From: Chroococcidiopsis sp. CCMEE 29
Lineage (GTDB): Bacteria > Cyanobacteriota > Cyanobacteriia > Cyanobacteriales > Chroococcidiopsidaceae
Reading direction: 5' to 3'
DNA: 64,000 nucleotides
NCBI RefSeq assembly: GCF_023558375.1
Contig: NZ_CP083761.1
Location: forward strand, 2,412,001-2,476,000
The notes beneath the pieces were generated by a model. The model made no database searches. It worked only from the letters and a program-made list of their open reading frames with translations, and was not told where the DNA came from. This document shows positions 1-64,000 of the stretch, piece by piece. Position numbers and translations under genes: made by a program. The stretch's first letter is position 1. Each line of letters starts with the position of its first letter.

Positions 1-1
1 A

Positions 2-1027
2 ACCGATCAGCTCGCACGGTGATTTCACCACCCGTGGGAAAGTAAGCATCCCGATTGGGTAAATCCGCAGTGTTTCAGAGCAGACAGCATTGAGATAGGG
101 TAATCGTAAAATAGCGCTCGCCTCTGGGTGATCTCCCAAGCAATCGAGTTCCTGTAGCAGTTTGTCACGCACCTTTGGCAACTTGTGAATCCAGTACAAT
201 GCCCAAGTGATAGCAGTTGCCGTAGTTTCGTGACCTGCGAGCAAGAGTGTCATCAACTCATCACGTAACTCCACATCCGTCATCAGCTCATCCGCCTGAT
301 CGCGAGCACACATTAGTAAGGCGAGGATGTCTGTGCGAGAGGAGTCGAGTTGGTCTCGGCGTTCCTGAATTTCAGCATAGAGAAGTTGGTCAATTTGCTG
401 CTTTTGACGTATAAAGCGACCCCACGGACTCAATGGGCCTAGATCCTGTCGCAGGATCGGAAAATAAAGCATGCTAACACTCAAGGGAGAACTCGTCACA
501 TTTAGCAGTGAATTGAGGAGTTCCTCCAACTGTTGGTAGCGCGGTCCTTCAGTTAAGCCAAACACAGCACGCAAGATCACCCGCAGGGAAATCGCTTGCA
601 TAGAATCTCGGACTGCAAAGGGTTGACCGATCTTCCATTGACTAATTATTTGCTCGGTGATGTTGCTAATCAACTCTCCATAAGTCCGCATCCGTTCTCC
701 ATGAAATGGGGGCATCAGTAGCTGGCGCTGACGCCGATGGCGATCGCCGCTCAGCGTGATCACAGAATGCTCTCCCAGAAAAGGCTGAAATAGTTGGTTT
801 AAGCTTGTATCACCGGGAGCGTCAAATTCTTTTGAATCTGAACTTAAAATCTGCTGAAGCGCTTGAGGATTGCTAACGAAAACAACAGGGGCAAAATTCT
901 TACTCAGTGGCACTGTGAATATGTCGCCATATTTACGGGCGCAGGCATCCATAAATGAAAATGGACGAGCAATCCAGTGGAGCATTTGCAGCAGTGGTAG
1001 CGTCTGCGGACCATTAGGTAGTGTCAT
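2..1027 (-). CDS. Cytochrome P450, CYP110-like (3' end outside window)
   Basis: Open minus-strand frame from the ATG at 1027 to the window edge, about 342 codons without a stop. The N-terminus has the proline-rich P450 hinge followed by a 'RKYGDIFTV' segment. The I-helix motif GHETTAT lies near 215-240 and the K-helix ExxR reads SETLR near 100. The haem-binding cysteine lies beyond the window. P450s of this type oxidise fatty acids, alkanes or terpenoids; the substrate cannot be read here. The CYP110 assignment rests on overall resemblance to cyanobacterial P450s and is less certain than the P450 call. Confidence 0.9.
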   Translation of the reverse strand, partial: MTLPNGPQTLPLLQMLHWIARPFSFMDACARKYGDIFTVPLSKNFAPVVFVSNPQALQQILSSDSKEFDAPGDTSLNQLFQPFLGEHSVITLSGDRHRRQRQLLMPPFHGERMRTYGELISNITEQIISQWKIGQPFAVRDSMQAISLRVILRAVFGLTEGPRYQQLEELLNSLLNVTSSPLSVSMLYFPILRQDLGPLSPWGRFIRQKQQIDQLLYAEIQERRDQLDSSRTDILALLMCARDQADELMTDVELRDELMTLLLAGHETTATAITWALYWIHKLPKVRDKLLQELDCLGDHPEASAILRLPYLNAVCSETLRIYPIGMLTFPRVVKSPCELIG

Positions 1028-1201
1028 AAAGCCTTTATACAGAAAGTTTTTTATTATTTATCACGAACCTAAGCTAGCAAAGGTACAAGCGGAAGGTGTA
1101 GCGCCTTTAACAAATCTACCCAAAGGGGATTTAGAGCCAGCAGCAATCTCAGTAAACTCTCGAAACAGCCCCTTACTAAACTTCTTAAAAATGCGATCGC
1201 T

Positions 1202-2464
1202 ATGCATGTAGATATTTATATTCTTGACCTGCTGGTTATTGGTCTCCTCTTGCTCCTGGTCACTTTAGGGTCAGGCTGGATTGCGCGATGGCCGCTTTCC
1301 TATGCCCAAATTTACTTACTTGTTGGGATCATTCTGGGTCCTTATGGTTTCCATCTGATTCAATTGCGACCTAACGCAGAGTTTCTGGAGCGGCTAACGG
1401 AATTTGTTGTGATTGTCTCTGTGTTTAGCTGCGGGCTCAAAATGAATCGCCCCCTAACTTTGCGTGCTTGGAATTCAACGGCACGGCTGATTGGTTTCCT
1501 GATGCCGATCTCCATCTTTGCGATTGCGGCAGTAGGTCATTGGCTGTTAGGGCTAGGTTGGGGAGCCGCCATTTTGCTGGGAGCAATTTTAGCACCAACC
1601 GATCCAGTATTAGCCTCAGATGTCCAGCTGACTAATATCAAAGATAGGGATGAGTTGCGATTTGCCTTAACCTCTGAAGGCGGGTTGAACGATGCGCTGG
1701 CCTTTCCGTTTGTCTATTTTGGGCTCCACTTGCTAGAGGATAGCAACTGGCAAAACTGGTTTAAACAATGGGTTGCTGTTGACTTAATCTGGGCGATCGC
1801 TGCTGGAATCGTCATGGGAATTCTAGTACCTAAGGCAATTGTTTGGATTGACCAGTACCTTCAGAAATTCCGTGCTATGGATGAGCTTTTGGAGGATTTC
1901 GTTGCCCTCAGTACTATTTTGCTGACCTATTCTTTAACAGAAGTTGTGAACGGTTATGGATTTATCGCCGTTTTTGTCGCCGGGATTGTGGTACAGCGTA
2001 GTTACCACGACCCAGAGAAGCAACATTCTCAGTTTGAATTCACGGAGCAAGTTGAAAAACTACTGGAGGTAGGAACCATTTTGCTACTAGGGTCTCTACT
2101 GCTAATTGAGCCGATGGTGCGATTTGCTGGTGACGCGCTTCTGGTAGCAGGATTATTGCTCTTTGTGATCCGACCTGTAGGAGCTTGGATCAGTACGATT
2201 GGCAATGGCTTTCCTCTGGAAAAGCGTTGGCTAATTGGCTGGTTTGGGATTCGAGGCGTCGGCTCCCTCTATTACCTTTCCTATGCCCTTGGAGAGCGCT
2301 TACAAGGGGAACAAGGTGAGCGGTTAGCTTGGATTATTTACATCACAGTTGTCATTTCCGTGATTCTGCATGGAATCAGTTCTACACCCTTAATGAACTG
2401 GTATGAAAGCAAATTTAGGAAACGCCGCAAGGCTAATACTGTAACCATGCCTGAGGAATCTTAA
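1202..2464 (+). CDS. CPA1-type sodium/proton antiporter
   Basis: 420-residue inner-membrane protein with about 12 hydrophobic segments. The family signature region reads LLGAILAPTDPVLAS followed by an SEGGLNDALAFPFVY block; the acidic ND pair is the expected ion-binding site of CPA1/NhaP antiporters. It should exchange cytoplasmic Na+ or K+ for H+. The short C-terminal tail (KFRKRRKANT) is basic and cytosolic. The start at 1202 lies just after a HIP1 octamer; another in-frame Met is not evident upstream. Divergent from the P450 gene with about 175 bp between them. A K+/H+ preference cannot be excluded. Confidence 0.88.
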   Translation: MHVDIYILDLLVIGLLLLLVTLGSGWIARWPLSYAQIYLLVGIILGPYGFHLIQLRPNAEFLERLTEFVVIVSVFSCGLKMNRPLTLRAWNSTARLIGFLMPISIFAIAAVGHWLLGLGWGAAILLGAILAPTDPVLASDVQLTNIKDRDELRFALTSEGGLNDALAFPFVYFGLHLLEDSNWQNWFKQWVAVDLIWAIAAGIVMGILVPKAIVWIDQYLQKFRAMDELLEDFVALSTILLTYSLTEVVNGYGFIAVFVAGIVVQRSYHDPEKQHSQFEFTEQVEKLLEVGTILLLGSLLLIEPMVRFAGDALLVAGLLLFVIRPVGAWISTIGNGFPLEKRWLIGWFGIRGVGSLYYLSYALGERLQGEQGERLAWIIYITVVISVILHGISSTPLMNWYESKFRKRRKANTVTMPEES

Positions 2465-2571
2465 TTTTCCAGCGTACATGGCTTGTCGAACAAGTGCCAT
2501 TGTTTTAATTTTGGGCTTAGCAACAGCCGTTGCCCTGCTTGAATCGTTGTATCTTTACACATTAATTCAAT

Positions 2572-2857
2572 TGACACTCCCCACGCATAGAATGTGGGGG
2601 ATTCTTGGTTCACTGAGCCACCTTGTCTAGACCTGTTGCCAAATCTAGATAGCGGGTGTTCTCTCCCCAAGCGTTTTCGTTCCCCAATGGCCTTGGGTAC
2701 GTTCTCAATCCTTTAGCCAAAACGTTTAGTGCCGCGTTTTCGTCGCGACAAAGTTCAGCCCCACAGGAACATTTATGCGTTCTGGTGCTGAGAGTTTTGT
2801 TGACTTGATTACCGCAAGACGAACAATTGACGCTGGTGTATTGGGGAGGTACAGCAA
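2572..2857 (-). pseudogene. TnpB 3' relic with IS605-type right end
   Basis: On the minus strand this encodes only the C-terminal zinc-ribbon and tail of a TnpB protein: CSSCG, then THKCSCGAELCRDENAALN, and a final NENAWGE block, with a stop at 2610-2612. Downstream is a short hairpin (CCCCCACATTCTATGCGTGGGG) and the end sequence GGAGTGTCAAT. The same end sequence occurs after the second TnpB copy near 49957. The catalytic RuvC acids before the zinc ribbon are missing, so it is inactive. It marks a former IS200/IS605 (IS1341-group) insertion. Confidence 0.85.
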
Positions 2858-3447
2858 TAGTTATCGGTAATAATCAACTGGCTGAACATACTAATAGGAA
2901 TACCTGCTGTAGCAAATTTATCATTCTTGGATCATTCCCGAGGTGGATGATTTTATACAAATGCTCTGAGAAAGTAACAAATAGTTTCTGATTCAGTGTC
3001 GGATTAGAGGGGCTGTAATGCTTGTTTATTTTTAGGCGATTTTACAGCTTAATTTCAGTTTGTCGCTGCTCACAGGATTACATAATTGGTAATTCTTAGC
3101 TTTTTAATCATCTTTCCCGTACTCGTTCGGTTTGTAAAGTGAAAAAATACCTTGGTTTGGGACGGAAAGTGAGCTTCAATACGTCTATCATCTGCCCTGG
3201 TAGACATTAGCTGGCGGCAATTTGTTTAGTATTTAATCATCAGGAAGAGCAACTACTAGATACATCCACCTCTAAGCAGAGTGAAGCCGCCCTTAAGGGT
3301 TGGAGCGCGGCTGTGCTGTCAATAACTTTAACTAGTCAGCAGGGTGGCAATCATCAGTGAGGAACTAATGAGAGCTAATGGGCGCTACCAAGAGGGATTC
3401 GCTGCACGAAGAAACATGCAAAGTAAAATCAAATATGAGCTTGAACA
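2858..3447. other. Intergenic region, 590 bp
   Basis: No convincing open frame. An imperfect inverted pair GCCGCCC...GAGCGCGGC lies near 3280-3315 and could form a hairpin. It presumably holds the promoter of the glycosyltransferase operon, but no clear -35/-10 pair was identified. Confidence 0.4.
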
Positions 3448-4815
3448 ATGAATAACAATAAAAAGAACTACCGCAAACTAGAACACAGCACGGAGGAAAA
3501 GGCTTGTATTAATAGTGGATATATTAGTAATCACGTTTCATCACCAAGCTTGCACTCTTCTAACACCCGCTTCAAATTTCTTGCAGCCTCTTCAAATCCA
3601 CCAGCTCTAGTCTGCCTGTCTCATTTGCGTTGGGACTTTGTGTACCAAAGACCTCAACATCTTCTCACCCGCTGTGCCAAAGAGCGACCTGTGTTCTTTA
3701 TCGAAGAGCCAATTTTTGGGTCTTATCCAGCTAGCCGAATGGAGATCAGCAGGCGGGAAAGTGGGGTCTGGGTTGTAGTGCCGCACTTACCAGAGGGCTT
3801 GAGTGCAGAGGCTGTTGCAGCCGCTCAACAACTGCTAATAGATGAACTATTTGCAGAGCAAGAGATTTACCAGTACATCCTGTGGTACTACACGCCGATG
3901 GCAATGTCTTTCACCCGCCATCTAAAGCCGATCGCAGTTGTCTACGACTGTATGGATGAGCTGTCGCTGTTCGCCGGAGCACCGCCAGCTTTGAAGAAGT
4001 GTGAAGCTGAACTGTTCAAGTGTGCAGACTTAGTATTTACGGGTGGACAGAGCCTTTACGAGAGCAAGGTAAACCAGCACCCAAACGTCTACGCCTTTCC
4101 CAGTAGCATTGACAGGGCGCACTTCGCACAGGCAAGAAACTTCACAGGAGAGCCAGCGGATCAAGCAGATATTCTCCATCCCCGTCTTGGGTTTTTTGGA
4201 GTGATAGATGAACGGATGGATCTTGACTTGCTCAGTGGCATCGCTCAAGCACGACCCGACTGGCATCTAGTTATTATTGGTCCAGTTGTCAAAATAGATC
4301 CAGCTATCCTGCCACGCCAAGAAAACATTCATTATCTAGGGGGCAAATCCTATCAAGAGCTGCCTACCTATGTTGCAGGCTGGAATGTGGCGTTGTTGCC
4401 GTTCGCGCATAACGAGTCAACGCGCTTCATTAGCCCCACCAAAACCCCAGAGTACCTCGCGGCTGGTAAGCCTGTCGTGTCTACCTCAATCCGTGACGTT
4501 GTTCGTCCCTACGGGCAGTTGGGTTTAGTACGGATTGCAGATACCGTTACCGAGTTTGTAGCAGCAACTGAGGAAGCGATGAATCAAAATCATGCGTCGA
4601 ATTGGCTTGCTCAGGTGGATGCGTTCCTGGCACAGACTTCTTGGGACTCCACTTGGGGGCGGATGATCCAACTGGTGGAATCTGCAATGAGCGATCGCGT
4701 TGGCTTAGCATCTGGGCAGGAGAATGGAATAATTGCCCCAGTTCAAGCTGCCAAACGTTCAGCCGTTAAGCGGTCAACCTCTATAGTTGCCAGCGACTTC
4801 GTTTCTAAAGATTAA
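3448..4815 (+). CDS. Glycosyltransferase (GT-B type), first gene of a sugar operon
   Basis: 455 residues. The first ~45 residues are polar and unlike the family; the conserved part starts at LVCLSHLRWDFVYQRPQHLL, typical of cyanobacterial glycosyltransferases paired with UDP-galactopyranose mutase. Further landmarks are VVYDCMDELS, FTGGQSLYESK, and a C-terminal STKTPEYLAAGKPVVST block that matches the nucleotide-sugar binding part of GT4-like enzymes. The next gene begins 17 bp downstream, so the two are likely co-transcribed. It probably adds a sugar, plausibly galactofuranose, to a surface polysaccharide; donor and acceptor are inferred. A downstream start near residue 45 is possible. Confidence 0.82.
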   Translation: MNNNKKNYRKLEHSTEEKACINSGYISNHVSSPSLHSSNTRFKFLAASSNPPALVCLSHLRWDFVYQRPQHLLTRCAKERPVFFIEEPIFGSYPASRMEISRRESGVWVVVPHLPEGLSAEAVAAAQQLLIDELFAEQEIYQYILWYYTPMAMSFTRHLKPIAVVYDCMDELSLFAGAPPALKKCEAELFKCADLVFTGGQSLYESKVNQHPNVYAFPSSIDRAHFAQARNFTGEPADQADILHPRLGFFGVIDERMDLDLLSGIAQARPDWHLVIIGPVVKIDPAILPRQENIHYLGGKSYQELPTYVAGWNVALLPFAHNESTRFISPTKTPEYLAAGKPVVSTSIRDVVRPYGQLGLVRIADTVTEFVAATEEAMNQNHASNWLAQVDAFLAQTSWDSTWGRMIQLVESAMSDRVGLASGQENGIIAPVQAAKRSAVKRSTSIVASDFVSKD

Positions 4816-4831
4816 AAGGCGGAATCATCAA

Positions 4832-5974
4832 ATGTTCGATTACCTAATAGTGGGAGCAGGGTTTGCTGGAAGTGTCTTAGCAGAGCGACTAGCAACACAA
4901 GCTGGCAAGAAGATCCTGATAGTTGACACGCGATCGCACATCGGCGGCAACGCCTACGATCACTACAACGAGGAAGGCATCCTTGTCCACAGATACGGTC
5001 CACATATCTTTCACACCAACTCCCGCGAAGTCTTCGAGTACCTATCACAATTCACTCAGTGGCGCTCCTACGAACACCGGGTACTTGCCAGTGTAGACGG
5101 ACAACTGGTGCCGATCCCGATTAACCTCGACACCGTTAATCGACTGTACGGATTGAAGCTCACCTCATTTGAGCTAGAAGAATTTTTTGCCTCAGTAGCG
5201 GAGCCCAAAGACTACATCCGCACCTCAGAGGATGTAGTAGTCAGCAAAGTCGGCAGAGAACTGTACGAAAAGTTCTTCCGTGGGTACACCCGCAAGCAAT
5301 GGGACATCGATCCATCAGAATTAGACAAGTCAGTCACAGCTCGGGTGCCAACGCGAACCAACCGGGATGACCGTTATTTCACCGATACCTATCAGGCAAT
5401 GCCACTGTACGGCTATACTCGCATGTTCGAGAAGATGCTGTCGCAGCCGAACATCAAGATCATGCTCAACACCGATTATCGGGAAATCATCGAGGTGATT
5501 CCCTACCGGGAGATGATTTACACCGGTCCAGTCGATCAGTTCTTCGACTACCGCTACGGCAAGCTACCTTACCGTTCGCTGGAGTTTAAGCACGAGACGA
5601 TTAACACACCGGTGCATCAACCAGTGGCAGTAGTCAACTATCCTAACCAGCATCTATACACCCGGGTGACGGAGTTCAAATACCTGACTGGGCAGGAGCA
5701 TCCAAAAACGAGCATTGTCTACGAGTACCCACGGGAGTCAGGAGATCCTTACTACCCGGTACCGCGTCCAGAAAATGCGGAACTCTACAAGAAATATAAG
5801 GAGCTAGCTAATGCAACGACTGGGGTGCATTTTGTCGGGCGGCTGGCAACTTACAAGTATTACAACATGGATCAGGTTGTGGCTCAGGCATTGACGCTAT
5901 ACACTAATCTCGCAGCCCGTAGTAGTTGGAACATAGAGGAGAATGAACATGCTCTCGCAGCCACCGCATCTTGA
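4832..5974 (+). CDS. glf: UDP-galactopyranose mutase
   Basis: Flavoenzyme converting UDP-galactopyranose to UDP-galactofuranose in the cytoplasm. The start at 4832 puts the FAD-binding motif GAGFAGSVLAERLA at residues 8-21 and is preceded by AAGGCGGAAT. Other family landmarks are IGGNAYDH, GPHIFHT, YTRKQWDIDPSEL, and the C-terminal YKYYNMDQVVAQAL block. Length 380 residues is normal. Its 3' end overlaps the next gene by about 30 bp, showing tight coupling. Confidence 0.95.
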   Translation: MFDYLIVGAGFAGSVLAERLATQAGKKILIVDTRSHIGGNAYDHYNEEGILVHRYGPHIFHTNSREVFEYLSQFTQWRSYEHRVLASVDGQLVPIPINLDTVNRLYGLKLTSFELEEFFASVAEPKDYIRTSEDVVVSKVGRELYEKFFRGYTRKQWDIDPSELDKSVTARVPTRTNRDDRYFTDTYQAMPLYGYTRMFEKMLSQPNIKIMLNTDYREIIEVIPYREMIYTGPVDQFFDYRYGKLPYRSLEFKHETINTPVHQPVAVVNYPNQHLYTRVTEFKYLTGQEHPKTSIVYEYPRESGDPYYPVPRPENAELYKKYKELANATTGVHFVGRLATYKYYNMDQVVAQALTLYTNLAARSSWNIEENEHALAATAS

Positions 5975-8147
5975 GCTATGGGCGGGAGTGGAATGCACGG
6001 TTAACCGCGTTGGGGATCAGTATTTTGACCAACTAGAGCGAAATGGTCATGCAACACGCCTGGATGACCTCGATCTATTTGCTCAGTTGGGAGTACGTAC
6101 CATGCGCTACCCTGTGCTGTGGGAACGTACCGCACCGGATGGACTAGAATCGGCTAACTGGTCCTGGACAGATGAGCGACTTGGAAGGATGCGCGAACTT
6201 GGCATCCGCCCAATTATCGGCTTAGTACACCACGGCAGCGGTCCTCGCCATACCAGCCTCATCGATCCGGCTTTCGCTGAAGGACTAGCTAGCTTCGCTC
6301 AGGCGGTTGCCGAGCGCTATCCGTGGGTGGAGAATTATACGCCTGTCAATGAACCATTGACTACCGCACGCTTTAGCGGACTGTATGGTCATTGGTATCC
6401 TCATGGTCGTGACGATTTGACCTTTATGCGGGCGTTGCTAACACAATGCCGTGCTACCGTCCTCTCGATGCAGGCAATCCGTAAAGTAAACCCCACGGCG
6501 CAACTGGTGCAGACTGAGGATTTGGGTAAGACTTTCAGCACGCCGTTACTAGCCTACCAAGCAGAACTTGAGAACCAGCGCCGTTGGCTGAGCTTCGATC
6601 TACTATGCGGTCACGTTAATCGTGACCACCCGCTGTGGGGCTACCTGCTCGCTTCGGGAATCAGTGAGACCGAATTTGAGGTGTTCCTCGATCATCCCTG
6701 CCCACCAGACGTGATGGGGATTAACCACTACGTGACGAGCGATCGCTTCCTGGACGAGCGGCTCGAATACTACCCATCCTGGGCACATGGGGGCAATGGG
6801 AGGCACAAGTATGCAGACGTAGAGGCAGTACGTGCCCGTGCTGAAGGTCTAGCTGAACCACAACTGCTGCTGAAAGAGGCATGGGAACGTTACGGGATAC
6901 CGATAGCTATCACCGAGGCACACCTCGGCTCCACCCGCGAGGAGCAACTGCGCTGGTTAAAGGAGAAGTGGGATGCGGCACAGAATCTGCAACACGAGGG
7001 CGTGGACCTACGTGCCGTCACAGTCTGGTCTCTGCTTGGTGCCTACGACTGGAATACCCTGGTAACTGCACTCCGAGGTCACTACGAGCCGGGTGTGTTC
7101 GACCTGCGATCGCCGCGTCCGCGTCCTACAGCGCTTGCCGGAATGGTACGCGATTTAGCACATGGGAAGATACCCGCTCACCCTGTTCTCGATAGCCCAG
7201 GGTGGTGGCGTCGGCCCGAGCGGCTGACGTATGGACCAGTACCTTGGGCAGGGCAAGCAGGGGGAGCAGGGGAAGAACTTACCCCTCGCCCCTCATTGGT
7301 GCGCCCAATTTTAATTGCGGGAGCGACAGGGACGCTCGGGAGCGCTTTTGCCCGACTGTGCGAATTTCGGGGTATTTCCTATCAGCTTTTGACACGTAAA
7401 GAAATGGACATTGCTAACCCGGCGTCAGTGGATACAGCATTAACCGAGTTACAGCCGTGGGCAGTTATCAATGCCGCTGGGTATGTGCGTGTGGACGATG
7501 CTGAGCGCGAAGTGGATGCGTGCCTTCGTGTGAACGCGGATGGTCCGGCAATTCTAGCCGAGAGCTGTGCTCGGCAGGGAGTGGCGCTGCTCACTTTCTC
7601 ATCGGATCTCGTCTTCGATGGAACTTCACTTTCACCCTATGTAGAGAGCGATACTGTTGCGCCCCTGAATGTGTATGGACGCAGCAAGGCCGAGGCGGAG
7701 GAAAGGGTCTTAAAAGCCTGTCCATCGGCGCTTGTGATCCGCACCAGCGCCTTTTTTGGACCATGGGACAACTACAACTTCCTCACAATTGCATTACGCA
7801 CGCTGGCTGCGGGGCATCCATTCCTTGCTGCTGAAGATGCGACTGTTTCGCCCACCTATGTTCCCGATCTTGTGCATACCAGCCTTGATTTATTAATTGA
7901 CGGGGAATGCGGTGTGTGGCACCTCGCCAATCCTGGTGCGATCGCTTGGGCTGACCTAGCGTGTTTGGTCGCACAGCAAGCTGGTTTGGACGCGACGCGC
8001 GTTTGCCCAGTCCCCACCCATACCCTTGGGCTGGCTGCCCCTCGCCCCTCTTACAGCGTTCTCGGTAGCGAGCGTGGTGTGCTCCTCCCATCCCTGGAAA
8101 ATGCGATCGCCCGCTACTTCCATGAGTGCGAGTTCGTCGACCAGTAA
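5943..8147 (+). CDS. Fusion: GH1-like glycosidase + RmlD-type sugar-nucleotide reductase
   Basis: 734 residues in two domains. Residues ~10-420 resemble a GH1-like (beta/alpha)8 glycosidase, with PVNEPL as the acid/base glutamate and AITEAHLG as the likely nucleophile region. Residues ~450-730 are an SDR-type dTDP-4-dehydrorhamnose reductase (RmlD): GATGTLGSAFA nucleotide site, DIANPASVD, and the catalytic YGRSKAE. The linker (about 435-450) is encoded by a GC-rich repeat of GCAGGGGGAGCAGGGG type. The start may be 5949 rather than 5943, because GAGGA is better spaced from it. Position after the transferase and glf suggests surface-glycan synthesis or remodelling; no substrate can be named. 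Confidence 0.85.
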   Translation: MNMLSQPPHLELWAGVECTVNRVGDQYFDQLERNGHATRLDDLDLFAQLGVRTMRYPVLWERTAPDGLESANWSWTDERLGRMRELGIRPIIGLVHHGSGPRHTSLIDPAFAEGLASFAQAVAERYPWVENYTPVNEPLTTARFSGLYGHWYPHGRDDLTFMRALLTQCRATVLSMQAIRKVNPTAQLVQTEDLGKTFSTPLLAYQAELENQRRWLSFDLLCGHVNRDHPLWGYLLASGISETEFEVFLDHPCPPDVMGINHYVTSDRFLDERLEYYPSWAHGGNGRHKYADVEAVRARAEGLAEPQLLLKEAWERYGIPIAITEAHLGSTREEQLRWLKEKWDAAQNLQHEGVDLRAVTVWSLLGAYDWNTLVTALRGHYEPGVFDLRSPRPRPTALAGMVRDLAHGKIPAHPVLDSPGWWRRPERLTYGPVPWAGQAGGAGEELTPRPSLVRPILIAGATGTLGSAFARLCEFRGISYQLLTRKEMDIANPASVDTALTELQPWAVINAAGYVRVDDAEREVDACLRVNADGPAILAESCARQGVALLTFSSDLVFDGTSLSPYVESDTVAPLNVYGRSKAEAEERVLKACPSALVIRTSAFFGPWDNYNFLTIALRTLAAGHPFLAAEDATVSPTYVPDLVHTSLDLLIDGECGVWHLANPGAIAWADLACLVAQQAGLDATRVCPVPTHTLGLAAPRPSYSVLGSERGVLLPSLENAIARYFHECEFVDQ

Positions 8148-8278
8148 CAGCAATTCTATGGGTGCTTGCACAGAATTTTGGGCGCCGTTGAACCACAGGC
8201 AGATCCGGCTAAACTTAGTCCATGATGATGTCGAAACGATTATAAATTGAAGCGGAGTTTCCGTCAGGTTTTATTCAT

Positions 8279-8932
8279 TCATGAGTTAGTTGATTCGGTA
8301 AAGACTACCTCATGAAGCGACATTTGAAATTCATTATTAGCAAGCGATCGCATCTCCCTAAGAGGTTCAGCCATTGGCGGATTTGCATTCATCTTGGCAT
8401 ATAGCTCTTGAGAGCTCCACAGCCCATAATTAATGGCACGAGCACCATCTAGCGAGCGATGAAAGTGAGTAGTGATTAATCCAGCTTGTCCTGAGATTTG
8501 CCGGATCGCTTCTGCGGTAGCTTCCAAAAAGCGAGATTGATTGGCAGGATTTTTTAGTTTGAAAATACCGAAGTTGATCAGTTCACGCATATTTGCTGCA
8601 ATCTGCATTTCACTATCAGCTGGTTCGCTGATAAAAATCTCGTAGAGATGAGAATCTGGAGTAAAAAAGCCCGTGATTTGAGTGGCTAGGGCAATGTCTC
8701 GATTGCTGATGTATGCTTCGTAATTGGCTTGGCTTTGCCACTGCACATAATTGACAACACGTAACCCATCTAAGCTGCGATGAATTGCGTTAGCAACATA
8801 TCCGGGCTGTTGTTTAAGAATGTTTTGAGTGTACGCTATCAAACTATCTACTAATAACCACTGCTGAGCTGCCTGCGTGACAAAAATATCCAACTCTGCC
8901 AAAACTGGATTGTCCTTAAAAACGTTGAGCAT
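8279..8932 (-). CDS. Tandem ABM-domain (antibiotic biosynthesis monooxygenase-like) protein
   Basis: 217 residues made of two ferredoxin-like ABM repeats. Each carries the pattern Q-PGY/AGL ... IHRSLDG or FHRSLDG ... V/INYxxW, at about residues 40-65 and 145-170. ABM proteins are small cofactor-free oxygenases or haem/quinone-handling proteins in the cytoplasm. The gene lies 124 bp downstream of an AraC regulator on the same strand, which may control it. Function within the family is not predictable. Confidence 0.8.
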   Translation of the reverse strand: MLNVFKDNPVLAELDIFVTQAAQQWLLVDSLIAYTQNILKQQPGYVANAIHRSLDGLRVVNYVQWQSQANYEAYISNRDIALATQITGFFTPDSHLYEIFISEPADSEMQIAANMRELINFGIFKLKNPANQSRFLEATAEAIRQISGQAGLITTHFHRSLDGARAINYGLWSSQELYAKMNANPPMAEPLREMRSLANNEFQMSLHEVVFTESTNS

Positions 8933-9056
8933 TAGAGAATTCCCTGCCGTTAACTCTGCGTTGGTTAGTTCAGAATCAAAGTAAACTATTCAACTAACGA
9001 TATAAAGTCCTTCTGCTAGGGTATATCCGGTTTTTGCAGATTTTAGTAGATTCTTG

Positions 9057-9932
9057 CTACTGATTGCAGAATTGCTTTGGCGTGACTCCTGTGAGGCGCT
9101 TGAAGTGTCTGCCAAATTGACTTTGGCTAGCAAACCCAACTTGCAGGGCAATATTCGCAATACTCAGCTGACCCTGTAATAGTAATTCCTGAGCACGTTC
9201 AATCCGGCATTTAATCAGGTACTGATAGGGAGAATAGCCTGTAGACTGTTTGAACAGTCGAGCAAAGTAATATTGACTCATACCGAGTTCTGCGGCGATC
9301 GCTGCCAATGACACATCTACTGCTAAATGGGCTTGGATGTAATCAATCGCTTGTTGTAGTTTATGTTTGGGCAAACCACCTACATAATCTTGAATGTTCT
9401 GCTTGCGTGTTGGGTAACGTCGCAATAGATGAACGGCTAACGCGTTTGCCATTGATTCAGCGTAGAGGCGATCGCTCAATCCATTCACTTCAAGTTCTGA
9501 TTTGAGTGTTAAACCAATTTGTTGGATTAGGGGATCGCGGATCTTAAGCTGGGGTACAATTTCGACTTGCTTGGCATCAACGGCTTCGTATACAGCAGAG
9601 GCAAACAGTTTGGGTTCAAGGCGAAGTAACAGAAACTCCGCCTCGTTGTCCCAAGCTAATTTACGATGGAGATAGGGTGGCGAAATCATAATATCGCCTT
9701 CAGTCAGAAATTGGTTGATACGTTGCCCGTCTGCCGTCCGTTCTAATTGAATCGGCTGTCCCAGATGAATACTGAGTAGGTAATTAGGAAGACAACACTC
9801 AGATGACTCATTCGCAGGCTGAAGATGCCGTTCAACGCGAACAATATCCGCAACGACTGCTTGACTCCATAAGATAGGTGATCGCGGCACAACCTGCTTG
9901 AAAACATTTCTCAGGGTGAAGTCCTGGCTCAT
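9057..9932 (-). CDS. AraC-family transcriptional regulator
   Basis: 291 residues. The N-terminal ~170 residues form an effector-binding half with no specific match. The C-terminal ~100 residues are the two-HTH AraC domain: DVSLAAIAAELGMSQYYFARLFKQSTGYSP and IANIALQVGFASQSQFGRHFKRLTGVTP. It likely regulates the ABM-domain gene downstream on the same strand. A decayed relative lies at 41220-41766. Confidence 0.92.
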   Translation of the reverse strand: MSQDFTLRNVFKQVVPRSPILWSQAVVADIVRVERHLQPANESSECCLPNYLLSIHLGQPIQLERTADGQRINQFLTEGDIMISPPYLHRKLAWDNEAEFLLLRLEPKLFASAVYEAVDAKQVEIVPQLKIRDPLIQQIGLTLKSELEVNGLSDRLYAESMANALAVHLLRRYPTRKQNIQDYVGGLPKHKLQQAIDYIQAHLAVDVSLAAIAAELGMSQYYFARLFKQSTGYSPYQYLIKCRIERAQELLLQGQLSIANIALQVGFASQSQFGRHFKRLTGVTPKQFCNQ

Positions 9933-10020
9933 CTACTCTCTCCAAAAAGGGGCTAGGGATTAAGGAAACACAGATATTCATATTAGAGAGAAACAGCTCA
10001 GACAATGCGAGGTTGAATAG

Positions 10021-10359
10021 GTGGCTGCAAAAACCATGAACACTTCAATCGTAACTACGAAGCAGTATATTGAAGAGCGAGAAGGCTGTTATCGGCTTGT
10101 AGGAAAGCGGGTCTCCCTGGATTCGATTGTTTATGCATTCCTAAGCGGGATGTCACCTGAAAGCATCGTTCAATCATTCTCAGCATTAACGCTAGAAGAG
10201 GTCTATGGGGCAATTAGCTTTTACCTTGCTAATCGCAAAGCCATCGATGCTTATCTAGCTGAGGGAGAGAATATTTTTGAAACACTGCGACAGCAAGCAA
10301 GGGAAACCAACTCTCTGCTCTATCGAAAGTTATACAGTAGCCAAACCGAGCAGGTATGA
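10021..10359 (+). CDS. DUF433 antitoxin
   Basis: Small protein with the DUF433 winged-helix pattern: YIEEREGCYRLVGKRVSLDSIVYAFLSGMSPESIVQSF...LTLEEVYGAISFYLANR. DUF433 proteins are paired with DUF5615 PIN-like toxins. The stop overlaps the start of the next frame (ATGA at 10356-10359), the usual coupling in this module. GTG at 10021 or ATG at 10036 may be the start. The partner gene is interrupted after 10 codons by a 15.6-kb insertion, so the antitoxin now stands alone. Confidence 0.87.
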   Translation: MAAKTMNTSIVTTKQYIEEREGCYRLVGKRVSLDSIVYAFLSGMSPESIVQSFSALTLEEVYGAISFYLANRKAIDAYLAEGENIFETLRQQARETNSLLYRKLYSSQTEQV

Positions 10360-10385
10360 AAATTCGCTTTCAAGCGGATGCCGAT
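10356..10385 (+). pseudogene. DUF5615 PIN-like toxin, 5' fragment
   Basis: Ten codons, MKIRFQADAD, coupled to the antitoxin by ATGA. The sequence then runs into the inverted repeat at 10386. The rest of the frame continues at 26040, and the last nine bases (GATGCCGAT, 10377-10385) are repeated at 26031-26039. Removing one copy plus the insert restores a continuous toxin frame. Confidence 0.88.
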
Positions 10386-10408
10386 GGGTGTGGTCAAAAC
10401 CAGTTGGT
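10386..10408 (+). repeat. Left terminal inverted repeat of the 15.6-kb element
   Basis: Starts GGGTGTGGTCAAAACCAG. Pairs with 26008-26030; the only difference is C versus T at position 16. It directly follows the 9-bp duplication. Confidence 0.88.
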
Positions 10409-10507
10409 AAAGATGAGAAGCAGGGGGAGAGGCTTCCCGAACGCTCCCTCCCATGACTCCTCTGCCTCTGCTACTCCGTTCCTACCAATTACTTATGACT
10501 GCACCCG
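10386..10507. repeat. MITE-like unit sharing the left terminus
   Basis: The sequence ending at 10507 reads inward as GGGTGCAGTCATAAG...TTGG, an imperfect match to the left terminal repeat. The 122 bp between could be a small non-autonomous derivative of the same family, or an internal deletion scar. No protein is encoded. Confidence 0.5.
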
Positions 10508-10560
10508 ATCCAAAATTTAAGTTAGATGAGCGTTAAACAGCAGTGAGTGGGCATATTTAG

Positions 10561-10839
10561 CGTGAGTTCGGGATAAGGAAAAGACGAGCAGGTAGGCTGA
10601 AAGTGTTGAAGTTCCAAGCTACCTTATACTTGTCCCATGCTTAGCCTAGAAGACTCTTCTGCTCAGTGGATGACTTCTGCCAACAGTTTGAACCCATTTG
10701 GCAAAAACAACTGCTCAGTTGTGTGGTTGATGGCTTAATAGATATCGTGTGTGGGTTGATCGCCTATTGTCATTAGTCCAAGAAGCCCTCTATTGCCATT
10801 GACTACAATTTGCTCCCTGCTGCTTAACCCAAACTCACG
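10561..10839 (+). mobile_element. Internally deleted IS relic, IS982-like
   Basis: 279 bp with terminal inverted repeats CGTGAGTTCGGGATAA and, inward from the right, CGTGAGTTTGGGTTAA. From 10638 it encodes, with a frameshift, a start resembling IS982-type transposases (MLSLED then FCQQFEPIWQKQLL). The rest of the transposase is gone. The family assignment relies on this short match. Confidence 0.55.
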
Positions 10840-10879
10840 TTATTTATATAGTAGGCTTTATCGGGGATGAGATTTTGAG

Positions 10880-11915
10880 ATGAGTAAAGTTTTCCGTCTC
10901 CAACTTTCGGAGTATCATAAAAGCGCACGATATACGATTATCTCAATCCACAATTCTGATTGGTCGCAATAACGAAGGTAAATCAAATGTGGTGAAGGCT
11001 CTAAACATATCAATGAATACGCTGAAGCATCATGCTTCTGAAGAGTTAGCAAAATCAAAATCGAAAGGAATCCTGAGTAGAAGTTTTATTAGAACTAGGC
11101 GTAGGCGTGAAGAGAATACATATGATTGGAAAAGAAACTTCTCTATCTTGTTGCAAGAGCGAAAACAATACGATGAATCACTCTTTAGACTTGAGTTTGA
11201 GTTAAGTACGCAAGAAGTCGAAGATTTCAAAGAACAGTTTAGCAGCCATCTAAATGGCACTCTTTCTTTAGAGATTAAGATAGGAAGAACTCATAAGCCC
11301 CAAATTACTGTAGTAAAACAGGGTAAGGGTTCCAAATCTCTTTCGAGTAAGTCTGGAAGAATTGCAGCCTTTATTGGAGAGAGAATCAATTTTACATATA
11401 TACCCGCTGTAAGAACGGACGAAGAAGCATTCTCAGTAGTTCAGGGAATGATTAGCGAGGAATTATCTAGTCTTGAGAAAAATCCTGAGTATCAGGAAGC
11501 GTTAAAAAAAATAGAAGATTTACAAAAACCAGTATTAGAAAAGATATCTAAAAGTATTAGTGAGCCGCTCACAAACTTTTTACCACAAATCAAGAGTGTA
11601 AAGGTTGTTATTCCTGAAGGAGCAACTAGGGTAGCTTTAAGAGATGAGTGCGAAATATTAGTGGACGATGGAACGGAAACGTCATTGGCTTTAAAAGGCG
11701 ATGGAGTTAAGAGCCTTGCAGCATTGGGTCTTCTCAAAGAAAAAGAAAAATTTGTTGGTGCATCCATAATAGCTATGGAAGAACCTGAGTCACATCTTCA
11801 TCCTGGCGCTATTCACCAACTCAGAAATATCATATATGAACTTGCTGAAGAAAATCAGATTATATTGACAACACATTGGGAGCATGTCACCTTTGCAATG
11901 AGCAGAAGTGCTTAG
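10880..11915 (+). pseudogene. OLD/AAA_21-type ATPase, frameshifted and 3'-truncated
   Basis: A frame starts at ATG 10880 (MSKVFRLQLSEYHK) and shifts near 10930-10945 into the frame carrying the Walker A motif GRNNEGKSN (10962-10988), so the GTG at 10989 is not the true start. Walker B and switch regions are present: IAMEEPESHLHPGAIHQL and IILTTH. After that the homology stops at about 11877, where the left end of an ISKra4-type relic begins. ATPases of this class work with TOPRIM or nuclease partners in anti-phage systems; here the gene is broken at both ends. Confidence 0.75.
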
Positions 11916-12190
11916 AGCTGGATTGCTAGAAAATTCAGAGACGATTTGCAAGAATCAGAGTGACCTCCTCGGATAACGTCATGACTCCAGAACAAGAACA
12001 AGCACTCAAAGAACATCTCCAAGCGATTGCCAAAATTCTCTACGACGAGAGTGACCCCGCTACAATGCAAACGTTAGAAGGGATTGAAATGACACTGCGG
12101 CAGCAGCTCCAAACTCATGTCAGCCCAGAGATCGGGAATTTTTTATCCAAACGATTACAGGAACACAAGTGGGCAAATCCAGGAGCCTAA
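11878..12190 (+). mobile_element. ISKra4-type relic (left end and ORF1)
   Basis: The ORF at 11981-12190 encodes EQALKEHLQAIAKILYDESD...HVSPEIGNFLS, clearly related to ORF1 of the complete ISKra4-type element at 50634-51813 (HVTPEMGNFLS). The preceding sequence (TTTGCAATGAGCAGAAGTGC) resembles that element's left end. The large catalytic ORF is missing, so it is dead. It truncates the ATPase upstream. Confidence 0.7.
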
Positions 12191-12216
12191 AAAGCACGTT
12201 AGGAGCATTAGAAATA

Positions 12217-12975
12217 ACGGCGTTGCTGAATAATGGGATGAATCATTGAGGAACAGGGACATCCCAGAATCTCAAGTAGTGCAGTAGCAAACGAATCGAA
12301 TGCCTCAGCATTTCTTCTGAGTTGGAGTAGCAAAGGGTCTTGCGATGCAACCGGGCTAAATAGTGGCGTAAGCGGGTATTTTCACCTTCCACTCGCGTCA
12401 TGTAGGTCTTGCTGACAATCTGGTCGCCATCGGCAATCAAACCTGGGTAGACACTCCAGCCATCTGTAACATAGAAGTAGCATTTCCCGGCTCCGACGAT
12501 TGCCCGCAATGGCTGAAATGTTTCTCCACTATGGTCGCCCAACACCCACGCTAAAATCCCTGGTCGGAAGTGGTCAACTGCTGTCCACAGCCAGATTTTG
12601 TTTTTTTCGAGCCGACAAACGTTTCGAGTTCATCGAGTTCACCAACTTCCGGAATCCTATCGGGTTGGTAAGCATCAGGCAGGTTCGCTCCGACTTGCTT
12701 CAACCAGTAAATTACCGTGGTGTGATGCACTCCTTTGACTCGCTCAATGCCGCCAAACCCCATGCCGTTGACGTACATCTTCAAGCAGTCTCGTTTGACC
12801 TCATCTGAATAGCCTTGAGCGGAGGCATAATCCTCAATGAATTGACGACGGCAATCGACACAAATGTGATTTTGTTTCCCTCTTCTCTTGCCATTTTTGT
12901 GAATCTGCGTAGAGTTGCACTCAGGGCATTGCATCAGGATTGTCCTCAATTCATCCCTCTATTATGCAACGCCGT
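12217..12975 (-). mobile_element. IS1-family insertion sequence
   Basis: About 759 bp with inverted ends ACGGCGTTGC...GGGATGAAT at the left and, inward from the right, ACGGCGTTGCATAATAGAGG. It holds an InsA/InsB-type transposase on the minus strand. No target duplication could be recognised in the flanks, which suggests later rearrangement. Confidence 0.8.
12243..12934 (-). CDS. IS1 transposase InsAB', expressed by -1 frameshift
   Basis: The first frame (12934 to 12551) is InsA-like: CPECNSTQIHKNGKRRGKQNHICVDC zinc finger and helix-turn-helix. The second frame (to 12243) is InsB-like: GDHSGETF...VTDGWSVYPG, with the catalytic end ENTRLRHYLARLHRKT. The frames join at the run AAAAAAAC (minus strand, about 12607-12600). 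A -1 shift there gives a continuous KKNKIWLWTAVDHFRPGILAWVLGDHSG, as in classical IS1. The start at 12934 (MQCPEC) is preferred to 12949. Probably intact. Confidence 0.85.
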
Positions 12976-12989
12976 ATTTTATTGGTACT

Positions 12990-13187
12990 GATATTCAAAA
13001 ATTTTCCGCAAAAGATTCTAATTGAGGATGTGATGTAGAAAAATTCTATATAATCAGCTTACTTAAGGTAGTTACACGGAAAAATTCCCGATAATACCCG
13101 AATCTGAATGTTATATAGAAAAATTCCGTATAATCACCCGATTTGGGGTAGTTATATAGAAAGTTTCCGCATAATAAATAGTTGGGC
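12990..13187 (+). promoter_or_regulatory. ~40-bp iterons ending in an attI-like core
   Basis: Four to five imperfect copies, spaced 39-41 bp, of TAGAAAAATTCCGTATAATC (clearest copies begin near 13035, 13076, 13115 and 13157). Each carries a TATAAT-like hexamer. The last copy runs into AATAGTTGGGCAGC, whose GTTGGGC (13181-13187) fits an integron recombination core and matches the R'' of the attC at 15139. The same end unit recurs at 16962-16993 next to the integrase relic. This is likely an attI/promoter region with repeated integrase sites; binding is inferred. Confidence 0.6.
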
Positions 13188-13325
13188 AGCTTCAGTCCTT
13201 GATTGAGCCAGCCGCCACTAGCCTCTTGTAAGTTAAATGAATTGACTGAAGTTCTACAATGCTAATCCAGGGCTAGAAAAGATATTATTGAAAAATCGAG
13301 AAGCACAAGAGGCATTTGTTTTTAA

Positions 13326-14477
13326 GTGATGATTATTTCTCACATAAGCTTGAAGAACTGGAGAAACTTTCGGTCAGTAGATGTCAATTTGAGAAATCGC
13401 GTTTTTCTTGTTGGTCCTAATGCCTCTGGTAAATCAAATTTTCTTGATGCTTTAAGATTCTTGCGGGATCTTGCTAAGGATGGAGGTGGATTACAGAAGA
13501 CTGTAAGAGACCGAGGTGGGTTATCCAAAATCAGATGTCTGTATGCGAGAAGGTATCCAGACGTTGAGATAGAAGTGCATTTATCAGAAAACGAATTACT
13601 AGGACCTACTTGGAAATATAGTATTGGGATTAAACAAAGAAAAGGCGGGCAGAATGAACCCATTCTTTCTTATGAGAAAGTTTGGAAAGATGATGAGCAG
13701 TTAATAAACCGTCCAGATCCTGAAGATGATAAAGATAGCTTACGTTTAACGCAAACATACTTAGAACAGATTAATGCAAATGCAGAGTTTAGAGAGATTT
13801 CAAAATTTCTCGAGTCCATCCTATATCTTCATTTAGTACCTCAACTATTACGGTATCCTGAAGCCTTTAGTGGACCAGGAATTCAAGGTGATCCCTTTGG
13901 CAGAAACTTTCTGGAGCGAGTTATTAAGACTCCAGAAAAAACTCGCCGCTCTCGCTTAAAAAAAATTGAGGATGCCTTAAGGATTGCAGTTCCTCAGTTA
14001 AAGCAATTGACTGACGTTAAAGATGAAATGGGTATTCCTCATTTAGAAGCAGTCTATGAACACTGGCGACCTGGAGCAGGTAAACAGCGAGAAGATCAGT
14101 TTTCAGATGGAACATTACGTTTAATCGGTTTATTATGGTCACTTCTTGAAAGCGATTCTTTGCTGCTGCTTGAAGAACCTGAATTGTCTTTAAACGCTGG
14201 AATTACTGCTAAGTTACCTTCTTTAATCTATCGTCTACAGAAGACAAAAAAAAGACAAGTTATGCTGAGTACCCATAGTGCTGACTTGCTATCGGACGAA
14301 GGCATTGGAGGTGAAGAAGTTTTACTGATGACACCGACTGCTGAAGGTACGAAAGTTGAAGTAGCTTCCTCAATTCAAGAGATTAGCAGCCTCCTTGATG
14401 GCGGGCTTACTATTGCTGATGCAGCTTTACCTCGCGCAACACCTGCACAGGTTGACCAATTGAGCCTACTTAGATGA
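13326..14477 (+). CDS. ABC-type AAA ATPase of a putative two-gene defence module
   Basis: 383 residues, likely start 13329. Walker A is VGPNASGKSNFLDAL (~residues 30-44). The signature-like region is QFSDGTLRLIGLL, Walker B LLLLEEPELSLNAG, and the switch MLSTHSADLL. This is the SMC/OLD-like ABC-ATPase fold (AAA_21). The stop overlaps the next gene by 4 bp (ATGA), so the two are coupled. ATPases of this type with a TOPRIM partner occur in anti-phage systems such as OLD and PARIS; that role is inferred here. It is the first cassette after the attI-like core at 13181. Confidence 0.85.
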   Translation: MMIISHISLKNWRNFRSVDVNLRNRVFLVGPNASGKSNFLDALRFLRDLAKDGGGLQKTVRDRGGLSKIRCLYARRYPDVEIEVHLSENELLGPTWKYSIGIKQRKGGQNEPILSYEKVWKDDEQLINRPDPEDDKDSLRLTQTYLEQINANAEFREISKFLESILYLHLVPQLLRYPEAFSGPGIQGDPFGRNFLERVIKTPEKTRRSRLKKIEDALRIAVPQLKQLTDVKDEMGIPHLEAVYEHWRPGAGKQREDQFSDGTLRLIGLLWSLLESDSLLLLEEPELSLNAGITAKLPSLIYRLQKTKKRQVMLSTHSADLLSDEGIGGEEVLLMTPTAEGTKVEVASSIQEISSLLDGGLTIADAALPRATPAQVDQLSLLR

Positions 14478-15085
14478 CAGATATTCCAATTAATCTAGCG
14501 GTTGAGGATGATTTAAGTGAGGCAGTGTTGAAGGGAATACTCAAGCAGTCTCAACGCCCATTTTCTATTGGAACTTGCCTAAAACGCCGAGGTTATGGTT
14601 ATCTCAAGAAAATTCTTCCTGGAATAAATCATGCTGCAAAAGGTTCACCATATTTAGTACTAACAGACTTAGACAAGAATGAATGCCCACTAGTTTTGCT
14701 TACGGAGTGGTTATCTCACCCAAAACATCCAAATTCAATTTTTCGAGTTGCCGTTATAGAAGTAGAGGCTTGGCTTTTGGCACATCGTGAAGCATTTGCA
14801 GAGTTTCTTGGCATTTCAGTAGACTTGATTCCTGATAATGTAGATTCAGTGTCTAATCCCAAGCAATTGCTGATTGATTTGACCAAAAAATCAAGAAAGC
14901 GTTATTTGCGTGACGCAATTGTACCTGCTAAAAATAGCACTGCAAAAATCGGCAAGGACTACAATGGTCAACTTATTCAATTTGTTAATCAAAACTGGCA
15001 AGCTGAAATTGCAAAAACTCACTCTCGAAGTTTGGAGAGAGCAGTAAATGCAATAGTTCACTTTGAACCTACCTGGCAAGCCTAA
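14474..15085 (+). CDS. DUF4276/TOPRIM-like partner of the ATPase
   Basis: 203 residues. The N-terminal NLAVEDDLSEAVLKGIL supplies an acidic residue and YLVLTDLDKNECP a DxD motif, the arrangement of TOPRIM-like nucleases. The middle FRVAVIEVEAWLLAHREAFAEFLG and the C-terminal YNGQLIQFVNQNW blocks are typical of DUF4276 proteins. It overlaps the ATPase by 4 bp. The pair probably acts as an ATP-regulated nuclease or toxin against invading DNA; activity is inferred from fold motifs only. No extra start is needed. Confidence 0.72.
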   Translation: MTDIPINLAVEDDLSEAVLKGILKQSQRPFSIGTCLKRRGYGYLKKILPGINHAAKGSPYLVLTDLDKNECPLVLLTEWLSHPKHPNSIFRVAVIEVEAWLLAHREAFAEFLGISVDLIPDNVDSVSNPKQLLIDLTKKSRKRYLRDAIVPAKNSTAKIGKDYNGQLIQFVNQNWQAEIAKTHSRSLERAVNAIVHFEPTWQA

Positions 15086-15138
15086 GAAGAAGTCTAGAAC
15101 TTGCTGATGTATCAATGTCTGTAGATAGTTGCCAAGCA

Positions 15139-15215
15139 GCCCAACAACTCTCTTGCAGCCGGCGGAAGGGAGATCTCGGTAGTGATGAAGTTATTTGCCG
15201 CTGCTGAAGGGGAAC
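15139..15215 (+). other. attC-like site A (degenerate)
   Basis: R''-like GCCCAAC at 15139-15145 is complementary to the cassette start GTTGGGC at 13181. L''/L' arms GCAGCCGGCGG and GCCGCTGC can pair. The expected R' core is altered (AACGCTATC instead of AACGTTATC). It ends the ATPase/TOPRIM cassette. Confidence 0.5.
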
Positions 15216-15281
15216 GCTATCTTGCTGAGTTATCGGTAGGGGCGCAGCCTGAAGATTATCGGTGAGACACAGCATTAAAAA

Positions 15282-15977
15282 TCAGGTTTCTAGTTTTAAT
15301 TGAACCGCCGTTTCTCTTGTTTGGGCTAGAAATGCATCGAGAAGCGGTTTACCAAACTGCATAAATGGTCGCACGATTTCCTTGCCTGCTGTTTCTGGTT
15401 TACCTGCATTGAAAGGTGGTTCAGGTGTGTATTCCATCATCAATTGAGCCATCTTTGCTACCTGTTCACCACAAAGCAATCCCAATAGCGTTAAGCCAAA
15501 ATCAATTCCCGATGTGACACCAGCCCCCGTTACTCGATTGCGATCAATTACCACCCGTTGAGGAATAACTTCAATTCCCAGCATTGCCAGTTGAGCTCGA
15601 AATGCCCAATGACAGGTTGCTTTATAACCTTGCAGTAAACCAGCTGCCGCCAAGATCATTGAACCTGTACATACGCTAGTTACGTATTGAGCGGATATAG
15701 ACTGTTGTTGCAGGAAGGACAAGATTTCAGCGTCTTTCATTACTTCGATCTGCCCAATACCACCGCCAGGAACGCAAATTACGTCTAGAGGTGGAGAATT
15801 GGCAAACGTTACGGTTGGAATAAAGGTCAGTCCTTCATTACTGATGATCGGGGTTAGTGTTTTCCAGATCAAATGCACTTGTGTATTAGGTGGAAATGCT
15901 AGAACCTGATAAGCTCCCATCACGTCGAGTTGAATAACACCTGGATAAATTAGAAAGCCGATTTGTAGTTGAGTCAT
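15282..15977 (-). CDS. DJ-1/PfpI family protein, isocyanide hydratase-like
   Basis: 231 residues. The nucleophile elbow reads TSVCTGSMILAAAG (Cys ~103) and an acidic residue lies in the N-terminal IYPGVIQLDVMGAYQVL. PGGGIGQIEV and TGAGVTSGIDFGL match the InhA/isonitrile hydratase branch. Such proteins hydrate isonitriles or act as AraC-like sensors without the DNA domain. It is divergent from a LuxR-type regulator 90 bp away, which may control it. It lies inside the inserted 15.6-kb segment but against the cassette direction. Confidence 0.85.
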   Translation of the reverse strand: MTQLQIGFLIYPGVIQLDVMGAYQVLAFPPNTQVHLIWKTLTPIISNEGLTFIPTVTFANSPPLDVICVPGGGIGQIEVMKDAEILSFLQQQSISAQYVTSVCTGSMILAAAGLLQGYKATCHWAFRAQLAMLGIEVIPQRVVIDRNRVTGAGVTSGIDFGLTLLGLLCGEQVAKMAQLMMEYTPEPPFNAGKPETAGKEIVRPFMQFGKPLLDAFLAQTRETAVQLKLET

Positions 15978-16069
15978 AGTTTACAGTTGATTAAGATTTC
16001 CTATTGTGGAACGATTGTAGAGAGAGTCTGTTAACGCGCATAGTCCTCAGGTGGGTACACTTTCAACGC

Positions 16070-16786
16070 ATGGATTATTCTCTTCACCGTTTATTTCAGG
16101 CGATCGCTACTGCACCAACTGAACAGGCATTACGATTCAGGTTCATGGATAGCATCAGCGAATACTTTGGGGTGCAACGTTGGGGAATTTATCTTTTAGA
16201 CACGGAAGATAGCTTAGCCAGCGTTGATGTCAAGGGAGTTCCAGAGGCTTTTGTTGAGCGATATCAACAAGTAGGCAAATCTGTTGATCCAGTCCTGCGG
16301 TATGTTGTGCGGTATCATGCTCCAGCCCACGAAGAGTTAGTTTTGCCAAAAGGAACTTGGAAACAGAGCCAGTTGTACAAAAGGTGTTGCGCTGCATACG
16401 ATCATGAGCATATTATGACTGGACCCATCATTGGGCAAGGTCAGTTGATCGGCACAGTGAACTTTGCTCGTACTAGTAATACACCCGCATTCAGTCAACT
16501 TGATTTGGCTAGTTTCGGCGCGGTTTGTACGCATTTCTCCGCACGACTTGCTGAGTTGCGACACCAACTATCAGTGGTTCCAAATCCACTTTTTAAGCGC
16601 CTCACCCCTAGAGAAGTTCAAATTGCTAATCTTGTTGCTAAAGGATTAACTAATGCAGAGATTGGCGCAGAGTTATGGATAACTCAGAATTCTGTCAAAC
16701 AAGCCTTGAAGCGTATGTTTCGGAAATTAGAAGTTTCTGCTCGGACAGAAATGGTAGCGAGATTACGTGATATGCTCTCACCATGA
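16070..16786 (+). CDS. GAF-like LuxR-family transcriptional regulator
   Basis: About 238 residues from the ATG at 16070 (MDYSLHRLFQAI); a longer start at 16004 is possible. The N-terminal part is GAF-like (TEQALRFRFMDSISEYFGVQRWGIYLL...GQLIGTVNFAR). The C-terminal LuxR HTH is LTPREVQIANLVAKGLTNAEIGAELWITQNSVKQALKRMFRKLEV. No receiver domain is present, so a small ligand is likely sensed. It is divergent from the DJ-1/PfpI gene and is a likely regulator of it. Confidence 0.85.
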   Translation: MDYSLHRLFQAIATAPTEQALRFRFMDSISEYFGVQRWGIYLLDTEDSLASVDVKGVPEAFVERYQQVGKSVDPVLRYVVRYHAPAHEELVLPKGTWKQSQLYKRCCAAYDHEHIMTGPIIGQGQLIGTVNFARTSNTPAFSQLDLASFGAVCTHFSARLAELRHQLSVVPNPLFKRLTPREVQIANLVAKGLTNAEIGAELWITQNSVKQALKRMFRKLEVSARTEMVARLRDMLSP

Positions 16787-16813
16787 AAGAAATCGATTAA
16801 ATGCGAAAAATAA

Positions 16814-16957
16814 TCAAGTCAATGAAGCGGACGGTTGAGAAATCTGTGTTGGAGTTGTCTTGGCATCCTTATGTCTGAGTAATTTTTGTACCATGCGGAT
16901 ATCGTAGCCGTTTTGTAGTAAGTGGGTAGCGAAACTGTGGCAAAAAGTGTGACAACC
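16814..16957 (-). pseudogene. Integron/tyrosine integrase C-terminal relic
   Basis: 47 minus-strand codons ending at TGA 16816-16814. They encode [19 protein letters not shown] and [13 protein letters not shown], the box II region of IntI-type tyrosine recombinases (normally [12 protein letters not shown]...GYDIRTVQELLGHKDVKTT). The catalytic Arg of HxxR is Cys, the LLGH Gly is Arg, and the tyrosine region is lost. It lies next to an attI-like core and points away from the cassettes, the classical intI orientation. Non-functional. Confidence 0.82.
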
Positions 16958-16961
16958 CACC

Positions 16962-16993
16962 ATGGAACCTTTCCGTATAATAAATAGTTGGGC
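16962..16993 (+). other. attI-like core beside the integrase relic
   Basis: TTTCCGTATAATAAATAG followed by GTTGGGC (16987-16993) repeats the unit at 13157-13187. The R'' of attC B (GCCCAAC, 19647) is its complement, as expected for the first cassette junction. Confidence 0.6.
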
Positions 16994-17202
16994 TGCTTAG
17001 TTCTCGGCGGGGCAGCGGCCTGAGTATTCTCTGTTGGAGTTCGGCATTTAGCTATCCCAAGCCATCCCTCACCTCAAAATCTAAATCCCCAGAAGCCTTT
17101 ATAGTGGAATTTTTTAAGCTAAAAAATGTAAAAAACGCGATACACTATTGACAGTTAGTAAATTGGTTGCCATTATGAGGTTTAGGGATAGGGCTGGTAA
17201 AC

Positions 17203-17598
17203 ATGAACAAACGTTTTAAGCAAATCCCAATGTCAGAGTTACGGGTCAAACTGCCAAAACTTAGGCGACAGGTTCAGTCGGGTAACTTACGCATTGTGTG
17301 TACTCACTATGGAGAAGTGGCAGCTTTTCTGCTTCCCCTTCAAGATATTGATGAACTTAATTCTGGAGACGGCGAAATTAGTGTTCAGAAAAGTGAAGAA
17401 GTTCCTCTGACTGAGTTCCGTGACCAGTTAACCGAAGCATGGGAAAAGCTTTTGGGAGGTACGGATTGTATCTATTTAACGTTTCACAAAAGACGAGTTG
17501 TTGCGTTCGTATCGCCTCGTTTCACTCATCACCTTTCATTACCGCTGATTGGTGATGCTGATAAAGTTTTATTTCTCCCTTCTGAAATTCAGATCTGA
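17203..17598 (+). CDS. Tandem Phd/YefM-like antitoxin-type protein
   Basis: 131 residues with two internal repeats: IPMSELRVKLPKLRRQV...EVAAFLLPL and VPLTEFRDQLTEAWEKL...RRVVAFVSP. Each resembles the N-terminal half of Phd/YefM antitoxins, which bind DNA and a toxin. The doubled form is unusual. It is followed 21 bp downstream by a gene of unknown function that could be the partner. Confidence 0.65.
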   Translation: MNKRFKQIPMSELRVKLPKLRRQVQSGNLRIVCTHYGEVAAFLLPLQDIDELNSGDGEISVQKSEEVPLTEFRDQLTEAWEKLLGGTDCIYLTFHKRRVVAFVSPRFTHHLSLPLIGDADKVLFLPSEIQI

Positions 17599-17619
17599 TT
17601 CAACTTAAGGAGTGATGAA

Positions 17620-18384
17620 GTGTATAGGTTTACGTATTTCGACGATCAAGTTAAATCAATGTTTTCCGATAGAAGCGCATTTTGGGATGCTGAATTGGAG
17701 CAAGAACTTTCTCCCATTCTAGAGACTCTCAAACAATGTGGTGAAGTCGCAGGAGCTAGCTGTGGAAGAAAGCCAGGTGTTACAGGGTTAGTATATGAAC
17801 TCGGGGGGCGAACCTTCCAGATTACTTATAGTGTTGATGTTGTCAGGAAAGAGATCAGATTCTATGAGTTCAAACAGATGTCTCACTCAATCGATTGGAG
17901 GACTGCTCTAGAGCAAGATCTTCGCAATGGTGAGGATCAACCTGGTTACATTCCCCAAATTGGTGATCCGCATAAATTTATTATGACTGTTGAATTAATT
18001 CATTGTGGAATCAACACTCCGAAAGATTTAGGCATCGCGTTTGGTAGTGGTGCAAAGAAAGACAAAGATTTGGCAAGGAGGGGGAACTATCTTGGGCGAC
18101 CTGTTATTGAGATTGGTCTTGCTAGTAGGTGTCAAATTAAAAAGCAGTCTGCAAGCACTTATGTTTTGACGGAGCGAGGTCAACGAATTGCTCAGAGCAA
18201 TGATTCAGAGACTCGTGAGCGTCTTCTAGCAGAAGCTTTGTTGGGTTTCTACCCAATTCAAATGATCATTGAAGAGACAACTCGTGGCGACAAAGAACTC
18301 ACCAAAGAGTTAATCCAAAAGATCATTTCTTTGGTGAGTTTGGGTGATTGCGGAGGAACCACGAATCCTCAGCTAGTTCTCTGA
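17620..18384 (+). CDS. Hypothetical protein, possible toxin or nuclease-associated
   Basis: 254 residues, GTG start after AAGGAGTGATGAA, a good ribosome site. The N-terminal ~85 residues (GLVYELGGRTFQITYSVDVVRKEIRFYEF) have a strand pattern reminiscent of RelE/Gp49-type toxins. The C-terminal ~150 residues look like a winged-helix region (KDLGIAFGSG, YVLTERGQRIAQ) ending in a helical tail. Not recognised with confidence. It sits between the tandem Phd-like gene and the PD-(D/E)xK-like gene in the same cassette. Confidence 0.55.
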   Translation: MYRFTYFDDQVKSMFSDRSAFWDAELEQELSPILETLKQCGEVAGASCGRKPGVTGLVYELGGRTFQITYSVDVVRKEIRFYEFKQMSHSIDWRTALEQDLRNGEDQPGYIPQIGDPHKFIMTVELIHCGINTPKDLGIAFGSGAKKDKDLARRGNYLGRPVIEIGLASRCQIKKQSASTYVLTERGQRIAQSNDSETRERLLAEALLGFYPIQMIIEETTRGDKELTKELIQKIISLVSLGDCGGTTNPQLVL

Positions 18385-18444
18385 GAGCATTAGTAAATTG
18401 GGTGACACGGTGGGCAGGGATTCCCATACGGCGAGAAGGCAACG

Positions 18445-18966
18445 ATGGCGTTCAACTCTACATCCCTTACATTTATGCAAACTAGACAGTACGATTTTGA
18501 CACTCAGCGCAAAGTTGGGCAAGAAGGTGAAACATTCCTAGACCAATGGTTATCTCCTACTTATAAGGTGTTGGATGTTTCTGAAGACCTGAAATATCAA
18601 CAATCGGGAATAGATCGAGTAGTTACACGTCCAGATGGATCAGTCATCACGATTGAGTACAAATTTGACATGACTGCTAAACGAACAGGCAACCTTTTCT
18701 TTGAGACTGTTTCAAATGACAAGGAGCTTGTTCCAGGATGGGGGTGGAGTTCACAAGCAGATTACTGGATATTTCTCATACCAGAGCAAGAAATTATTGT
18801 CTTCAAACCAGGAAAGCTAAGGGCTTTAGTTTGGGAACTACTGAAGTCTCTCAAAGAAAGAAGTGTAGCCAATAAAGGGTACAACACAATTGGCTATCCA
18901 ATACCCTTGATTCAGGCTAGAAAAGTTGCATTTCAGATCAAAACTCTTTATTTAGAGAAGCTTTGA
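18445..18966 (+). CDS. Putative PD-(D/E)xK nuclease-like protein
   Basis: 173 residues; the ATG at 18475 (MQTRQYDFD) may be the true start. The core SGIDRVVTRPDGSVITIEYKFD holds the D...ExK arrangement of PD-(D/E)xK nucleases, preceded by a helix with a glutamate (GQEGETFLDQWL). The rest (WSSQADYWIFLIPEQEIIVFKPGKLR) is consistent with the nuclease core's later strands. It is probably a DNA-acting enzyme, perhaps with the preceding gene. A specific family is not identified. Confidence 0.6.
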   Translation: MAFNSTSLTFMQTRQYDFDTQRKVGQEGETFLDQWLSPTYKVLDVSEDLKYQQSGIDRVVTRPDGSVITIEYKFDMTAKRTGNLFFETVSNDKELVPGWGWSSQADYWIFLIPEQEIIVFKPGKLRALVWELLKSLKERSVANKGYNTIGYPIPLIQARKVAFQIKTLYLEKL

Positions 18967-19022
18967 AATGTTTCACTGCTTTGGATTTTGATGTATCTGT
19001 CGAGTTTTGTTGAGGCAAGCCA

Positions 19023-19259
19023 ATGTTAAATGTAACTGTTGATGACATCCAGCGCGATCCCCTTAAGTATCTGAATCAAGTAGAGGCGGGCGAGACGCTT
19101 GTCATTTTTAGATCTAATAAACCAATCGCTGAACTTAAACCTGTTGCCAATAGTAAGCAATTGCGACCATTTGGTTTATGTGCAGGTGAGTTTACCGTTC
19201 CAGATGATTTCGATGCTCCCTTGCCTGAAGATCTTCTTAATGCATTCGAGGGCAAATGA
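19023..19259 (+). CDS. Phd/YefM family antitoxin
   Basis: 78 residues: DDIQRDPLKYLNQVEAGETLVIFRSNKPIAELKPV is the standard Phd N-terminal DNA-binding fold. The C-terminus (FGLCAGEFTVPDDFDAPLPEDLLNAFEGK) matches PIN-partner antitoxins. It overlaps the toxin by 4 bp. It would neutralise the VapC-like toxin and repress the pair. Confidence 0.9.
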   Translation: MLNVTVDDIQRDPLKYLNQVEAGETLVIFRSNKPIAELKPVANSKQLRPFGLCAGEFTVPDDFDAPLPEDLLNAFEGK

Positions 19260-19639
19260 GAATTTTGCTAGATACGCATATCTTTTTGTGGTTTATCAGT
19301 GGTGATGCCCAGTTGTTAACGAATGTTCGAGATGCAATTCGTGATCCAGGCAATGAGGTCTACCTGAGTGCAGTTTCTGTCTGGGAAGCAATTGTCAAAT
19401 ACCAGTTGGGCAAGCTTCCTCTGCCAGAGTCCCCCGAAACGTATTTGCCCAAGCAGCGCGATCTTCATCAAATTGCCAGTCTTGCTCTTGATGAAAGTAG
19501 CGTGACTCAATTGGCTAAACTGCCGCCATTACATCGTGATCCATTCGACAGAATGCTTATTTGTCAAGCATTACAAAACGGTTTGACCATTGCGACAGTA
19601 GATGCGGCAGTTCGTGCTTACTCAGTTAGCGTCTTGTAG
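19256..19639 (+). CDS. VapC-family PIN-domain toxin
   Basis: 127 residues with PIN motifs: MRILLDTHIFLWF (first Asp), SAVSVWEAIVKYQLGKL (Glu), HRDPFDRMLICQAL (Asp) and TIATVDAAVRAY (last acidic). A ribonuclease expected to cleave RNA when free of antitoxin. Coupled to the antitoxin by ATGA. The stop lies just before attC B, as usual for a cassette gene. All key acids are present, so it should be active. Confidence 0.9.
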   Translation: MRILLDTHIFLWFISGDAQLLTNVRDAIRDPGNEVYLSAVSVWEAIVKYQLGKLPLPESPETYLPKQRDLHQIASLALDESSVTQLAKLPPLHRDPFDRMLICQALQNGLTIATVDAAVRAYSVSVL

Positions 19640-19646
19640 CAGCGCA

Positions 19647-19732
19647 GCCCAACACTGCGTTGGTGCGGACGGTACACAGGTTATCGGTGAGTGTTCAAGC
19701 TTGTCTGCCGCCGCACAACTTCACCGTTGGGC
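19647..19732 (+). other. attC site B
   Basis: R'' GCCCAAC (19647-19653) and R' GTTGGGC (19726-19732) are perfect complements. Inner arms GTGCGGACGG and CTGCCGCCGCAC pair. 86 bp, normal for attC. Confidence 0.85.
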
Positions 19733-19840
19733 TGCGTCACATCTCGGTGAGGGCAGTACTTCAATTTCACGATTGGGGAAGCGAGGCTTTAAGATCAAGC
19801 AAGTATATCTATATGGTGTCATTAACCGAGAGGCGCAGTA

Positions 19841-21117
19841 GTGAGCCGAATTGTTTTAACCACCATTGGATCTTTTGGTGATTTGCATCCTAAAATTGCG
19901 ATCGCGCTTGAACTACGAAAGCGTGGACATGATGTCGTGTTTGTAACCCATAAAGAATACCAGGACAGAATTGAAGCTCTAGGTTTCGAGTTTCGTCGGA
20001 TGCGTCCTGACAACACCGCGCTTAATGATCCACAAGAAATGGCGCGGATGATGGATTTGAAAACGGGTACAGAGTATGTAATTAAAAATTGGGTTTGTGC
20101 AAGTTTGCATGAAACATACACCGATTTGATGGATGGCGCAAAAGATGCAGATTTCATCGTTACAGGTGAAGGAGTTGTGGCGGCTCGATTGGTAGCAGAA
20201 AAATTAGAGATCCCATGGGCGTTCGCTGTCCTACAGCCTGCCTCATTTCTTTCGGTTTATGATCCATCCGTCTTGCCGGTATTGCCATTTCTTGCCAAGT
20301 TACGAGGGCTAAGTTCTCTCGCTAACCGAGGCATCATTCAATTATCAAAAGTGTTGTCTAGATCCTGGGCAGAGCCGATCCACCAACTGCGACGCGAGCT
20401 TGACTTGCCACCTCTGACAGGAAATCCATTCATTGATGATAAGTACTCACCTTATCTTGTATTAGCACTGTTCTCTTCAGTATTCGCAAAGCCTCAACCC
20501 GATTGGTCGAAAAATACAGTGCTCACCGGGTTTGCATTCTATGATGGCAGTGAAGGCGAGACAGAACTTGCACCAGAACTCCAGCAGTTTTTGGATAGGG
20601 GCGATCCCCCAATTGTTTTTACTTTAGGTTCAGCCGCAGTGATGGCTCCTGGTCGTTTCTATCAGGAAAGTGTTCAAGCCACAAAGCAACTGAACCGCCG
20701 TGCTGTTCTATTGATGGGTAAAATACTCTTCCAGAGGATCTGCCAGAGAACGTATTTGCCATGAGTTATGTTCCATATTCTCAAATTTTTCCGCGTGCTT
20801 GTGCAATCGTGCATCAAGGTGGCATTGGCACAACAGCGCAGGCATTACGGGCGGGTCGCCCAACACTGGTAATGCCTTATAGTCATGACCAACCAGACAA
20901 TGCAGCAAGAGTTGAACGCTTGGAAACGTCGCGGACAATTTCTCGAAAACAGTACACAGCCAAACGAGTAGCCAAGCAATTATATGAGTTATTAGAAAAT
21001 CCCAGTTATGCAGCTAAAGCTTCAGAATTTGGAGGTCTTATCCGAGCAGAAGATGGAGTTGGTGTGGCATGTGATGCGATTGAAAAACAGCTTCAAGCTA
21101 TCGCAGTTTCATCGTAA
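19841..21117 (+). pseudogene. MGT/UGT-type glycosyltransferase, frameshifted
   Basis: GTG start at 19841 gives RIVLTTIGSFGDLHPKIAIALELRKRGHDV, the N-terminal acceptor domain of UGT-like enzymes, with VFTLGSAAVMAPGRF later. The frame stops at 20764. One base upstream in another frame, NTLPEDLPENVFAMSYVPYSQIFPRACAIVHQGGIGTTAQAL continues the donor-site signature to 21117. A single missing A in the run at about 20718-20722 (GGTAAAATACT) explains the shift. It may be a real mutation or a sequencing error. If repaired, the enzyme would be about 425 residues. Confidence 0.85.
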
Positions 21118-21126
21118 GTACCAGCA

Positions 21127-21212
21127 GCACAACACGTCACGGCAGCGGACGGTTGAAAGCCGCTGGTGCCTTGTTTAAGGTTGTCTACCGCCGCTGCGTT
21201 TTGCCGTTAGCC
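21127..21212 (+). other. attC site C
   Basis: R'' GCACAAC at 21127-21133, R' GTTAGCC at 21206-21212. Inner arms GGCAGCGGACGG and CCGCCGCTGCG pair strongly. Confidence 0.85.
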
Positions 21213-21374
21213 CTCAAGCCCTCGGTTGGGACTGTGCAAGAAGCTTATCTGTTAGTGTCACAGCCAAATTCCCTCAAAGCTATATAAAACAGCAGTTTTG
21301 GGTAATTCAGAGCAAACAAAGGTGACAGAGACTGGCTCCTGGTAGTATGTACAGTTGTACATACTATAATTGAG

Positions 21375-21584
21375 ATGGTTGCCGATGCAGTATCTGTTTT
21401 CTCCGACGATCTGGCAATTACCATTCCAGATGAACGGTTTGATGAGAAACGGTTTATCACAATCGGTGTCGATGCATTTGGCAGGGTTTTGGTGGTTGTC
21501 TATATGATGCGGGACGATGAGATCCGGATTATCTCTGCCCGCAAAGCAACTCGGCAAGAACGACAGCAGTATGAGGAGGGATAA
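21375..21584 (+). CDS. BrnT-family toxin, N-terminally short
   Basis: 69 residues: VFSDDLAITIPDERFDEKRFITIGVDAFGRVLVVVYMMRDDEIRIISARKATRQERQQYEEG is the C-terminal two-thirds of BrnT. The usual N-terminal part with the W-D-x-x-K-A region is absent; the upstream frame is unrelated. No clear ribosome site precedes the ATG. BrnT is a RelE-fold ribonuclease toxin; this copy may be inactive. Confidence 0.75.
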   Translation: MVADAVSVFSDDLAITIPDERFDEKRFITIGVDAFGRVLVVVYMMRDDEIRIISARKATRQERQQYEEG

Positions 21585-21586
21585 TC

Positions 21587-21844
21587 ATGGAAGCAGAATA
21601 TGATTTTAGTCGGGGTAAACGAGGGGCGATCAACTCAACGCCACCAGGAAAAACTCGGATCACAATTCGGTTAGATGATGAGGTTTTAGCATGGTTTCGT
21701 AAGCAAGTTCATATTGCAGGCGGAGGGAACTACCAAACTTTAATTAATGAAGCTTTGCGCCAGCATATTCAACAAAGCCGTGAGCCTTTAGAGGAAACCC
21801 TACGTAGAGTTGTTCGTGAAGAATTGGAGCGTATTGAGCGGTGA
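21587..21844 (+). CDS. BrnA-family antitoxin
   Basis: 85 residues. KTRITIRLDDEVLAWFRKQVHIAGGGNYQTLINEALRQHI is the ribbon-helix-helix/CopG-like DNA-binding region of BrnA. It follows the toxin by 2 bp with AGGAGGG ahead of the start, the normal BrnT-BrnA order. It should bind BrnT and the module promoter. Confidence 0.88.
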   Translation: MEAEYDFSRGKRGAINSTPPGKTRITIRLDDEVLAWFRKQVHIAGGGNYQTLINEALRQHIQQSREPLEETLRRVVREELERIER

Positions 21845-21857
21845 AGTGCTTGCTGGG

Positions 21858-21943
21858 GGCTAACACTTCACCGCAGCGGACGGACGCAAGCCTCTGGTGC
21901 TTAGTTTGAGGTTATTCGCCGCCGCTGCATTTTGCCGTTAGGT
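21858..21943 (+). other. attC site D
   Basis: R'' GGCTAAC at 21858-21864 is complementary to the previous core GTTAGCC. R' GTTAGGT lies at 21937-21943. Arms CGCAGCGGACGG and CCGCCGCTGC pair. Confidence 0.88.
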
Positions 21944-22005
21944 TGCTTCAGTTGTGGGTGAGGACAGTATTGTAGGCTTACTGGTAGGGCGTTTAGCATT
22001 GATGG

Positions 22006-22944
22006 TTGATGAACTCAGACAAGACCTGTATCCCAGACGAAAATTCCTTATATGCTGAGTTTCTTCAGCGTCACAGTATTATCTCCACACCTCTTGTTCA
22101 GTGCGAGGCACCCGCAATTTACTGGACTGTTCGCACAAAGCTGGAAATTGATCATGATTTGGGCAATCATGTAGACACCCTTAGTCAAGCTGATCCAGTA
22201 TGGGCATTGTTGAGATCAATGCTTGATCGAACTTTTGAGTATGCTGAAGGTGCTATTAGTGCATATGTAACAGGTTCCACAGCAGCCTCCGAGGTGATTT
22301 CCAGAACAGTAATTGAGTCGGCTACTAATTTGTTATTTATCCTCGTGGACGAGAGAAACGGCAACCATCTTACACAATATTTGTCGCACTACTTTAACAA
22401 TGAGGAAAAAGAGATTGATAAGTGGTTAAAGCTGGTTGATAGTCTGACTGACGACATAAAAGAAGCTCATCAGGCAGCTGCACTTCAAAAGCGAACGGCA
22501 TTGGTCAGCTTGAAAAATTATGTCAACCAAGCTCTTTCCGAATTGAAGTTGCCCACCACTGACCAAGTAACACAAAAGTGGTTGAGTATAGCAGAACGGT
22601 TTAGATTACTTGGTCTTGAGCTTGACTACCGCACTGTTTACGCAGCATTATGTTCACAATCACACAATGACGCTGAAGATTTACTTAATTATTTCGTATT
22701 TGTGTCTCTAGGCAATCAAGATTTGTTAGATAAGATTGCTCTCGAAACTGTAAATTTCAGCCGACTAATGATGTACACAGGAGTTAAATACTACATATTG
22801 GCAGCAGGAGGATATGCAGCACGTTTCGAACTCAATAACGCTTTACAAGGTGTATCTCAAGGTCGTGAAGCAATTCTCGAAGAGTCGGAAAGAATTGCAA
22901 ATGAGTTGGTACAGCAACCTAACAATTCGCCTGGAGCGGACTGA
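22006..22944 (+). CDS. DUF5677-like hypothetical protein
   Basis: 312 residues, mainly helical. The segment VISRTVIESATNLLFIL followed later by YAALCSQSHNDAEDLL resembles the DUF5677/abortive-infection-like helical proteins found in mobile regions. No catalytic motif is certain. The last seven codons run into attC E, so the cassette gene and attC overlap. Start 22006 or 22009. Function unknown. Confidence 0.65.
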   Translation: MMNSDKTCIPDENSLYAEFLQRHSIISTPLVQCEAPAIYWTVRTKLEIDHDLGNHVDTLSQADPVWALLRSMLDRTFEYAEGAISAYVTGSTAASEVISRTVIESATNLLFILVDERNGNHLTQYLSHYFNNEEKEIDKWLKLVDSLTDDIKEAHQAAALQKRTALVSLKNYVNQALSELKLPTTDQVTQKWLSIAERFRLLGLELDYRTVYAALCSQSHNDAEDLLNYFVFVSLGNQDLLDKIALETVNFSRLMMYTGVKYYILAAGGYAARFELNNALQGVSQGREAILEESERIANELVQQPNNSPGAD

Positions 22945-23003
22945 CGAATGCCCCTAGTGTGGATGCAAAGGTCACTTACATCTGCTCAGCCGCACCGTTA
23001 TGC
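22917..23003 (+). other. attC site E
   Basis: R'' ACCTAAC (22917-22923) complements the previous core GTTAGGT. R' is GTTATGC (22997-23003). Arms GGAGCGGACTG and CAGCCGCACC pair. The stop codon of the DUF5677-like gene is inside it. Confidence 0.88.
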
Positions 23004-23048
23004 ATTAGTAAAACAAGTAAAAACTATGCGCTTTCAAGAGGTCATCTA

Positions 23049-23393
23049 ATGACACAAATAGAAACATCATCAATTACGCACCGAATCTATCGAGTTGATA
23101 AATTCGTTGTTCCAAATCAAGCACGCGAAGAATTTCTTACTCAAGTGAAAAACACACACCAGCTATTAAAAGCGCAACCCGGTTTCATTCAAGATTTCTT
23201 GCTTGAGCAGCCAGCAGATTCCGAAGAGTTCAACGTCATCACAATAGTTGAATGGCAGGATACAAGAGCCATTGAAAACGCGCGTGCAGCAGTAATGGCT
23301 ATGCACAAAAGCACTGGGTTTAATCCGCAAGAGATGTTTGTGCGGCTTGGAATTAAAGCCGATCTTGGCAACTACAAGCCTATTAATGCCTAA
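23049..23393 (+). CDS. ABM-domain monooxygenase-like protein
   Basis: 114 residues from ATG 23049; a longer reading to 22959 would cover the attC. The ABM pattern is clear: RVDKFVVPNQAREEFLTQVKNTHQLLKAQPGFIQDFLLEQ...FNVITIVEWQD. Family members are cofactor-free oxygenases or small catabolic enzymes. It is the only gene of this cassette and reads out into attC F. Confidence 0.85.
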   Translation: MTQIETSSITHRIYRVDKFVVPNQAREEFLTQVKNTHQLLKAQPGFIQDFLLEQPADSEEFNVITIVEWQDTRAIENARAAVMAMHKSTGFNPQEMFVRLGIKADLGNYKPINA

Positions 23394-23477
23394 CAATCCC
23401 GTTGCACACCGACCGTATCAAGCATAGTTAGCTAAGCCCGAAAGACCACTAGCGGCGGGTGAACGGGGTCGTTAGGC
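23388..23477 (+). other. attC site F
   Basis: R'' GCCTAAC (23388-23394) and R' GTTAGGC (23471-23477) are exact complements. Next to them lie AATCCCGTTGCAC and GTGAACGGGGTC, which pair with bulges. Confidence 0.85.
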
Positions 23478-23875
23478 TGCCCGCCATATAGCGCCCTTGG
23501 AATTATTCTTCAAGTCCTCACAAAGAATTTTGAATTTGCATAGCAAAGTCTTTTGCTGGTCTCAAAGATTTGTAATTTACTGTTGCAAAAACTGCTGCAA
23601 ATTAGGTAGTGTAAACATAACGCACTGGTGGCGGTTAAGTTATTTAGGTTAAGTGACTTTCGCGGAGTTTGTCCTAACTACTCACTACACAAGGGCACAT
23701 GGCGATCTCACCCAGTTTTGGCTCAAAATTAGTCTTACGCTGGCGAATTCGACGGCTTTAGGCGACGCGAATATGCTCCTAAGAGAGCCAGTGCAAGAAG
23801 TCGGCTTCGGTTATACCAATACTGCTCACCTGCTGTGCAACAGGAGAGAGCAAACTAACCAAGGAGACGCAAACT
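23478..23875 (+). other. Cassette leader, 398 bp without a clear gene
   Basis: No confident gene. A short stretch near 23780-23850 reads LLREPVQEVGFGYTNTAHL, faintly like the end of an AraC HTH domain, so a decayed regulator is possible. AAGGAGACGCAAACT at 23861 is the ribosome site of the next gene. Confidence 0.4.
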
Positions 23876-24262
23876 ATGATTGATGCGAACGAGGTTCTCA
23901 AGGCAATGTGTGAGAAGTATCAGGCAGCCGTTAGCGCCAATGATTCGGCAGCCTATCGGAAGCTATTCGCCACAGATGCGATTCGGATTCCACCGGGGTT
24001 GGAGCCTGAACACGGCCCGGACGAGATTTCAAAGAGCGAACAGAAGGACTATGATGTCGCGAAATGGAGTATCCAATCTAGACCCATTGATGCTCTGCGG
24101 ATTGACGATCAATGGATATACGGAATCGCGCATGTCGATGGGACTGCTGTAGCGTACGCTGATGGGACGACGAACTCATTCAAATTGACGAAAACCTGGC
24201 TTCTCCATAGAGAGGCATCAGGAGAATGGTTGATCAAAAGGCAGATGTGGAACCTCAAGTAA
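23876..24262 (+). CDS. NTF2/SnoaL-like (DUF4440-type) protein
   Basis: 128 residues from ATG 23876 with AAGGAGACG upstream. YQAAVSANDSAAYRKLFATDAIRIPPG and the C-terminal KTWLLHREASGEWLIKRQMWN are the cone-shaped NTF2-like fold of DUF4440/ketosteroid isomerase relatives. Such proteins isomerise or hydrolyse small molecules, or act as adaptors. Single-gene cassette ending before attC G. Confidence 0.8.
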   Translation: MIDANEVLKAMCEKYQAAVSANDSAAYRKLFATDAIRIPPGLEPEHGPDEISKSEQKDYDVAKWSIQSRPIDALRIDDQWIYGIAHVDGTAVAYADGTTNSFKLTKTWLLHREASGEWLIKRQMWNLK

Positions 24263-24309
24263 TGAATGACTGTTGAGGGAGGCTTTTGCCGAAGGAAATA
24301 GAAAGTGCT

Positions 24310-24401
24310 GCCTAACAACCCGGTTGGAGCGGACTGATGCGATGCAAGATCTTGGTGCTGCGGCAAAGTTGGTCGGCAGCCGCTCAACCGGAACGTTATG
24401 C
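24310..24401 (+). other. attC site G
   Basis: R'' GCCTAAC (24310-24316) complements the core GTTAGGC before it. R' is GTTATGC (24395-24401). Arms CCGGTTGGAGCGGACTG and CAGCCGCTCAACCGG pair almost perfectly. The best attC in the window. Confidence 0.93.
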
Positions 24402-24474
24402 CGCTCATGTGATCTGTAGGGGCGTAACCAAAAACTTATCTATCAGTATTAAAAGCCAACTAAGAAAACTGGCT

Positions 24475-24690
24475 TCAACGCATATGCACTACTTTTGAAG
24501 GACTTTGCTGGTTTCGACGTTCTTGCAGAGCTTTATCAATTAATTTTGCAACTATCCAGGACACAGAGCGTTCGTCCGCTTCTGCCCATGCTTCCAGTTC
24601 TTTTTTCCATTCGGCAGGAATGTAAGCAACTACTCGGTCTAAGTCTGTTTTACCGCCCATTTTAAATTCTGCTTTTGCTGATTCTTCCAT
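24475..24690 (-). CDS. Ribbon-helix-helix-like small protein
   Basis: 71 residues from M at 24690 (or 81 from 24720). DRVVAYIPAEWKKELEAWAEADERSVSWIVAKLIDKALQERR fits a CopG/Arc-type ribbon-helix-helix regulator. It lies opposite to the cassette direction. A perfect 11-bp inverted repeat in front of it (24726-24752) is a likely autoregulatory operator. It may control the divergent methionine aminopeptidase. Confidence 0.72.
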   Translation of the reverse strand: MEESAKAEFKMGGKTDLDRVVAYIPAEWKKELEAWAEADERSVSWIVAKLIDKALQERRNQQSPSKVVHMR

Positions 24691-24725
24691 CCAGCATACA
24701 AGCAACAGTCCAATCTGCATTATAC

Positions 24726-24752
24726 TGTACTATGCTAGCACAGCATAGTACA
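24726..24752. promoter_or_regulatory. Palindromic operator candidate
   Basis: TGTACTATGCT and AGCATAGTACA are exact inverted repeats with a 5-bp spacer. The site lies between the divergent ribbon-helix-helix gene and the methionine aminopeptidase, overlapping the likely start region of the former. Confidence 0.6.
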
Positions 24753-24776
24753 GCATGAGTGATAAGGACTTTAGTT

Positions 24777-25601
24777 ATGAACCATCAAAATCTGCTTTCA
24801 ATCGCGGAGAATCTTGTACAACCGCCCCTCAATCAAGGGCTTGTCTTGCTTTCGGCTAGGGAATTAGGTAAGATGCGCCGTGTCGGGCGACTTGCTGCGA
24901 ATCTACTCAATCATCTTGAACCAATGGTACAACCCGGAGTGAGTACGCAAGCATTAAACGATGAAGCAGAACGTTGGATGCAAGCTCATGGTGCAATCAG
25001 TGCCACGCTGGGCTATGCGCCTCCCAGTCATCCCCCTTTCACTGGTTCTATTTGTACTAGTGTTAATGAAGTTGTTTGTCATGGAATTCCCAATTCTAAG
25101 CAAATTCTTAAAGATGGAGACATCATTAATATCGACGTGACTCCAATTTTGGATGGCTATCACGGTGACACGTCTAAAACGTTTCTGGTTGGCAATTCAT
25201 CAGAAACAGTCCGAAAACTGGTTGAGGTTACTCAAGAATCGATGATGCGCGGCATTGCTGAGATTAGACCCGGTGCAAGAATTGGGGATATTGGCGCTGC
25301 AATTCAAGAGTATGCTGAGGCGAATGGATTCTCAGTGGTTCGAGATATGGTTGGGCATGGAGTTGGTAGGCAATTTCATACTGAGCCTCAAATTCCTCAC
25401 TATGGTAAACGAGGCAGCGGATTGAAGTTGCGTCCAGGAATGGTTTTTACAGTTGAACCGATGCTAAATGCCGGAACTTCTGATCTCAAGTTTTTAGCGG
25501 ATCGTTGGACTGTGATTACGAAAGACAAAAAACTCTCTGCTCAGTTTGAACACACCGTTGCTGTGACAGAGCAAGGAGTAGAAATCCTCACTCTTGCCTA
25601 A
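24777..25601 (+). CDS. map: Methionine aminopeptidase, type I
   Basis: 274 residues from ATG 24777 (GTG 24759 is less likely). The metalloprotease 'pita-bread' landmarks are present: NEVVCHGIP, DGDIINIDVTPILDGYHGDTSKTF (metal Asp pair), GHGVGRQFHTEP (metal His), FTVEPML and FEHTVAVT (metal Glu pair). It removes the initiator Met from new proteins in the cytoplasm. Cyanobacteria normally have other chromosomal map genes, so this would be an extra copy on a mobile cassette. Confidence 0.92.
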   Translation: MNHQNLLSIAENLVQPPLNQGLVLLSARELGKMRRVGRLAANLLNHLEPMVQPGVSTQALNDEAERWMQAHGAISATLGYAPPSHPPFTGSICTSVNEVVCHGIPNSKQILKDGDIINIDVTPILDGYHGDTSKTFLVGNSSETVRKLVEVTQESMMRGIAEIRPGARIGDIGAAIQEYAEANGFSVVRDMVGHGVGRQFHTEPQIPHYGKRGSGLKLRPGMVFTVEPMLNAGTSDLKFLADRWTVITKDKKLSAQFEHTVAVTEQGVEILTLA

Positions 25602-25645
25602 ATTTTGGGATGCGGTGCCTTTTCAATCTTGAAGCTGAAATCACG

Positions 25646-25859
25646 GCATAACACGTCACGGCAGCGGACGGATGAAAGCCGCTGTGAAGTTACCAAAGTT
25701 ATATCAAATCCACTTAAATGACTGTAAAATCTCGCCCTCACCCCTTGCCCCTCTCCCAAGCTTGGGAGAGGGGTGCCGGAGGCGGGGTGAGGGCTGCCAA
25801 ATCATGGGCAATCAACCGGATTTGATATTATCTGCCGCCGCTGCGTTTTGCCGTTAAAC
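25646..25859 (+). other. attC site H, interrupted by a MITE-like insert
   Basis: R'' GCATAAC (25646-25652) complements the previous core GTTATGC. R' GTTAAAC lies at 25853-25859. Arms GGCAGCGGACGG and CCGCCGCTGCG match site C. About 130 bp is inserted in the loop (25695-25832). Confidence 0.85.
25695..25832. repeat. MITE-like palindromic insert in attC H
   Basis: Ends are ATATCAAATCC (from 25698) and GGATTTGATAT (to about 25829), flanked by TTA on both sides. The core holds a long hairpin built from CTCTCCC/GGGAGAG with CCCTCACCCC/GGGGTGAGGG. Encodes nothing. Probably a small mobile repeat. Confidence 0.7.
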
Positions 25860-26007
25860 GCGAACTTCTAAGCATAAATGCTAATGTAATTATTTTTAGT
25901 TATTCATGTTGATTCAATATCAATCCCAAGGATATGCTCAATAAATAGGCTTTGTTTAACACTGCAAACACTACCATATTTCTATTTGGCTTGAGCACTA
26001 CCCGCTC

Positions 26008-26030
26008 ACCAACTAGTTTTGACCACACCC
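26008..26030 (-). repeat. Right terminal inverted repeat of the 15.6-kb element
   Basis: Read inward on the minus strand it starts GGGTGTGGTCAAAACTAG. It is directly followed by the second GATGCCGAT copy at 26031-26039. Confidence 0.88.
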
Positions 26031-26039
26031 GATGCCGAT

Positions 26040-26342
26040 CTCAAGCAGGCAATTGTTACAGGTATTTTAAGGCGCGAACCAACCATAGATTTCCAAGCAG
26101 CAAACACAGCAGATTTAAGCAGTTTAAGCGACTCAGAGGTTTTATCACTAGCAGCAAAAGAAGGTAGGATTCTGGTTTCCCATGACCAAAGAACCATGCC
26201 AATATATTTTGCTGAGTTTATTACCGCTCGAACCAGTTCGGGTGTAATCATTGTGTTACAGAGTCTACCGACTAGTGATGCAATCAGCAATCTAATCAAG
26301 ATCTGGCCCCCGCCCTTGCAAAGTGGCGTGATTTTGGATTGA
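26040..26342 (+). pseudogene. DUF5615 PIN-like toxin, 3' fragment
   Basis: Continues the frame of 10356-10385: LKQAIVTGILRREPTIDFQAANTADLSSLSDSEVLSLAAKEGRILVSHDQRTMPIYFAEFI, the DUF5615 core with its PIN-like acids. Stop at 26340-26342. Rejoined with the 5' piece it gives about 111 residues, a full-length toxin. Confidence 0.88.
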
Positions 26343-26428
26343 TAAATCCTTGCCGCGAGGCAGTTTCGGTGTAGCGATTTGTAGCCAAGCTAAAGTAAAA
26401 CGGTAGCAACCCCCTCCCAAGCAGAGAA

Positions 26429-28072
<1,644 letters not shown>

Positions 28073-28146
28073 TTAATCTTTAGAGACTTGTAGAAATCCA
28101 CCCCGTTAATTGTGCCATAGATATCAGGGGCGAGGGGCGAGGACAT

Positions 28147-28192
28147 TTTGGATTTTGGATTTTGGATTTTGGATTAATCTAAAATCTAAAAT
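28147..28192. repeat. Heptameric TTTTGGA repeat with inverted AAAATCT part
   Basis: Four TTTTGGA units followed by AATCTAAAATCTAAAATC, which can fold back. This is the short tandem repeat type common in cyanobacteria. It lies between the divergent pyrG and amidase genes. Confidence 0.75.
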
Positions 28193-28221
28193 CGCCCTAC
28201 TCCCTACTACTTTATTTTGGC

Positions 28222-30060
28222 GTGAGAAAACTTTTAGGATTAGTCTTCTTAGGTTCTGTAATGGCATCTCCAGTCTGGGCAGATCAACCCCTCTCTGTTG
28301 TTTATCCCCCAGCTGACCATCAGACTACAGCTGAGCGCATCTTTTTGATTGGCACAGCACCATCAGCCGGAGATGTTTTGGTGAATGGCAAGCCGATTGA
28401 ACGCAGTCCAGCAGGACATTTTGCCCCCAGTTTCCCATTAAAGTTGGGGGATAATATTTTCACGTTGCACTATCAGAATCAGCAAGTCCAGATTAAGGTC
28501 AAGCGTGTTGCAACTGTTCCAGAGTCACCCATGGGGTTAGCATTTGGCAAAGATTCCTTGACTCCATCAGTTGACATTGCCAAACTGCCAGGAGAATTGA
28601 TTTGTTTTGGGGCGATCGCTCCACCCAATGCCACTGTCTCTGTACAGTTAGGTAATCAAACCGTTCCCTTACTGCCCCAATCGCAACAGGTAAACCTACC
28701 AGCCAATTCCGCAGCGTTAACAGGACAAAACCAGCCCGCTTCCCAGGCAGCCGCAGGACAATTTCAAGGTTGTACAACAATGCCAGCTGGTTTTGGTTCC
28801 CTAATCTACGGCAATAACATCATTACTGGTGCCGTCAGCGGCTCGAATACAGTTCAACCTAAATTTCAACTGACAGCCAATGGTAAAACCATAACTCAAA
28901 TCGGTGCTGGAAAGATTGCCATCCTTTCACCAGCAAAGCTAGAAGTTGCCGAGGTGACAGCAGACTCAGGCGTTGCCCGGACGGGTCCGAGTACAGATTA
29001 TTCTCGCCTCACACCGCTGCCTAAAGGCACACAGGCAAACGTCACAGGTAGAGAAGGTGAGTGGTTACGCCTGGACTACGGTGGTTGGATTAATAGTAAG
29101 GAAACAAGAATACTGCCGAATGCAGTGCCGCCGCGATCACTGATTCGCAGTATCAGCACCCATCAAATTTCTGGTGCGACGGAGGTAGTGTTTCCGTTGC
29201 AAGTGCCTGTTCCCGTCAGCGTGCAGCAGGGCGATCGCACTTTAACTTTGACGCTTTACAACACCACTGCCCAAACTGATGTAATTCGCCTGAACGACGA
29301 GCCTGTCATTTCCCGCTTGGATTGGCAACAGGTGGCTCCTGAGCAAGTGCAATATACCTTTAACCTTAAATCTCAGCAGCAGTGGGGATATAAGCTGAGA
29401 TACGATGGCACAACTTTAGTGCTGTCTCTGCGTCATCCTCCAGGAGTTAGGGGTCAGGGGTCAGGGGTCAGGGGTCAGGGGTTAAAAGATAGAGATCCCT
29501 CGCCCCTATCCGGGATTAAAATTCTGCTCGATCCGGGACATGGGGGTGCTGAATTGGGTGCCAAGGGACCCACTGGTTATCCTGAAAAGGACATTAATTT
29601 GGTGATATCTAAGTTGGTACGAGAACAACTGATTGCCCGGGGAGCTACAGTATATATGACACGGGAGGAAGATAAGGAAGTGTCGCTGCCAGAGCGGGTG
29701 GCGATGATTGACAAATTAGAACCAGCGATCGCCCTCTCACTCCACTACAATGCTTTGCCCGATGGTGGTGATGCGATGAATACCAAAGGATTTGCCGCCT
29801 TTTGGTATCATCCCCAAGCACACAGCCTAGCGATGTTTTTGCATAACTATGTAGTGAATAAACTAGATCGTCCTTCCTATGGAGTTTTTTGGAACAATCT
29901 GGCGCTGACTCGTCCGGCAACAGCTCCATCCGTATTGCTGGAATTAGGATTTATGATCAATCCAACTGAATTTGAGTGGATTGTAAATCCCCAGGAGCAA
30001 AAGAAATTAGCAGAGGCGATCGCAGACGGTATTACTGAGTGGTTCAGCAGCGCCCGATAG
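28222..30060 (+). CDS. N-acetylmuramoyl-L-alanine amidase (AmiC-type) with SH3 domain
   Basis: 612 residues, GTG start, with a signal peptide (MRKLLGLVFLGSVMASPVWA). The middle holds an SH3b-like domain around residues 240-290 (ARTGPSTDYSRLTPLPKG...WLRLDYGGWI). The C-terminal Amidase_3 domain begins near residue 430: LLDPGHGGAELGAKG (zinc His), TREEDKEVSLPERV (Glu), LSLHYNALP (His), LLELGFMINPTEF (catalytic Glu). It cleaves the peptide stem from peptidoglycan during cell separation. The linker GVRGQGSGVRGQG is encoded by a GGGGTCA repeat. Confidence 0.93.
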   Translation: MRKLLGLVFLGSVMASPVWADQPLSVVYPPADHQTTAERIFLIGTAPSAGDVLVNGKPIERSPAGHFAPSFPLKLGDNIFTLHYQNQQVQIKVKRVATVPESPMGLAFGKDSLTPSVDIAKLPGELICFGAIAPPNATVSVQLGNQTVPLLPQSQQVNLPANSAALTGQNQPASQAAAGQFQGCTTMPAGFGSLIYGNNIITGAVSGSNTVQPKFQLTANGKTITQIGAGKIAILSPAKLEVAEVTADSGVARTGPSTDYSRLTPLPKGTQANVTGREGEWLRLDYGGWINSKETRILPNAVPPRSLIRSISTHQISGATEVVFPLQVPVPVSVQQGDRTLTLTLYNTTAQTDVIRLNDEPVISRLDWQQVAPEQVQYTFNLKSQQQWGYKLRYDGTTLVLSLRHPPGVRGQGSGVRGQGLKDRDPSPLSGIKILLDPGHGGAELGAKGPTGYPEKDINLVISKLVREQLIARGATVYMTREEDKEVSLPERVAMIDKLEPAIALSLHYNALPDGGDAMNTKGFAAFWYHPQAHSLAMFLHNYVVNKLDRPSYGVFWNNLALTRPATAPSVLLELGFMINPTEFEWIVNPQEQKKLAEAIADGITEWFSSAR

Positions 30061-30788
30061 CAAGAATGGCCGATCTCTAGCCTGCTATCTTCAGATTTTT
30101 TGATAGCATCCTAACTGCTGTGGCACTCGCTGCCAAAACCCTTGCCTAGCGCCATACCAAAGCGTCTTGCCAATCCTTTCCTTAGCTTTGGTCAAGGCGT
30201 AGCCTTCTAGCTTACCACCATACAATGTTTGGGCAACCTTCTCTGTAGTCAAGATTTGTCCTGCACTCTCCTGTACTACCTGCTCAACTGCGTCAATTAA
30301 ACTCAAATTTCGATATCGATCTAGCATTTCATCTGGTGATTTGCTTATGCGTCTTCCTTCCTCATGCTTGCTGCTCTTAGCCTCGTTCTTGTCTGGCTCT
30401 GGCTCAACCAGCTTTAAGTTAATGGTGTAGCAGCCAGGAGAGTCTGGCACAGAGTCCCACTGTCCTTTTGCCACTCCTTTCTTTAAGGTGTCATACATTC
30501 TAGGCTTTTCTGTTTTGGTTTCATCCGGAGATAATTCCCCATATAAGGCACGGATGATGTAGTCAATATGCAAAATGTTCCCTTTTTTTTCTTGTAATAG
30601 CTTTTCGACTGCTTGGTTTTTCGTGAGACTGGAATACTTGAGCAGCAATGGTGTTGTCAGTGGTGGGAATTGACTTGAACTCTCTGAGTCTGAATTTTCA
30701 ACTTGCTCTGATTTACTACCATCAATCGCTCCTGTCAGCGCTTGCTGCTGTTTGTGCTCTATAGTTGCTGATTGGATAGAGACAGGTT

Positions 30789-31755
30789 AGACTTCTTGCA
30801 AATTAAATCAAGCAGCTTGAGAGCATTCGTAGTTGTATAAGGCAGCAATGAGATTACAGCGCAACCCGAAGCGCCGCCGCCGGTTGCGATAGCGCTCCGC
30901 TAGAATGCGGAAGATTTTCAAGCAACGATTGGTTTGCTCAATTACAACTCGACGACGGGCTAAGGCTCGATTATCTAACTTTTGCGCCGGCGTGAGTTGT
31001 CCGCCTCTAGGCTTCTTGTGAGGTAGATGACTGTTAGCATGTAACTTTTGGATACCCTGATACCCCTTGTCTTGCAAGCTTTCGATTTGTGGGTGGAAGT
31101 GAATCCCTGAAGCTTGAAACAGCTTGAAGTCATGCCGTCGTCCTTTACCAAAGTAGGTGCAAATAATTCGTCCAGTTGTTTGCTCGATCACTAGTTGGCA
31201 TTTGAGCGTATGTTGCTTCTTCTTGCCAGAATAGAACCAGCGTTGGTGACGCTTCGGTCGTTCAATCGGCGTTTCGGTCACATCCATCACCACGACAGCT
31301 GGCTGACCAAATCCACGCACCAACTGTTTCTTCCCAGGCAGGCGAAATTGTCCTGATGCCATTAACCTATCTTCAACCCAATGAACGATGCGGCAGACGG
31401 TTGATTCACTCACGCCCCAACTGCTGCCAATGTGGAAGTAGGTGCGATACTCCCGCCAATACTCTAAAGCAATTAGCACTCGCTGTTCAATGCCCAGTTT
31501 CGGCTTGGCACCTGGTTTTGGTGTGGCTCTCCAGGCAGGTTTGAGAGCTTTGATGATGTGCTTGAATGTATCTGGTTGCACGCCGAAGCGACGTTTGAAT
31601 TGTAATTGTGATAGTGTTTGAGCTATTTTAGAATTCATCAGGACGCTGATTAGATTGTGTTGTCCTGATTTTTCTACTTTTGTGGAGCCGCAGGCAAGCA
31701 CTACACTCCATTGCTGCCTCCCTCTAGATTACATAACCTAATTTGCAAGAAGTCT
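30789..31755 (-). mobile_element. IS5-family insertion sequence (3-bp target duplication)
   Basis: Terminal inverted repeats AGACTTCTTGCAAATTA are identical over 17 bp. The flanks carry the 3-bp direct repeat GTT (30786-30788, 31756-31758). 967 bp with one transposase. Ends confirmed by restoration of the host frame. Confidence 0.92.
30808..31701 (-). CDS. IS5-type DDE transposase
   Basis: 297 residues; the shorter start at M22 (MNSKIAQTL) is more natural. The HTH_Tnp_4-like part is QFKRRFGVQPDTFKHII...YREYRTYFHIGSSWGVSESTVCRIV. The DDE core includes VVMDVTETPIERP, ADKGYQG-type SLQDKGYQGIQ, and ARRRVVIEQTNRCLKIFRIL with the final Glu. It appears complete. Its substrate is the 17-bp terminal repeat. 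Confidence 0.92.
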   Translation of the reverse strand: MLACGSTKVEKSGQHNLISVLMNSKIAQTLSQLQFKRRFGVQPDTFKHIIKALKPAWRATPKPGAKPKLGIEQRVLIALEYWREYRTYFHIGSSWGVSESTVCRIVHWVEDRLMASGQFRLPGKKQLVRGFGQPAVVVMDVTETPIERPKRHQRWFYSGKKKQHTLKCQLVIEQTTGRIICTYFGKGRRHDFKLFQASGIHFHPQIESLQDKGYQGIQKLHANSHLPHKKPRGGQLTPAQKLDNRALARRRVVIEQTNRCLKIFRILAERYRNRRRRFGLRCNLIAALYNYECSQAA

Positions 31756-32129
31756 GTTGCTCTCCATGGTGTTGTAAAGTTAGCTGGTCTGTTAGCAGAG
31801 CGTTGACGTGATTCATTTGCTCTCTAAGATGAGCGGCTTTTTGCTGCTGTTCCTCAAGTAGTGTTCGACAATGCGATCGCAGTTCCATCAGGTTATCGAC
31901 AAACTGCTGGTTCTCTATCAACTGATCTACCAACAGGGCATTGACCCGAGACAGCTGCTCTCTAATCCGAGTTGCTTGTCGTTCATGCTCGTTAATTGAG
32001 GATTGGTAGTGCGAGCGAAGTTCAATTAAGCTGCCAATAAAGGGCTGGGAGTGTAGCATTATTTAAAATCGGGGAGTGTCTCTCTTTTCGATAGCATATT
32101 TGTTACACAATAATCATTAATCTTCTGCC

Positions 32130-32378
32130 ATGGCATCCAAAGAGGTCTTCGTTCACGAATATAAAGTGCGAGCGCATTATCGAACCATTCAAACTCGCCG
32201 CTACAACTTCATCTGTAAGCAGTGCAACCAGGAAACTGAAAGAGAATCCTATGGTCCCAGACCGCTCTACTGCGAGATTTGCCGCCCTCGTGGATCTCGA
32301 ACTGAGGCATCATCGAAGAAAAAACCTAGACCTGTTTTGGTGAAACGAGCGAAAAAGTCGCCGGTTGCAAAAAACTAG
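32130..32378 (+). CDS. Small zinc-ribbon protein
   Basis: 82 residues. [14 protein letters not shown]...[10 protein letters not shown] supplies two CxxC pairs of a zinc ribbon. The tail is strongly basic ([15 protein letters not shown]), so nucleic-acid binding is likely. Divergent from the coiled-coil gene, 70 bp away. Not further recognised. Confidence 0.7.
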
Positions 32379-32629
32379 ATGTTGTTAATCGCGCTTGCCA
32401 AAACGCTAATTCAGCAGATTAATAAATTGCACTCCTTCAATTACAGCAATCAACATTGAAAGCTGTAGAGAGCTATTGAGCGATCGCAGAATCTTCATGC
32501 CTCTTTATCATCTCTAAATTGTCTTTTTTAACTACAAAAGCCAGTATAAAAGGGGACACTTAAGCGCTAACGTAGTTTAATTACGATTTAGAGCAACCCT
32601 TATAGAAAAATATTAGGAACGAGATTCGT

Positions 32630-32983
32630 ATGAAAGATAGCTCCTTCTTGCCTGATTACAAGGATGATGATGTTGTTGCATTCAACTCTCATATGCAAAA
32701 AGTGGGGACACTCAGGGCTGTAATCACGAATGTATTCTCAAACACAAGTGTGATCCAAGATGGGCTCAATAGAGCTTTACTACTCCACTCACTACCATCT
32801 CCAGAGTGGTTTAATCAGGGCGCAAATTGTGAAATTCTGAGGCTAGGTGGTAAAAACTGGCAAAAGGGAAAACTTAGAATTAAACTCACCGTAGAGTTCT
32901 ATCCTGATGAGCCTGAAGTTGAAGAAATATCAGCAAGCAATGAGGTAGAAATCAGCCAACCAGAAGCGCAACTGTTGGTCTAA
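32630..32983 (+). CDS. KGK-domain protein
   Basis: 117 residues. The motif WQKGKLRIKLTVEFYPDEPEVEE is that of the small KGK family, known mostly in cyanobacteria and of unknown function. The N-terminal part is DDDVVAFNSHMQKVGTLRAVI. It has its own upstream region of 250 bp and no operon partner. Confidence 0.78.
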   Translation: MKDSSFLPDYKDDDVVAFNSHMQKVGTLRAVITNVFSNTSVIQDGLNRALLLHSLPSPEWFNQGANCEILRLGGKNWQKGKLRIKLTVEFYPDEPEVEEISASNEVEISQPEAQLLV

Positions 32984-33035
32984 AGATTAAAGGTATTTAA
33001 CTGTAATATAGCAATCTGATTTGGTCTGTGGGGCA

Positions 33036-33122
33036 GGCTGGAAGCCTGCCCATGCCAATTTTTAATTGAGAATGTTGAGGGTTGAGTTATGAATAGTGGC
33101 TGCAATCCAGCTCAACCCTCAA
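33036..33122. terminator. Convergent hairpins (REP-like plus terminator-like)
   Basis: GGGCAGGCTGGAAGCCTGCCC-type palindrome at about 33033-33053; a related copy lies near 58180. Then GAGGGTTGAG at 33079 pairs with CTCAACCCTC at 33111, forming a loop between two convergent genes. A bidirectional terminator is likely. Confidence 0.6.
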
Positions 33123-33130
33123 GACTCTCT

Positions 33131-34411
33131 TTATGCACTTACAGCCGCTGTCTTATCATCTAGAGCTGTTGGTTTTTCTTGCAGTAGCTGGGTGTAGAGT
33201 TCGCTCAGTTGCTTAGCAACCCCATCCCAGCTGAACTTAGCTTCTACTCGCTTTCTTGCTGCCTGACCAAGCTTGTTTCGGTAAGCAGAGTCTGAAAGAA
33301 TGCGGTCAATCGCTGCTGCGAAGGCTACTTCATCCTTGGGTGGAGCAAGTAACCCACTCTCTTCCGGCACCACAGTAAATTGAAGACCACCCACGTCACT
33401 AGCAACTACAGGTGTGCCACTCGCCATTGCTTCAATTGCAACCAGACCAAAGGGTTCGTAATGACTAGGAACTACGCAGACATCAGCAGCCGCATAGTAC
33501 ATTGGCAGGATTTCATCGCCGAGACGACCAGGGAAGCTGGTAAAGTCACTCATTCCCAATTCTGCAACAATATCCTCAATCCGATCGCGCTCTATGCCAT
33601 CACTTTGACCCGGACGACTACCTCCACCGATTATTAACTTCAGCTCACCATTGCCGCGCAGCCTGGACTTACCAACCGCACGCACCAGAGTTTCAATCCC
33701 CTTGCGTTTGTCAAACCGTCCTACATAAAACACAACTTTCGCTTCAGGGGCAATTCCCAGTTGCTGCCGTGCTTGTTGCTGCTGGATAGAGCCAAAGCGA
33801 TGAATATCCGTACCGCAGGGAATAATATCGATATTACCTTTGGTAGAAACAAGCGATCGCATGTGTTCTTTTTCCTGGGGACTGGTTGCCACAATCCGCT
33901 CCGCTGTCTCCAACACCGCCTTCTCGACGTTTAATCTTGTAGTAGCGATCAAAGGAACCGTTGTCACTGCCTTGTACTTGACTGCTCCCAGGGAGTGGTA
34001 GGTATGAACTTGCTTAATTGGTTGAATTTTTTTCAACTGCATACCTACCCAGCTAGAGATCCAGTAGTTCGTATGAACCACAGGATATTGCACGCCCGAT
34101 TGCTGCTGAAACTTCAGAAATTCCTCAACAAACTCTGATGCATATCCAAAAATATTGTCCCGAGGGACGAACTCCTCAGGACCTGCAGTTAAGCGAATTG
34201 TTCGACAATTTGGCGAGTGTTCAACAATACTGGCTTGTTCAGCACTGGCTTTACGGGTAAACATATCAACTTGCCAGCCCAGCTTAGCTAGTGCTTCACC
34301 TACATGGCGTACATAAACATTTTGTCCCCCAGCTTCTTCTTTCCCTATTTCAATCGCCGGATCCCCGTGGACGGAAATTAGGGCTATATTCTTTTGATTT
34401 GTATTGCTCAT
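33131..34411 (-). CDS. GT4-family glycosyltransferase
   Basis: 426 residues. N-terminal GKEEAGGQNVYVRHVGEALAKLGWQVDMFTR matches the sucrose-phosphate-synthase/D-inositol-3-phosphate transferase group. The donor site reads VFYVGRFDKRKGIETLVRA and EPFGLVAIEAMASGTPVVASDVGG with the E-x7-E motif. It transfers a sugar from a nucleotide donor to an unidentified acceptor. Monocistronic as far as can be seen. Confidence 0.9.
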   Translation of the reverse strand: MSNTNQKNIALISVHGDPAIEIGKEEAGGQNVYVRHVGEALAKLGWQVDMFTRKASAEQASIVEHSPNCRTIRLTAGPEEFVPRDNIFGYASEFVEEFLKFQQQSGVQYPVVHTNYWISSWVGMQLKKIQPIKQVHTYHSLGAVKYKAVTTVPLIATTRLNVEKAVLETAERIVATSPQEKEHMRSLVSTKGNIDIIPCGTDIHRFGSIQQQQARQQLGIAPEAKVVFYVGRFDKRKGIETLVRAVGKSRLRGNGELKLIIGGGSRPGQSDGIERDRIEDIVAELGMSDFTSFPGRLGDEILPMYYAAADVCVVPSHYEPFGLVAIEAMASGTPVVASDVGGLQFTVVPEESGLLAPPKDEVAFAAAIDRILSDSAYRNKLGQAARKRVEAKFSWDGVAKQLSELYTQLLQEKPTALDDKTAAVSA

Positions 34412-35099
34412 AACTTTAGTTGCTATTGAAATTTAACAACATAGGGTATGAACTTGAGGCTGTACTATAGTTAGTTTCCTCAACACCCTTGTAATTATTA
34501 AGTTTAATTTACAATGCAATGCTACTTATTGCATCCCCTAGGGGGATGACCCTTAGCTATTACGACTTAAGTCCGGGGCATTATGCTAGCCGTAAGGCGT
34601 ATTTTACGCTACATTTTGCCTCTATCTAAAGTTATAGGAATAAATCTATACTGAATGGGATTGACAGATCTGGCACCACATTATGAACCCAGATTGAGTT
34701 AAGCAAGTGCGATCGCGCCTACAAGAATTGGGTGAACCCTCAACGAGCGTCGCTGCTAAACAAAATACGTTTAATTACGCACTTCGCGTTCATGGCGATG
34801 ACAATAGACCCTCCCCCAGCTGATTGTCTTCCTAGGGGACTAGCAAGACAAATTGAGCTTAAGTAGCGATTAGGGTTGGACTTTGGATGAGGAGCTTCAG
34901 CGAATTCGTACTGAACGTTTCAGTCAACGCTCAGAATTTGCCCATGAAGTTGCGATCGCCTCTCCAAACTCGGCTACAAGTACCTTAAACCTGATAAGCT
35001 GATATTTAGAGAATAAAGACTAGAGGTTTATAGAATTCAAAGGTTCGATTTCGTTGTCTTCTCTAGCCCTTGCTGCTTCTATCCCTAGTCCCTAATCTC
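34412..35099. other. Intergenic region, 688 bp
   Basis: No convincing gene. A stretch near 34880-34980 (ELQRIRTERFSQRSEFAHEVAIA) could be a decayed coding remnant. A few GCGATCGC-related sites. Likely contains the promoter of the glycosyltransferase; no element is clear enough to name. Confidence 0.35.
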
Positions 35100-35591
35100 T
35101 TATCCATTAGTAGTTTGAGCCGCTAACATTTGCTTCAACTTTTCTAGTTCAGAAGCCCAGCGTGGATCGGGGCGAATTGCGTCTGACTCACCGGTGTTGC
35201 TGGTACCACTATTGGTGTTACGGCGAGGCTTTTTATTTCCCCCACCCCGTTTATTACCACCTTTTTCAGCATTGCTTCCGCCTGCGTTACCACCAGCATT
35301 GGCAGTCGGGCTAGATTGCTCCTCCTCTTCCTGCCCTTTAGACCGAGGCAATGCCTTCTCAATCTTTAGGGGAATATCCTTGAACATGTAACCATTGAAC
35401 TTTTCAATGATTTGATCGGCCTGTTCATCATCATTAACCGTTACAAAACCAAAACCACGACACTTGCCAGTTTTACGGTCTTTAATGACTTTAGTAGTAA
35501 CAGAATCCCCAGCTTCTGCAAAAACTGCTTGTAGGTCCTGACGATCCACTTCTTCTTTTGGCAAATTGCCAACATACAAACGAACTGACAT
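35100..35591 (-). CDS. RRM-type RNA-binding protein
   Basis: 163 residues from ATG 35591, preceded by GGAGGTATCTTCC, a good ribosome site; the longer frame to 35678 is not needed. RRM signatures are RLYVGNLP (RNP2) and GKCRGFGFVTV (RNP1). The tail is Gly/Asn/Lys rich. Cyanobacterial single-RRM proteins of this kind are often cold-induced and bind RNA in the cytoplasm. Confidence 0.93.
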   Translation of the reverse strand: MSVRLYVGNLPKEEVDRQDLQAVFAEAGDSVTTKVIKDRKTGKCRGFGFVTVNDDEQADQIIEKFNGYMFKDIPLKIEKALPRSKGQEEEEQSSPTANAGGNAGGSNAEKGGNKRGGGNKKPRRNTNSGTSNTGESDAIRPDPRWASELEKLKQMLAAQTTNG

Positions 35592-36401
35592 GGAAGATAC
35601 CTCCAGACTTTGATGCAAACAAATTGGTAACAATAACTGCTTACTTGAGTTTGGCTGATAATAATGGAATTGACACAAACTGCCACAGAGTAACCTTTTT
35701 ACCTTAAATCGCCAACCTCTACAATCCAGTCCCTCGCCTACCCAAGGCTTTTAATATCATGCAAAAGCGCTTCTTCAACACCTAATTCTATAGATGTACA
35801 ATTTTGTTAAAAGCTGCCTTTTTCTACTGATAACGCTTTTAATAGCCTGGGACGCTGAACACCATTTTCTACAATATCACGGCTTTCCTTACTGGATGCA
35901 ATACTTTGGACTCAGATTTCCACTGGAGCAATATTTTTGACTCCGTAGCTGCCGCTTCATTTTTTAATGTAAAGGATTCTTATCAACATTAGCTTGCAGG
36001 AGAAGTAAAAACCAGCCACTGGCTGGTCTAGCTGCTGTGTTGGAAGGAGGAAAAATTGATTTCAATATAGCTAGCTTGGATAGCTTAGCTTTTTAGGCTG
36101 AGCTATATTTGGATAATTAAGCATATGTAAATTAATGTAACACGTAGATTCAGAAACAGCAACTCTTCGTTACATTTAGTTTTCTACCGTTTTCGCTCCC
36201 AATTTTCGCTTGTTTGGCTACAAATTACGCTCTCCTCGCCTGCCTAACTGCCCTTGTGAAGGGCAGAGTTGTTTCATTCACCAAGCTAATCCTTAACCCT
36301 TTCCCTAGCCATTTTTCTAGGTACTGTTCTCCCCAATTCACTGATGCCGTCCATTCCTCTCATCCGGCACGATTGAGGCATAAGGGACTAGGAGGAATAA
36401 A
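35592..36401. other. Long intergenic region, 810 bp
   Basis: Leader of the RRM gene and upstream region of the protease operon. Inverted repeats CCAGCCACTGGCTGG (about 36012) and AGCTTAGC...GGCTGAGCT (about 36082) are visible. No gene. The AGGAGGAAT at about 36390 is the ribosome site of the protease. Confidence 0.5.
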
Positions 36402-37331
36402 ATGTTTTCACCACCATCCGAGATGACCAGCGCACTGCTGGCTCTCTCAAATAATTTAGCCGATGTTGTAGAGCAGGCGAGTCGTGCTGTCGTTGCAGTC
36501 AATGCCCGACACCGTATACCCTCAAGTGGCGTTCATTGGCGCTCTGGCATAGTTGTCACTGCCGACCATACGATTAGACGGGAAGAGGAAATCACTGTCA
36601 CGCTGCCAGATAATCGCACTGTACCTGCAACTCTAGTGGGTCGTGACTCTAGTACTGATTTAGCTGTACTCAAGCTGCAAGAAGTAGAACTACCCACCGC
36701 TGAAATTGGCGATCCTCAATTACTAAAAGTAGGCCATATGGTACTTGCTGTTGGGCGTTCCGGTGAGAGCGGATCAAGTGCCAGCTTAGGAGTTGTTAGT
36801 GCTAGAGGTGCTTGGCGCAGTTGGCGCGGTAGTCAAATTGACCAGTTTATCCGGCTAGATTTGATCCTTTACCCTGGCTTCTCAGGTGGTCCACTGGTAG
36901 AAGCAACGGGTCGTGTGATGGGCATTAATACCTCTGGTCGCCACAGCATGGTTCTGACTATTCCTGCTACCACAATCAATCGAGTGATTGACCAACTGCT
37001 GGAAAAAGGACGCGTGACGCGGGGCTACCTTGGTTTGGGGATGCAGCCTGTACTACTGCCCGATGCCCTGAAGAATACGTTGAGTTTACCCAGCAACGGG
37101 GGCGTGATTGTCGTCAGTATTGAGCCAGATGGTTCTGCCGATCGAGCTGGTGTGCTGATCGGTGATGTGCTGCTGTCACTGAATGGCAAGCCAGTGAGCG
37201 ACACGAGTGATGTGCAAGCAATGTTAGGTTCCGAGTCTGTAGGCAAAACGCTCAGCGTCAAGGCTGTGCGTGGTGGGGCATTGGTTGAACTAGCGATCGC
37301 AGTGGGCGAAAGACCTTGGAGGCAGGACTAA
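36402..37331 (+). CDS. HtrA-like serine protease with PDZ domain (1)
   Basis: 309 residues, no signal peptide seen. Trypsin-like S1C triad: TADHTI (His), STDLAVL (Asp), PGFSGGPL (Ser). The C-terminal PDZ is GVIVVSIEPDGSADRAGVLIGDVLLSLNGKPV. The ATG is preceded by AGGAGGAATAAA. Followed by a second protease with a 1-bp gap. Likely a cytoplasmic or membrane-linked protease or chaperone; with its neighbours it forms an operon ending in a regulator. Confidence 0.9.
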   Translation: MFSPPSEMTSALLALSNNLADVVEQASRAVVAVNARHRIPSSGVHWRSGIVVTADHTIRREEEITVTLPDNRTVPATLVGRDSSTDLAVLKLQEVELPTAEIGDPQLLKVGHMVLAVGRSGESGSSASLGVVSARGAWRSWRGSQIDQFIRLDLILYPGFSGGPLVEATGRVMGINTSGRHSMVLTIPATTINRVIDQLLEKGRVTRGYLGLGMQPVLLPDALKNTLSLPSNGGVIVVSIEPDGSADRAGVLIGDVLLSLNGKPVSDTSDVQAMLGSESVGKTLSVKAVRGGALVELAIAVGERPWRQD

Positions 37332-37332
37332 T

Positions 37333-38187
37333 ATGGCTACACCAAATGAGGAATTGGCAGCGGTGGCGGCAGTAGTGAGCCGTTCGACTGTGCAAGTACG
37401 GAGTCGCAGGTTTAGTGGTGGGTCTGGTGTAATCTGGCACTCGAACTTAATTATTACTAACGATCATGTGGTCAGAGGAGCGCGGGCTACGGTTGAGCTT
37501 TCAGATGGACGAGTATTTGATGCTGTATGTACCAGCCGAGATCCACAGCGGGATTTAGCGGCGCTCACAATTGATGCTACTGACCTGCCAGTTGCAACAA
37601 TTGGCGATTCTGATGCGCTACGGGTAGGTGAACTAGTGGTGGCGGTGGGTAATCCGCTTGGTATGATTGGTGCTCTCAGCACTGGAATTATCCATGCAGT
37701 CGCGCCAAAAGATATATCTAGGCGGTGGGTTCAGGCAGATATACGGCTAGCTCCAGGCAATTCAGGCGGACCCTTAGCTGACGTGCAGGGCAGAGTTATC
37801 GGAATTAACACTGTCATCGCTGGAGGTTTGGCTCTGGCTGTGCCAAGCAATGCAGTGGATCGTTTCTTGCGCTTGGGTAAGGAACGACTTTATCTGGGGG
37901 TGACTATCCAGTCTGTGCTTGTACCGTTAAGCAATAAACGTGTCTTTGGTCTGTTAATTCTAGAGGTGCGCCAAAATAGCCTTGCTGAGTCAGCAGGTCT
38001 GTTAACGGGTGATGTGTTGATTGGATTCAATGACCAGTTCTTCAATGCACCTAAAGACGTGGCACAAGCACTCTTGCAAATTAATTCATGCGACACGCTA
38101 CAACTTGATTTCGTTCGTGGGGGGAGGCGCATGACTTGCGAAATGCGTCTACACGGCGGCGATAAACCGGGGGCAGAGGCGGCGTGA
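37333..38187 (+). CDS. HtrA-like serine protease with PDZ domain (2)
   Basis: 284 residues. Triad ITNDHVV (His), QRDLAAL (Asp), PGNSGGPL (Ser); PDZ around residues 190-275 (LAESAGLLTGDVLIGFNDQ). It is a paralogue of the preceding gene, closer to the classical Deg motifs (NDHVV). The stop overlaps the regulator start by 4 bp, so translation is coupled. No export signal. Confidence 0.9.
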   Translation: MATPNEELAAVAAVVSRSTVQVRSRRFSGGSGVIWHSNLIITNDHVVRGARATVELSDGRVFDAVCTSRDPQRDLAALTIDATDLPVATIGDSDALRVGELVVAVGNPLGMIGALSTGIIHAVAPKDISRRWVQADIRLAPGNSGGPLADVQGRVIGINTVIAGGLALAVPSNAVDRFLRLGKERLYLGVTIQSVLVPLSNKRVFGLLILEVRQNSLAESAGLLTGDVLIGFNDQFFNAPKDVAQALLQINSCDTLQLDFVRGGRRMTCEMRLHGGDKPGAEAA

Positions 38188-38825
38188 CACGTGTTCTGGT
38201 TGCTGCTGCTGACTCTATTGTACGTGTGGGGTTAGAGAGCATCGTCCGCACAAGTCCTGAGCTGGTGGTGGTGGGCAGTTCATTTAATTTAGCCACACTC
38301 GCTGCTTTGATTGAAGAGCGTTCGCCTGACGTAGTGCTAATGGAGCTAGGGCTGTATGACGAATCCGGATCAGAAATGGTTGCAATTGGCGCTCTTTCAG
38401 GGGTGGCGATCGTTCTTTTGGCTGACGACCTGCAAGGAGATTGGACCACTGAGGCACTACGCTTAGGTGTACGAGCTGTATTGTCGCGATCGGCAACTGC
38501 AGAAGAGATTGTGCCTACAGTCGTAGCGGCTGCAGCTGGACTTGTGGTGCTACACCCCAAAGTTTTCGATTCACTGTTACCTGTCTTACCTACTAACGTC
38601 CGTCCGTTCGATAGTGCTTCCCCTATTCAGCCATTGACTCCACGCGAGATCGAGGTCTTGGGTATGCTGGCTGAGGGATTAGGCAACAAGATTATTGCAC
38701 GGCGCTTGGGGATCTCTGAGCATACTGTTAAGTTTCATGTGTCATCTATTTTGACCAAGCTCAACGCCTCTAGCCGCACTGAAGCTGTCACTCTGGGGGC
38801 AAGACAGGGTTTAATAATGCTTTGA
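38184..38825 (+). CDS. NarL/LuxR-type regulator with a degenerate receiver
   Basis: 213 residues, GTG start. Residues 1-115 look like a receiver, but the phospho-acceptor position is Glu54 (DVVLMELGLYD) and the usual conserved Lys is absent (VLSRSAT). The C-terminal HTH is LTPREIEVLGMLAEGLGNKIIARRLGISEHTVKFHVSSIL. It may work without phosphorylation, perhaps constitutively. Coupled to two proteases, whose genes it may control. Confidence 0.88.
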   Translation: MTRVLVAAADSIVRVGLESIVRTSPELVVVGSSFNLATLAALIEERSPDVVLMELGLYDESGSEMVAIGALSGVAIVLLADDLQGDWTTEALRLGVRAVLSRSATAEEIVPTVVAAAAGLVVLHPKVFDSLLPVLPTNVRPFDSASPIQPLTPREIEVLGMLAEGLGNKIIARRLGISEHTVKFHVSSILTKLNASSRTEAVTLGARQGLIML

Positions 38826-39599
38826 TATCCTTCCTATTCGCCACTTACTACTCTGTCAAGTTGAAAATGACTCTTTGAGAGTGACGCGGTGACGCGGGGA
38901 ATTTCTCCTCCTGGCTTCCCTGCCTACCAAAACAGGCAAATTAGATGCCTCACAGCTTACTACCTACCACCTACCCTTCAATTTTCGTTGACATACCACT
39001 ACTCACTTTCTTGATCGAATGTCCCCCCAGTTGGCAGGACAAAGCTGTAGCCAATTTATCTTTTTCACAATCTCTACCTAAAGATGGATTACTAAGCGAA
39101 AGAGATTCTACTGAATGGACAGTTGCAGTTCTCTCTGTAGACCGACAGCTTTAGAGTTAAGGGTTGTTATTCTGTTTAGGTGAAAAGAAACTTCACTGGA
39201 TGGGTGTTATGCCGCTGTGACCCATAATCGCACATCAAAGGAGAGCGACGTCAGATGTGCGAACAGTGTAACTAGAGGCTCTGGACGGTGTAGAGTTTTT
39301 GTCGCTTCCTCTACTTCGTTACTACCGCGGGGAGGCTAAACCCTCCATCAGAGCGGTCTTAGGTGGTAAACGTCTAATGTCTTTGGTATAACTGCCAAGT
39401 TGAGCCGCCGCAGGTAACCTTGAACGCCTGGTAATGTAGCCTTTTGGTGGTTGGTTCCAACAACTGACTATACCATCGTGCTTAATCTCTTGGACTGAAC
39501 TCTCAACGATTTCAGCTTACATGCCGCCAAAGTTCATATAGTCTATTTACAAGGAAAATCACTTTCTCTTCGGTTTGCCTATCTAGTGGACACACAACT
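38826..39599. other. Intergenic region, 774 bp
   Basis: No convincing gene. A GACGCGGTGACGCGG short tandem repeat lies at 38884-38898. The stretch 39180-39560 has several complementary pieces but no known RNA was recognised. Confidence 0.35.
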
Positions 39600-39799
39600 T
39601 TACCAGTGAGGCGATCGCACCAAGTCATTGATCGCCCAATCAATCTGCCTGATCGCATCGGTTTCTACGATCGTGTTAAACAATCGCTTCAAAAAAGGAT
39701 TCGTTGCCGGAATATACGTGCCTGCTGTGCGACGAGTAAACGGTTCACCCCCCGGATTTTGAGCATGACCCACCCTCGCCGCAATAATCACGTCTCTTA
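39600..39799 (-). pseudogene. Unrecognised coding fragment
   Basis: Minus frame reading DVIIAARVGHAQNPGGEP...YIPATNPFLKRLFNTIVETD...WAINDLVRS before a stop. It looks protein-like in composition but has no clear start and no recognised family. May be the tail of a lost gene. Confidence 0.3.
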
Positions 39800-39824
39800 G
39801 AACTGAGGTAGCCGCTGTGAGCAG

Positions 39825-41189
39825 TTAAGTTAGTTTGTGAAAGCGCCAAACGAAAATTACTCCGGCGATCGCCACTCCAATCGACTGTCCAGCCCACAGT
39901 CCAACACCCCCAAAACCAAAAGTAAATCCTAGTAAATAGCCACTGGTCAATCCGACGCCCCAAAACGTCAGTAAACTCAGCACCATTGGTACACGCGCAT
40001 CTTGGAGTCCATATAATGCACCCATTGCTACCCTCTGTACGCCATCCAACAGTTGAGCCAATGCTGCAATGATCAGCATCGGCACTGCCAGTTTTAGGAC
40101 GTTGGCATTTTCTGGATTGCGAACATCTAAGTACATTCCAATCACTTGTTGGGGATACCCGATCAGCGCGATCGCTGTCAGTGCCATAAATAGTGCTGCC
40201 GCTGATACGCTGACATACCCTGCCCGTCGCGCACCCTCAAAGTCTCGCTGTCCGAACCACTGACCGACCCGAACAGTTACGGCATAGGACATTCCTAGAG
40301 GCACCATGAAAATCAAGTAAATGGTTTGATAGACAGTCTGATGTGCCGCCAACACCTCAGTTCCCAATATGCCCATTAGGAACGTGACAACTATGAATAA
40401 CCCATACTCGACAGCAATTGTGGCTGCAATTGATACCCCAATTACTAACATTTTCTGGAGAATTTGCGGTCTCAGTTGATGCAAATTCTGCAAGAATTGG
40501 TACTCCTTCAATTGCTGGTGTTTGAGGATGTAGACCAACAAAGCCAGGAACATAAACCAAAAGCTGAGTCCACTTGCCAACCCTAGACCCGCCAATTCCA
40601 TCCGTGGAAATCCAAGTTTCCCGAATCCTAAAATGTAATTGCCCGTTATGTTGAAGATTGTTCCGATGATAACGATTACTGTTACTACTGTTACTAAATG
40701 AGCTTGCGAGAGTGCAGATACATAGCCTCTCAGCATGGCAAACCCTAGAGCTGGGAAAATTCCCCATAGAATAAAGTTTAAATATTCATCTGCTAGTGCA
40801 ACAATCGGCGCTGCTTGCCCAAGGTGAAGCATCACGGAATCTGCATGTCCAATTACAAACATCATTGGGATACCAAGGAGCAGCGATAACCATAATCCTT
40901 GGCGTGTAATCTGCTCCAATTGCGTTTTTCGACCTGCCCCGTAAGCCTCGGCAACGAGTGGACTCACTGCCATGACAACGCCACTGGCAGTAGTCAACAA
41001 AAACTGAAAGGTGGTCGATGCTAATCCACCTGCTGCCAATGTTTGCTGTCCCAAATGCCCCATCATTAAGGTGTCTACAAATCCTGTAGCGGCTTGGGCA
41101 ACTTGAGCACTAGCTAAAGGAACAGCAAGTTTTAGGAACTCCCCAATTTCTGTTCCGATCTTCGATTTGACCAACATTTTGGTAACCAT
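39825..41189 (-). CDS. MATE-family multidrug efflux transporter
   Basis: 454 residues with about 12 membrane segments. Two homologous halves are seen: LAVPLASAQVAQAATGFVDTLMMGHLG and IGVSIAATIAVEYGLFIVVTFLMGILG. These proteins export cationic drugs or metabolites using Na+ or H+ gradients. The start at 41189 is 30 bp from the AraC pseudogene on the other strand. Confidence 0.94.
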   Translation of the reverse strand: MVTKMLVKSKIGTEIGEFLKLAVPLASAQVAQAATGFVDTLMMGHLGQQTLAAGGLASTTFQFLLTTASGVVMAVSPLVAEAYGAGRKTQLEQITRQGLWLSLLLGIPMMFVIGHADSVMLHLGQAAPIVALADEYLNFILWGIFPALGFAMLRGYVSALSQAHLVTVVTVIVIIGTIFNITGNYILGFGKLGFPRMELAGLGLASGLSFWFMFLALLVYILKHQQLKEYQFLQNLHQLRPQILQKMLVIGVSIAATIAVEYGLFIVVTFLMGILGTEVLAAHQTVYQTIYLIFMVPLGMSYAVTVRVGQWFGQRDFEGARRAGYVSVSAAALFMALTAIALIGYPQQVIGMYLDVRNPENANVLKLAVPMLIIAALAQLLDGVQRVAMGALYGLQDARVPMVLSLLTFWGVGLTSGYLLGFTFGFGGVGLWAGQSIGVAIAGVIFVWRFHKLT

Positions 41190-41219
41190 TGCAGTGCCTC
41201 TTTTCTATAACACTGTTGC

Positions 41220-41766
41220 ATGGTTCAAAATTTAGAAGAATTTGATAATTGCGGACTACTCAAACTTTGCGCGACTAGCAAAATCTTGCGGCAAGTTTTC
41301 AGTGCTGAACTCAAGCATGGGGGACCAGCAGGGCGGCTTTATGTTGAATCACTCACAAATGTGCTAGCAGTGCATTTGCTCAGGAACTATTCTGCTGCTC
41401 AACCGTGTGTTGCTCTATAAAATGGGGGATTGAGCGATCGCCAGCTTCTTCAAGTGACTGATTACATTAACGCTCATCTGGCTGAAGACATTAAATTATC
41501 TGATTTAGCCCAATTGGTAGGGATAAGCCAGTTTCACTTCAGTCGGCTCTTCAAGCAATCAATCGGAGTGCCACCGCATCAATACGTGCTTCAGCACCGG
41601 CTAGAGCAGGCAAAGCAGTTACTCAAAGAAACAGAACTACCAGTAATGGAAATAGCTTTATTGTGTGGCTTCAGTAGTCATTGTGTGGCTTCAGTAGTCA
41701 TAGCCATCTAGGTAAATGGTTCGGCAGCATACGGGAATGACTCCTAAAGTCTACCGAGTTAGCTAG
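41220..41766 (+). pseudogene. AraC-family regulator, decayed
   Basis: The first half ends at an in-frame TAA (41418-41420); the frame continues with LSDRQLLQVTDYINAHLAEDIKLSDLAQLVGISQFHFSRLFKQSIGVPP, an AraC HTH. A 20-bp tandem duplication (41661-41680 and 41681-41700) then shifts the frame. A further shift is needed to read GMTPKVYRVS. No N-terminal domain remains. It is divergent from the MATE gene and may once have regulated it. Related to 9057-9932. Confidence 0.85.
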
Positions 41767-42028
41767 GGCAACGACTGACATGGTAGGGCGTGTCTGTAAA
41801 CCTGAGCTAAGCTGCTTTTATGGGTATCTGACATCCTCCATCGCCGCATCAAAGATGACGGTGCGGGGTTCCCAAATCAACCAGTCAACTTATCAACTAA
41901 GTTCTCAGTAAAAACGAATTCCTGAAGCATTTGTGCGATCCGTTAGCAGAGCTATACGCAAGCAACCCGATGCTTTCGCAAATTCAATTGTACCCTGAAT
42001 CAGGGTCGAGCCAGCGCACACAGGCAGA

Positions 42029-42190
42029 TTACATCCTCGTGTGTCTCAGAAGCCACTGCTTGCGCTCCAGTCCACCACCATAACTCGTTAGGGTAGCATT
42101 TGCACCAATCACTCGATGACAGGGAACAACAATGGAGATCGGGTTTAGTACGTTCGCCATACCTACGTGCGCGTGCATCAGTAGTTCCAT
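42029..42190 (-). pseudogene. Methylated-DNA cysteine methyltransferase, C-terminal fragment
   Basis: Only the last ~50 residues remain: [39 protein letters not shown], including the active-site PCHRV. The N-terminal part is missing; upstream sequence belongs to the amidotransferase. The fragment cannot fold as a complete Ogt. Confidence 0.85.
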
Positions 42191-42200
42191 AGGGGTATCC

Positions 42201-42920
42201 TCACAGATTTGAGGAGAGTACCGTAGAGTTTGCTGCTTGAAGCCAGTCATCAAGAAACCCCTGAACCCAATTGTCAATTTTGCTCGCGTACCGAGTGTGT
42301 AGTTGCATCTGTTCTGCACGAGATTGAACTTCAGGCAGGTTTAATTGGTCGGCTCCCAAAGTGGTCCATTTGTCAATCATTTCGCTGGTGATCTCAGGAT
42401 GAAACTGCAAGCCGTAAGCATTCTCGCCGTACCGAAAAGCTTGGTTAGGAAATCTCTCACCTGAGGCGAGCAAGACAGCGCCTGCAGGCAGCTCAAATCC
42501 TTCGCGATTCCAGTGATAGAAATGCATGCGGTTAAAAAAATGAGTCTGACCCGCCTGAGTTGGCACAACTGGATAATAGCCAACTTCAGCTATCCCATCA
42601 GGATGAGGTGCAACGGTTGCACCCAGCACTCGTGCCAACAATTGTGCACCCAGGCAAATGCCAAGAAACGGTTTGTGAGAATCAAGAGCTGTCCCAATCC
42701 AATCTAGTTCAGTGCGAATAAACGGAAGTGTTTCGCTGTCATTAGCGCTCATGGGACCGCCGAAAATCACGACACCCTCATGCTCATCCATCGTTGCAGG
42801 TAGTTGATCTTGCAAACTTGGACAGCGGATATCTAGTATGTAACCGCTCTGACGCAGTAATTGTCCAACCCGTCCGGTTTCGGAGGTGGGTTGCTGAATA
42901 ATCAGTAGAATTTTTCTCAT
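42201..42920 (-). CDS. Class I glutamine amidotransferase (GMP-synthase-like)
   Basis: 239 residues. Nucleophile [10 protein letters not shown] (Cys), and LQFHPEI gives the catalytic His/Glu. The family transfers ammonia from glutamine or hydrolyses glutamyl derivatives; the substrate is not predictable. It lies downstream of the broken RND gene. A relic of its 5' end is at 47073-47132. Confidence 0.88.
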
Positions 42921-43516
42921 CGTTGTGGATCAGGGGAGGCGAACATTGCACTTTATTCAGGCTATAAGCCCGTAATGAAGAATTAGTTTTCTCCGGTGAA
43001 ACTGGCATCAAGCGTGTTCAACTTACTGCTTTTGCGTTTAAGGCGATCGCGAATCGTGCCAATGACAATATAGAGGATAGGCATTACAAATAGGCTCAAG
43101 AGCGTAGCGACAAGCATCCCGCCAAATACACCTGTACCTAATGATTGTCGGCTGATCGATCCAGCTCCGGTAGCAATGACTAGCGGATAAATGCCTAATA
43201 GTGTTGAAATCGCTGTCATGAGAATGGGTCGCAATCGCGCTTGCGCCGCTGCAATGGCAGCTTTTGTAATCGACAGTCCCTCGCCTTGGAGTTGGTTCGC
43301 GAATTCCACGATCAGAATCGCATTTTTACTCGCCATCCCAATTAGCATAACTAAGCCAATCTGGCAATAAACGTCATTGGGGAAACCACGCAATGATTGA
43401 GCCAACAACGCACCCAAGATAGCTAGGGGGACTGAGAAAAGAATAATCAGGGGATCAATAAAGTTCTCATACTGAGCAGCCATAACCAGAAACACGAAGA
43501 CAAGTCCCAATCCAAA

Positions 43517-44579
43517 AAGGCTCTTTATGGATTCCAGGGATCTAGAGTTTCGGTGGCAGTCAGGAGGGTATAATACCTACTCTGATTAGCTTCGAGAACT
43601 GACCAATCTGTGACCATCCCTGTGCTGATTAATCTCCAAACCTTGATTGACGAACAAAAGTGCTATGAAACCGTGCGCCAGCTACGATGGTCAGAAGGTG
43701 TAACTTGTAGCAAATGTAATTCACAGCGTGTGGTCAAACGAGGTTTCGATGAGACTCAGCCTCATCGTCAGCGATACCAGTGTCAGGCGATGCCTTTCCC
43801 GATTCGACGACTTGAGTGGTACGATTCTGGCTGGTCATCATCAGCCCTTGCAGACCTGGATTCTCTGTCTGTACTTGATGGGCTTAAATCTCTCGACACA
43901 CCAAATTGCTCAAGAACTCGACCTGAACAAGGATGACGCGCAGCAGATGACTTGTCAACTGCGAATGGGCATTGTGGAGAAGAAACCCGAAGTCATTTTG
44001 AAAGGAGAAGTGGAATTGGACGAACTCTACTTGATTGCTGGTTTCAAAGGTCAGCCATCCGAAGTGAGAAAAAGGGGCGACTTGGTCGCCCAAGGCGGTT
44101 GAAAGCCAAGCCAGGGCGAGGAACATTGGCACAAGAAAAGCCTCCCATTTTCGGCATGATTCAGCGAGGAGGAGAGGTTGTTGTGCAGATGCTGTCCAAC
44201 CTTAAGCAAGCAACTATTGCACCTGTGATTCAGAAGATGGTCTCACCTGGTACGCTCATCTACACCGACGAATACAGCATCTATGCTCGCATAACTGAGT
44301 GGGGATATGGTCACAAGACAGTGAATCATGGACAAGGGGAATATGCTCGGGACGAGGATGGAGACGGGTTTTACGAAGTCCACGTCAATACGATGGAAGG
44401 CTTCTGGTCATTGTTACGTTCTTGGTTGAGACCACACCGAGGGATTTCCCAAGATAAACTGCCGCTCTATTTGGGTTTTTTTGAGTTCGTTCACAATGTC
44501 AGAAAACGGGGTAAAACCCTGTTGTCATCTCTATTAGAGTGCCTTCTTAGCTAGATCCCTGGAATCCATAAAGAGCCTT
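43517..44579 (+). mobile_element. IS1595-family (ISXO2-like) insertion sequence
   Basis: Terminal inverted repeats start AAGGCTCTTTATGG and match over about 29 bp. No target duplication flanks it, in line with the neighbouring deletion. Holds a frameshifted transposase. Confidence 0.88.
43610..44554 (+). pseudogene. IS1595-type transposase, two frameshifts
   Basis: Zinc-ribbon N-terminus TCSKCNSQRVVKRGFDETQPHRQRYQCQ, then in a second frame SRFDDLSGTILAGHHQPL...LYLMGLNLS, and in a third GRLGRPRRLKAKPGRGTLAQEKPP through DEYSIYARITEWGY and VHVNTMEGFWSLLRSWLRPHRG. Breaks lie near 43795 and 44072 (an A-run missing one base). The transposase is inactive unless the shifts are sequencing errors. Confidence 0.88.
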
Positions 44580-46616
44580 CCGTTGTTGGCAATATTGCCA
44601 CCAATCAAACCAAATCCACCGATTGAAAACGTAGATGCCACTTCAGGGATTTTCAAGAATTCTTGGTCAACCTGACTAATGACTTGCTCGGTGTATTCCA
44701 AGGACGTTCCTTCCGGTCCCTGCAAGATATTGATGCTGTAACCCTGATCTTCTTCTGGAAGAAAGCCGGTGGGAACGCTCAGGAAAAGCCAACCTGTCAA
44801 TCCCAAGCATGCAATAAACAAAAGTACTACAATTCCTTTGATGCGTGTTAGGTGGATGAGCGATTGCTGATATCCTTGACGCATCAGATCGATCAACCAG
44901 TTAATCTGAGCAAAAATCCTACCCAGCAATCTGGGAATCTTTTGCTCTTGCTGCAACATCAGAGCTGAGAGGGCAGGCGTGAGGGTCAACGCCAGGAAGG
45001 TCGATATTACAATTGAAAAGGCAATCGTCAGCGCAATCTGCTTGTAAAGCTGTCCGGCTGTTCCTGGAAAGAAAGCGACAGGAACAAACACAGCCATCAG
45101 CACCAGAGAACCTGCAATCACTGCTCCAAACAATTCATGCATTGCTGTAGCCGTAGCCTGGCGCGACGTCATCCGTTGGTCCTGAATTAAGCGAGTCACA
45201 TCCTCGACCACGATGATGGCATTATCAACCACCATCCCAGTCGCTAAAATGAGACCAAACAATGTCAGGCTATTGATGGAAAACCCAAATGCTTTAATGA
45301 ACGCAAAGGTTCCAATTAGAGAAATTGGAATCGTGATCGCAGTAATAAAAGACGTGCGCCAATCTTGCAGGAAGATAAAGATGATGATGACCACTAAGAC
45401 AATCGACTGAAACAGCGTACTGATGACTTCATTGCGAGATTCAATGACAAATAAGGTTGGATCGTAGGGAATGCCATAGGCTAATCCAGGGGGAAACTTT
45501 TTAGCCAACTGTTTCAATTCAGCTTTGACTGCATTAGCAACCGCTAACGAATTACTACCTGGAATCTGATAAATCTCATAACCTACAGCATTACGATTGT
45601 TAAACCGGGCAAAAGAGTTGTAATTTTCTGCTCCCAGTTCTACCCGACCGACATCTTTAATTTTGACCAAACTACCTTTTTCATCTGCTTTGAGCACAAT
45701 TTCCTCAAATTCAGTCGGTTCTTTGAGCCGTCCCCGAACTTGCAGATCAATTTGATACATCTGCCCTTTTGGGGCTGGTGGTTGCCCAATTCTCCCAACT
45801 CCCACCTGCAAGTTTTGATTGTTGAGGGCATCTACAACATCTTGAGCCGTCAGATTGCGGCTAGCGAGGCGCATTGGATCAAGCCATACTCGCACAGCAT
45901 AGCGCCGTTCACCGTAATACCGCAGCGCCCCAACTCCTTCAATCCGTTTGATGCGGTCTAGAACATAAAGATCTGCGTAGTTACTAATGAAAACATCATC
46001 ATATTCACCTTCTTTTTCACCATATAGGGCAATACCCAGGATGGAATTACTGGATTGTTTAGTAACACTGACTCCGGCTTGCCGCACTGGTTCTGGTAAT
46101 CGTGGTTCAGTAATGGAAACTCGATTTTGCACGTCGACGGCAGCAATGTCTTTGTCATATCCTTGCTTGAAGGTAACAATAATAGTACTCGTACCATCGT
46201 TACTGCTGGTTGAATTGATGTATCGCATCCCTTCAACCCCATTGATTTGTTGCTCTAGAACGATCGTCACTGTTTCTTCAACCACTTGAGCGCTTGCTCC
46301 TGGGTAGTTGGCTGAGACGACGATTTGTACCGGACTTACATCTGGATATTGAGCAACGGGCAATGTGGGAATGCTGATGACTCCGACGAGCAAAATGATG
46401 AGAGAACAAACGATCGCAAAGACAGGACGTTTAATAAAGAAATCAGCTAACATAAGCATCTGGGTTTAATAACAAGGACATAATTCTGTTGATGCCGTGT
46501 CCTTGAAAGCGTTGAAATATGCAACGGATGCTACCAATTTTGGATTTTGGATTGAGCAACTGGTGCTGCGAGCCAGATCTTGCACCTGGCGACTGGAAGT
46601 CGCGGCTACACAGACA

Positions 46617-46636
46617 AAACCCGCCAGCGCGGGTTT
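46617..46636. terminator. Hairpin in a dispersed cyanobacterial repeat
   Basis: AAACCCGC and GCGGGTTT form a perfect 8-bp stem with a 4-base loop, followed by a T-rich run. It is embedded in a dispersed repeat reading AAGTCGCGGCTACACAGAC upstream. Confidence 0.65.
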
Positions 46637-46715
46637 CAAACCCTTTATTTTCTGTTAGTCCCCAGAGGCGGACTTGGCTTGTATAGCCTTAGAATGGAAT
46701 TCTGAGGCTGCTGCG

Positions 46716-46973
46716 TTATGTTGAAACTACAGTGGCTCTCTTGCAGCCTTGTTTGAAAACTCGCTTTATGGATGCAGGATGTTCAATGAGTTCTACCGCA
46801 GGACGAATGGGGCGAGAAACAAACCCACCACTGCAGTTTGGACAAATTCCAACTAAGATTGTTTCGACACATCGCTGGCAAAAGGTGCATTCAAACGAAC
46901 AAATCATCGCCTCTTTGGAATCTGGAGGAAGATCTTGATTACAACACTCACAATTTGGACGTAATTCAAGCAT
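46716..46973 (-). CDS. DUF1272 zinc-binding protein
   Basis: 85 residues. ELRPNCECCNQDLPPDSKEAMICSFECTFCQRCVETILVGICPNCSGGFV has the cysteine spacing of DUF1272, a small zinc protein family of unknown function. Often found near amidotransferase and oxidoreductase genes. Complete. Confidence 0.88.
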   Translation of the reverse strand: MLELRPNCECCNQDLPPDSKEAMICSFECTFCQRCVETILVGICPNCSGGFVSRPIRPAVELIEHPASIKRVFKQGCKRATVVST

Positions 46974-47072
46974 TTGAACTAATTCTTAGGCTATATAAAA
47001 ACGGCTTATATCCATCCAGGAGATACTTAAACATCTCCACGCTTGTTTTCAAGCAGGTGCTGAAATACAGTT

Positions 47073-47132
47073 GCCCAATCAACTCAGTCTCAGACGTAGG
47101 TTGGTGAATAATTAACAGAATAGTTTTCATAG
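47073..47132 (-). pseudogene. Relic of an amidotransferase 5' end
   Basis: Encodes KTILLIIHQPTSETELIGQL, nearly the same as the first residues of the amidotransferase at 42201-42920 ([14 protein letters not shown]). The rest has diverged or been lost. A partial duplication. Confidence 0.65.
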
Positions 47133-47155
47133 TCATTGTCAGGTAAAAGTTGTGA

Positions 47156-48178
47156 TTACCATTGAGCATTGGCTGGAATAGGGCTGATCAGTGCCGGGAA
47201 ATGAGGTAGAACCTCCTCTGCTAGTTCCGCTATAACCTCTGCCGCAGGGCGATGACCATGCTGGATTCCAAGCGCAGCATGATTCACTCCCACTGACTGC
47301 CATCGCCTGAGTAAATCAATTAATCCCCGTCGCCCAACTCGCAAAATAAACCCACCCCGAAGTGGTGTAGGCGGTTCGTCTGGATCGTCTGATAAATCAA
47401 TCCATTCATTCGTGGCGTGAGGTTTGAACATCTGATTGGGAATAAACTTGCGCCACTCCTCGATTCTCATACCCAATTGAGCTGCTCCAGATGGGCTTGA
47501 TGTGTTTCCTGGGTAAGAAAGCCAGCCGTCGCCATTGGCAGCAACCCACTCCATACTTTGACGACTAGAACCTGTAATTAATAGGGGAATATCACCCGTA
47601 GCAGGCTTGGGTAATAAATCAGCACCGCTTAACTGACTAATTGGAGAATCAACGATTGGGAAACTCTCCCGGAGATAACGACGAAATAACGCGATCGCCT
47701 CTCGAAACCTTTCTGCGCGGCTCTCATAATGAATACCGTAAGCGGGGAATTCGATGGGGCGATCGCCAGAAGCAACGCCTAACACCAGCCGACCGCCAGA
47801 AAGCTGGTCAATGGATGCCGCTGCCTTTGCTAAGTCAATTGGATGGCGCAAGGTGAAGATGGCGCTGCCTGTGGCAAGCGAGATCGTCGTAGTCTGAGCT
47901 GCAAGATAGCCCAGGTAGGTGAATAGATCGAAGACCTGACCTACATCGCCAAAGTTCGGATCGTGAAGCGGCACGTCACGCACCCACACAGCCGCAAATC
48001 TAGCCCGCTCAGCTTGCTTGACGAGGCTAACCTGCCCGCGCATCGCCTCTAGATCGCCTGCGTATTGCCACAGCGGCAAAAACAGCCCTACTGTCAATTT
48101 TCCAGGAGCAAACATCCGACGAAAACCAGGATGATGAGTGAACGTGATTAACGGTTTAATTTCGAGGTTACAAGTCAT
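47156..48178 (-). CDS. LLM-class flavin-dependent monooxygenase
   Basis: 340 residues. Luciferase-like fold: LTVGLFLPLW, LGYLAAQTTTISLATGSAIFTLRHPIDLAKAAASIDQLSGGRLVLGVASGDRP. Such enzymes use reduced FMN or F420 to oxidise small substrates. It is divergent from the MocR-type regulator, which likely controls it through repeats in the 100-bp gap. Substrate unknown. Confidence 0.9.
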   Translation of the reverse strand: MTCNLEIKPLITFTHHPGFRRMFAPGKLTVGLFLPLWQYAGDLEAMRGQVSLVKQAERARFAAVWVRDVPLHDPNFGDVGQVFDLFTYLGYLAAQTTTISLATGSAIFTLRHPIDLAKAAASIDQLSGGRLVLGVASGDRPIEFPAYGIHYESRAERFREAIALFRRYLRESFPIVDSPISQLSGADLLPKPATGDIPLLITGSSRQSMEWVAANGDGWLSYPGNTSSPSGAAQLGMRIEEWRKFIPNQMFKPHATNEWIDLSDDPDEPPTPLRGGFILRVGRRGLIDLLRRWQSVGVNHAALGIQHGHRPAAEVIAELAEEVLPHFPALISPIPANAQW

Positions 48179-48194
48179 GTTAGTGGTTTGCTTT

Positions 48195-48275
48195 TGTTAG
48201 CCATACCGTTAAATTAGTAGAGATACTGGTATGGCACAAGTACCAGTTTTATAATTTCATCCCATACCAGTTTAG
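48195..48275. promoter_or_regulatory. Repeated CCATACCAGT operator-like sites
   Basis: Between divergent LLM and MocR genes the element ATACCAGTTT occurs as CCATACCAGTTT near 48263 and as GTACCAGTTTT near 48240. It also occurs inverted as ACTGGTATGG near 48226, with a weaker CCATACCG near 48202. MocR regulators bind such direct and inverted repeats; binding here is inferred. Confidence 0.6.
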
Positions 48276-48280
48276 AAATC

Positions 48281-49747
48281 ATGATGGATCTGGCGATCGC
48301 CCTCGATAATACTTTGGCAGTGCCATTGCATCGCCAGCTTTACGACGAATTACGTCAGGCAATTCTTTTTGGTCGGCTTGAGTCAGGACAGCAAATGCCT
48401 TCAACGCGAATGTTGGCGCAGTCCTTGGGTATCTCACGGGCTACGGTTCTGCTTAGTTATGAGCAGCTGCTGAGTGAAGGGTATCTTAAAACTGTTCCCG
48501 CTTCTGGGACGTTTGTCTCTCATCAACTCCCCGATGACTTGTTGCACTCAGGAAGCATTCAGCCGAACGAGCAAGCGGCACGCCAGCCAGTGCAACTGTC
48601 AACTTATGGTGCCAATCTTGCCGAGACTGAACCACTCATCCCATTGAGATCGGAGTCGCCAATCAACTTCAGCTGCTACGGACGACCTGCTCTCGACGAA
48701 TTCCCGTTAAAGTTGTGGCGGCGGCTGTTATCTCGTGCCTGCCGATTACAGCCTGACATGCTTGATTACGCCACAAATACACAAGGGTACAGACCTCTGC
48801 GCGAGGCGATCGCTCGTTATATAACGCGGTCGCGAGCAGTGCGGTGTGATGCAGATCGAATCATTATTGTCAATGGCTCGCAGCAAGCACTCGATCTGGT
48901 GGCACGCTTACTACTTGACCGTGGCGATCTAGTAGCGATAGAAAACCCAGGCTATCTTGATGCCCGACGGACTTTTCTAGCGCAAGCGGCAAGACTCTTA
49001 CCCATACCAGTCGATCAGTCAGGAATTGTCGTTGAGCGCCTAGCAGCATCTACGGCGGCGAAACTCAAGCTCGTTTATGTTACTCCTTCCCATCAATTTC
49101 CAACTGGCGTAGTGTTGTCACTGCCACGACGGCTGGCGCTACTGGCTTGGGCGCAACAGACGGGTGCGCTGATTGTTGAGGACGACTACGATAGTGAGTA
49201 TCGCTATGGCGAACGTCCGATCCCAGCATTACAAGGACTCACCGCCAGTGACTCGGTAATCTACATCGGTACATTTTCCAAAGTCATATTTCCCGCCTTG
49301 CGTTTAGGCTATCTTGTCTTACCTCAGAATTTGGTTTCTGTGTTTGCTGGTGCCAAGTGGCTGAGCGATCGCCAATCATCCATACTGGAGCAATATGCCC
49401 TGACTGAATTCATCAATGAGGGTCATCTTGAAAGTCATGTTCGGCGGATGCGAATGCTTTACGACCAACGTCGGCAGACATTGGTGCAAGCTTTAACGCG
49501 GTATCTGGGGAGCGTGACAATTCTGGGCGAAAATGCTGGTATGCATTTGATGGTAAAGTTTCACACGAACTTGAGTGATGAACAGGTCGTCCTGCAGGCA
49601 GCACAAGTTGGTGTGGGATTGATTAGCGCAGGTCCTTACTACTTGGGACCTAGCGGTAAGGGCGAGTTTATTCTTGGGTACGCTGACCTCAGCCAAGAGA
49701 AAATCCAAGAGGGAGTACGCCGATTAGCTCAATTTCTCTTGAAGTAA
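48281..49747 (+). CDS. MocR/PdxR-type GntR regulator with aminotransferase domain
   Basis: 488 residues. The N-terminal GntR HTH is LHRQLYDELRQAILFGRLESGQQMPSTRMLAQSLGISRATV. The C-terminal fold-type I aminotransferase-like domain has the PLP lysine in IGTFSKVIFPALRLGYLV and DDYDSEYRYGERP. It would sense PLP or an amino compound and control the divergent LLM gene. Stop at 49747 followed by a perfect hairpin. Confidence 0.94.
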   Translation: MMDLAIALDNTLAVPLHRQLYDELRQAILFGRLESGQQMPSTRMLAQSLGISRATVLLSYEQLLSEGYLKTVPASGTFVSHQLPDDLLHSGSIQPNEQAARQPVQLSTYGANLAETEPLIPLRSESPINFSCYGRPALDEFPLKLWRRLLSRACRLQPDMLDYATNTQGYRPLREAIARYITRSRAVRCDADRIIIVNGSQQALDLVARLLLDRGDLVAIENPGYLDARRTFLAQAARLLPIPVDQSGIVVERLAASTAAKLKLVYVTPSHQFPTGVVLSLPRRLALLAWAQQTGALIVEDDYDSEYRYGERPIPALQGLTASDSVIYIGTFSKVIFPALRLGYLVLPQNLVSVFAGAKWLSDRQSSILEQYALTEFINEGHLESHVRRMRMLYDQRRQTLVQALTRYLGSVTILGENAGMHLMVKFHTNLSDEQVVLQAAQVGVGLISAGPYYLGPSGKGEFILGYADLSQEKIQEGVRRLAQFLLK

Positions 49748-49748
49748 G

Positions 49749-49768
49749 AAGCTACTTCCAAGTAGCTT
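49749..49768. terminator. Terminator-like hairpin after the MocR gene
   Basis: AAGCTACTT and AAGTAGCTT form a perfect 9-bp stem with a 2-base loop, followed by TAG. It also overlaps the stop of the Uma2 fragment, so it may serve both convergent genes. Confidence 0.65.
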
Positions 49769-50656
49769 TAGCTACTACCTGATCGAGTATCTGCCAACTT
49801 CCGAACAAAGGCTTGGTGTTCCGCAGAGGCAGTACTTGCTTGCAACACCGCCAAGACTTGTGGCATATTGCCGTCCAGCAGTGCGGTAGTGTCTAGCCAT
49901 AACCCTGGAAAAACTCGGCTACGAATCACCCCATCCTCTGGTAGCAAGTTCACGTATTGACACTCCTCGGCGTGAACGCAGGAGGATTCTTCTCTCACGG
50001 GATCTTATCTAGACCAGCATTACTACTAGCCCCCGACAGAACTCCTCCAGAAGCAATTTGTAGCTCCACTGGCTGTCCGACAGCAGAGATCCCTCGTTGC
50101 ATGATTACTTGTGCTGCGGCAACATCCCTGTTGGTTGTGTAGCCACAGTTAGCGCAACGATGCATTCTTTCGCTCAAGTCTTTTTTGCCCGTATGCGTTT
50201 GGCAGTTAGGACAAATCTGACTTGTATAGTTCTTGTCTACTTTGAGAAAAAATACATCACGCTTCCAGCAGATATAGGACAAGATGTTGAAAAATTGTCC
50301 GTATGCTGCATCAAGTGTATGCTTACCAAATAACCCTTTTGCCCAAGCTTTGAAGTTAATATCTTCAACAAATATTGCTCCAGCTTGATCGCATAACTGG
50401 TGAGCTAATTTGAAATGCCAATATGAGCGGGTATCATTGATTTTTTGATGAATTCTAGCTATTTTGTTTTGGAGTTTTAGCCAATTACTATACCCTTTCT
50501 TTTTATGCTTTAATCTTCGTTGCAGTAATTTCAACTTGCGGTGAAGTGTATTAAAGAATCGCGGTCTAGAAACTAATTTCCCATCACTAGTAGCTAAGTA
50601 TTTCTCTAGTCCGACATCTACTCCTAAAAAATGAGTGCATCCCAGTTTTGTAGGTC

Positions 50657-51490
50657 TTACTTTGAGAACTGTCCATTGAGGTAGGCGCAGCGCTGCTTCA
50701 GCACCTGCGGCACATTGTGTTTGCTCCATTGTGCCCCCGATATCTTAATTCGCCGTCCTATCTGTTTGACCGTTGATTCAATCGCACCTGAACCAATTGA
50801 AATGCCTTCCGCTTGATAATAGCCATAGTTGACAATCCGGTGCCGATGCTTGTTGAGATAGGCAATAAAGGTCGTGACTCGCTCGTGTTGCCAATCATTA
50901 AACTGTGCAATCGCCCCATCAACATCCCCTTGCCATAGACAGGCTTGTGCCGCATCTAAGCGTTGCTGAGAACCTCCTACCTTGCCCAAATTTTCGACCA
51001 GGTGATACCAGTCTAAAATCTCACGCCTTTGAGCGGAGATGCCAATCTGTGCGTAAAGATTCCAAATGCCATCATGACCATCTCCCAAGCAAGTCAACGG
51101 GTCAGAAAAAGGTTGGGCATTAACCCAGTTCACTAAACGTTCATTGTCCTGAAAAAACGCACCGACGCAGCCCTCGTGCAGATTCACCCCTTTGTAGTCT
51201 CGCCATTCACTGGGCTGTCCTTGGGGAGTTCGCAGTCGTACCTTGCCCCCGTCTATACTGATTTCATCCACCGCTTGCTCTATCTGTAGTTGCTCCAAGG
51301 TTTGACGATGCACCAACCGCTGTTGGGTGCTATGAGAAACCTTGACCCCAGTCAGGATCTCGATGTCTTCCGCTGTCCGCTCATAGGACTCATTGGCGCT
51401 CACCAACAAACAGCACCTCTCCAGGTAAGGACTCCAGCGGCTGTAGGCTTTGACCTCCAGAATTTGGGCTTGTTTCTCACTGACTCTCAA
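50657..51490 (-). CDS. ISKra4-type transposase ORF2
   Basis: 277 residues, TTG start coupled to ORF1. EDIEILTGVKVSHSTQQRLVHR, then AVDEISIDGGKVRLRTPQG (first Asp), LTCLGDGHDGIWNL (second Asp), and EGISIGSGAIESTVKQIGRRIKISGAQWS (final Glu) form the DDE core of the ISKra4 family. Appears complete. Confidence 0.9.
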   Translation of the reverse strand: MRVSEKQAQILEVKAYSRWSPYLERCCLLVSANESYERTAEDIEILTGVKVSHSTQQRLVHRQTLEQLQIEQAVDEISIDGGKVRLRTPQGQPSEWRDYKGVNLHEGCVGAFFQDNERLVNWVNAQPFSDPLTCLGDGHDGIWNLYAQIGISAQRREILDWYHLVENLGKVGGSQQRLDAAQACLWQGDVDGAIAQFNDWQHERVTTFIAYLNKHRHRIVNYGYYQAEGISIGSGAIESTVKQIGRRIKISGAQWSKHNVPQVLKQRCAYLNGQFSK

Positions 51491-51717
51491 TCGTCCGAGG
51501 ATGCTCTCAAGGCTGCGCTGTCGTCCGCTCGTTGTACCGCTGCTTGTTGCGATAAAAAATTTCCCATCTCTGGAGTGACATGTTCTAGCAGATGTCTCCG
51601 CACCGCCGTCTCAATCCCTGCGAGTGTTTTCACCTGCTCTGGGTCGGTTTCTTCGTATAGCAGGGCGGCAATAGCACGAGCGTGAGCTTGAATTTGGGCT
51701 TTTTTGTCAGCTTCCAT
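51487..51717 (-). CDS. ISKra4-type transposase ORF1
   Basis: 76 residues: ADKKAQIQAHARAIAALLYEETDPEQVKTLAGIETAVRRHLLEHVTPEMGNFLSQQ. It is the conserved N-terminal helical part of ISKra4 transposases. Its stop overlaps the start of ORF2 by TTGA, suggesting translational coupling or frameshifting to join them. A relic of the same ORF is at 11981-12190. Confidence 0.82.
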   Translation of the reverse strand: MEADKKAQIQAHARAIAALLYEETDPEQVKTLAGIETAVRRHLLEHVTPEMGNFLSQQAAVQRADDSAALRASSDD

Positions 51718-53109
51718 CTGTCTTATTGGCTAAAGGAGCAATGCTCAAAGTTTAGCGCTGTCTTCAAAACATACGCCTAAGCACTTATACTCACTACAAA
51801 ATTGAGATGCACTCTAAAAAATGCCCGTGTGGTGACACGCTTGGTACTTGTACGCCTAGCTGATAAGTAAGCATGACAAAGTAGCCAGAACTGCGCTTTA
51901 CTACCCTCATTTGCTTGAGAATAAAACCTTCGGGTAATGGTCTTGACATCCTCATCCTTACCCAACCAATTTTAGGTAGCTTGACTCTCCCTGGCTCTAC
52001 TGCGCTTTGTTTTACGTCTGGATAGAGGAAAGAACGCATTTTCTTTTTAAATCTAGGAAAGCCATGCCCTCGTTCCCACATTGCCACAAACGCTACTTCT
52101 AATTGTCGCAAAGTCTGTTGCAAAACGTGGATGTGCGGCTCAGTTAGTTCAGCTATGTTCTTTTTAGCTGAAGTTAGTGACTTGCACTGACTGTAATAAG
52201 TTGGTCTGGGCGTATCAACAGGAAGTATGTATTCAGAAACTAGAGAGCAAGCATTAACAGGTGATTTACGAGCATTGACCCAATCCTTACGTTCGCGCAA
52301 TGCATAGTTGTAGACCTTCTTGCACACGGATAACCATGTCTCGAAAGTCTTAACTTGTTGCGCGGAAGGTTTAAGCTTGTACTCGTAGTTTACTGTTATA
52401 CTCATGGCAGTATTATAACATAATGAATAAACGTTATCCTTTTTATTCACTGTGTTAAATAACATATAAAAAGCCGCCATAAAAGTGCGGGGCTTGTATC
52501 CCATTATTTTTGGTCAAACACTTGCCACACTAAATATTCCCGCACCCCGTTACGGCGATAGGCACGCTTTTTATCTCCTAAGTCAATGGCAGCACTGCTA
52601 GCAGCAATTTCTGCAACCACCTCAGGTGCGCCCTGAATATAGCCATCCTCTCCTATGAAAGACTGCCCACCGGCGCTAGCATCAATTAACAGAACCGCAT
52701 CTGGCTGTGGCTCGTTGTCCATGTCGAGGCGGACAGTTGGATTGTCCCCTAATCTCACACCCGGTGTAGCAACTTTGTAATTTCCCAACCAAATGATCAG
52801 ATCACCATGAGGTTCTGGATGAGGTTCAAACCGCAACGGTGATGCCATGTAGACAACTCCTTCCACCAGTTCAGCTTTCTTGACGTGCGGCATGAGGTTA
52901 TAGCGCCGCTCAAACTCAATCCGAGTCAGGCGATCGCCATTCTCCAAAGGTGGTGCCTGTAAACTATGCAGAGATCTGGAATAAATTGGATGGGAAGTAG
53001 TCATAGAAAACCACTCGCTCAATTACAGTTTAGTCGGGAAAGCTCATTCCCTTAGTATGTCAAACTTAAGAGAAGTAATCTTGCCAACTCTTTTGGTGGG
53101 GAATGGTTT

Positions 53110-55191
53110 ATGTCATCGTCTCTGGCAGAGCGTCTGATTGCAGAGCGACATCGCCAATTTGTTGGACGTAAACTTGAGCTTGAGCTGTTCGAGTCAGCAC
53201 TTGCAGCAGCAGGATTCCCTTTTCACGTACTGCACATTTTTGGTCCTGGTGGCGTAGGGAAGACAAGCTTACTTAAGCAGTTTAGCCGGATTTGCCACTT
53301 ATCTAAAATTCAATCAATCTATGTAGATGCACGTAATATAGAACCAACCAGTGAATCGTTTATTAGTACTCTACAGTTATTAATGGGTTTGAATGCAGCA
53401 GATTCTCCCCTACAAGTGCTTGCTGCCCAACCAAGTCGTCATATTATTTTACTTGATACCTACGAAACACTGAGCCCATTGGATGAATGGTTGCGGGAAG
53501 TATTCCTGCCGCAATTACGAGAAAATACTTTGAGTGTTATAGCGGGTCGCCATTCGCCCTCATCTACTTGGCAAACTGATCCCGGCTGGCAGGCTCTGAC
53601 TCAGCTGCTGCCACTGCGTAACCTAAGTCCAGAGGAAAGCCAAACCTACCTAACCAGACGGGCTGTTCCAGAAACACAGCACCAAGCAGTTCTGGATTTC
53701 ACCCACGGTTATCCCCTTGCCTTGTCTCTGGTTGCCGATGTGTTAGCTCAAGGACAAGACATTTGTTTCCAACCCGAAGCTTCACCGAATGTAGTCAAAA
53801 CGCTGCTGGAAAAATTTGTCCAAGACGTACCTACGCCAGCTCACAGAATGGCATTGGAGGCGTGTGCCTTAGCCCGCTTAACCACCGAGGCAGTGCTGAC
53901 TGAAATGCTAGCTTTAGCTGATGTTCACGAGTTATTCGAGTGGTTGCGCGGATTGTCATTTATTGAATCAGGGCAACTGGGAATATTTCCCCACGACTTG
54001 GCACGGGAAGTCTTAATCGCTGACTTACGCTGGCGGAATCCTGACTGGTACACGGAACTGCATCAACGGGCTCGGACTTACTATACTAAGCGTTTAGGGC
54101 AAACCCACGGTCAACAGCAGCATCGCGTTCTGTTCGATTACATTTTTCTACACCGAGATAACCCAGCTGTTCGTCCTCGTTTCACCTGGCAAGAGAACAG
54201 TAGCTTGTTAACTGACAGGCTGCAGGAGACTGACAAGCCTGCAATATTGAGGATGGTAGCAGAATATGAAGGGGAAGAATCTGCTCAGTTAGCGGCACAT
54301 TGGCTAGCGAGACAGCCACAGGGTGTGCTGGTTTTGCGTGATGCTCAGCAGCAGCCTGCTGGTTTTTTGCTCATGGTAGCCTTACACCAAGCTAGGAGCG
54401 AGGACTTGAATGCAGATCCGGGCGCGCTCGCCGCTTGGCGTTACTTACAAACCCACGCACCGTTGCGTCAGCACGAAGGGGCGACTTTGTTCCGCTTCTG
54501 GATGGCACGCGATAGCTATCAAGCGGTTTCACCGACGCAAAGCCTGATCTTCATTAACTTTGTACAACATCATCAACACACAACGGGACCAGCATTTACC
54601 TTTTATGCCTGTGCGTCACCAGATTTTTGGGCAGCAATGTTTGCCTATGCAGACTTGGCACGGTTACCGGAGGCTGATTTTGAGGTCGGCGGGCGGCAGT
54701 ATGGCGTTTACGGACACGACTGGCGGGTCGTGTCACCAACGGCGTGGCAGGAGTTATTAGCACAAAGAGAGATTGCTGCTTCAGCACAAGTGAGCGCACC
54801 GTCACAGATGATTGAACCACTCTTAGTTCTCAGCCAGCCTGAATTTATTGCGGCAGTGAAAGATGCTCTGCGCTATTTCGGACGGACAGACAAACTACGC
54901 AATAATCCCTTGCTGCGATCGCGACTAGTTGTAGAAAGGGTTCCAGCACATGGGAGTGCCGAACGTGTTACAACTCTGCAGGCTGTAGTGAAAGAAGCAG
55001 TTGAATCCTTACAATCATCACCACGCGAAGAAAAATTGTACCGCGCCTTATATCGCACTTATCTGCATCCTGCGCCCACCCAAGAACAGGCAGCTGAGTT
55101 ACTAGATTTACCTTTCAGCACCTTTCGCCGCCATCTCAAAGTAGGAACAACGCGAGTGGCAGATATCCTGTGGCAGCAGGAAATCCAGTAA
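53110..55191 (+). CDS. STAND/AAA-type ATPase with C-terminal HTH
   Basis: 693 residues. Walker A is FGPGGVGKTSLL (~44-55) and HIILLDTYETLSPLDEW gives Walker B. The middle region ~400-560 contains a GNAT-like stretch (GVLVLRDAQQQPAGFLLMVAL). The C-terminal ~60 residues are HTH-like (TQEQAAELLDLPFSTFRRHLKVGTTRVADIL). The layout resembles signal-transduction ATPases that switch on a DNA-binding output. No partner gene adjoins. Ligand and target are unknown. Confidence 0.75.
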   Translation: MSSSLAERLIAERHRQFVGRKLELELFESALAAAGFPFHVLHIFGPGGVGKTSLLKQFSRICHLSKIQSIYVDARNIEPTSESFISTLQLLMGLNAADSPLQVLAAQPSRHIILLDTYETLSPLDEWLREVFLPQLRENTLSVIAGRHSPSSTWQTDPGWQALTQLLPLRNLSPEESQTYLTRRAVPETQHQAVLDFTHGYPLALSLVADVLAQGQDICFQPEASPNVVKTLLEKFVQDVPTPAHRMALEACALARLTTEAVLTEMLALADVHELFEWLRGLSFIESGQLGIFPHDLAREVLIADLRWRNPDWYTELHQRARTYYTKRLGQTHGQQQHRVLFDYIFLHRDNPAVRPRFTWQENSSLLTDRLQETDKPAILRMVAEYEGEESAQLAAHWLARQPQGVLVLRDAQQQPAGFLLMVALHQARSEDLNADPGALAAWRYLQTHAPLRQHEGATLFRFWMARDSYQAVSPTQSLIFINFVQHHQHTTGPAFTFYACASPDFWAAMFAYADLARLPEADFEVGGRQYGVYGHDWRVVSPTAWQELLAQREIAASAQVSAPSQMIEPLLVLSQPEFIAAVKDALRYFGRTDKLRNNPLLRSRLVVERVPAHGSAERVTTLQAVVKEAVESLQSSPREEKLYRALYRTYLHPAPTQEQAAELLDLPFSTFRRHLKVGTTRVADILWQQEIQ

Positions 55192-55421
55192 GTACTGTTT
55201 TAGCAGCATTCGAGGCATTACAAAGAAAAATACAAAGGCGATCGCCTATTCGATGGCGGGTAAATGAGCAAAAAATGAATACTTTTTGAACTGGAAAGTG
55301 AGCACCAGATCTAGACAAACTACGGCTACTGGTACTTAAAAGTTGAAGCTTGTCCTAACTTAGCAACCATTCTGGACTACCAACACAAGCTGAACCAGAA
55401 CAAATCTCAATGAGATCCTCA

Positions 55422-56096
55422 ATGAAAAAATTTGCCTTACTAACAGCAATATCAGTACCGATCGCAGTGCTGTCTTCCAATCAGGTACAGGCTGCTGGAT
55501 TCACTGAAACTGGTGACGCAGGTGAGACGATTAGTACAGCTCAACCAGTTATCCTACCGGATTCATTGCCGCTAGATTCCATTTCTGGGACACTCAATGG
55601 AGATGCTGACCTGTTCCAAATCTCCCTGACTGGCGGTCAATCCTTCTCGGCTACAACAGTCGGTGGTGCTGATTTTGATACGCAGTTATTTTTATTCGAC
55701 TCGGCTGGCAAGGGCATTTACGCTAATGATAACGCCAGCTCTACTCCCGGATTTAATCAATCTACCCTACCAACCGGTGGTTTTTCCCCCACCGAATCTG
55801 GCATCTATTACTTAGGAATTTCTGGCTTTGACTACGATCCTGTCAGTGTCGGGGGAAAAATTTTCCCTGATTTTCCTGATGTCGCCTTCAATCAAGTTGT
55901 TGGACCAACTGGTTCTGGCGGTGGTTCACCGCTAAGCGGTTTTGACGGTGCAATTTTAGATAAAGGTGGCAGCTACACGATCGCCGTTACCGGGGCTAAA
56001 GCCGTTCCTGAACCCTCTTCTGTGTTGGGTACATTAGCGCTTGGTGCTTGCGGCGTAGGTTTTCTGCTGAGAAAGAAACAAACAAACATAAGCTAG
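55422..56096 (+). CDS. Exported PEP-CTERM protein with PPC-like domain
   Basis: 224 residues from ATG 55422 (55410 is an alternative). Signal peptide KKFALLTAISVPIAVLSSNQVQA. The body GDAGETISTAQPV...LNGDADLFQISLTGGQSFSATT resembles a PPC domain. The C-terminal sorting signal is VPEPSSVLGTLALGACGVGFLLRKK: PEP, membrane segment, basic tail. Probably anchored then processed by exosortase in the cell envelope. Confidence 0.88.
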   Translation: MKKFALLTAISVPIAVLSSNQVQAAGFTETGDAGETISTAQPVILPDSLPLDSISGTLNGDADLFQISLTGGQSFSATTVGGADFDTQLFLFDSAGKGIYANDNASSTPGFNQSTLPTGGFSPTESGIYYLGISGFDYDPVSVGGKIFPDFPDVAFNQVVGPTGSGGGSPLSGFDGAILDKGGSYTIAVTGAKAVPEPSSVLGTLALGACGVGFLLRKKQTNIS

Positions 56097-56205
56097 CCCC
56101 ATTACCAGCTTTAGATAAGTTCAGTAATTGATTTCAACTAGGGCGACCATTCTGAACTACTAACAAGTAGATGAATGGAAGCGGATAATTTTAGGAGACA
56201 TCAAG

Positions 56206-56931
56206 ATGAAGAAAAGGAAGGTAGCTTCTACCTCACGGCGTAGCTTACTGAAATGGGGTGTTTGTGGGCTGGGTGCATTTGCCCTAACAACTTTGCCTAA
56301 ACAGCTAACCGCGCAGACTAGTAACGGCATTAAGACCCTGACATTTAATGCTGACGACATTGGTATCCTCAACTTTGCCTTGCTACTAGAGGAACTTGAA
56401 GCAGCATTCTATTTACTTGTGCTGAAATCAGGCAAGATTACTGATCCTACGGAGCTTGACTACATGAGAGCTTTGGGGGCGCATGAGGCGGAACACGTAG
56501 TATTCCTCCGTAGCGTACTCGGCGAGGATACTACGTTTCGAACAAAAGACCTCAGCTTCAACAGATCTGGGTTAGATGCTTTACTGACTGACCGCAAGAC
56601 CATCTTGAACGCGGCTGTTGCTTTAGAGGACACAGGCGTACACGCCTATAATGGTGCGGGACCAAGCCTGAAGAACCCTATCTTCCTGCTTGCGGCTGGC
56701 TCCATCGTCTCTGTGGAAGCGCGTCACGCTGCTGGAGCGCGGGCGCTGCTGGGGCGACCTGCCACTGAACCTGATAGCGATCGCGCAGTCAGTGAGGCTG
56801 ATTTAGTGCCCGAACTGAATCCCTTCAAAGGCCGTGCCTACGATGAGTTGTACACGCCCAAACAAATTGTGGCGATCGTTGGCTCATTAAATATCTTAAA
56901 CAATCCCATCAATGGCACGCTTGTCGCCTAA
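56206..56931 (+). CDS. Exported ferritin-like domain protein (twin-arginine signal)
   Basis: 241 residues. The N-terminus STSRRSLLKWGVCGLGAFAL is a Tat-type signal. The ferritin-like fold has two ExxH-type helices: LEELEAAFYLL, GAHEAEHVVFL and later LEDTGVHAYN, VSVEARHAAGARALLG. These supply Glu/His ligands for a di-iron centre. Followed 15 bp later by a paralogue. Role in oxidative stress or metal handling is inferred. Confidence 0.85.
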   Translation: MKKRKVASTSRRSLLKWGVCGLGAFALTTLPKQLTAQTSNGIKTLTFNADDIGILNFALLLEELEAAFYLLVLKSGKITDPTELDYMRALGAHEAEHVVFLRSVLGEDTTFRTKDLSFNRSGLDALLTDRKTILNAAVALEDTGVHAYNGAGPSLKNPIFLLAAGSIVSVEARHAAGARALLGRPATEPDSDRAVSEADLVPELNPFKGRAYDELYTPKQIVAIVGSLNILNNPINGTLVA

Positions 56932-56946
56932 AAGGAGTGACTGACC

Positions 56947-57771
56947 ATGAAAACCCTCTTCAACTTGGCGTTCCAGCAGATGGCTAAAAATATGCCACCC
57001 CGCCACAACTTTGTCAAAATTGTCCTCGGCAGTTGCGGTCGCTTATTCCGCCTGATGGCGGTCTCAGCTCAAGCTAGCCTACTGGTTTTGTCCCTACTAT
57101 TTCTCTCTCTGTTCATCACCCCAGCTACACCCGCCGATGCTCAGGGCGCAGTATTGACACCTAAACAAGTTGTTGAATACGCCCTGACATTAGAAAAGTT
57201 GGAAGCTGACTTTTATCGCCGTGCAGTTGTTGCCTCCCAAAATGGCGGTTTGGCAAGTGCCCCGCAAGTAGCTAAAAATGTGATCGTCTCCTACGGAGAG
57301 GATGAGGCGCAACACGTTGTTGATCTATCAGCTGTCTTAACAGCTCTAGGCGGCAACCCAGACGGAGTTACTATTCCAGCTAACCCTAATTACAGCGCTA
57401 TATTAGGTCGCGATCCGTTTGCAAATCCTGCCGATTTTCTGCTAGCGGGACAGTTTGTAGAGGATGTGGGAGTGGCAGCCTATAAAGGACAAGTGCAGAA
57501 CTTACTGGCAGCTGGGGAAGCTGGCAAAACTGTACTAGCTGGAGCCTTAGAAATTCACACTGTAGAAGCTCGCCACGCTGCTGGAATCCGCTATTTGCGG
57601 CAGACTCTACTCAATGTCGACGTCCGACCATGGATTAGAATGCCACAAGAGGTGCTTTACAACGAAAATCGGGATGGTTTCCCGGTTATTCCGTTCAGTA
57701 GTGAGGCTTTTGATGGCTTCGCCACCAGTGATGAGGTACTGGCGTTGTTAAGCCCGATTCTAAATCCGTAG
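56947..57771 (+). CDS. Exported ferritin-like domain protein (Sec-type)
   Basis: 274 residues. A hydrophobic segment (residues ~37-60, ending ATPADAQGA) is an export signal or anchor. The di-iron ligand patterns recur: LEKLEADFYRR, YGEDEAQHVVDL, VEDVGVAAYKG, HTVEARHAAGIRYL. It is paralogous to the preceding gene and co-transcribed. The pair may form mixed complexes in the periplasm; that is inference. Confidence 0.82.
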   Translation: MKTLFNLAFQQMAKNMPPRHNFVKIVLGSCGRLFRLMAVSAQASLLVLSLLFLSLFITPATPADAQGAVLTPKQVVEYALTLEKLEADFYRRAVVASQNGGLASAPQVAKNVIVSYGEDEAQHVVDLSAVLTALGGNPDGVTIPANPNYSAILGRDPFANPADFLLAGQFVEDVGVAAYKGQVQNLLAAGEAGKTVLAGALEIHTVEARHAAGIRYLRQTLLNVDVRPWIRMPQEVLYNENRDGFPVIPFSSEAFDGFATSDEVLALLSPILNP

Positions 57772-57848
57772 GGTGTGGTCTTGCTAATTTGTAGCAACTC
57801 GCCAAGTCTTGGTGGCTTCAGCAGGGGTAATGCAATCGCGATCATGTT

Positions 57849-57952
57849 TGGCGGATGCATACCGCTCTACAACCAACGTCGGCAGACATTGGTGCAAGCC
57901 TTAACGCGGTACGGGGAGCGTTATCATTCTTGGCGAAAATGCTACTCTGCAA
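57849..57952 (+). pseudogene. Relic duplicate of part of the MocR gene
   Basis: About 100 bp nearly identical to 49444-49545 of the MocR gene (for example CCAACGTCGGCAGACATTGG). It has a small deletion and several substitutions. No functional frame. A dispersed partial duplication. Confidence 0.85.
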
Positions 57953-58300
57953 GGCACTTGCAGCACCAGTTAAGCTGATGTGCCTTCAAGTTGCATGTTC
58001 AGAATCCTAGAAGACGCGGTGACGCGGCGACGCGGGGATGCAATTTAAATGCCGATTAGCTTAATACAGTCCAAAATCTAAAATCTAAAATCCAAAATTG
58101 ATAGCTATCTGATGGCACAGCTCCACAAAAAGTCTTCTGAATTAAAATTTCTTATATAGGAATCTGATTTGATTTGTGGGGCAGGCTTCCAGCCTGCACA
58201 GGCAAGATGCCCATCCCACATCTCACAGCTTATTTAGGATTGCTATAGTAGTCGAGAATATAATTCCACTAGGCAACGAACCCTCCCAAGGACAGGCAAG
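57953..58300. repeat. Intergenic repeats (short tandem and REP-like)
   Basis: GACGCGGTGACGCGGCGACG near 58014, AAAATCTAAAATCTAAAATCC near 58074, and GGGGCAGGCTTCCAGCCTGC near 58178 (relative of 33033). No gene. Confidence 0.7.
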
Positions 58301-58705
58301 ATGCCGTTCATTTATCAGCGTACCGTTCGATTTCAAGATACTGACGCTGCTGGCGTTGTTTATTTTGCTAATGTCTTAGCAATGTGTCATGAAGCTTATG
58401 AAGAATCGCTGGCAACATCTGGCATAAATCTCAAGTTATTCTTCAGTAACCCAGCGGTTGCCATTCCGATTGTTCATGCCGATGTAGATTTCTTGCGTCC
58501 TTTGTTTTGTGGAGACCAGGTAATTATTACCTTAATTCCTCAACACATGGGTAGCAATCAGTTTGAAATTGCTTACGCAATCAATACAGTAGAAGAGCAG
58601 CGAATTGCCAAGGCAGTTACTAGGCATGTTTGCATTAACGCAATGAGCAGAACTAAACAAAGTTTGCCAGGTGAAATCATGCAATGGTTTCAGCAGTGGG
58701 TTTAA
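58301..58705 (+). CDS. Hotdog thioesterase, likely 1,4-dihydroxy-2-naphthoyl-CoA hydrolase
   Basis: 134 residues. [35 protein letters not shown] is the 4-HBT/hotdog motif with the catalytic Asp. It hydrolyses DHNA-CoA in phylloquinone synthesis. The nearby menE, menC, menA genes support this assignment over a general acyl-CoA thioesterase. Length matches cyanobacterial MenI-type proteins. Confidence 0.87.
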
Positions 58706-58905
58706 AAATCAAACCAGGTGAATAGAATTCGCAGCTACACAAACTAAGTCTGCCTACATGGGTTACTAGCCTCCTGTCCTGAACAGAGGTAGGAAAATCT
58801 CGACGATTTTCTACCAGGAGATTACCCACCTATTAGGAACACTTGAGAGCTAAACTCAATCATTAGTGGAGGTAAAACCATCCTTTTTAAAGAGTAAGTA
58901 AAACA

Positions 58906-59286
58906 ATGAAGGGAAAAGTAAAGTACAAACTAATCCCAGGGCTGCTGGCTACAAGTGTTTTGGGAACAGCGTTACTACCAGCTTCCCCTGCTAGTGCTGA
59001 CCTGATCAAAGATGCTGCTGTGGGTGCGGCTAGCAATGTTGTAACTGGGGCGGTACTCAAAAATGGTACAACTGCGGGTAATGCCGTTGGTGGTGCAGCG
59101 GCTGGCGCAGCAGTAGGTGCGACCCATAACAGAGCTAATGGTAGAGTTTCCAGCGTTGTCCAAGATGCCGCTGTGGGTGCTGTCACTAATGTAGTGACTG
59201 GAGAGGTTCTTAGAAATGGCAGAACTGTAGATAACGCCATTGGTGGTGCGGCAGCTGGTGTCGTCGTTAATGTCTCGAAAGACTAA
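58906..59286 (+). CDS. Secreted glycine-zipper-like protein with internal repeat
   Basis: 126 residues. Signal peptide KGKVKYKLIPGLLATSVLGTALLPASPASA. Two near-identical units follow: DAAVGAASNVVTGAVLKNG and DAAVGAVTNVVTGEVLRNG, each ending with NAVGGAAAG or NAIGGAAAG. The pattern suggests a membrane-associated glycine zipper. Function unknown. Confidence 0.72.
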   Translation: MKGKVKYKLIPGLLATSVLGTALLPASPASADLIKDAAVGAASNVVTGAVLKNGTTAGNAVGGAAAGAAVGATHNRANGRVSSVVQDAAVGAVTNVVTGEVLRNGRTVDNAIGGAAAGVVVNVSKD

Positions 59287-59382
59287 AGGTTCTCCTACTT
59301 CTAGCCCCAGTACGGGCGGGTTTAACCAAAATATTTGTTTGTGGCAGATCTCACAGAGAAACCCGCCCCTACGTCTCATGGC

Positions 59383-60783
59383 CTACAAGGATAGGGGCAG
59401 CAATTCTGTGGCTATCTGATATAAATGTTCGTGGTTAATTTTCCCCTGGGTGTTTCGGGGTAACTTTTGCAGAGAAATCCAATATTTAGGTTGTTTGAAT
59501 TTACTCAATTTATCTGTAATTGCAGCTTGCAATGTAGCAGGAGTAACAAATGAATTGTTAGGAACATAAATAGCTGTTACCACTTGCCCCCATTGGTGGT
59601 TAGGTAAGCCTATTACACAGACATCATCAACTAGATGCGTTGCTCTAATAGCTGCTTCTACTTCATTTGGATAGACGTTTTCACCGCCAGTAATAATTTT
59701 GTTACTGCTACGACCAACAACGTTTAAGTAACCTTGATTATTTAAGAAACCTATATCATCCAATTGAAAATGTTGGTTATTAGCAAATAATTCTGGGTAA
59801 TAACCTAGTGCTAAAGATTTAGCCTGAATAGTAATAATTCCTGTTTGATTTACCCCCAACACTTGATTTGTGGGGCTGTGAATAGTCACTTTGGCATGGG
59901 GTAAAACTTGACCACAGTGGTTGTAACCGTTGAGAAAATCTTTTGGTTTGAGGGTGGCAATCTGGGAGGCAGTTTCTGTCATGCCGTAGGTGGGTGCTAA
60001 ATGAATACCGTAGTGTCTTGCTTGTTCCAGTAGTTCCTGCCAAGCTGGCGCCCCCCCCAATAATACGGTTTGAAATTCGGATAGCCAGCTAGCTAGTGGT
60101 GGTTGCTGTAGCAGACGCTGCAACTGAGTTGGCACTAAGGATATGAAAAATTCAGATGGATTTATATCAGTTTTTTCACCAGCTTCCAGTGCTTTAAATG
60201 GCAGCACAACCAGTTGACCACCCGTTGTAAGCGATCGCAGAAATTGCATCAGACCGCTAACATGATAGAGCGGCAATACACAGAATGAATTGACTTGATT
60301 CAGTTGAAAATATTGCTGAAAACCTTGCACAGATGCCATTAAGGTTTCCCAGGTGTGGATGGCAAACCGAATCTTACCTGATGAACCACCCGTGGGAATC
60401 ATAATCCATTGGGGGTTGGCGATCGCAGGTTGAGGGCTAGGATAGTAATCTTTAATTGCCAATCCCCAATCTCCGTAGCCTAAAACTAAGTCTGGTTGCA
60501 CTAACTCAAAAACTTGTTGCCATTCCTGCTTTACCCAGTTGGGGTTACAAAGGAAAACAGGACAACCCGCTGCACAAGCGGCGATGAAACCGGCTAGAAA
60601 TTTCACTGGTTCGCGCTCAGCGAGGAGAATTTTTGGTACTGTTCCCTGCTGTAGCAGCTGCGTTAATTCTAAATACAATTGTTCAGCTAACTGAGTAAAT
60701 TGCTGGCTGCGATCGCAAATAAGCCAATTCTCAGCAGGGTTTTTGAGATACGCTATTGGTCTTTCCATAACTGCTCCAGCCAA
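59383..60783 (-). CDS. menE: o-Succinylbenzoate-CoA ligase
   Basis: 466 residues. Acyl-adenylate enzyme: IPTGGSSGKIRFA (P-loop-like), PTYGMTETASQIATL, and NVVGRSSNKIITGGENVYPNEVE with the C-terminal QGKINHEHLY. It activates OSB with CoA for phylloquinone synthesis. The start is at 60783 or M6 (60768). It overlaps menC by 31 bp, showing one operon. Confidence 0.95.
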   Translation of the reverse strand: MAGAVMERPIAYLKNPAENWLICDRSQQFTQLAEQLYLELTQLLQQGTVPKILLAEREPVKFLAGFIAACAAGCPVFLCNPNWVKQEWQQVFELVQPDLVLGYGDWGLAIKDYYPSPQPAIANPQWIMIPTGGSSGKIRFAIHTWETLMASVQGFQQYFQLNQVNSFCVLPLYHVSGLMQFLRSLTTGGQLVVLPFKALEAGEKTDINPSEFFISLVPTQLQRLLQQPPLASWLSEFQTVLLGGAPAWQELLEQARHYGIHLAPTYGMTETASQIATLKPKDFLNGYNHCGQVLPHAKVTIHSPTNQVLGVNQTGIITIQAKSLALGYYPELFANNQHFQLDDIGFLNNQGYLNVVGRSSNKIITGGENVYPNEVEAAIRATHLVDDVCVIGLPNHQWGQVVTAIYVPNNSFVTPATLQAAITDKLSKFKQPKYWISLQKLPRNTQGKINHEHLYQIATELLPLSL

Positions 60784-61862
60784 GTTTGAGCGTCATCGTC
60801 GAACCAGTGGTTAACCCCAAAACCAACAGCGCGATGATTTTGAGATAATTCAGCTGCTAAATTCAAGGCGGCAAGTCTGCCAACAGCCGTTTCAAATACA
60901 GATGAAAACACGGCATCAATTTTGTGTGCTTGGCAAAACTGCCGTAAACGGCGTGGGGAACCCGCGATCGCTGCCTTAATTACAAAAATCTCCCGCCAAC
61001 CCTGCTGATAACAAGTTTCCAGTTGAGCAAGTGTAGCAACAGATTCATCCAAGGCGATCAGGGTGGCATAGCAGCTACTTAATTCCAGCATTTGGGTAAA
61101 TTTCTCTACAGGCAGCGGTTGTTCGATGAATTCGATTTTGCTGGATAACTCCTTGTCACAACTCCAAAGCCATAAATTTGCTGCCTCATCAGTCAGTCCT
61201 CCATTAGCATCTAATCGCAGTTTTGCTGACACTGGTAGTGCTTGAGTGAGTAACTTAAAAATTTCCAGCTCATCTGCAATCGGATAAACCCCAATCTTCC
61301 ACTTAAAAGTGCGATATCCCCGATCCCACAAACTTTGCCAAGCCTGTAAAGCTGCCTCCCCAGCTGGCAATAATACACTGTAGGTGAGGGGCGAGGGGCG
61401 TAGACGCGCAAGCGGCTTCTCGAAGAGTGGGGCGAGGTGTGAGGAAGAGGATACGGAGACGCGGTGACGCGGTGACGCAGGGAATTTCTCCCCCTGCTTC
61501 CCCTGCTCTTCTAATCCCTGACCCCTGATCCCTGACCCCTGACCCCTTAATATTGCTTCAAGTGCTGATTCAAAGCCAAACTGACAGGCGGGTAAGTCAC
61601 TCGGAATTGAGAAAATCATCTCATTTGTGATTTTAGTTGGCAGCTGGCGGCAAAAATCTAGGGCTTGCTCTAAGCTTTCAGAACCAAACCAACTGATAGG
61701 CGCAATCTCACCGTAGCTGGCTAACCCCGTTTCATCACTGAGGCGGAGAATGATACCATCCCGAACATCCCAGATCCCGTGACTGGTTTGCAACGGAGAC
61801 TTAAATCTCCGCTGATAAGGATGAAACTCAAATCGGTAAGCTATTGCACATTTAACTTGCAT
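60753..61862 (-). CDS. menC: o-Succinylbenzoate synthase with a repeat-encoded insert
   Basis: 369 residues. Enolase superfamily: TFKWKIGVY (Lys), RLDANGGL, FIEQPLP, IALDESVA, VIKAAIAGSP. It dehydrates SHCHC to OSB. Residues ~105-160 are a low-complexity insert (RGQGSGIRGQG...ASPRHRVSVSSSS) encoded by GGGGTCA and GACGCGGT repeats; most MenC proteins lack it. The frame is intact and the catalytic residues lie after the insert. Confidence 0.94.
   Translation of the reverse strand: MQVKCAIAYRFEFHPYQRRFKSPLQTSHGIWDVRDGIILRLSDETGLASYGEIAPISWFGSESLEQALDFCRQLPTKITNEMIFSIPSDLPACQFGFESALEAILRGQGSGIRGQGLEEQGKQGEKFPASPRHRVSVSSSSHLAPLFEKPLARLRPSPLTYSVLLPAGEAALQAWQSLWDRGYRTFKWKIGVYPIADELEIFKLLTQALPVSAKLRLDANGGLTDEAANLWLWSCDKELSSKIEFIEQPLPVEKFTQMLELSSCYATLIALDESVATLAQLETCYQQGWREIFVIKAAIAGSPRRLRQFCQAHKIDAVFSSVFETAVGRLAALNLAAELSQNHRAVGFGVNHWFDDDAQTWLEQLWKDQ
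61383..61556. repeat. Short tandem repeats inside menC
   Basis: TGACGCGGTGACGCGG units near 61460 and CCCTGACCCC units near 61520-61550. Both repeat types are found elsewhere in the window (38884, 58014, 29455). They lie wholly within the menC reading frame and keep it open. Confidence 0.82.
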
Positions 61863-61967
61863 ATTCTTGAACTGGAGCTATTAATTCTTCTCCCCTTGCC
61901 TCCCCTGCCTCTCCTGCCTTCCCTGCTTGCCCTAACAAGCAAATTAGATGTTTAACAGCTTACTGCA

Positions 61968-62873
61968 TCAGCTGCCTGCAAGCAGGAAACCCAATCCCAA
62001 AAATAGCCCACTCCAAAAATGCACGGCTACGGCAATAAACTTGCAATTACTGACCAGTTCTGGCTGATTATGATATTGCTTCACGTGCTGGAATAATTGG
62101 AGGGCAAATGGTAGGCTAATCCAGCTAAGTAATGTCCAGACTGGGAAAATTCCTAAAATCACAAACATTCCCGTCAGTACATAAATACTGCCACCAAACC
62201 AAGGTAGTAGCTGGGCAGCCATTGCGGTGCCAAGACGAACGATGGGCGATCGCTTCCCTGCTGCTAAATCATCCTGAACTTGGTGGAAATGAGAGCAGAA
62301 CAAAATTAAACTGGTGACAATGCCGACGATCGTAGAGGCTGCTAAGCTCGTTACTGACCAAGTTTGAGTTTGACTGTAGTATGCTGCTGCTACTCCTAGG
62401 GGACCAAAGCAAAAGAAGCAAATAATTTCTCCTAACCCCTGATAACCTAAACGAAAAGGAGGTCCTTGGTAGCTGTAGCCCAACGCACAGCAAAGTAGGA
62501 TAATGCCAATTATAGTTAGGTCTCTTTGCCACCAAGCGATCGTTAGTATCTCCAGCAGCCCTAAAACTAAAAACAGGTTTCCTAGCCAGAAAATTAGATT
62601 TTTGTTACCAGTCAAATTAACTAAAGAATGGGCTTTATTTTTATCAACGCCCGTTTCTGAATCAAAGACATCATTACTGAGATTCATCCAAGCAAGAATG
62701 AAAACCGCAGCAGTTAAAAAAGCAGAAAATATTCCTCTGTTTATCGTCTTAGTTTCAGCAAAAGCAACAGCGGTTCCTACCCAGATTGGAATGATGGCAA
62801 CGCTGTACATCGGAGGCTTAATTGCCGCCATCCATAACTTTGTGTTTGGATATGAAATCAGCTTTGTAGTCAT
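61968..62873 (-). CDS. menA: 2-Carboxy-1,4-naphthoquinone phytyltransferase
   Basis: 301 residues, UbiA-type membrane prenyltransferase with about 8 helices. The first Asp-rich motif is NLSNDVFDSETGVDKNKAHS. The second is SHFHQVQDDLAAGKRSP. It attaches phytyl to the naphthoate ring of phylloquinone, the photosystem I electron carrier. Divergent from the isochorismate synthase gene. Confidence 0.93.
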   Translation of the reverse strand: MTTKLISYPNTKLWMAAIKPPMYSVAIIPIWVGTAVAFAETKTINRGIFSAFLTAAVFILAWMNLSNDVFDSETGVDKNKAHSLVNLTGNKNLIFWLGNLFLVLGLLEILTIAWWQRDLTIIGIILLCCALGYSYQGPPFRLGYQGLGEIICFFCFGPLGVAAAYYSQTQTWSVTSLAASTIVGIVTSLILFCSHFHQVQDDLAAGKRSPIVRLGTAMAAQLLPWFGGSIYVLTGMFVILGIFPVWTLLSWISLPFALQLFQHVKQYHNQPELVSNCKFIAVAVHFWSGLFLGLGFLLAGS

Positions 62874-63251
62874 GGGATGTAATTAATTAAATTGCCAGAA
62901 GCTGCTAATTTTTAAGGTTTGAGGTTTTGAGAACCTGACGCTAGCCCAAGCTCCCCCCTGTCGCTGACGAGGCTGCCAGTTGGAAAGAAAGCACGGTTTC
63001 CCTTGACGGTTCTTCTGTACCATAAATAAGGGGGTCAGTCCATCAAGCTAGCTGTCTATGCTGAGTGTAGGGCTGCATCCACAAGCTCAGCTTGAAACAG
63101 GGCGATCAGCCAGTGGGTATAATCACTTAACTGATGGTGGACAGCCGCCAGGGCGGCTATCGCTGGGTGAGTGTGTCACCTCTAGAAATACCATCATGAT
63201 TCAACAATCCTTAGGAACAGAAGTTTAAAAAAATTTACTATTTCGACCTCC
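62874..63251. other. Leader/promoter region before the isochorismate synthase
   Basis: Not coding. Several complementary pieces: GGGAGCTTG-type runs around 62945, GACAGCCGCCAGGGCGGCTATC hairpin near 63134, and CAGCTTG/CAAGCT near 63078. A TATAAT box occurs at about 63118. A structured leader is possible; no known riboswitch was recognised. Confidence 0.4.
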
Positions 63252-64000
63252 ATGCCAGTTTTACCGTGTCGTACCAATTTGTTTCCTTCTCACAGAGAGC
63301 TTTATCAATTTCTCTTAGCTGTGCAGCAAAACTGCCTCAAAAGCAAATGCACGCAAATTGTTAGTATTTCTTTGGAAGTTGAACAAATTGATCCTCTGGT
63401 TGTAATGGAAAATGTCTCTCAGCCAGATCAACTCAATTTTTACTTCGAGAACAAAGGTAAAAAAGAAGCGATCGCTGCTGTAGATGCCGTAACCAGATTA
63501 AAATTATCTGGCGAAAACCGCTTTGATCGAGCTCAAAAATTCATTCAATCCTGCCTTGCTAATACCAGCACTTTTGGCACCATTAATCACCCTTTTGCTG
63601 GACCTCACTTCTTTTGTAGCTTTGCCTTTTTTGATCGAACCAACCAAGCCGATTATCCATTCCCAGCCGCTACAGTTTTTCTACCTCGTTGGCAATTGGC
63701 ACGTCAGAGCGATCGCTGTGTCTTCGTCGCTAATTTAGTCATTAAGTTTGATATAAATCTTGAAATAGTTTTACAGCAATTATGGCAGGATTTTCAAGAA
63801 ATTATTTTATCAAAAACTAGCTTATATAGAAAGAAAAGCTTTAGGCAAGAATTAATTAAAACAGATGTAAGTAGCATTGATAACTTTAAAACATCAGTGC
63901 TATCTAGTTTGGCATCAATCCGAGAGAATCATTTGCACAAAATTGTACTTGCCCACGCAATTGATGTTAATTCCAGTGGTCCTTTTAACCTGTTTCAGTG
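63252..64000 (+). CDS. menF: Isochorismate synthase (3' end outside window)
   Basis: Open frame from ATG 63252 to the window edge, about 249 codons. It encodes the N-terminal half typical of isochorismate synthases (HPFAGPHFFCSFAFFD, FPAATVFLPRWQLARQ) and ends at the core KIVLAHAIDV, just before the chorismate site. It converts chorismate to isochorismate, the first step to phylloquinone. Divergent from menA. Confidence 0.9.
   Translation, partial: MPVLPCRTNLFPSHRELYQFLLAVQQNCLKSKCTQIVSISLEVEQIDPLVVMENVSQPDQLNFYFENKGKKEAIAAVDAVTRLKLSGENRFDRAQKFIQSCLANTSTFGTINHPFAGPHFFCSFAFFDRTNQADYPFPAATVFLPRWQLARQSDRCVFVANLVIKFDINLEIVLQQLWQDFQEIILSKTSLYRKKSFRQELIKTDVSSIDNFKTSVLSSLASIRENHLHKIVLAHAIDVNSSGPFNLFQ

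Follow-up and report, generated by a model that had tools for sequence, protein, structure and literature searches.

Structure of the fusion locus

The locus examined here raises the question of whether a glycosidase and a sugar-nucleotide reductase are truly encoded in one polypeptide in Chroococcidiopsis sp. CCMEE 29 and, if so, in what kind of pathway such a protein would act. In the window, the whole 64-kb stretch of DNA that was analysed, positions 5943-8147 (+) form a single uninterrupted open reading frame of 734 amino acids, with glf directly upstream. The genes and domains of the locus are the following:

3448..4815, + strand: glycosyltransferase upstream of glf (PF13692, 36.3 bits, cut-off 27)
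4829..5974, + strand: glf, UDP-galactopyranose mutase, overlapping the fusion reading frame by 32 bp (TIGR00031, 398.5 bits, above the cut-off of 303.75)
5943..8147, + strand: fusion gene, GH1-like plus RmlD-like SDR (reading frame, Pfam, AF2 model and fold comparison)
5943..7244, + strand: GH1-like half, residues 1-434, border approximate (Pfam match at 41-372; GH1 fold, Z 34.6 over 7-412)
7245..7295, + strand: inter-domain linker, residues 435-451, borders approximate (pLDDT below 50 at 437-450; variable among relatives)
7296..8144, + strand: RmlD-like SDR half, residues 452-734 (PF04321, 221 bits; Z 38.4 to 1vl0 over 453-731)

Two Pfam profiles match the protein, Glyco_hydro_1 (PF00232) at residues 41-372 with 41.6 bits (cut-off 22.6) and RmlD_sub_bind (PF04321) at residues 456-710 with 221 bits (cut-off 27). 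The AF2 model has a mean pLDDT of 92 and a pTM of 0.91, and pLDDT falls below 50 only at residues 1-4 and at the joint (437-450). Among the structures compared, the GH half of the model best matched GH1 beta-glucosidases (Z 34.6, rmsd 2.9, 379 residues aligned) and the C-terminal half RmlD structures (Z 38.4, rmsd 1.5, 276 aligned). Profiles, model and fold matches thus bear out the proposal of a sequence-only reading of this DNA that a GH1-like and an RmlD-type domain share one chain.

Distribution and history of the fusion

The same reading had considered the architecture unusual, and its occurrence proved to be widespread and apparently old. One scan recovered 62 related loci from 11 phyla, 52 of which have an open reading frame of at least 690 amino acids from the start of the match, long enough for both halves. 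The full fusion was found in 14 of 39 related genomes besides that of CCMEE 29 and, with its own genome included, at full length in at least 10 of 386, among the matches listed. One further copy is broken by nine stops (G404), another is a fragment (G070), and locus L012 bears two fusion copies. These counts bear directly on the opposite view, that the genes are separate in all relatives and were joined here by a sequencing or assembly artefact at 7240-7300. Repeats are known sites of assembly error and the joint contains one; however, the same architecture recurs in the 14 genomes and 52 loci just given, several of them with no visible repeat at the joint, and these relatives rule the artefact out, leaving it a negligible probability.

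In a tree of the SDR domains, the 48 fused SDRs group together on one branch (support 100), and the 38 standalone RmlD-like proteins fall outside it. The trees were built by a quick method, the standalone set was drawn only from cyanobacteria and fusion-bearing genomes, and 15 of the 63 rows were omitted from the SDR tree (six without an SDR half, six strongly eroded, and L040, L046 and L051, which are cut or N-filled contigs). Since the fused SDRs share a single branch, one old fusion event would be the simplest history. On the GH tree, the 15 rows with an eroded or absent SDR half need six changes, with L051 (N run) and L046 (contig end) left unclassed and an 'intact' class that takes in L038 and L045, the catalytic Tyr being changed in both. 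The tree shows that, to judge from the aligned sequences, the SDR half has been lost or eroded several times after fusion, with retention of the GH half.

The fusion spans 11 phyla, its GH active site is invariant and glf is a frequent partner. It has apparently not been described before: none of the open-licence papers among the matches listed reports it, and no family member with an established activity was found. Record titles give the impression of a link to drought-tolerant life; in a paper on a desiccation-tolerant relative (PMC6513891), four sugar terms were sought and none was present.

The GH1-like half

Two predicted catalytic residues were located in the N-terminal half:

6351..6353, + strand: Glu137, predicted acid/base, TPxNEP motif (Glu in 63 of 63 rows; codon checked)
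6915..6917, + strand: Glu325, predicted nucleophile, xTE motif (Glu in 63 of 63 rows; codon checked)

Glu137 pairs with the NEP of GH1 enzymes in four structural alignments, and Glu325 pairs with the GH1 ITE in structural alignments. Membership in GH1 is indicated by a profile score above cut-off, a modelled (beta/alpha)8 fold and these two glutamates, all of which were found, and the match is remote (15-21% identity across the fold-comparison rows). The half ends near a conserved GWW (420-422), in which G420, W421 and W422 are invariant in alignment A1 (60 rows). All 54 invariant columns of this alignment fall in the GH half; six rows lack the SDR half, which alone is enough to take SDR columns off the list. 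From these features we infer that the GH1-like half is a putative retaining glycosidase or transglycosidase. An ordinary beta-glucosidase is ruled out, the protein scoring 59.7 bits to TIGR03356 against a cut-off of 478.5. In the standalone GH1 set, row L053_b has a branch length of 10, is probably in the wrong frame and is to be ignored.

Linker and dispersed repeats

The linker varies among relatives in both length and sequence, and in CCMEE 29 it holds a repeat:

7248..7275, + strand: dispersed repeat with the 9-nt unit GCAGGGG(G/A)A, within the linker (window and genome-wide repeat searches)

The linker copy of the repeat, GCAGGGGGAGCAGGGGAAG, occupies 7257-7275 and is overlapped by a three-mismatch copy at 7248-7266, and a two-mismatch copy occurs at 61488-61506, inside a menC-like ORF; three matches were observed in the 64-kb window, compared with a mean of 0.01 in shuffles. 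Across the whole genome, GCAGGGGGAGCAGGGGA with at most one mismatch gave 166 forward and 125 reverse matches (291 in total, neighbouring units of one array being scored separately) and its reversed control none, which confirms that a dispersed repeat lies at the joint. Conservation of the repeat was also checked and did not hold, the linkers of the nearest relatives (L080 and L081) being without it and different repeats occurring in other relatives. These two linkers rule out creation of the fusion by the repeat. Dispersed repeats are found inside the linker in several cyanobacteria. About 51 further nucleotides of the L020 linker, searched as a dispersed repeat, gave one and two matches in two genomes and none in the other two, which does not establish them as one. 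Runs of ACTCCCT occur in L116. We propose that the disordered linker tolerates in-frame insertions and that repeats therefore persist there, the joint documenting how several families of dispersed repeat have come to lie inside coding sequence at one tolerant spot.

The RmlD-like half

The C-terminal half contains the following sites:

7320..7340, + strand: NAD(P)-binding GATGTLG, residues 460-466 (sequence alignment)
7602..7688, + strand: SDR catalytic Ser554, Tyr578 and Lys582 (sequence alignment)
7749..7751, + strand: Ala603, in place of the sugar-contacting Trp of standalone RmlD (aligns with Trp153 of Salmonella RmlD)

The Thr/Ser-Tyr-Lys catalytic triad, named for RmlD in an excerpt of PMC4832382, is present in the CCMEE 29 fusion protein, and Ser/Thr-Tyr-Lys is complete in 44 of 63 aligned rows. 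Thr65, Tyr106 and Trp153 of RmlD are dTDP-rhamnose pocket residues according to an excerpt of PMC9415975. The Thr65 site is Val in 40 of 48 fused SDRs and Thr in 38 of 38 standalone proteins; the Tyr106 site is Leu in 43/48 and Tyr in 33/38, and the Trp153 site Ala in 42/48 and Trp in 37/38, respectively. Against the RmlD equivalog TIGR01214, the CCMEE 29 fusion scores 214.8 bits, about 9 bits under the cut-off of 224.05, which two fusions in the genome of L013 pass (224.5 and 224.6 bits). Among 34 fusion genomes, rmlC was found above cut-off in 25 and not in nine, two of the latter being titled complete. Five of these nine (G417, G426, G432, G434 and G440) also lack a standalone RmlD above cut-off; one of them, the complete genome of Sorangium So ce26 (G434), has an intact fusion copy (L055). 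Elsewhere in the CCMEE 29 genome lie rmlA and rmlC, the latter with a standalone RmlD-like gene beside it. Given the three replaced pocket residues and the Sorangium copy without an rmlC match, the SDR half, RmlD-like in fold, is probably not a dTDP-4-dehydrorhamnose reductase. The RmlD-type reductase originally proposed stands as to fold but probably not as to this identity, its pocket residues being replaced and its score lying just under the cut-off.

Gene neighbourhood

With six query proteins, the neighbours at the 62 loci were GT (43), GLF (39), GH2 (14), GalE (11) and GalK (6). A same-strand glf lies within 600 bp upstream at 27 loci from 7 phyla, 26 of which also have a GT upstream, and GT and glf are joined in one ORF at 13 loci. 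One GalE and two galactokinases tested all scored above their TIGRFAM cut-offs. The upstream GT of CCMEE 29 is TuaH-like by weak similarity only (84.7 bits, far under the TuaH cut-off of 550). Also, a second GH1-like gene occurs at seven loci (L018, L031, L035, L039, L040, L041 and L060). ORF clusters 3-8 consist largely of overlapping or opposite-strand frames, together with a second GH set (cluster 6), and were left out as gene families. GH2 and second-GH1 neighbours are also compatible with breakdown.

The frequency of a directly upstream glf, the GT-glf fusions and the galE or galK found at some loci point to UDP-galactofuranose chemistry. The suggestion that the position after glf reflects a glycan pathway is in keeping with these neighbours, since the fusion often lies near GT and glf genes and, at some loci, near galE or galK. 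The GT-glf-fusion cassette is not obligatory, because 19 of the 62 loci lack a GT match and 23 a GLF match, some contigs being short.

Proposed function and alternatives

Our best guess is that the fusion is a cytosolic glycosidase or transglycosidase with a partner domain that reduces a keto-sugar other than dTDP-4-keto-rhamnose. We lean somewhat towards a GT–glf–GH1::SDR cassette, closed by the fusion gene, whose cytosolic role would be to build or modify a glycoconjugate related to galactofuranose. Here, glf would supply UDP-Galf and the GT would consume it; the GH1-like half would act on the resulting glycoside by a retaining two-step mechanism, with Glu325 as nucleophile and Glu137 as acid/base, and would trim or transfer a sugar. 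The SDR half would use NAD(P)H and the Ser/Thr-Tyr-Lys triad to reduce the keto-sugar, and may be dispensable in some lineages. The protein would be cytosolic, as the modelled fold starts at residue 11 and appears to leave no space for a usual leader. The fusion offers an entry to a galactofuranose-related product, and may represent a bacterial GH1 used for synthesis.

MAT2B is an RmlD relative with a regulatory role for its partner, and by analogy the SDR half could be non-enzymatic and serve the GH half as a cofactor sensor or structural partner. The appearance of MAT2B among the matches and the repeated loss or erosion of the SDR half beside an intact GH half speak for this; however, a structural role would not require the triad, which is complete in most rows and in the CCMEE 29 protein, and we regard it as unlikely. 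It is quite unlikely that the protein is a transglycosidase–ketoreductase. In such an enzyme, a keto- or 6-deoxy-type sugar would be passed by the GH1 half to an acceptor that bears galactofuranose, after which the SDR half would reduce the keto group, acting on the transfer product and not on a nucleotide sugar. If so, both the absence of a Glu ahead of the last Trp in the GH1 glycon site and the changed RmlD sugar pocket would follow, and soapwort offers chemistries of a related kind within a single pathway.

A breakdown cassette, degrading galactose or galactofuranose glycans by GH1 and GH2 cutting with galK recycling the galactose, would account for GH2 at 14 and galK at 6 of the 62 loci and for the seven second GH1-like genes. 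It is improbable in view of glf and GT, which indicate synthesis and were found at more loci than any of the other neighbour types among the six sought, and of the modelled fold, which appears to leave no usual leader before residue 11. An ordinary RmlD for dTDP-rhamnose, joined to a glycosidase that acts on a polymer containing rhamnose and galactofuranose, draws on RmlD being the best fold match of the C-terminal half, on TIGR01214 scores near or, in the genome of L013, past the cut-off, and on rmlC in most fusion genomes. Against it stand the replacement of the pocket residues as a class, the nine genomes without rmlC, five of them, including So ce26, also without a standalone RmlD, and the standalone RmlD-like gene already present beside rmlC in CCMEE 29; from the rmlC distribution, scores and pocket residues together we judge it quite improbable. 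The synthetic or remodelling cassette is the reading that we retain.

Comparison with known systems

Compared with Thermotoga maritima BglA (1od0, 2j7h), the GH half has the same barrel (Z 34.4 and 34.6) and the same pair of catalytic glutamates, at an identity of only 18%. Where GH1 beta-glucosidases have a Glu preceding the last conserved Trp, each of the 63 fusion-family rows has Asp, Gly or Asn, and the fusion has His-His where three of four GH1 alignments examined have His-Trp.

An excerpt of PMC11782082 describes soapwort SoGH1 as a cytosolic GH1 transglycosidase, together with SDRs whose substrate, a 4-keto sugar, is attached to the scaffold before its reduction, the ketoreductase acting for D-fucose and being only proposed for D-quinovose. 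As far as this excerpt goes, SoGH1 would be analogous to the fusion as a synthetic GH1 in the cytosol whose pathway also uses an SDR ketoreductase, whereas the plant enzymes are separate proteins with a triterpene acceptor; the likeness is one of description.

With RmlD of Salmonella (1kbz) and Clostridium (1vl0), the SDR half shares the fold (Z 34.5 and 38.4), the Ser/Thr-Tyr-Lys triad and the cofactor loop, but it differs in the replacement of Thr65, Tyr106 and Trp153, in its own tree branch and in a genome that does not always contain rmlC. Prymnesium parvum reportedly has an RmlC/D fusion as part of rhamnose synthesis (PMC6556577). Both proteins fuse an RmlD-type domain to another sugar enzyme, the partner in Prymnesium being an epimerase in rhamnose synthesis.

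Organization and conservation of the two halves

The gene of interest and other ORFs of the window discussed here are as follows.

3448..4815 (+), GT
4829..5974 (+), glf, UDP-galactopyranose mutase
5943..8147 (+), fusion of a GH1-like and an RmlD-like SDR half, linker at residues 435-451
8279..9932 (-), ABM-type monooxygenase ORF and AraC-type regulator, on the opposite strand past the fusion
60753..61862 (-), menC-like ORF

The fusion ORF encodes 734 aa without interruption, with Pfam matches to Glyco_hydro_1 at residues 41-372 (41.6 bits) and to RmlD_sub_bind at residues 456-710 (221 bits). In an AF2 model computed from a 60-row protein alignment of the family, A1 (mean pLDDT 92, pTM 0.91), pLDDT falls below 50 only at residues 1-4 and 437-450. 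Structure comparison matched residues 7-412 to GH1 beta-glucosidases (Z up to 34.6, rmsd 2.9, 379 aligned) and residues 453-731 to RmlD (Z 38.4, rmsd 1.5, 276 aligned). Both halves look like complete domains, and the sequence-only reading, which had placed a GH1-like and an RmlD-type domain in one chain, is borne out by the single ORF, the Pfam matches, the model and the fold matches.

All 54 invariant columns of A1 lie within the GH half, in an alignment whose six GH-only rows and eroded rows themselves depress SDR conservation. Glu137, Glu325, His96, His97, Asn136, Tyr263, Trp362 and Trp370 are invariant in 63/63 rows of a wider set, in which the residue preceding Trp370 is Asp (53), Gly (8) or Asn (2). 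Four aligned GH1 structures carry Glu at the equivalent position, a residue that none of the 63 rows has there. We take this pre-Trp Glu to be Glu405 of Thermotoga BglA, contacting sugar O4 and O6; if so, its replacement would mean that the glycon is bound otherwise than glucose or galactose.

The SDR triad is present in the window (Ser554, Tyr578, Lys582; Thr104, Tyr128 and Lys132 in Salmonella RmlD, PMC4832382) and, of the 63 rows, 44 have the whole Ser/Thr-Tyr-Lys triad. In RmlD, as reviewed in PMC9415975, the dTDP-rhamnose pocket comprises Thr65, Tyr106, Tyr128 and Val67, Trp153 contacts rhamnose, and Gln11 and Thr65 contact the cofactor diphosphate. By alignment, Thr65, Tyr106, Trp153 and Gln11 of 1kbz correspond to Val515, Leu556, Ala603 and Thr464 of the window protein. 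At these four positions the aligned sequences of fused SDRs (Val 40, Leu 43, Ala 42, Thr 41; n=48) and of separate, standalone RmlD-like proteins (Thr 38, Tyr 33, Trp 37, Gln 31; n=38) differ as classes. With an RmlD score of 214.8 the window protein stays below the cut-off of 224.05, which two fusions in the genome of locus L013 narrowly exceed.

RmlC scores over its cut-off in 25 of 34 fusion-bearing genomes (from 36 handles, with L002 left out and L036 and L055 being the same genome). Five of the nine genomes without rmlC also lack a standalone RmlD over cut-off (G417, G426, G432, G434, G440); G434, which holds the intact copy L055, and G440 are Sorangium chromosomes titled complete. In the window's own genome, rmlA and rmlC occur along with a standalone RmlD-like gene that adjoins an rmlC, so rhamnose precursors may be present there.

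Distribution and history of the fusion

One scan of genome contigs using six peptide patterns recovered 62 loci (43-75% identity) in 11 phyla: Cyanobacteriota (17), Pseudomonadota (16), Bacteroidota (9), Acidobacteriota (7), Myxococcota (4), Thermomicrobiota (3), Chloroflexota (2), and one each in Bdellovibrionota, Armatimonadota, Gemmatimonadota and Verrucomicrobiota. ORFs of at least 690 aa, counted from the match start, occur in 52 of the 62, so that the fusion recurs in other genomes, a point raised by the sequence-only reading. Of 40 related genomes, counting the window's own, 15 carry the full fusion, 14 as one match and G029 as two pieces of one open frame; G009 has short remnants only. 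Among the matches listed for 386 sampled cyanobacteria, own genome again counted, there are at least ten full-length copies, one broken copy (G404) and one fragment. From these counts, distribution of the gene is patchy. The G404 copy (contig 1, 1197722-1199362) is decayed, with nine stops.

An SDR tree was built from 48 fused sequences and 38 standalone ones, the latter drawn only from cyanobacteria and fusion-bearing genomes. A branch with support 100 separates the fused from the standalone sequences, a topology that fits a single old fusion event. The 15 rows with the SDR half eroded or missing are scattered on the GH tree, requiring six changes. Sorangium copies show steps of this loss: L055 is intact, L034 and L036 lack the catalytic Lys, and L049 is GH-only. 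A tblastn search of the DNA following six GH-only ORFs revealed no SDR remnant, the only weak matches (E 0.16 and 0.23) being in L050.

The linker and dispersed repeats

The joint contains GCAGGGGGAGCAGGGGAAG at 7257-7275, overlapped on its 5' side by a degenerate copy. The window holds three matches to this repeat type, against a shuffle mean of 0.01, and a shorter form has 291 matches in the 6.39-Mb genome, each unit of an array counted separately, and 0 in the reversed control. Its 9-nt unit equals three codons, so the frame is kept as units are added.

Conservation of the repeat, considered in the sequence-only reading, did not hold: the linkers of L080 and L081 (77 and 75% identical) are without it, which suggests that the window repeat arrived later than the fusion, and other cyanobacteria have different dispersed repeats there. 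The L115 linker has 8-nt CTCCCCTGCT-type units in opposite orientation (311 matches in its genome, control 0); those of L003, L008 and L113 have CCAAAAT heptamers (448, 59 and 77 genome matches; controls 7, 0 and 0); and those of L009, L010 and L020 have CCCCTTGATAAGGGGGG (41, 23 and 19; control 0), a variant of which is present in L029 (12 exact matches in its genome). Relative to L010, L020 has about 51 nt extra, in frame, within the CCCCTTGATAAGGGGGG palindrome, not high-copy by the pattern searched. These comparisons favour a view of the linker as a site tolerating insertions. L020 and L010 are close Calothrix-type relatives, the extra sequence being only in L020. In Nostoc, G-rich heptamer repeats of a different unit are over-represented outside genes (PMC4692102). 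The menC-like ORF likewise has in-frame repeat-coded sequence, between its MenC_N and MR_MLE_C domains, with a 2-mismatch copy of GCAGGGGGAGCAGGGGAAG at 61488-61506.

The glf cassette

The 62 loci were searched for six proteins with tblastn, covering flanks of up to 6-7 kb, less on short contigs. GT was found in 43 loci, GLF in 39, GH2 in 14, GalE in 11, GalK in 6 and a second GH1 in 7, the L012 match being its second fusion copy; another second GH1, in L041, was seen in an ORF survey, outside these seven. Upstream glf, on the same strand and within 600 bp, occurs in 27 of 62 loci from 7 phyla, 26 of which also have GT upstream. GT and glf form a single ORF of ~770-870 aa beside the fusion in 13 loci.

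Table. ORFs near the fusion in relatives
Second standalone GH1-like gene (~400-445 aa): L035:8102-9340, L041:8087-9334, L040:2100-3308, L039:4311-5648
GT-glf single ORF: L002, L003, L007-L010, L012, L018, L020, L029, L043, L045, L047

The tabulated GH1-like genes belong to three Bacteroidota loci and one Roseomonas locus. The two L012 fusion copies, 258-2585(-) and 6001-8250(+), lie on opposite strands within 8 kb, one adjoining the GT-glf ORF.

In the window, the 32 bp overlap of glf with the fusion ORF, together with AGAGGAG ahead of the fusion ATG, suggests coupled translation. The one GalE tested (L003) is above the TIGR01179 cut-off; galactokinases were tested from L034 and L054, and both are above that of TIGR00131. 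As Leloir enzymes accompany glf and GT in some loci, UDP-galactofuranose is the likely common precursor; the same neighbours fit the glycan pathway earlier suggested from the position after glf.

Comparison with known systems

The fusion enzyme would reside in the cytosol, its GH half acting by a retaining mechanism and its SDR half reducing a keto-sugar, and the cassette's common product would contain galactofuranose. Precedent for such chemistry, with no sequence link claimed, is the soapwort pathway, in which D-quinovose addition is catalysed by a cytosolic GH1 transglycosidase and D-fucose arises when an SDR reduces 4-keto-6-deoxyglucose that is already attached; formation of quinovose by the same post-attachment reduction is its authors' hypothesis (PMC11782082). 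Among the open-licence papers listed, no title or abstract opening described this fusion. GH1 and RmlD-like folds are known; novelty lies in their joining, in the altered pockets and in the cassette.
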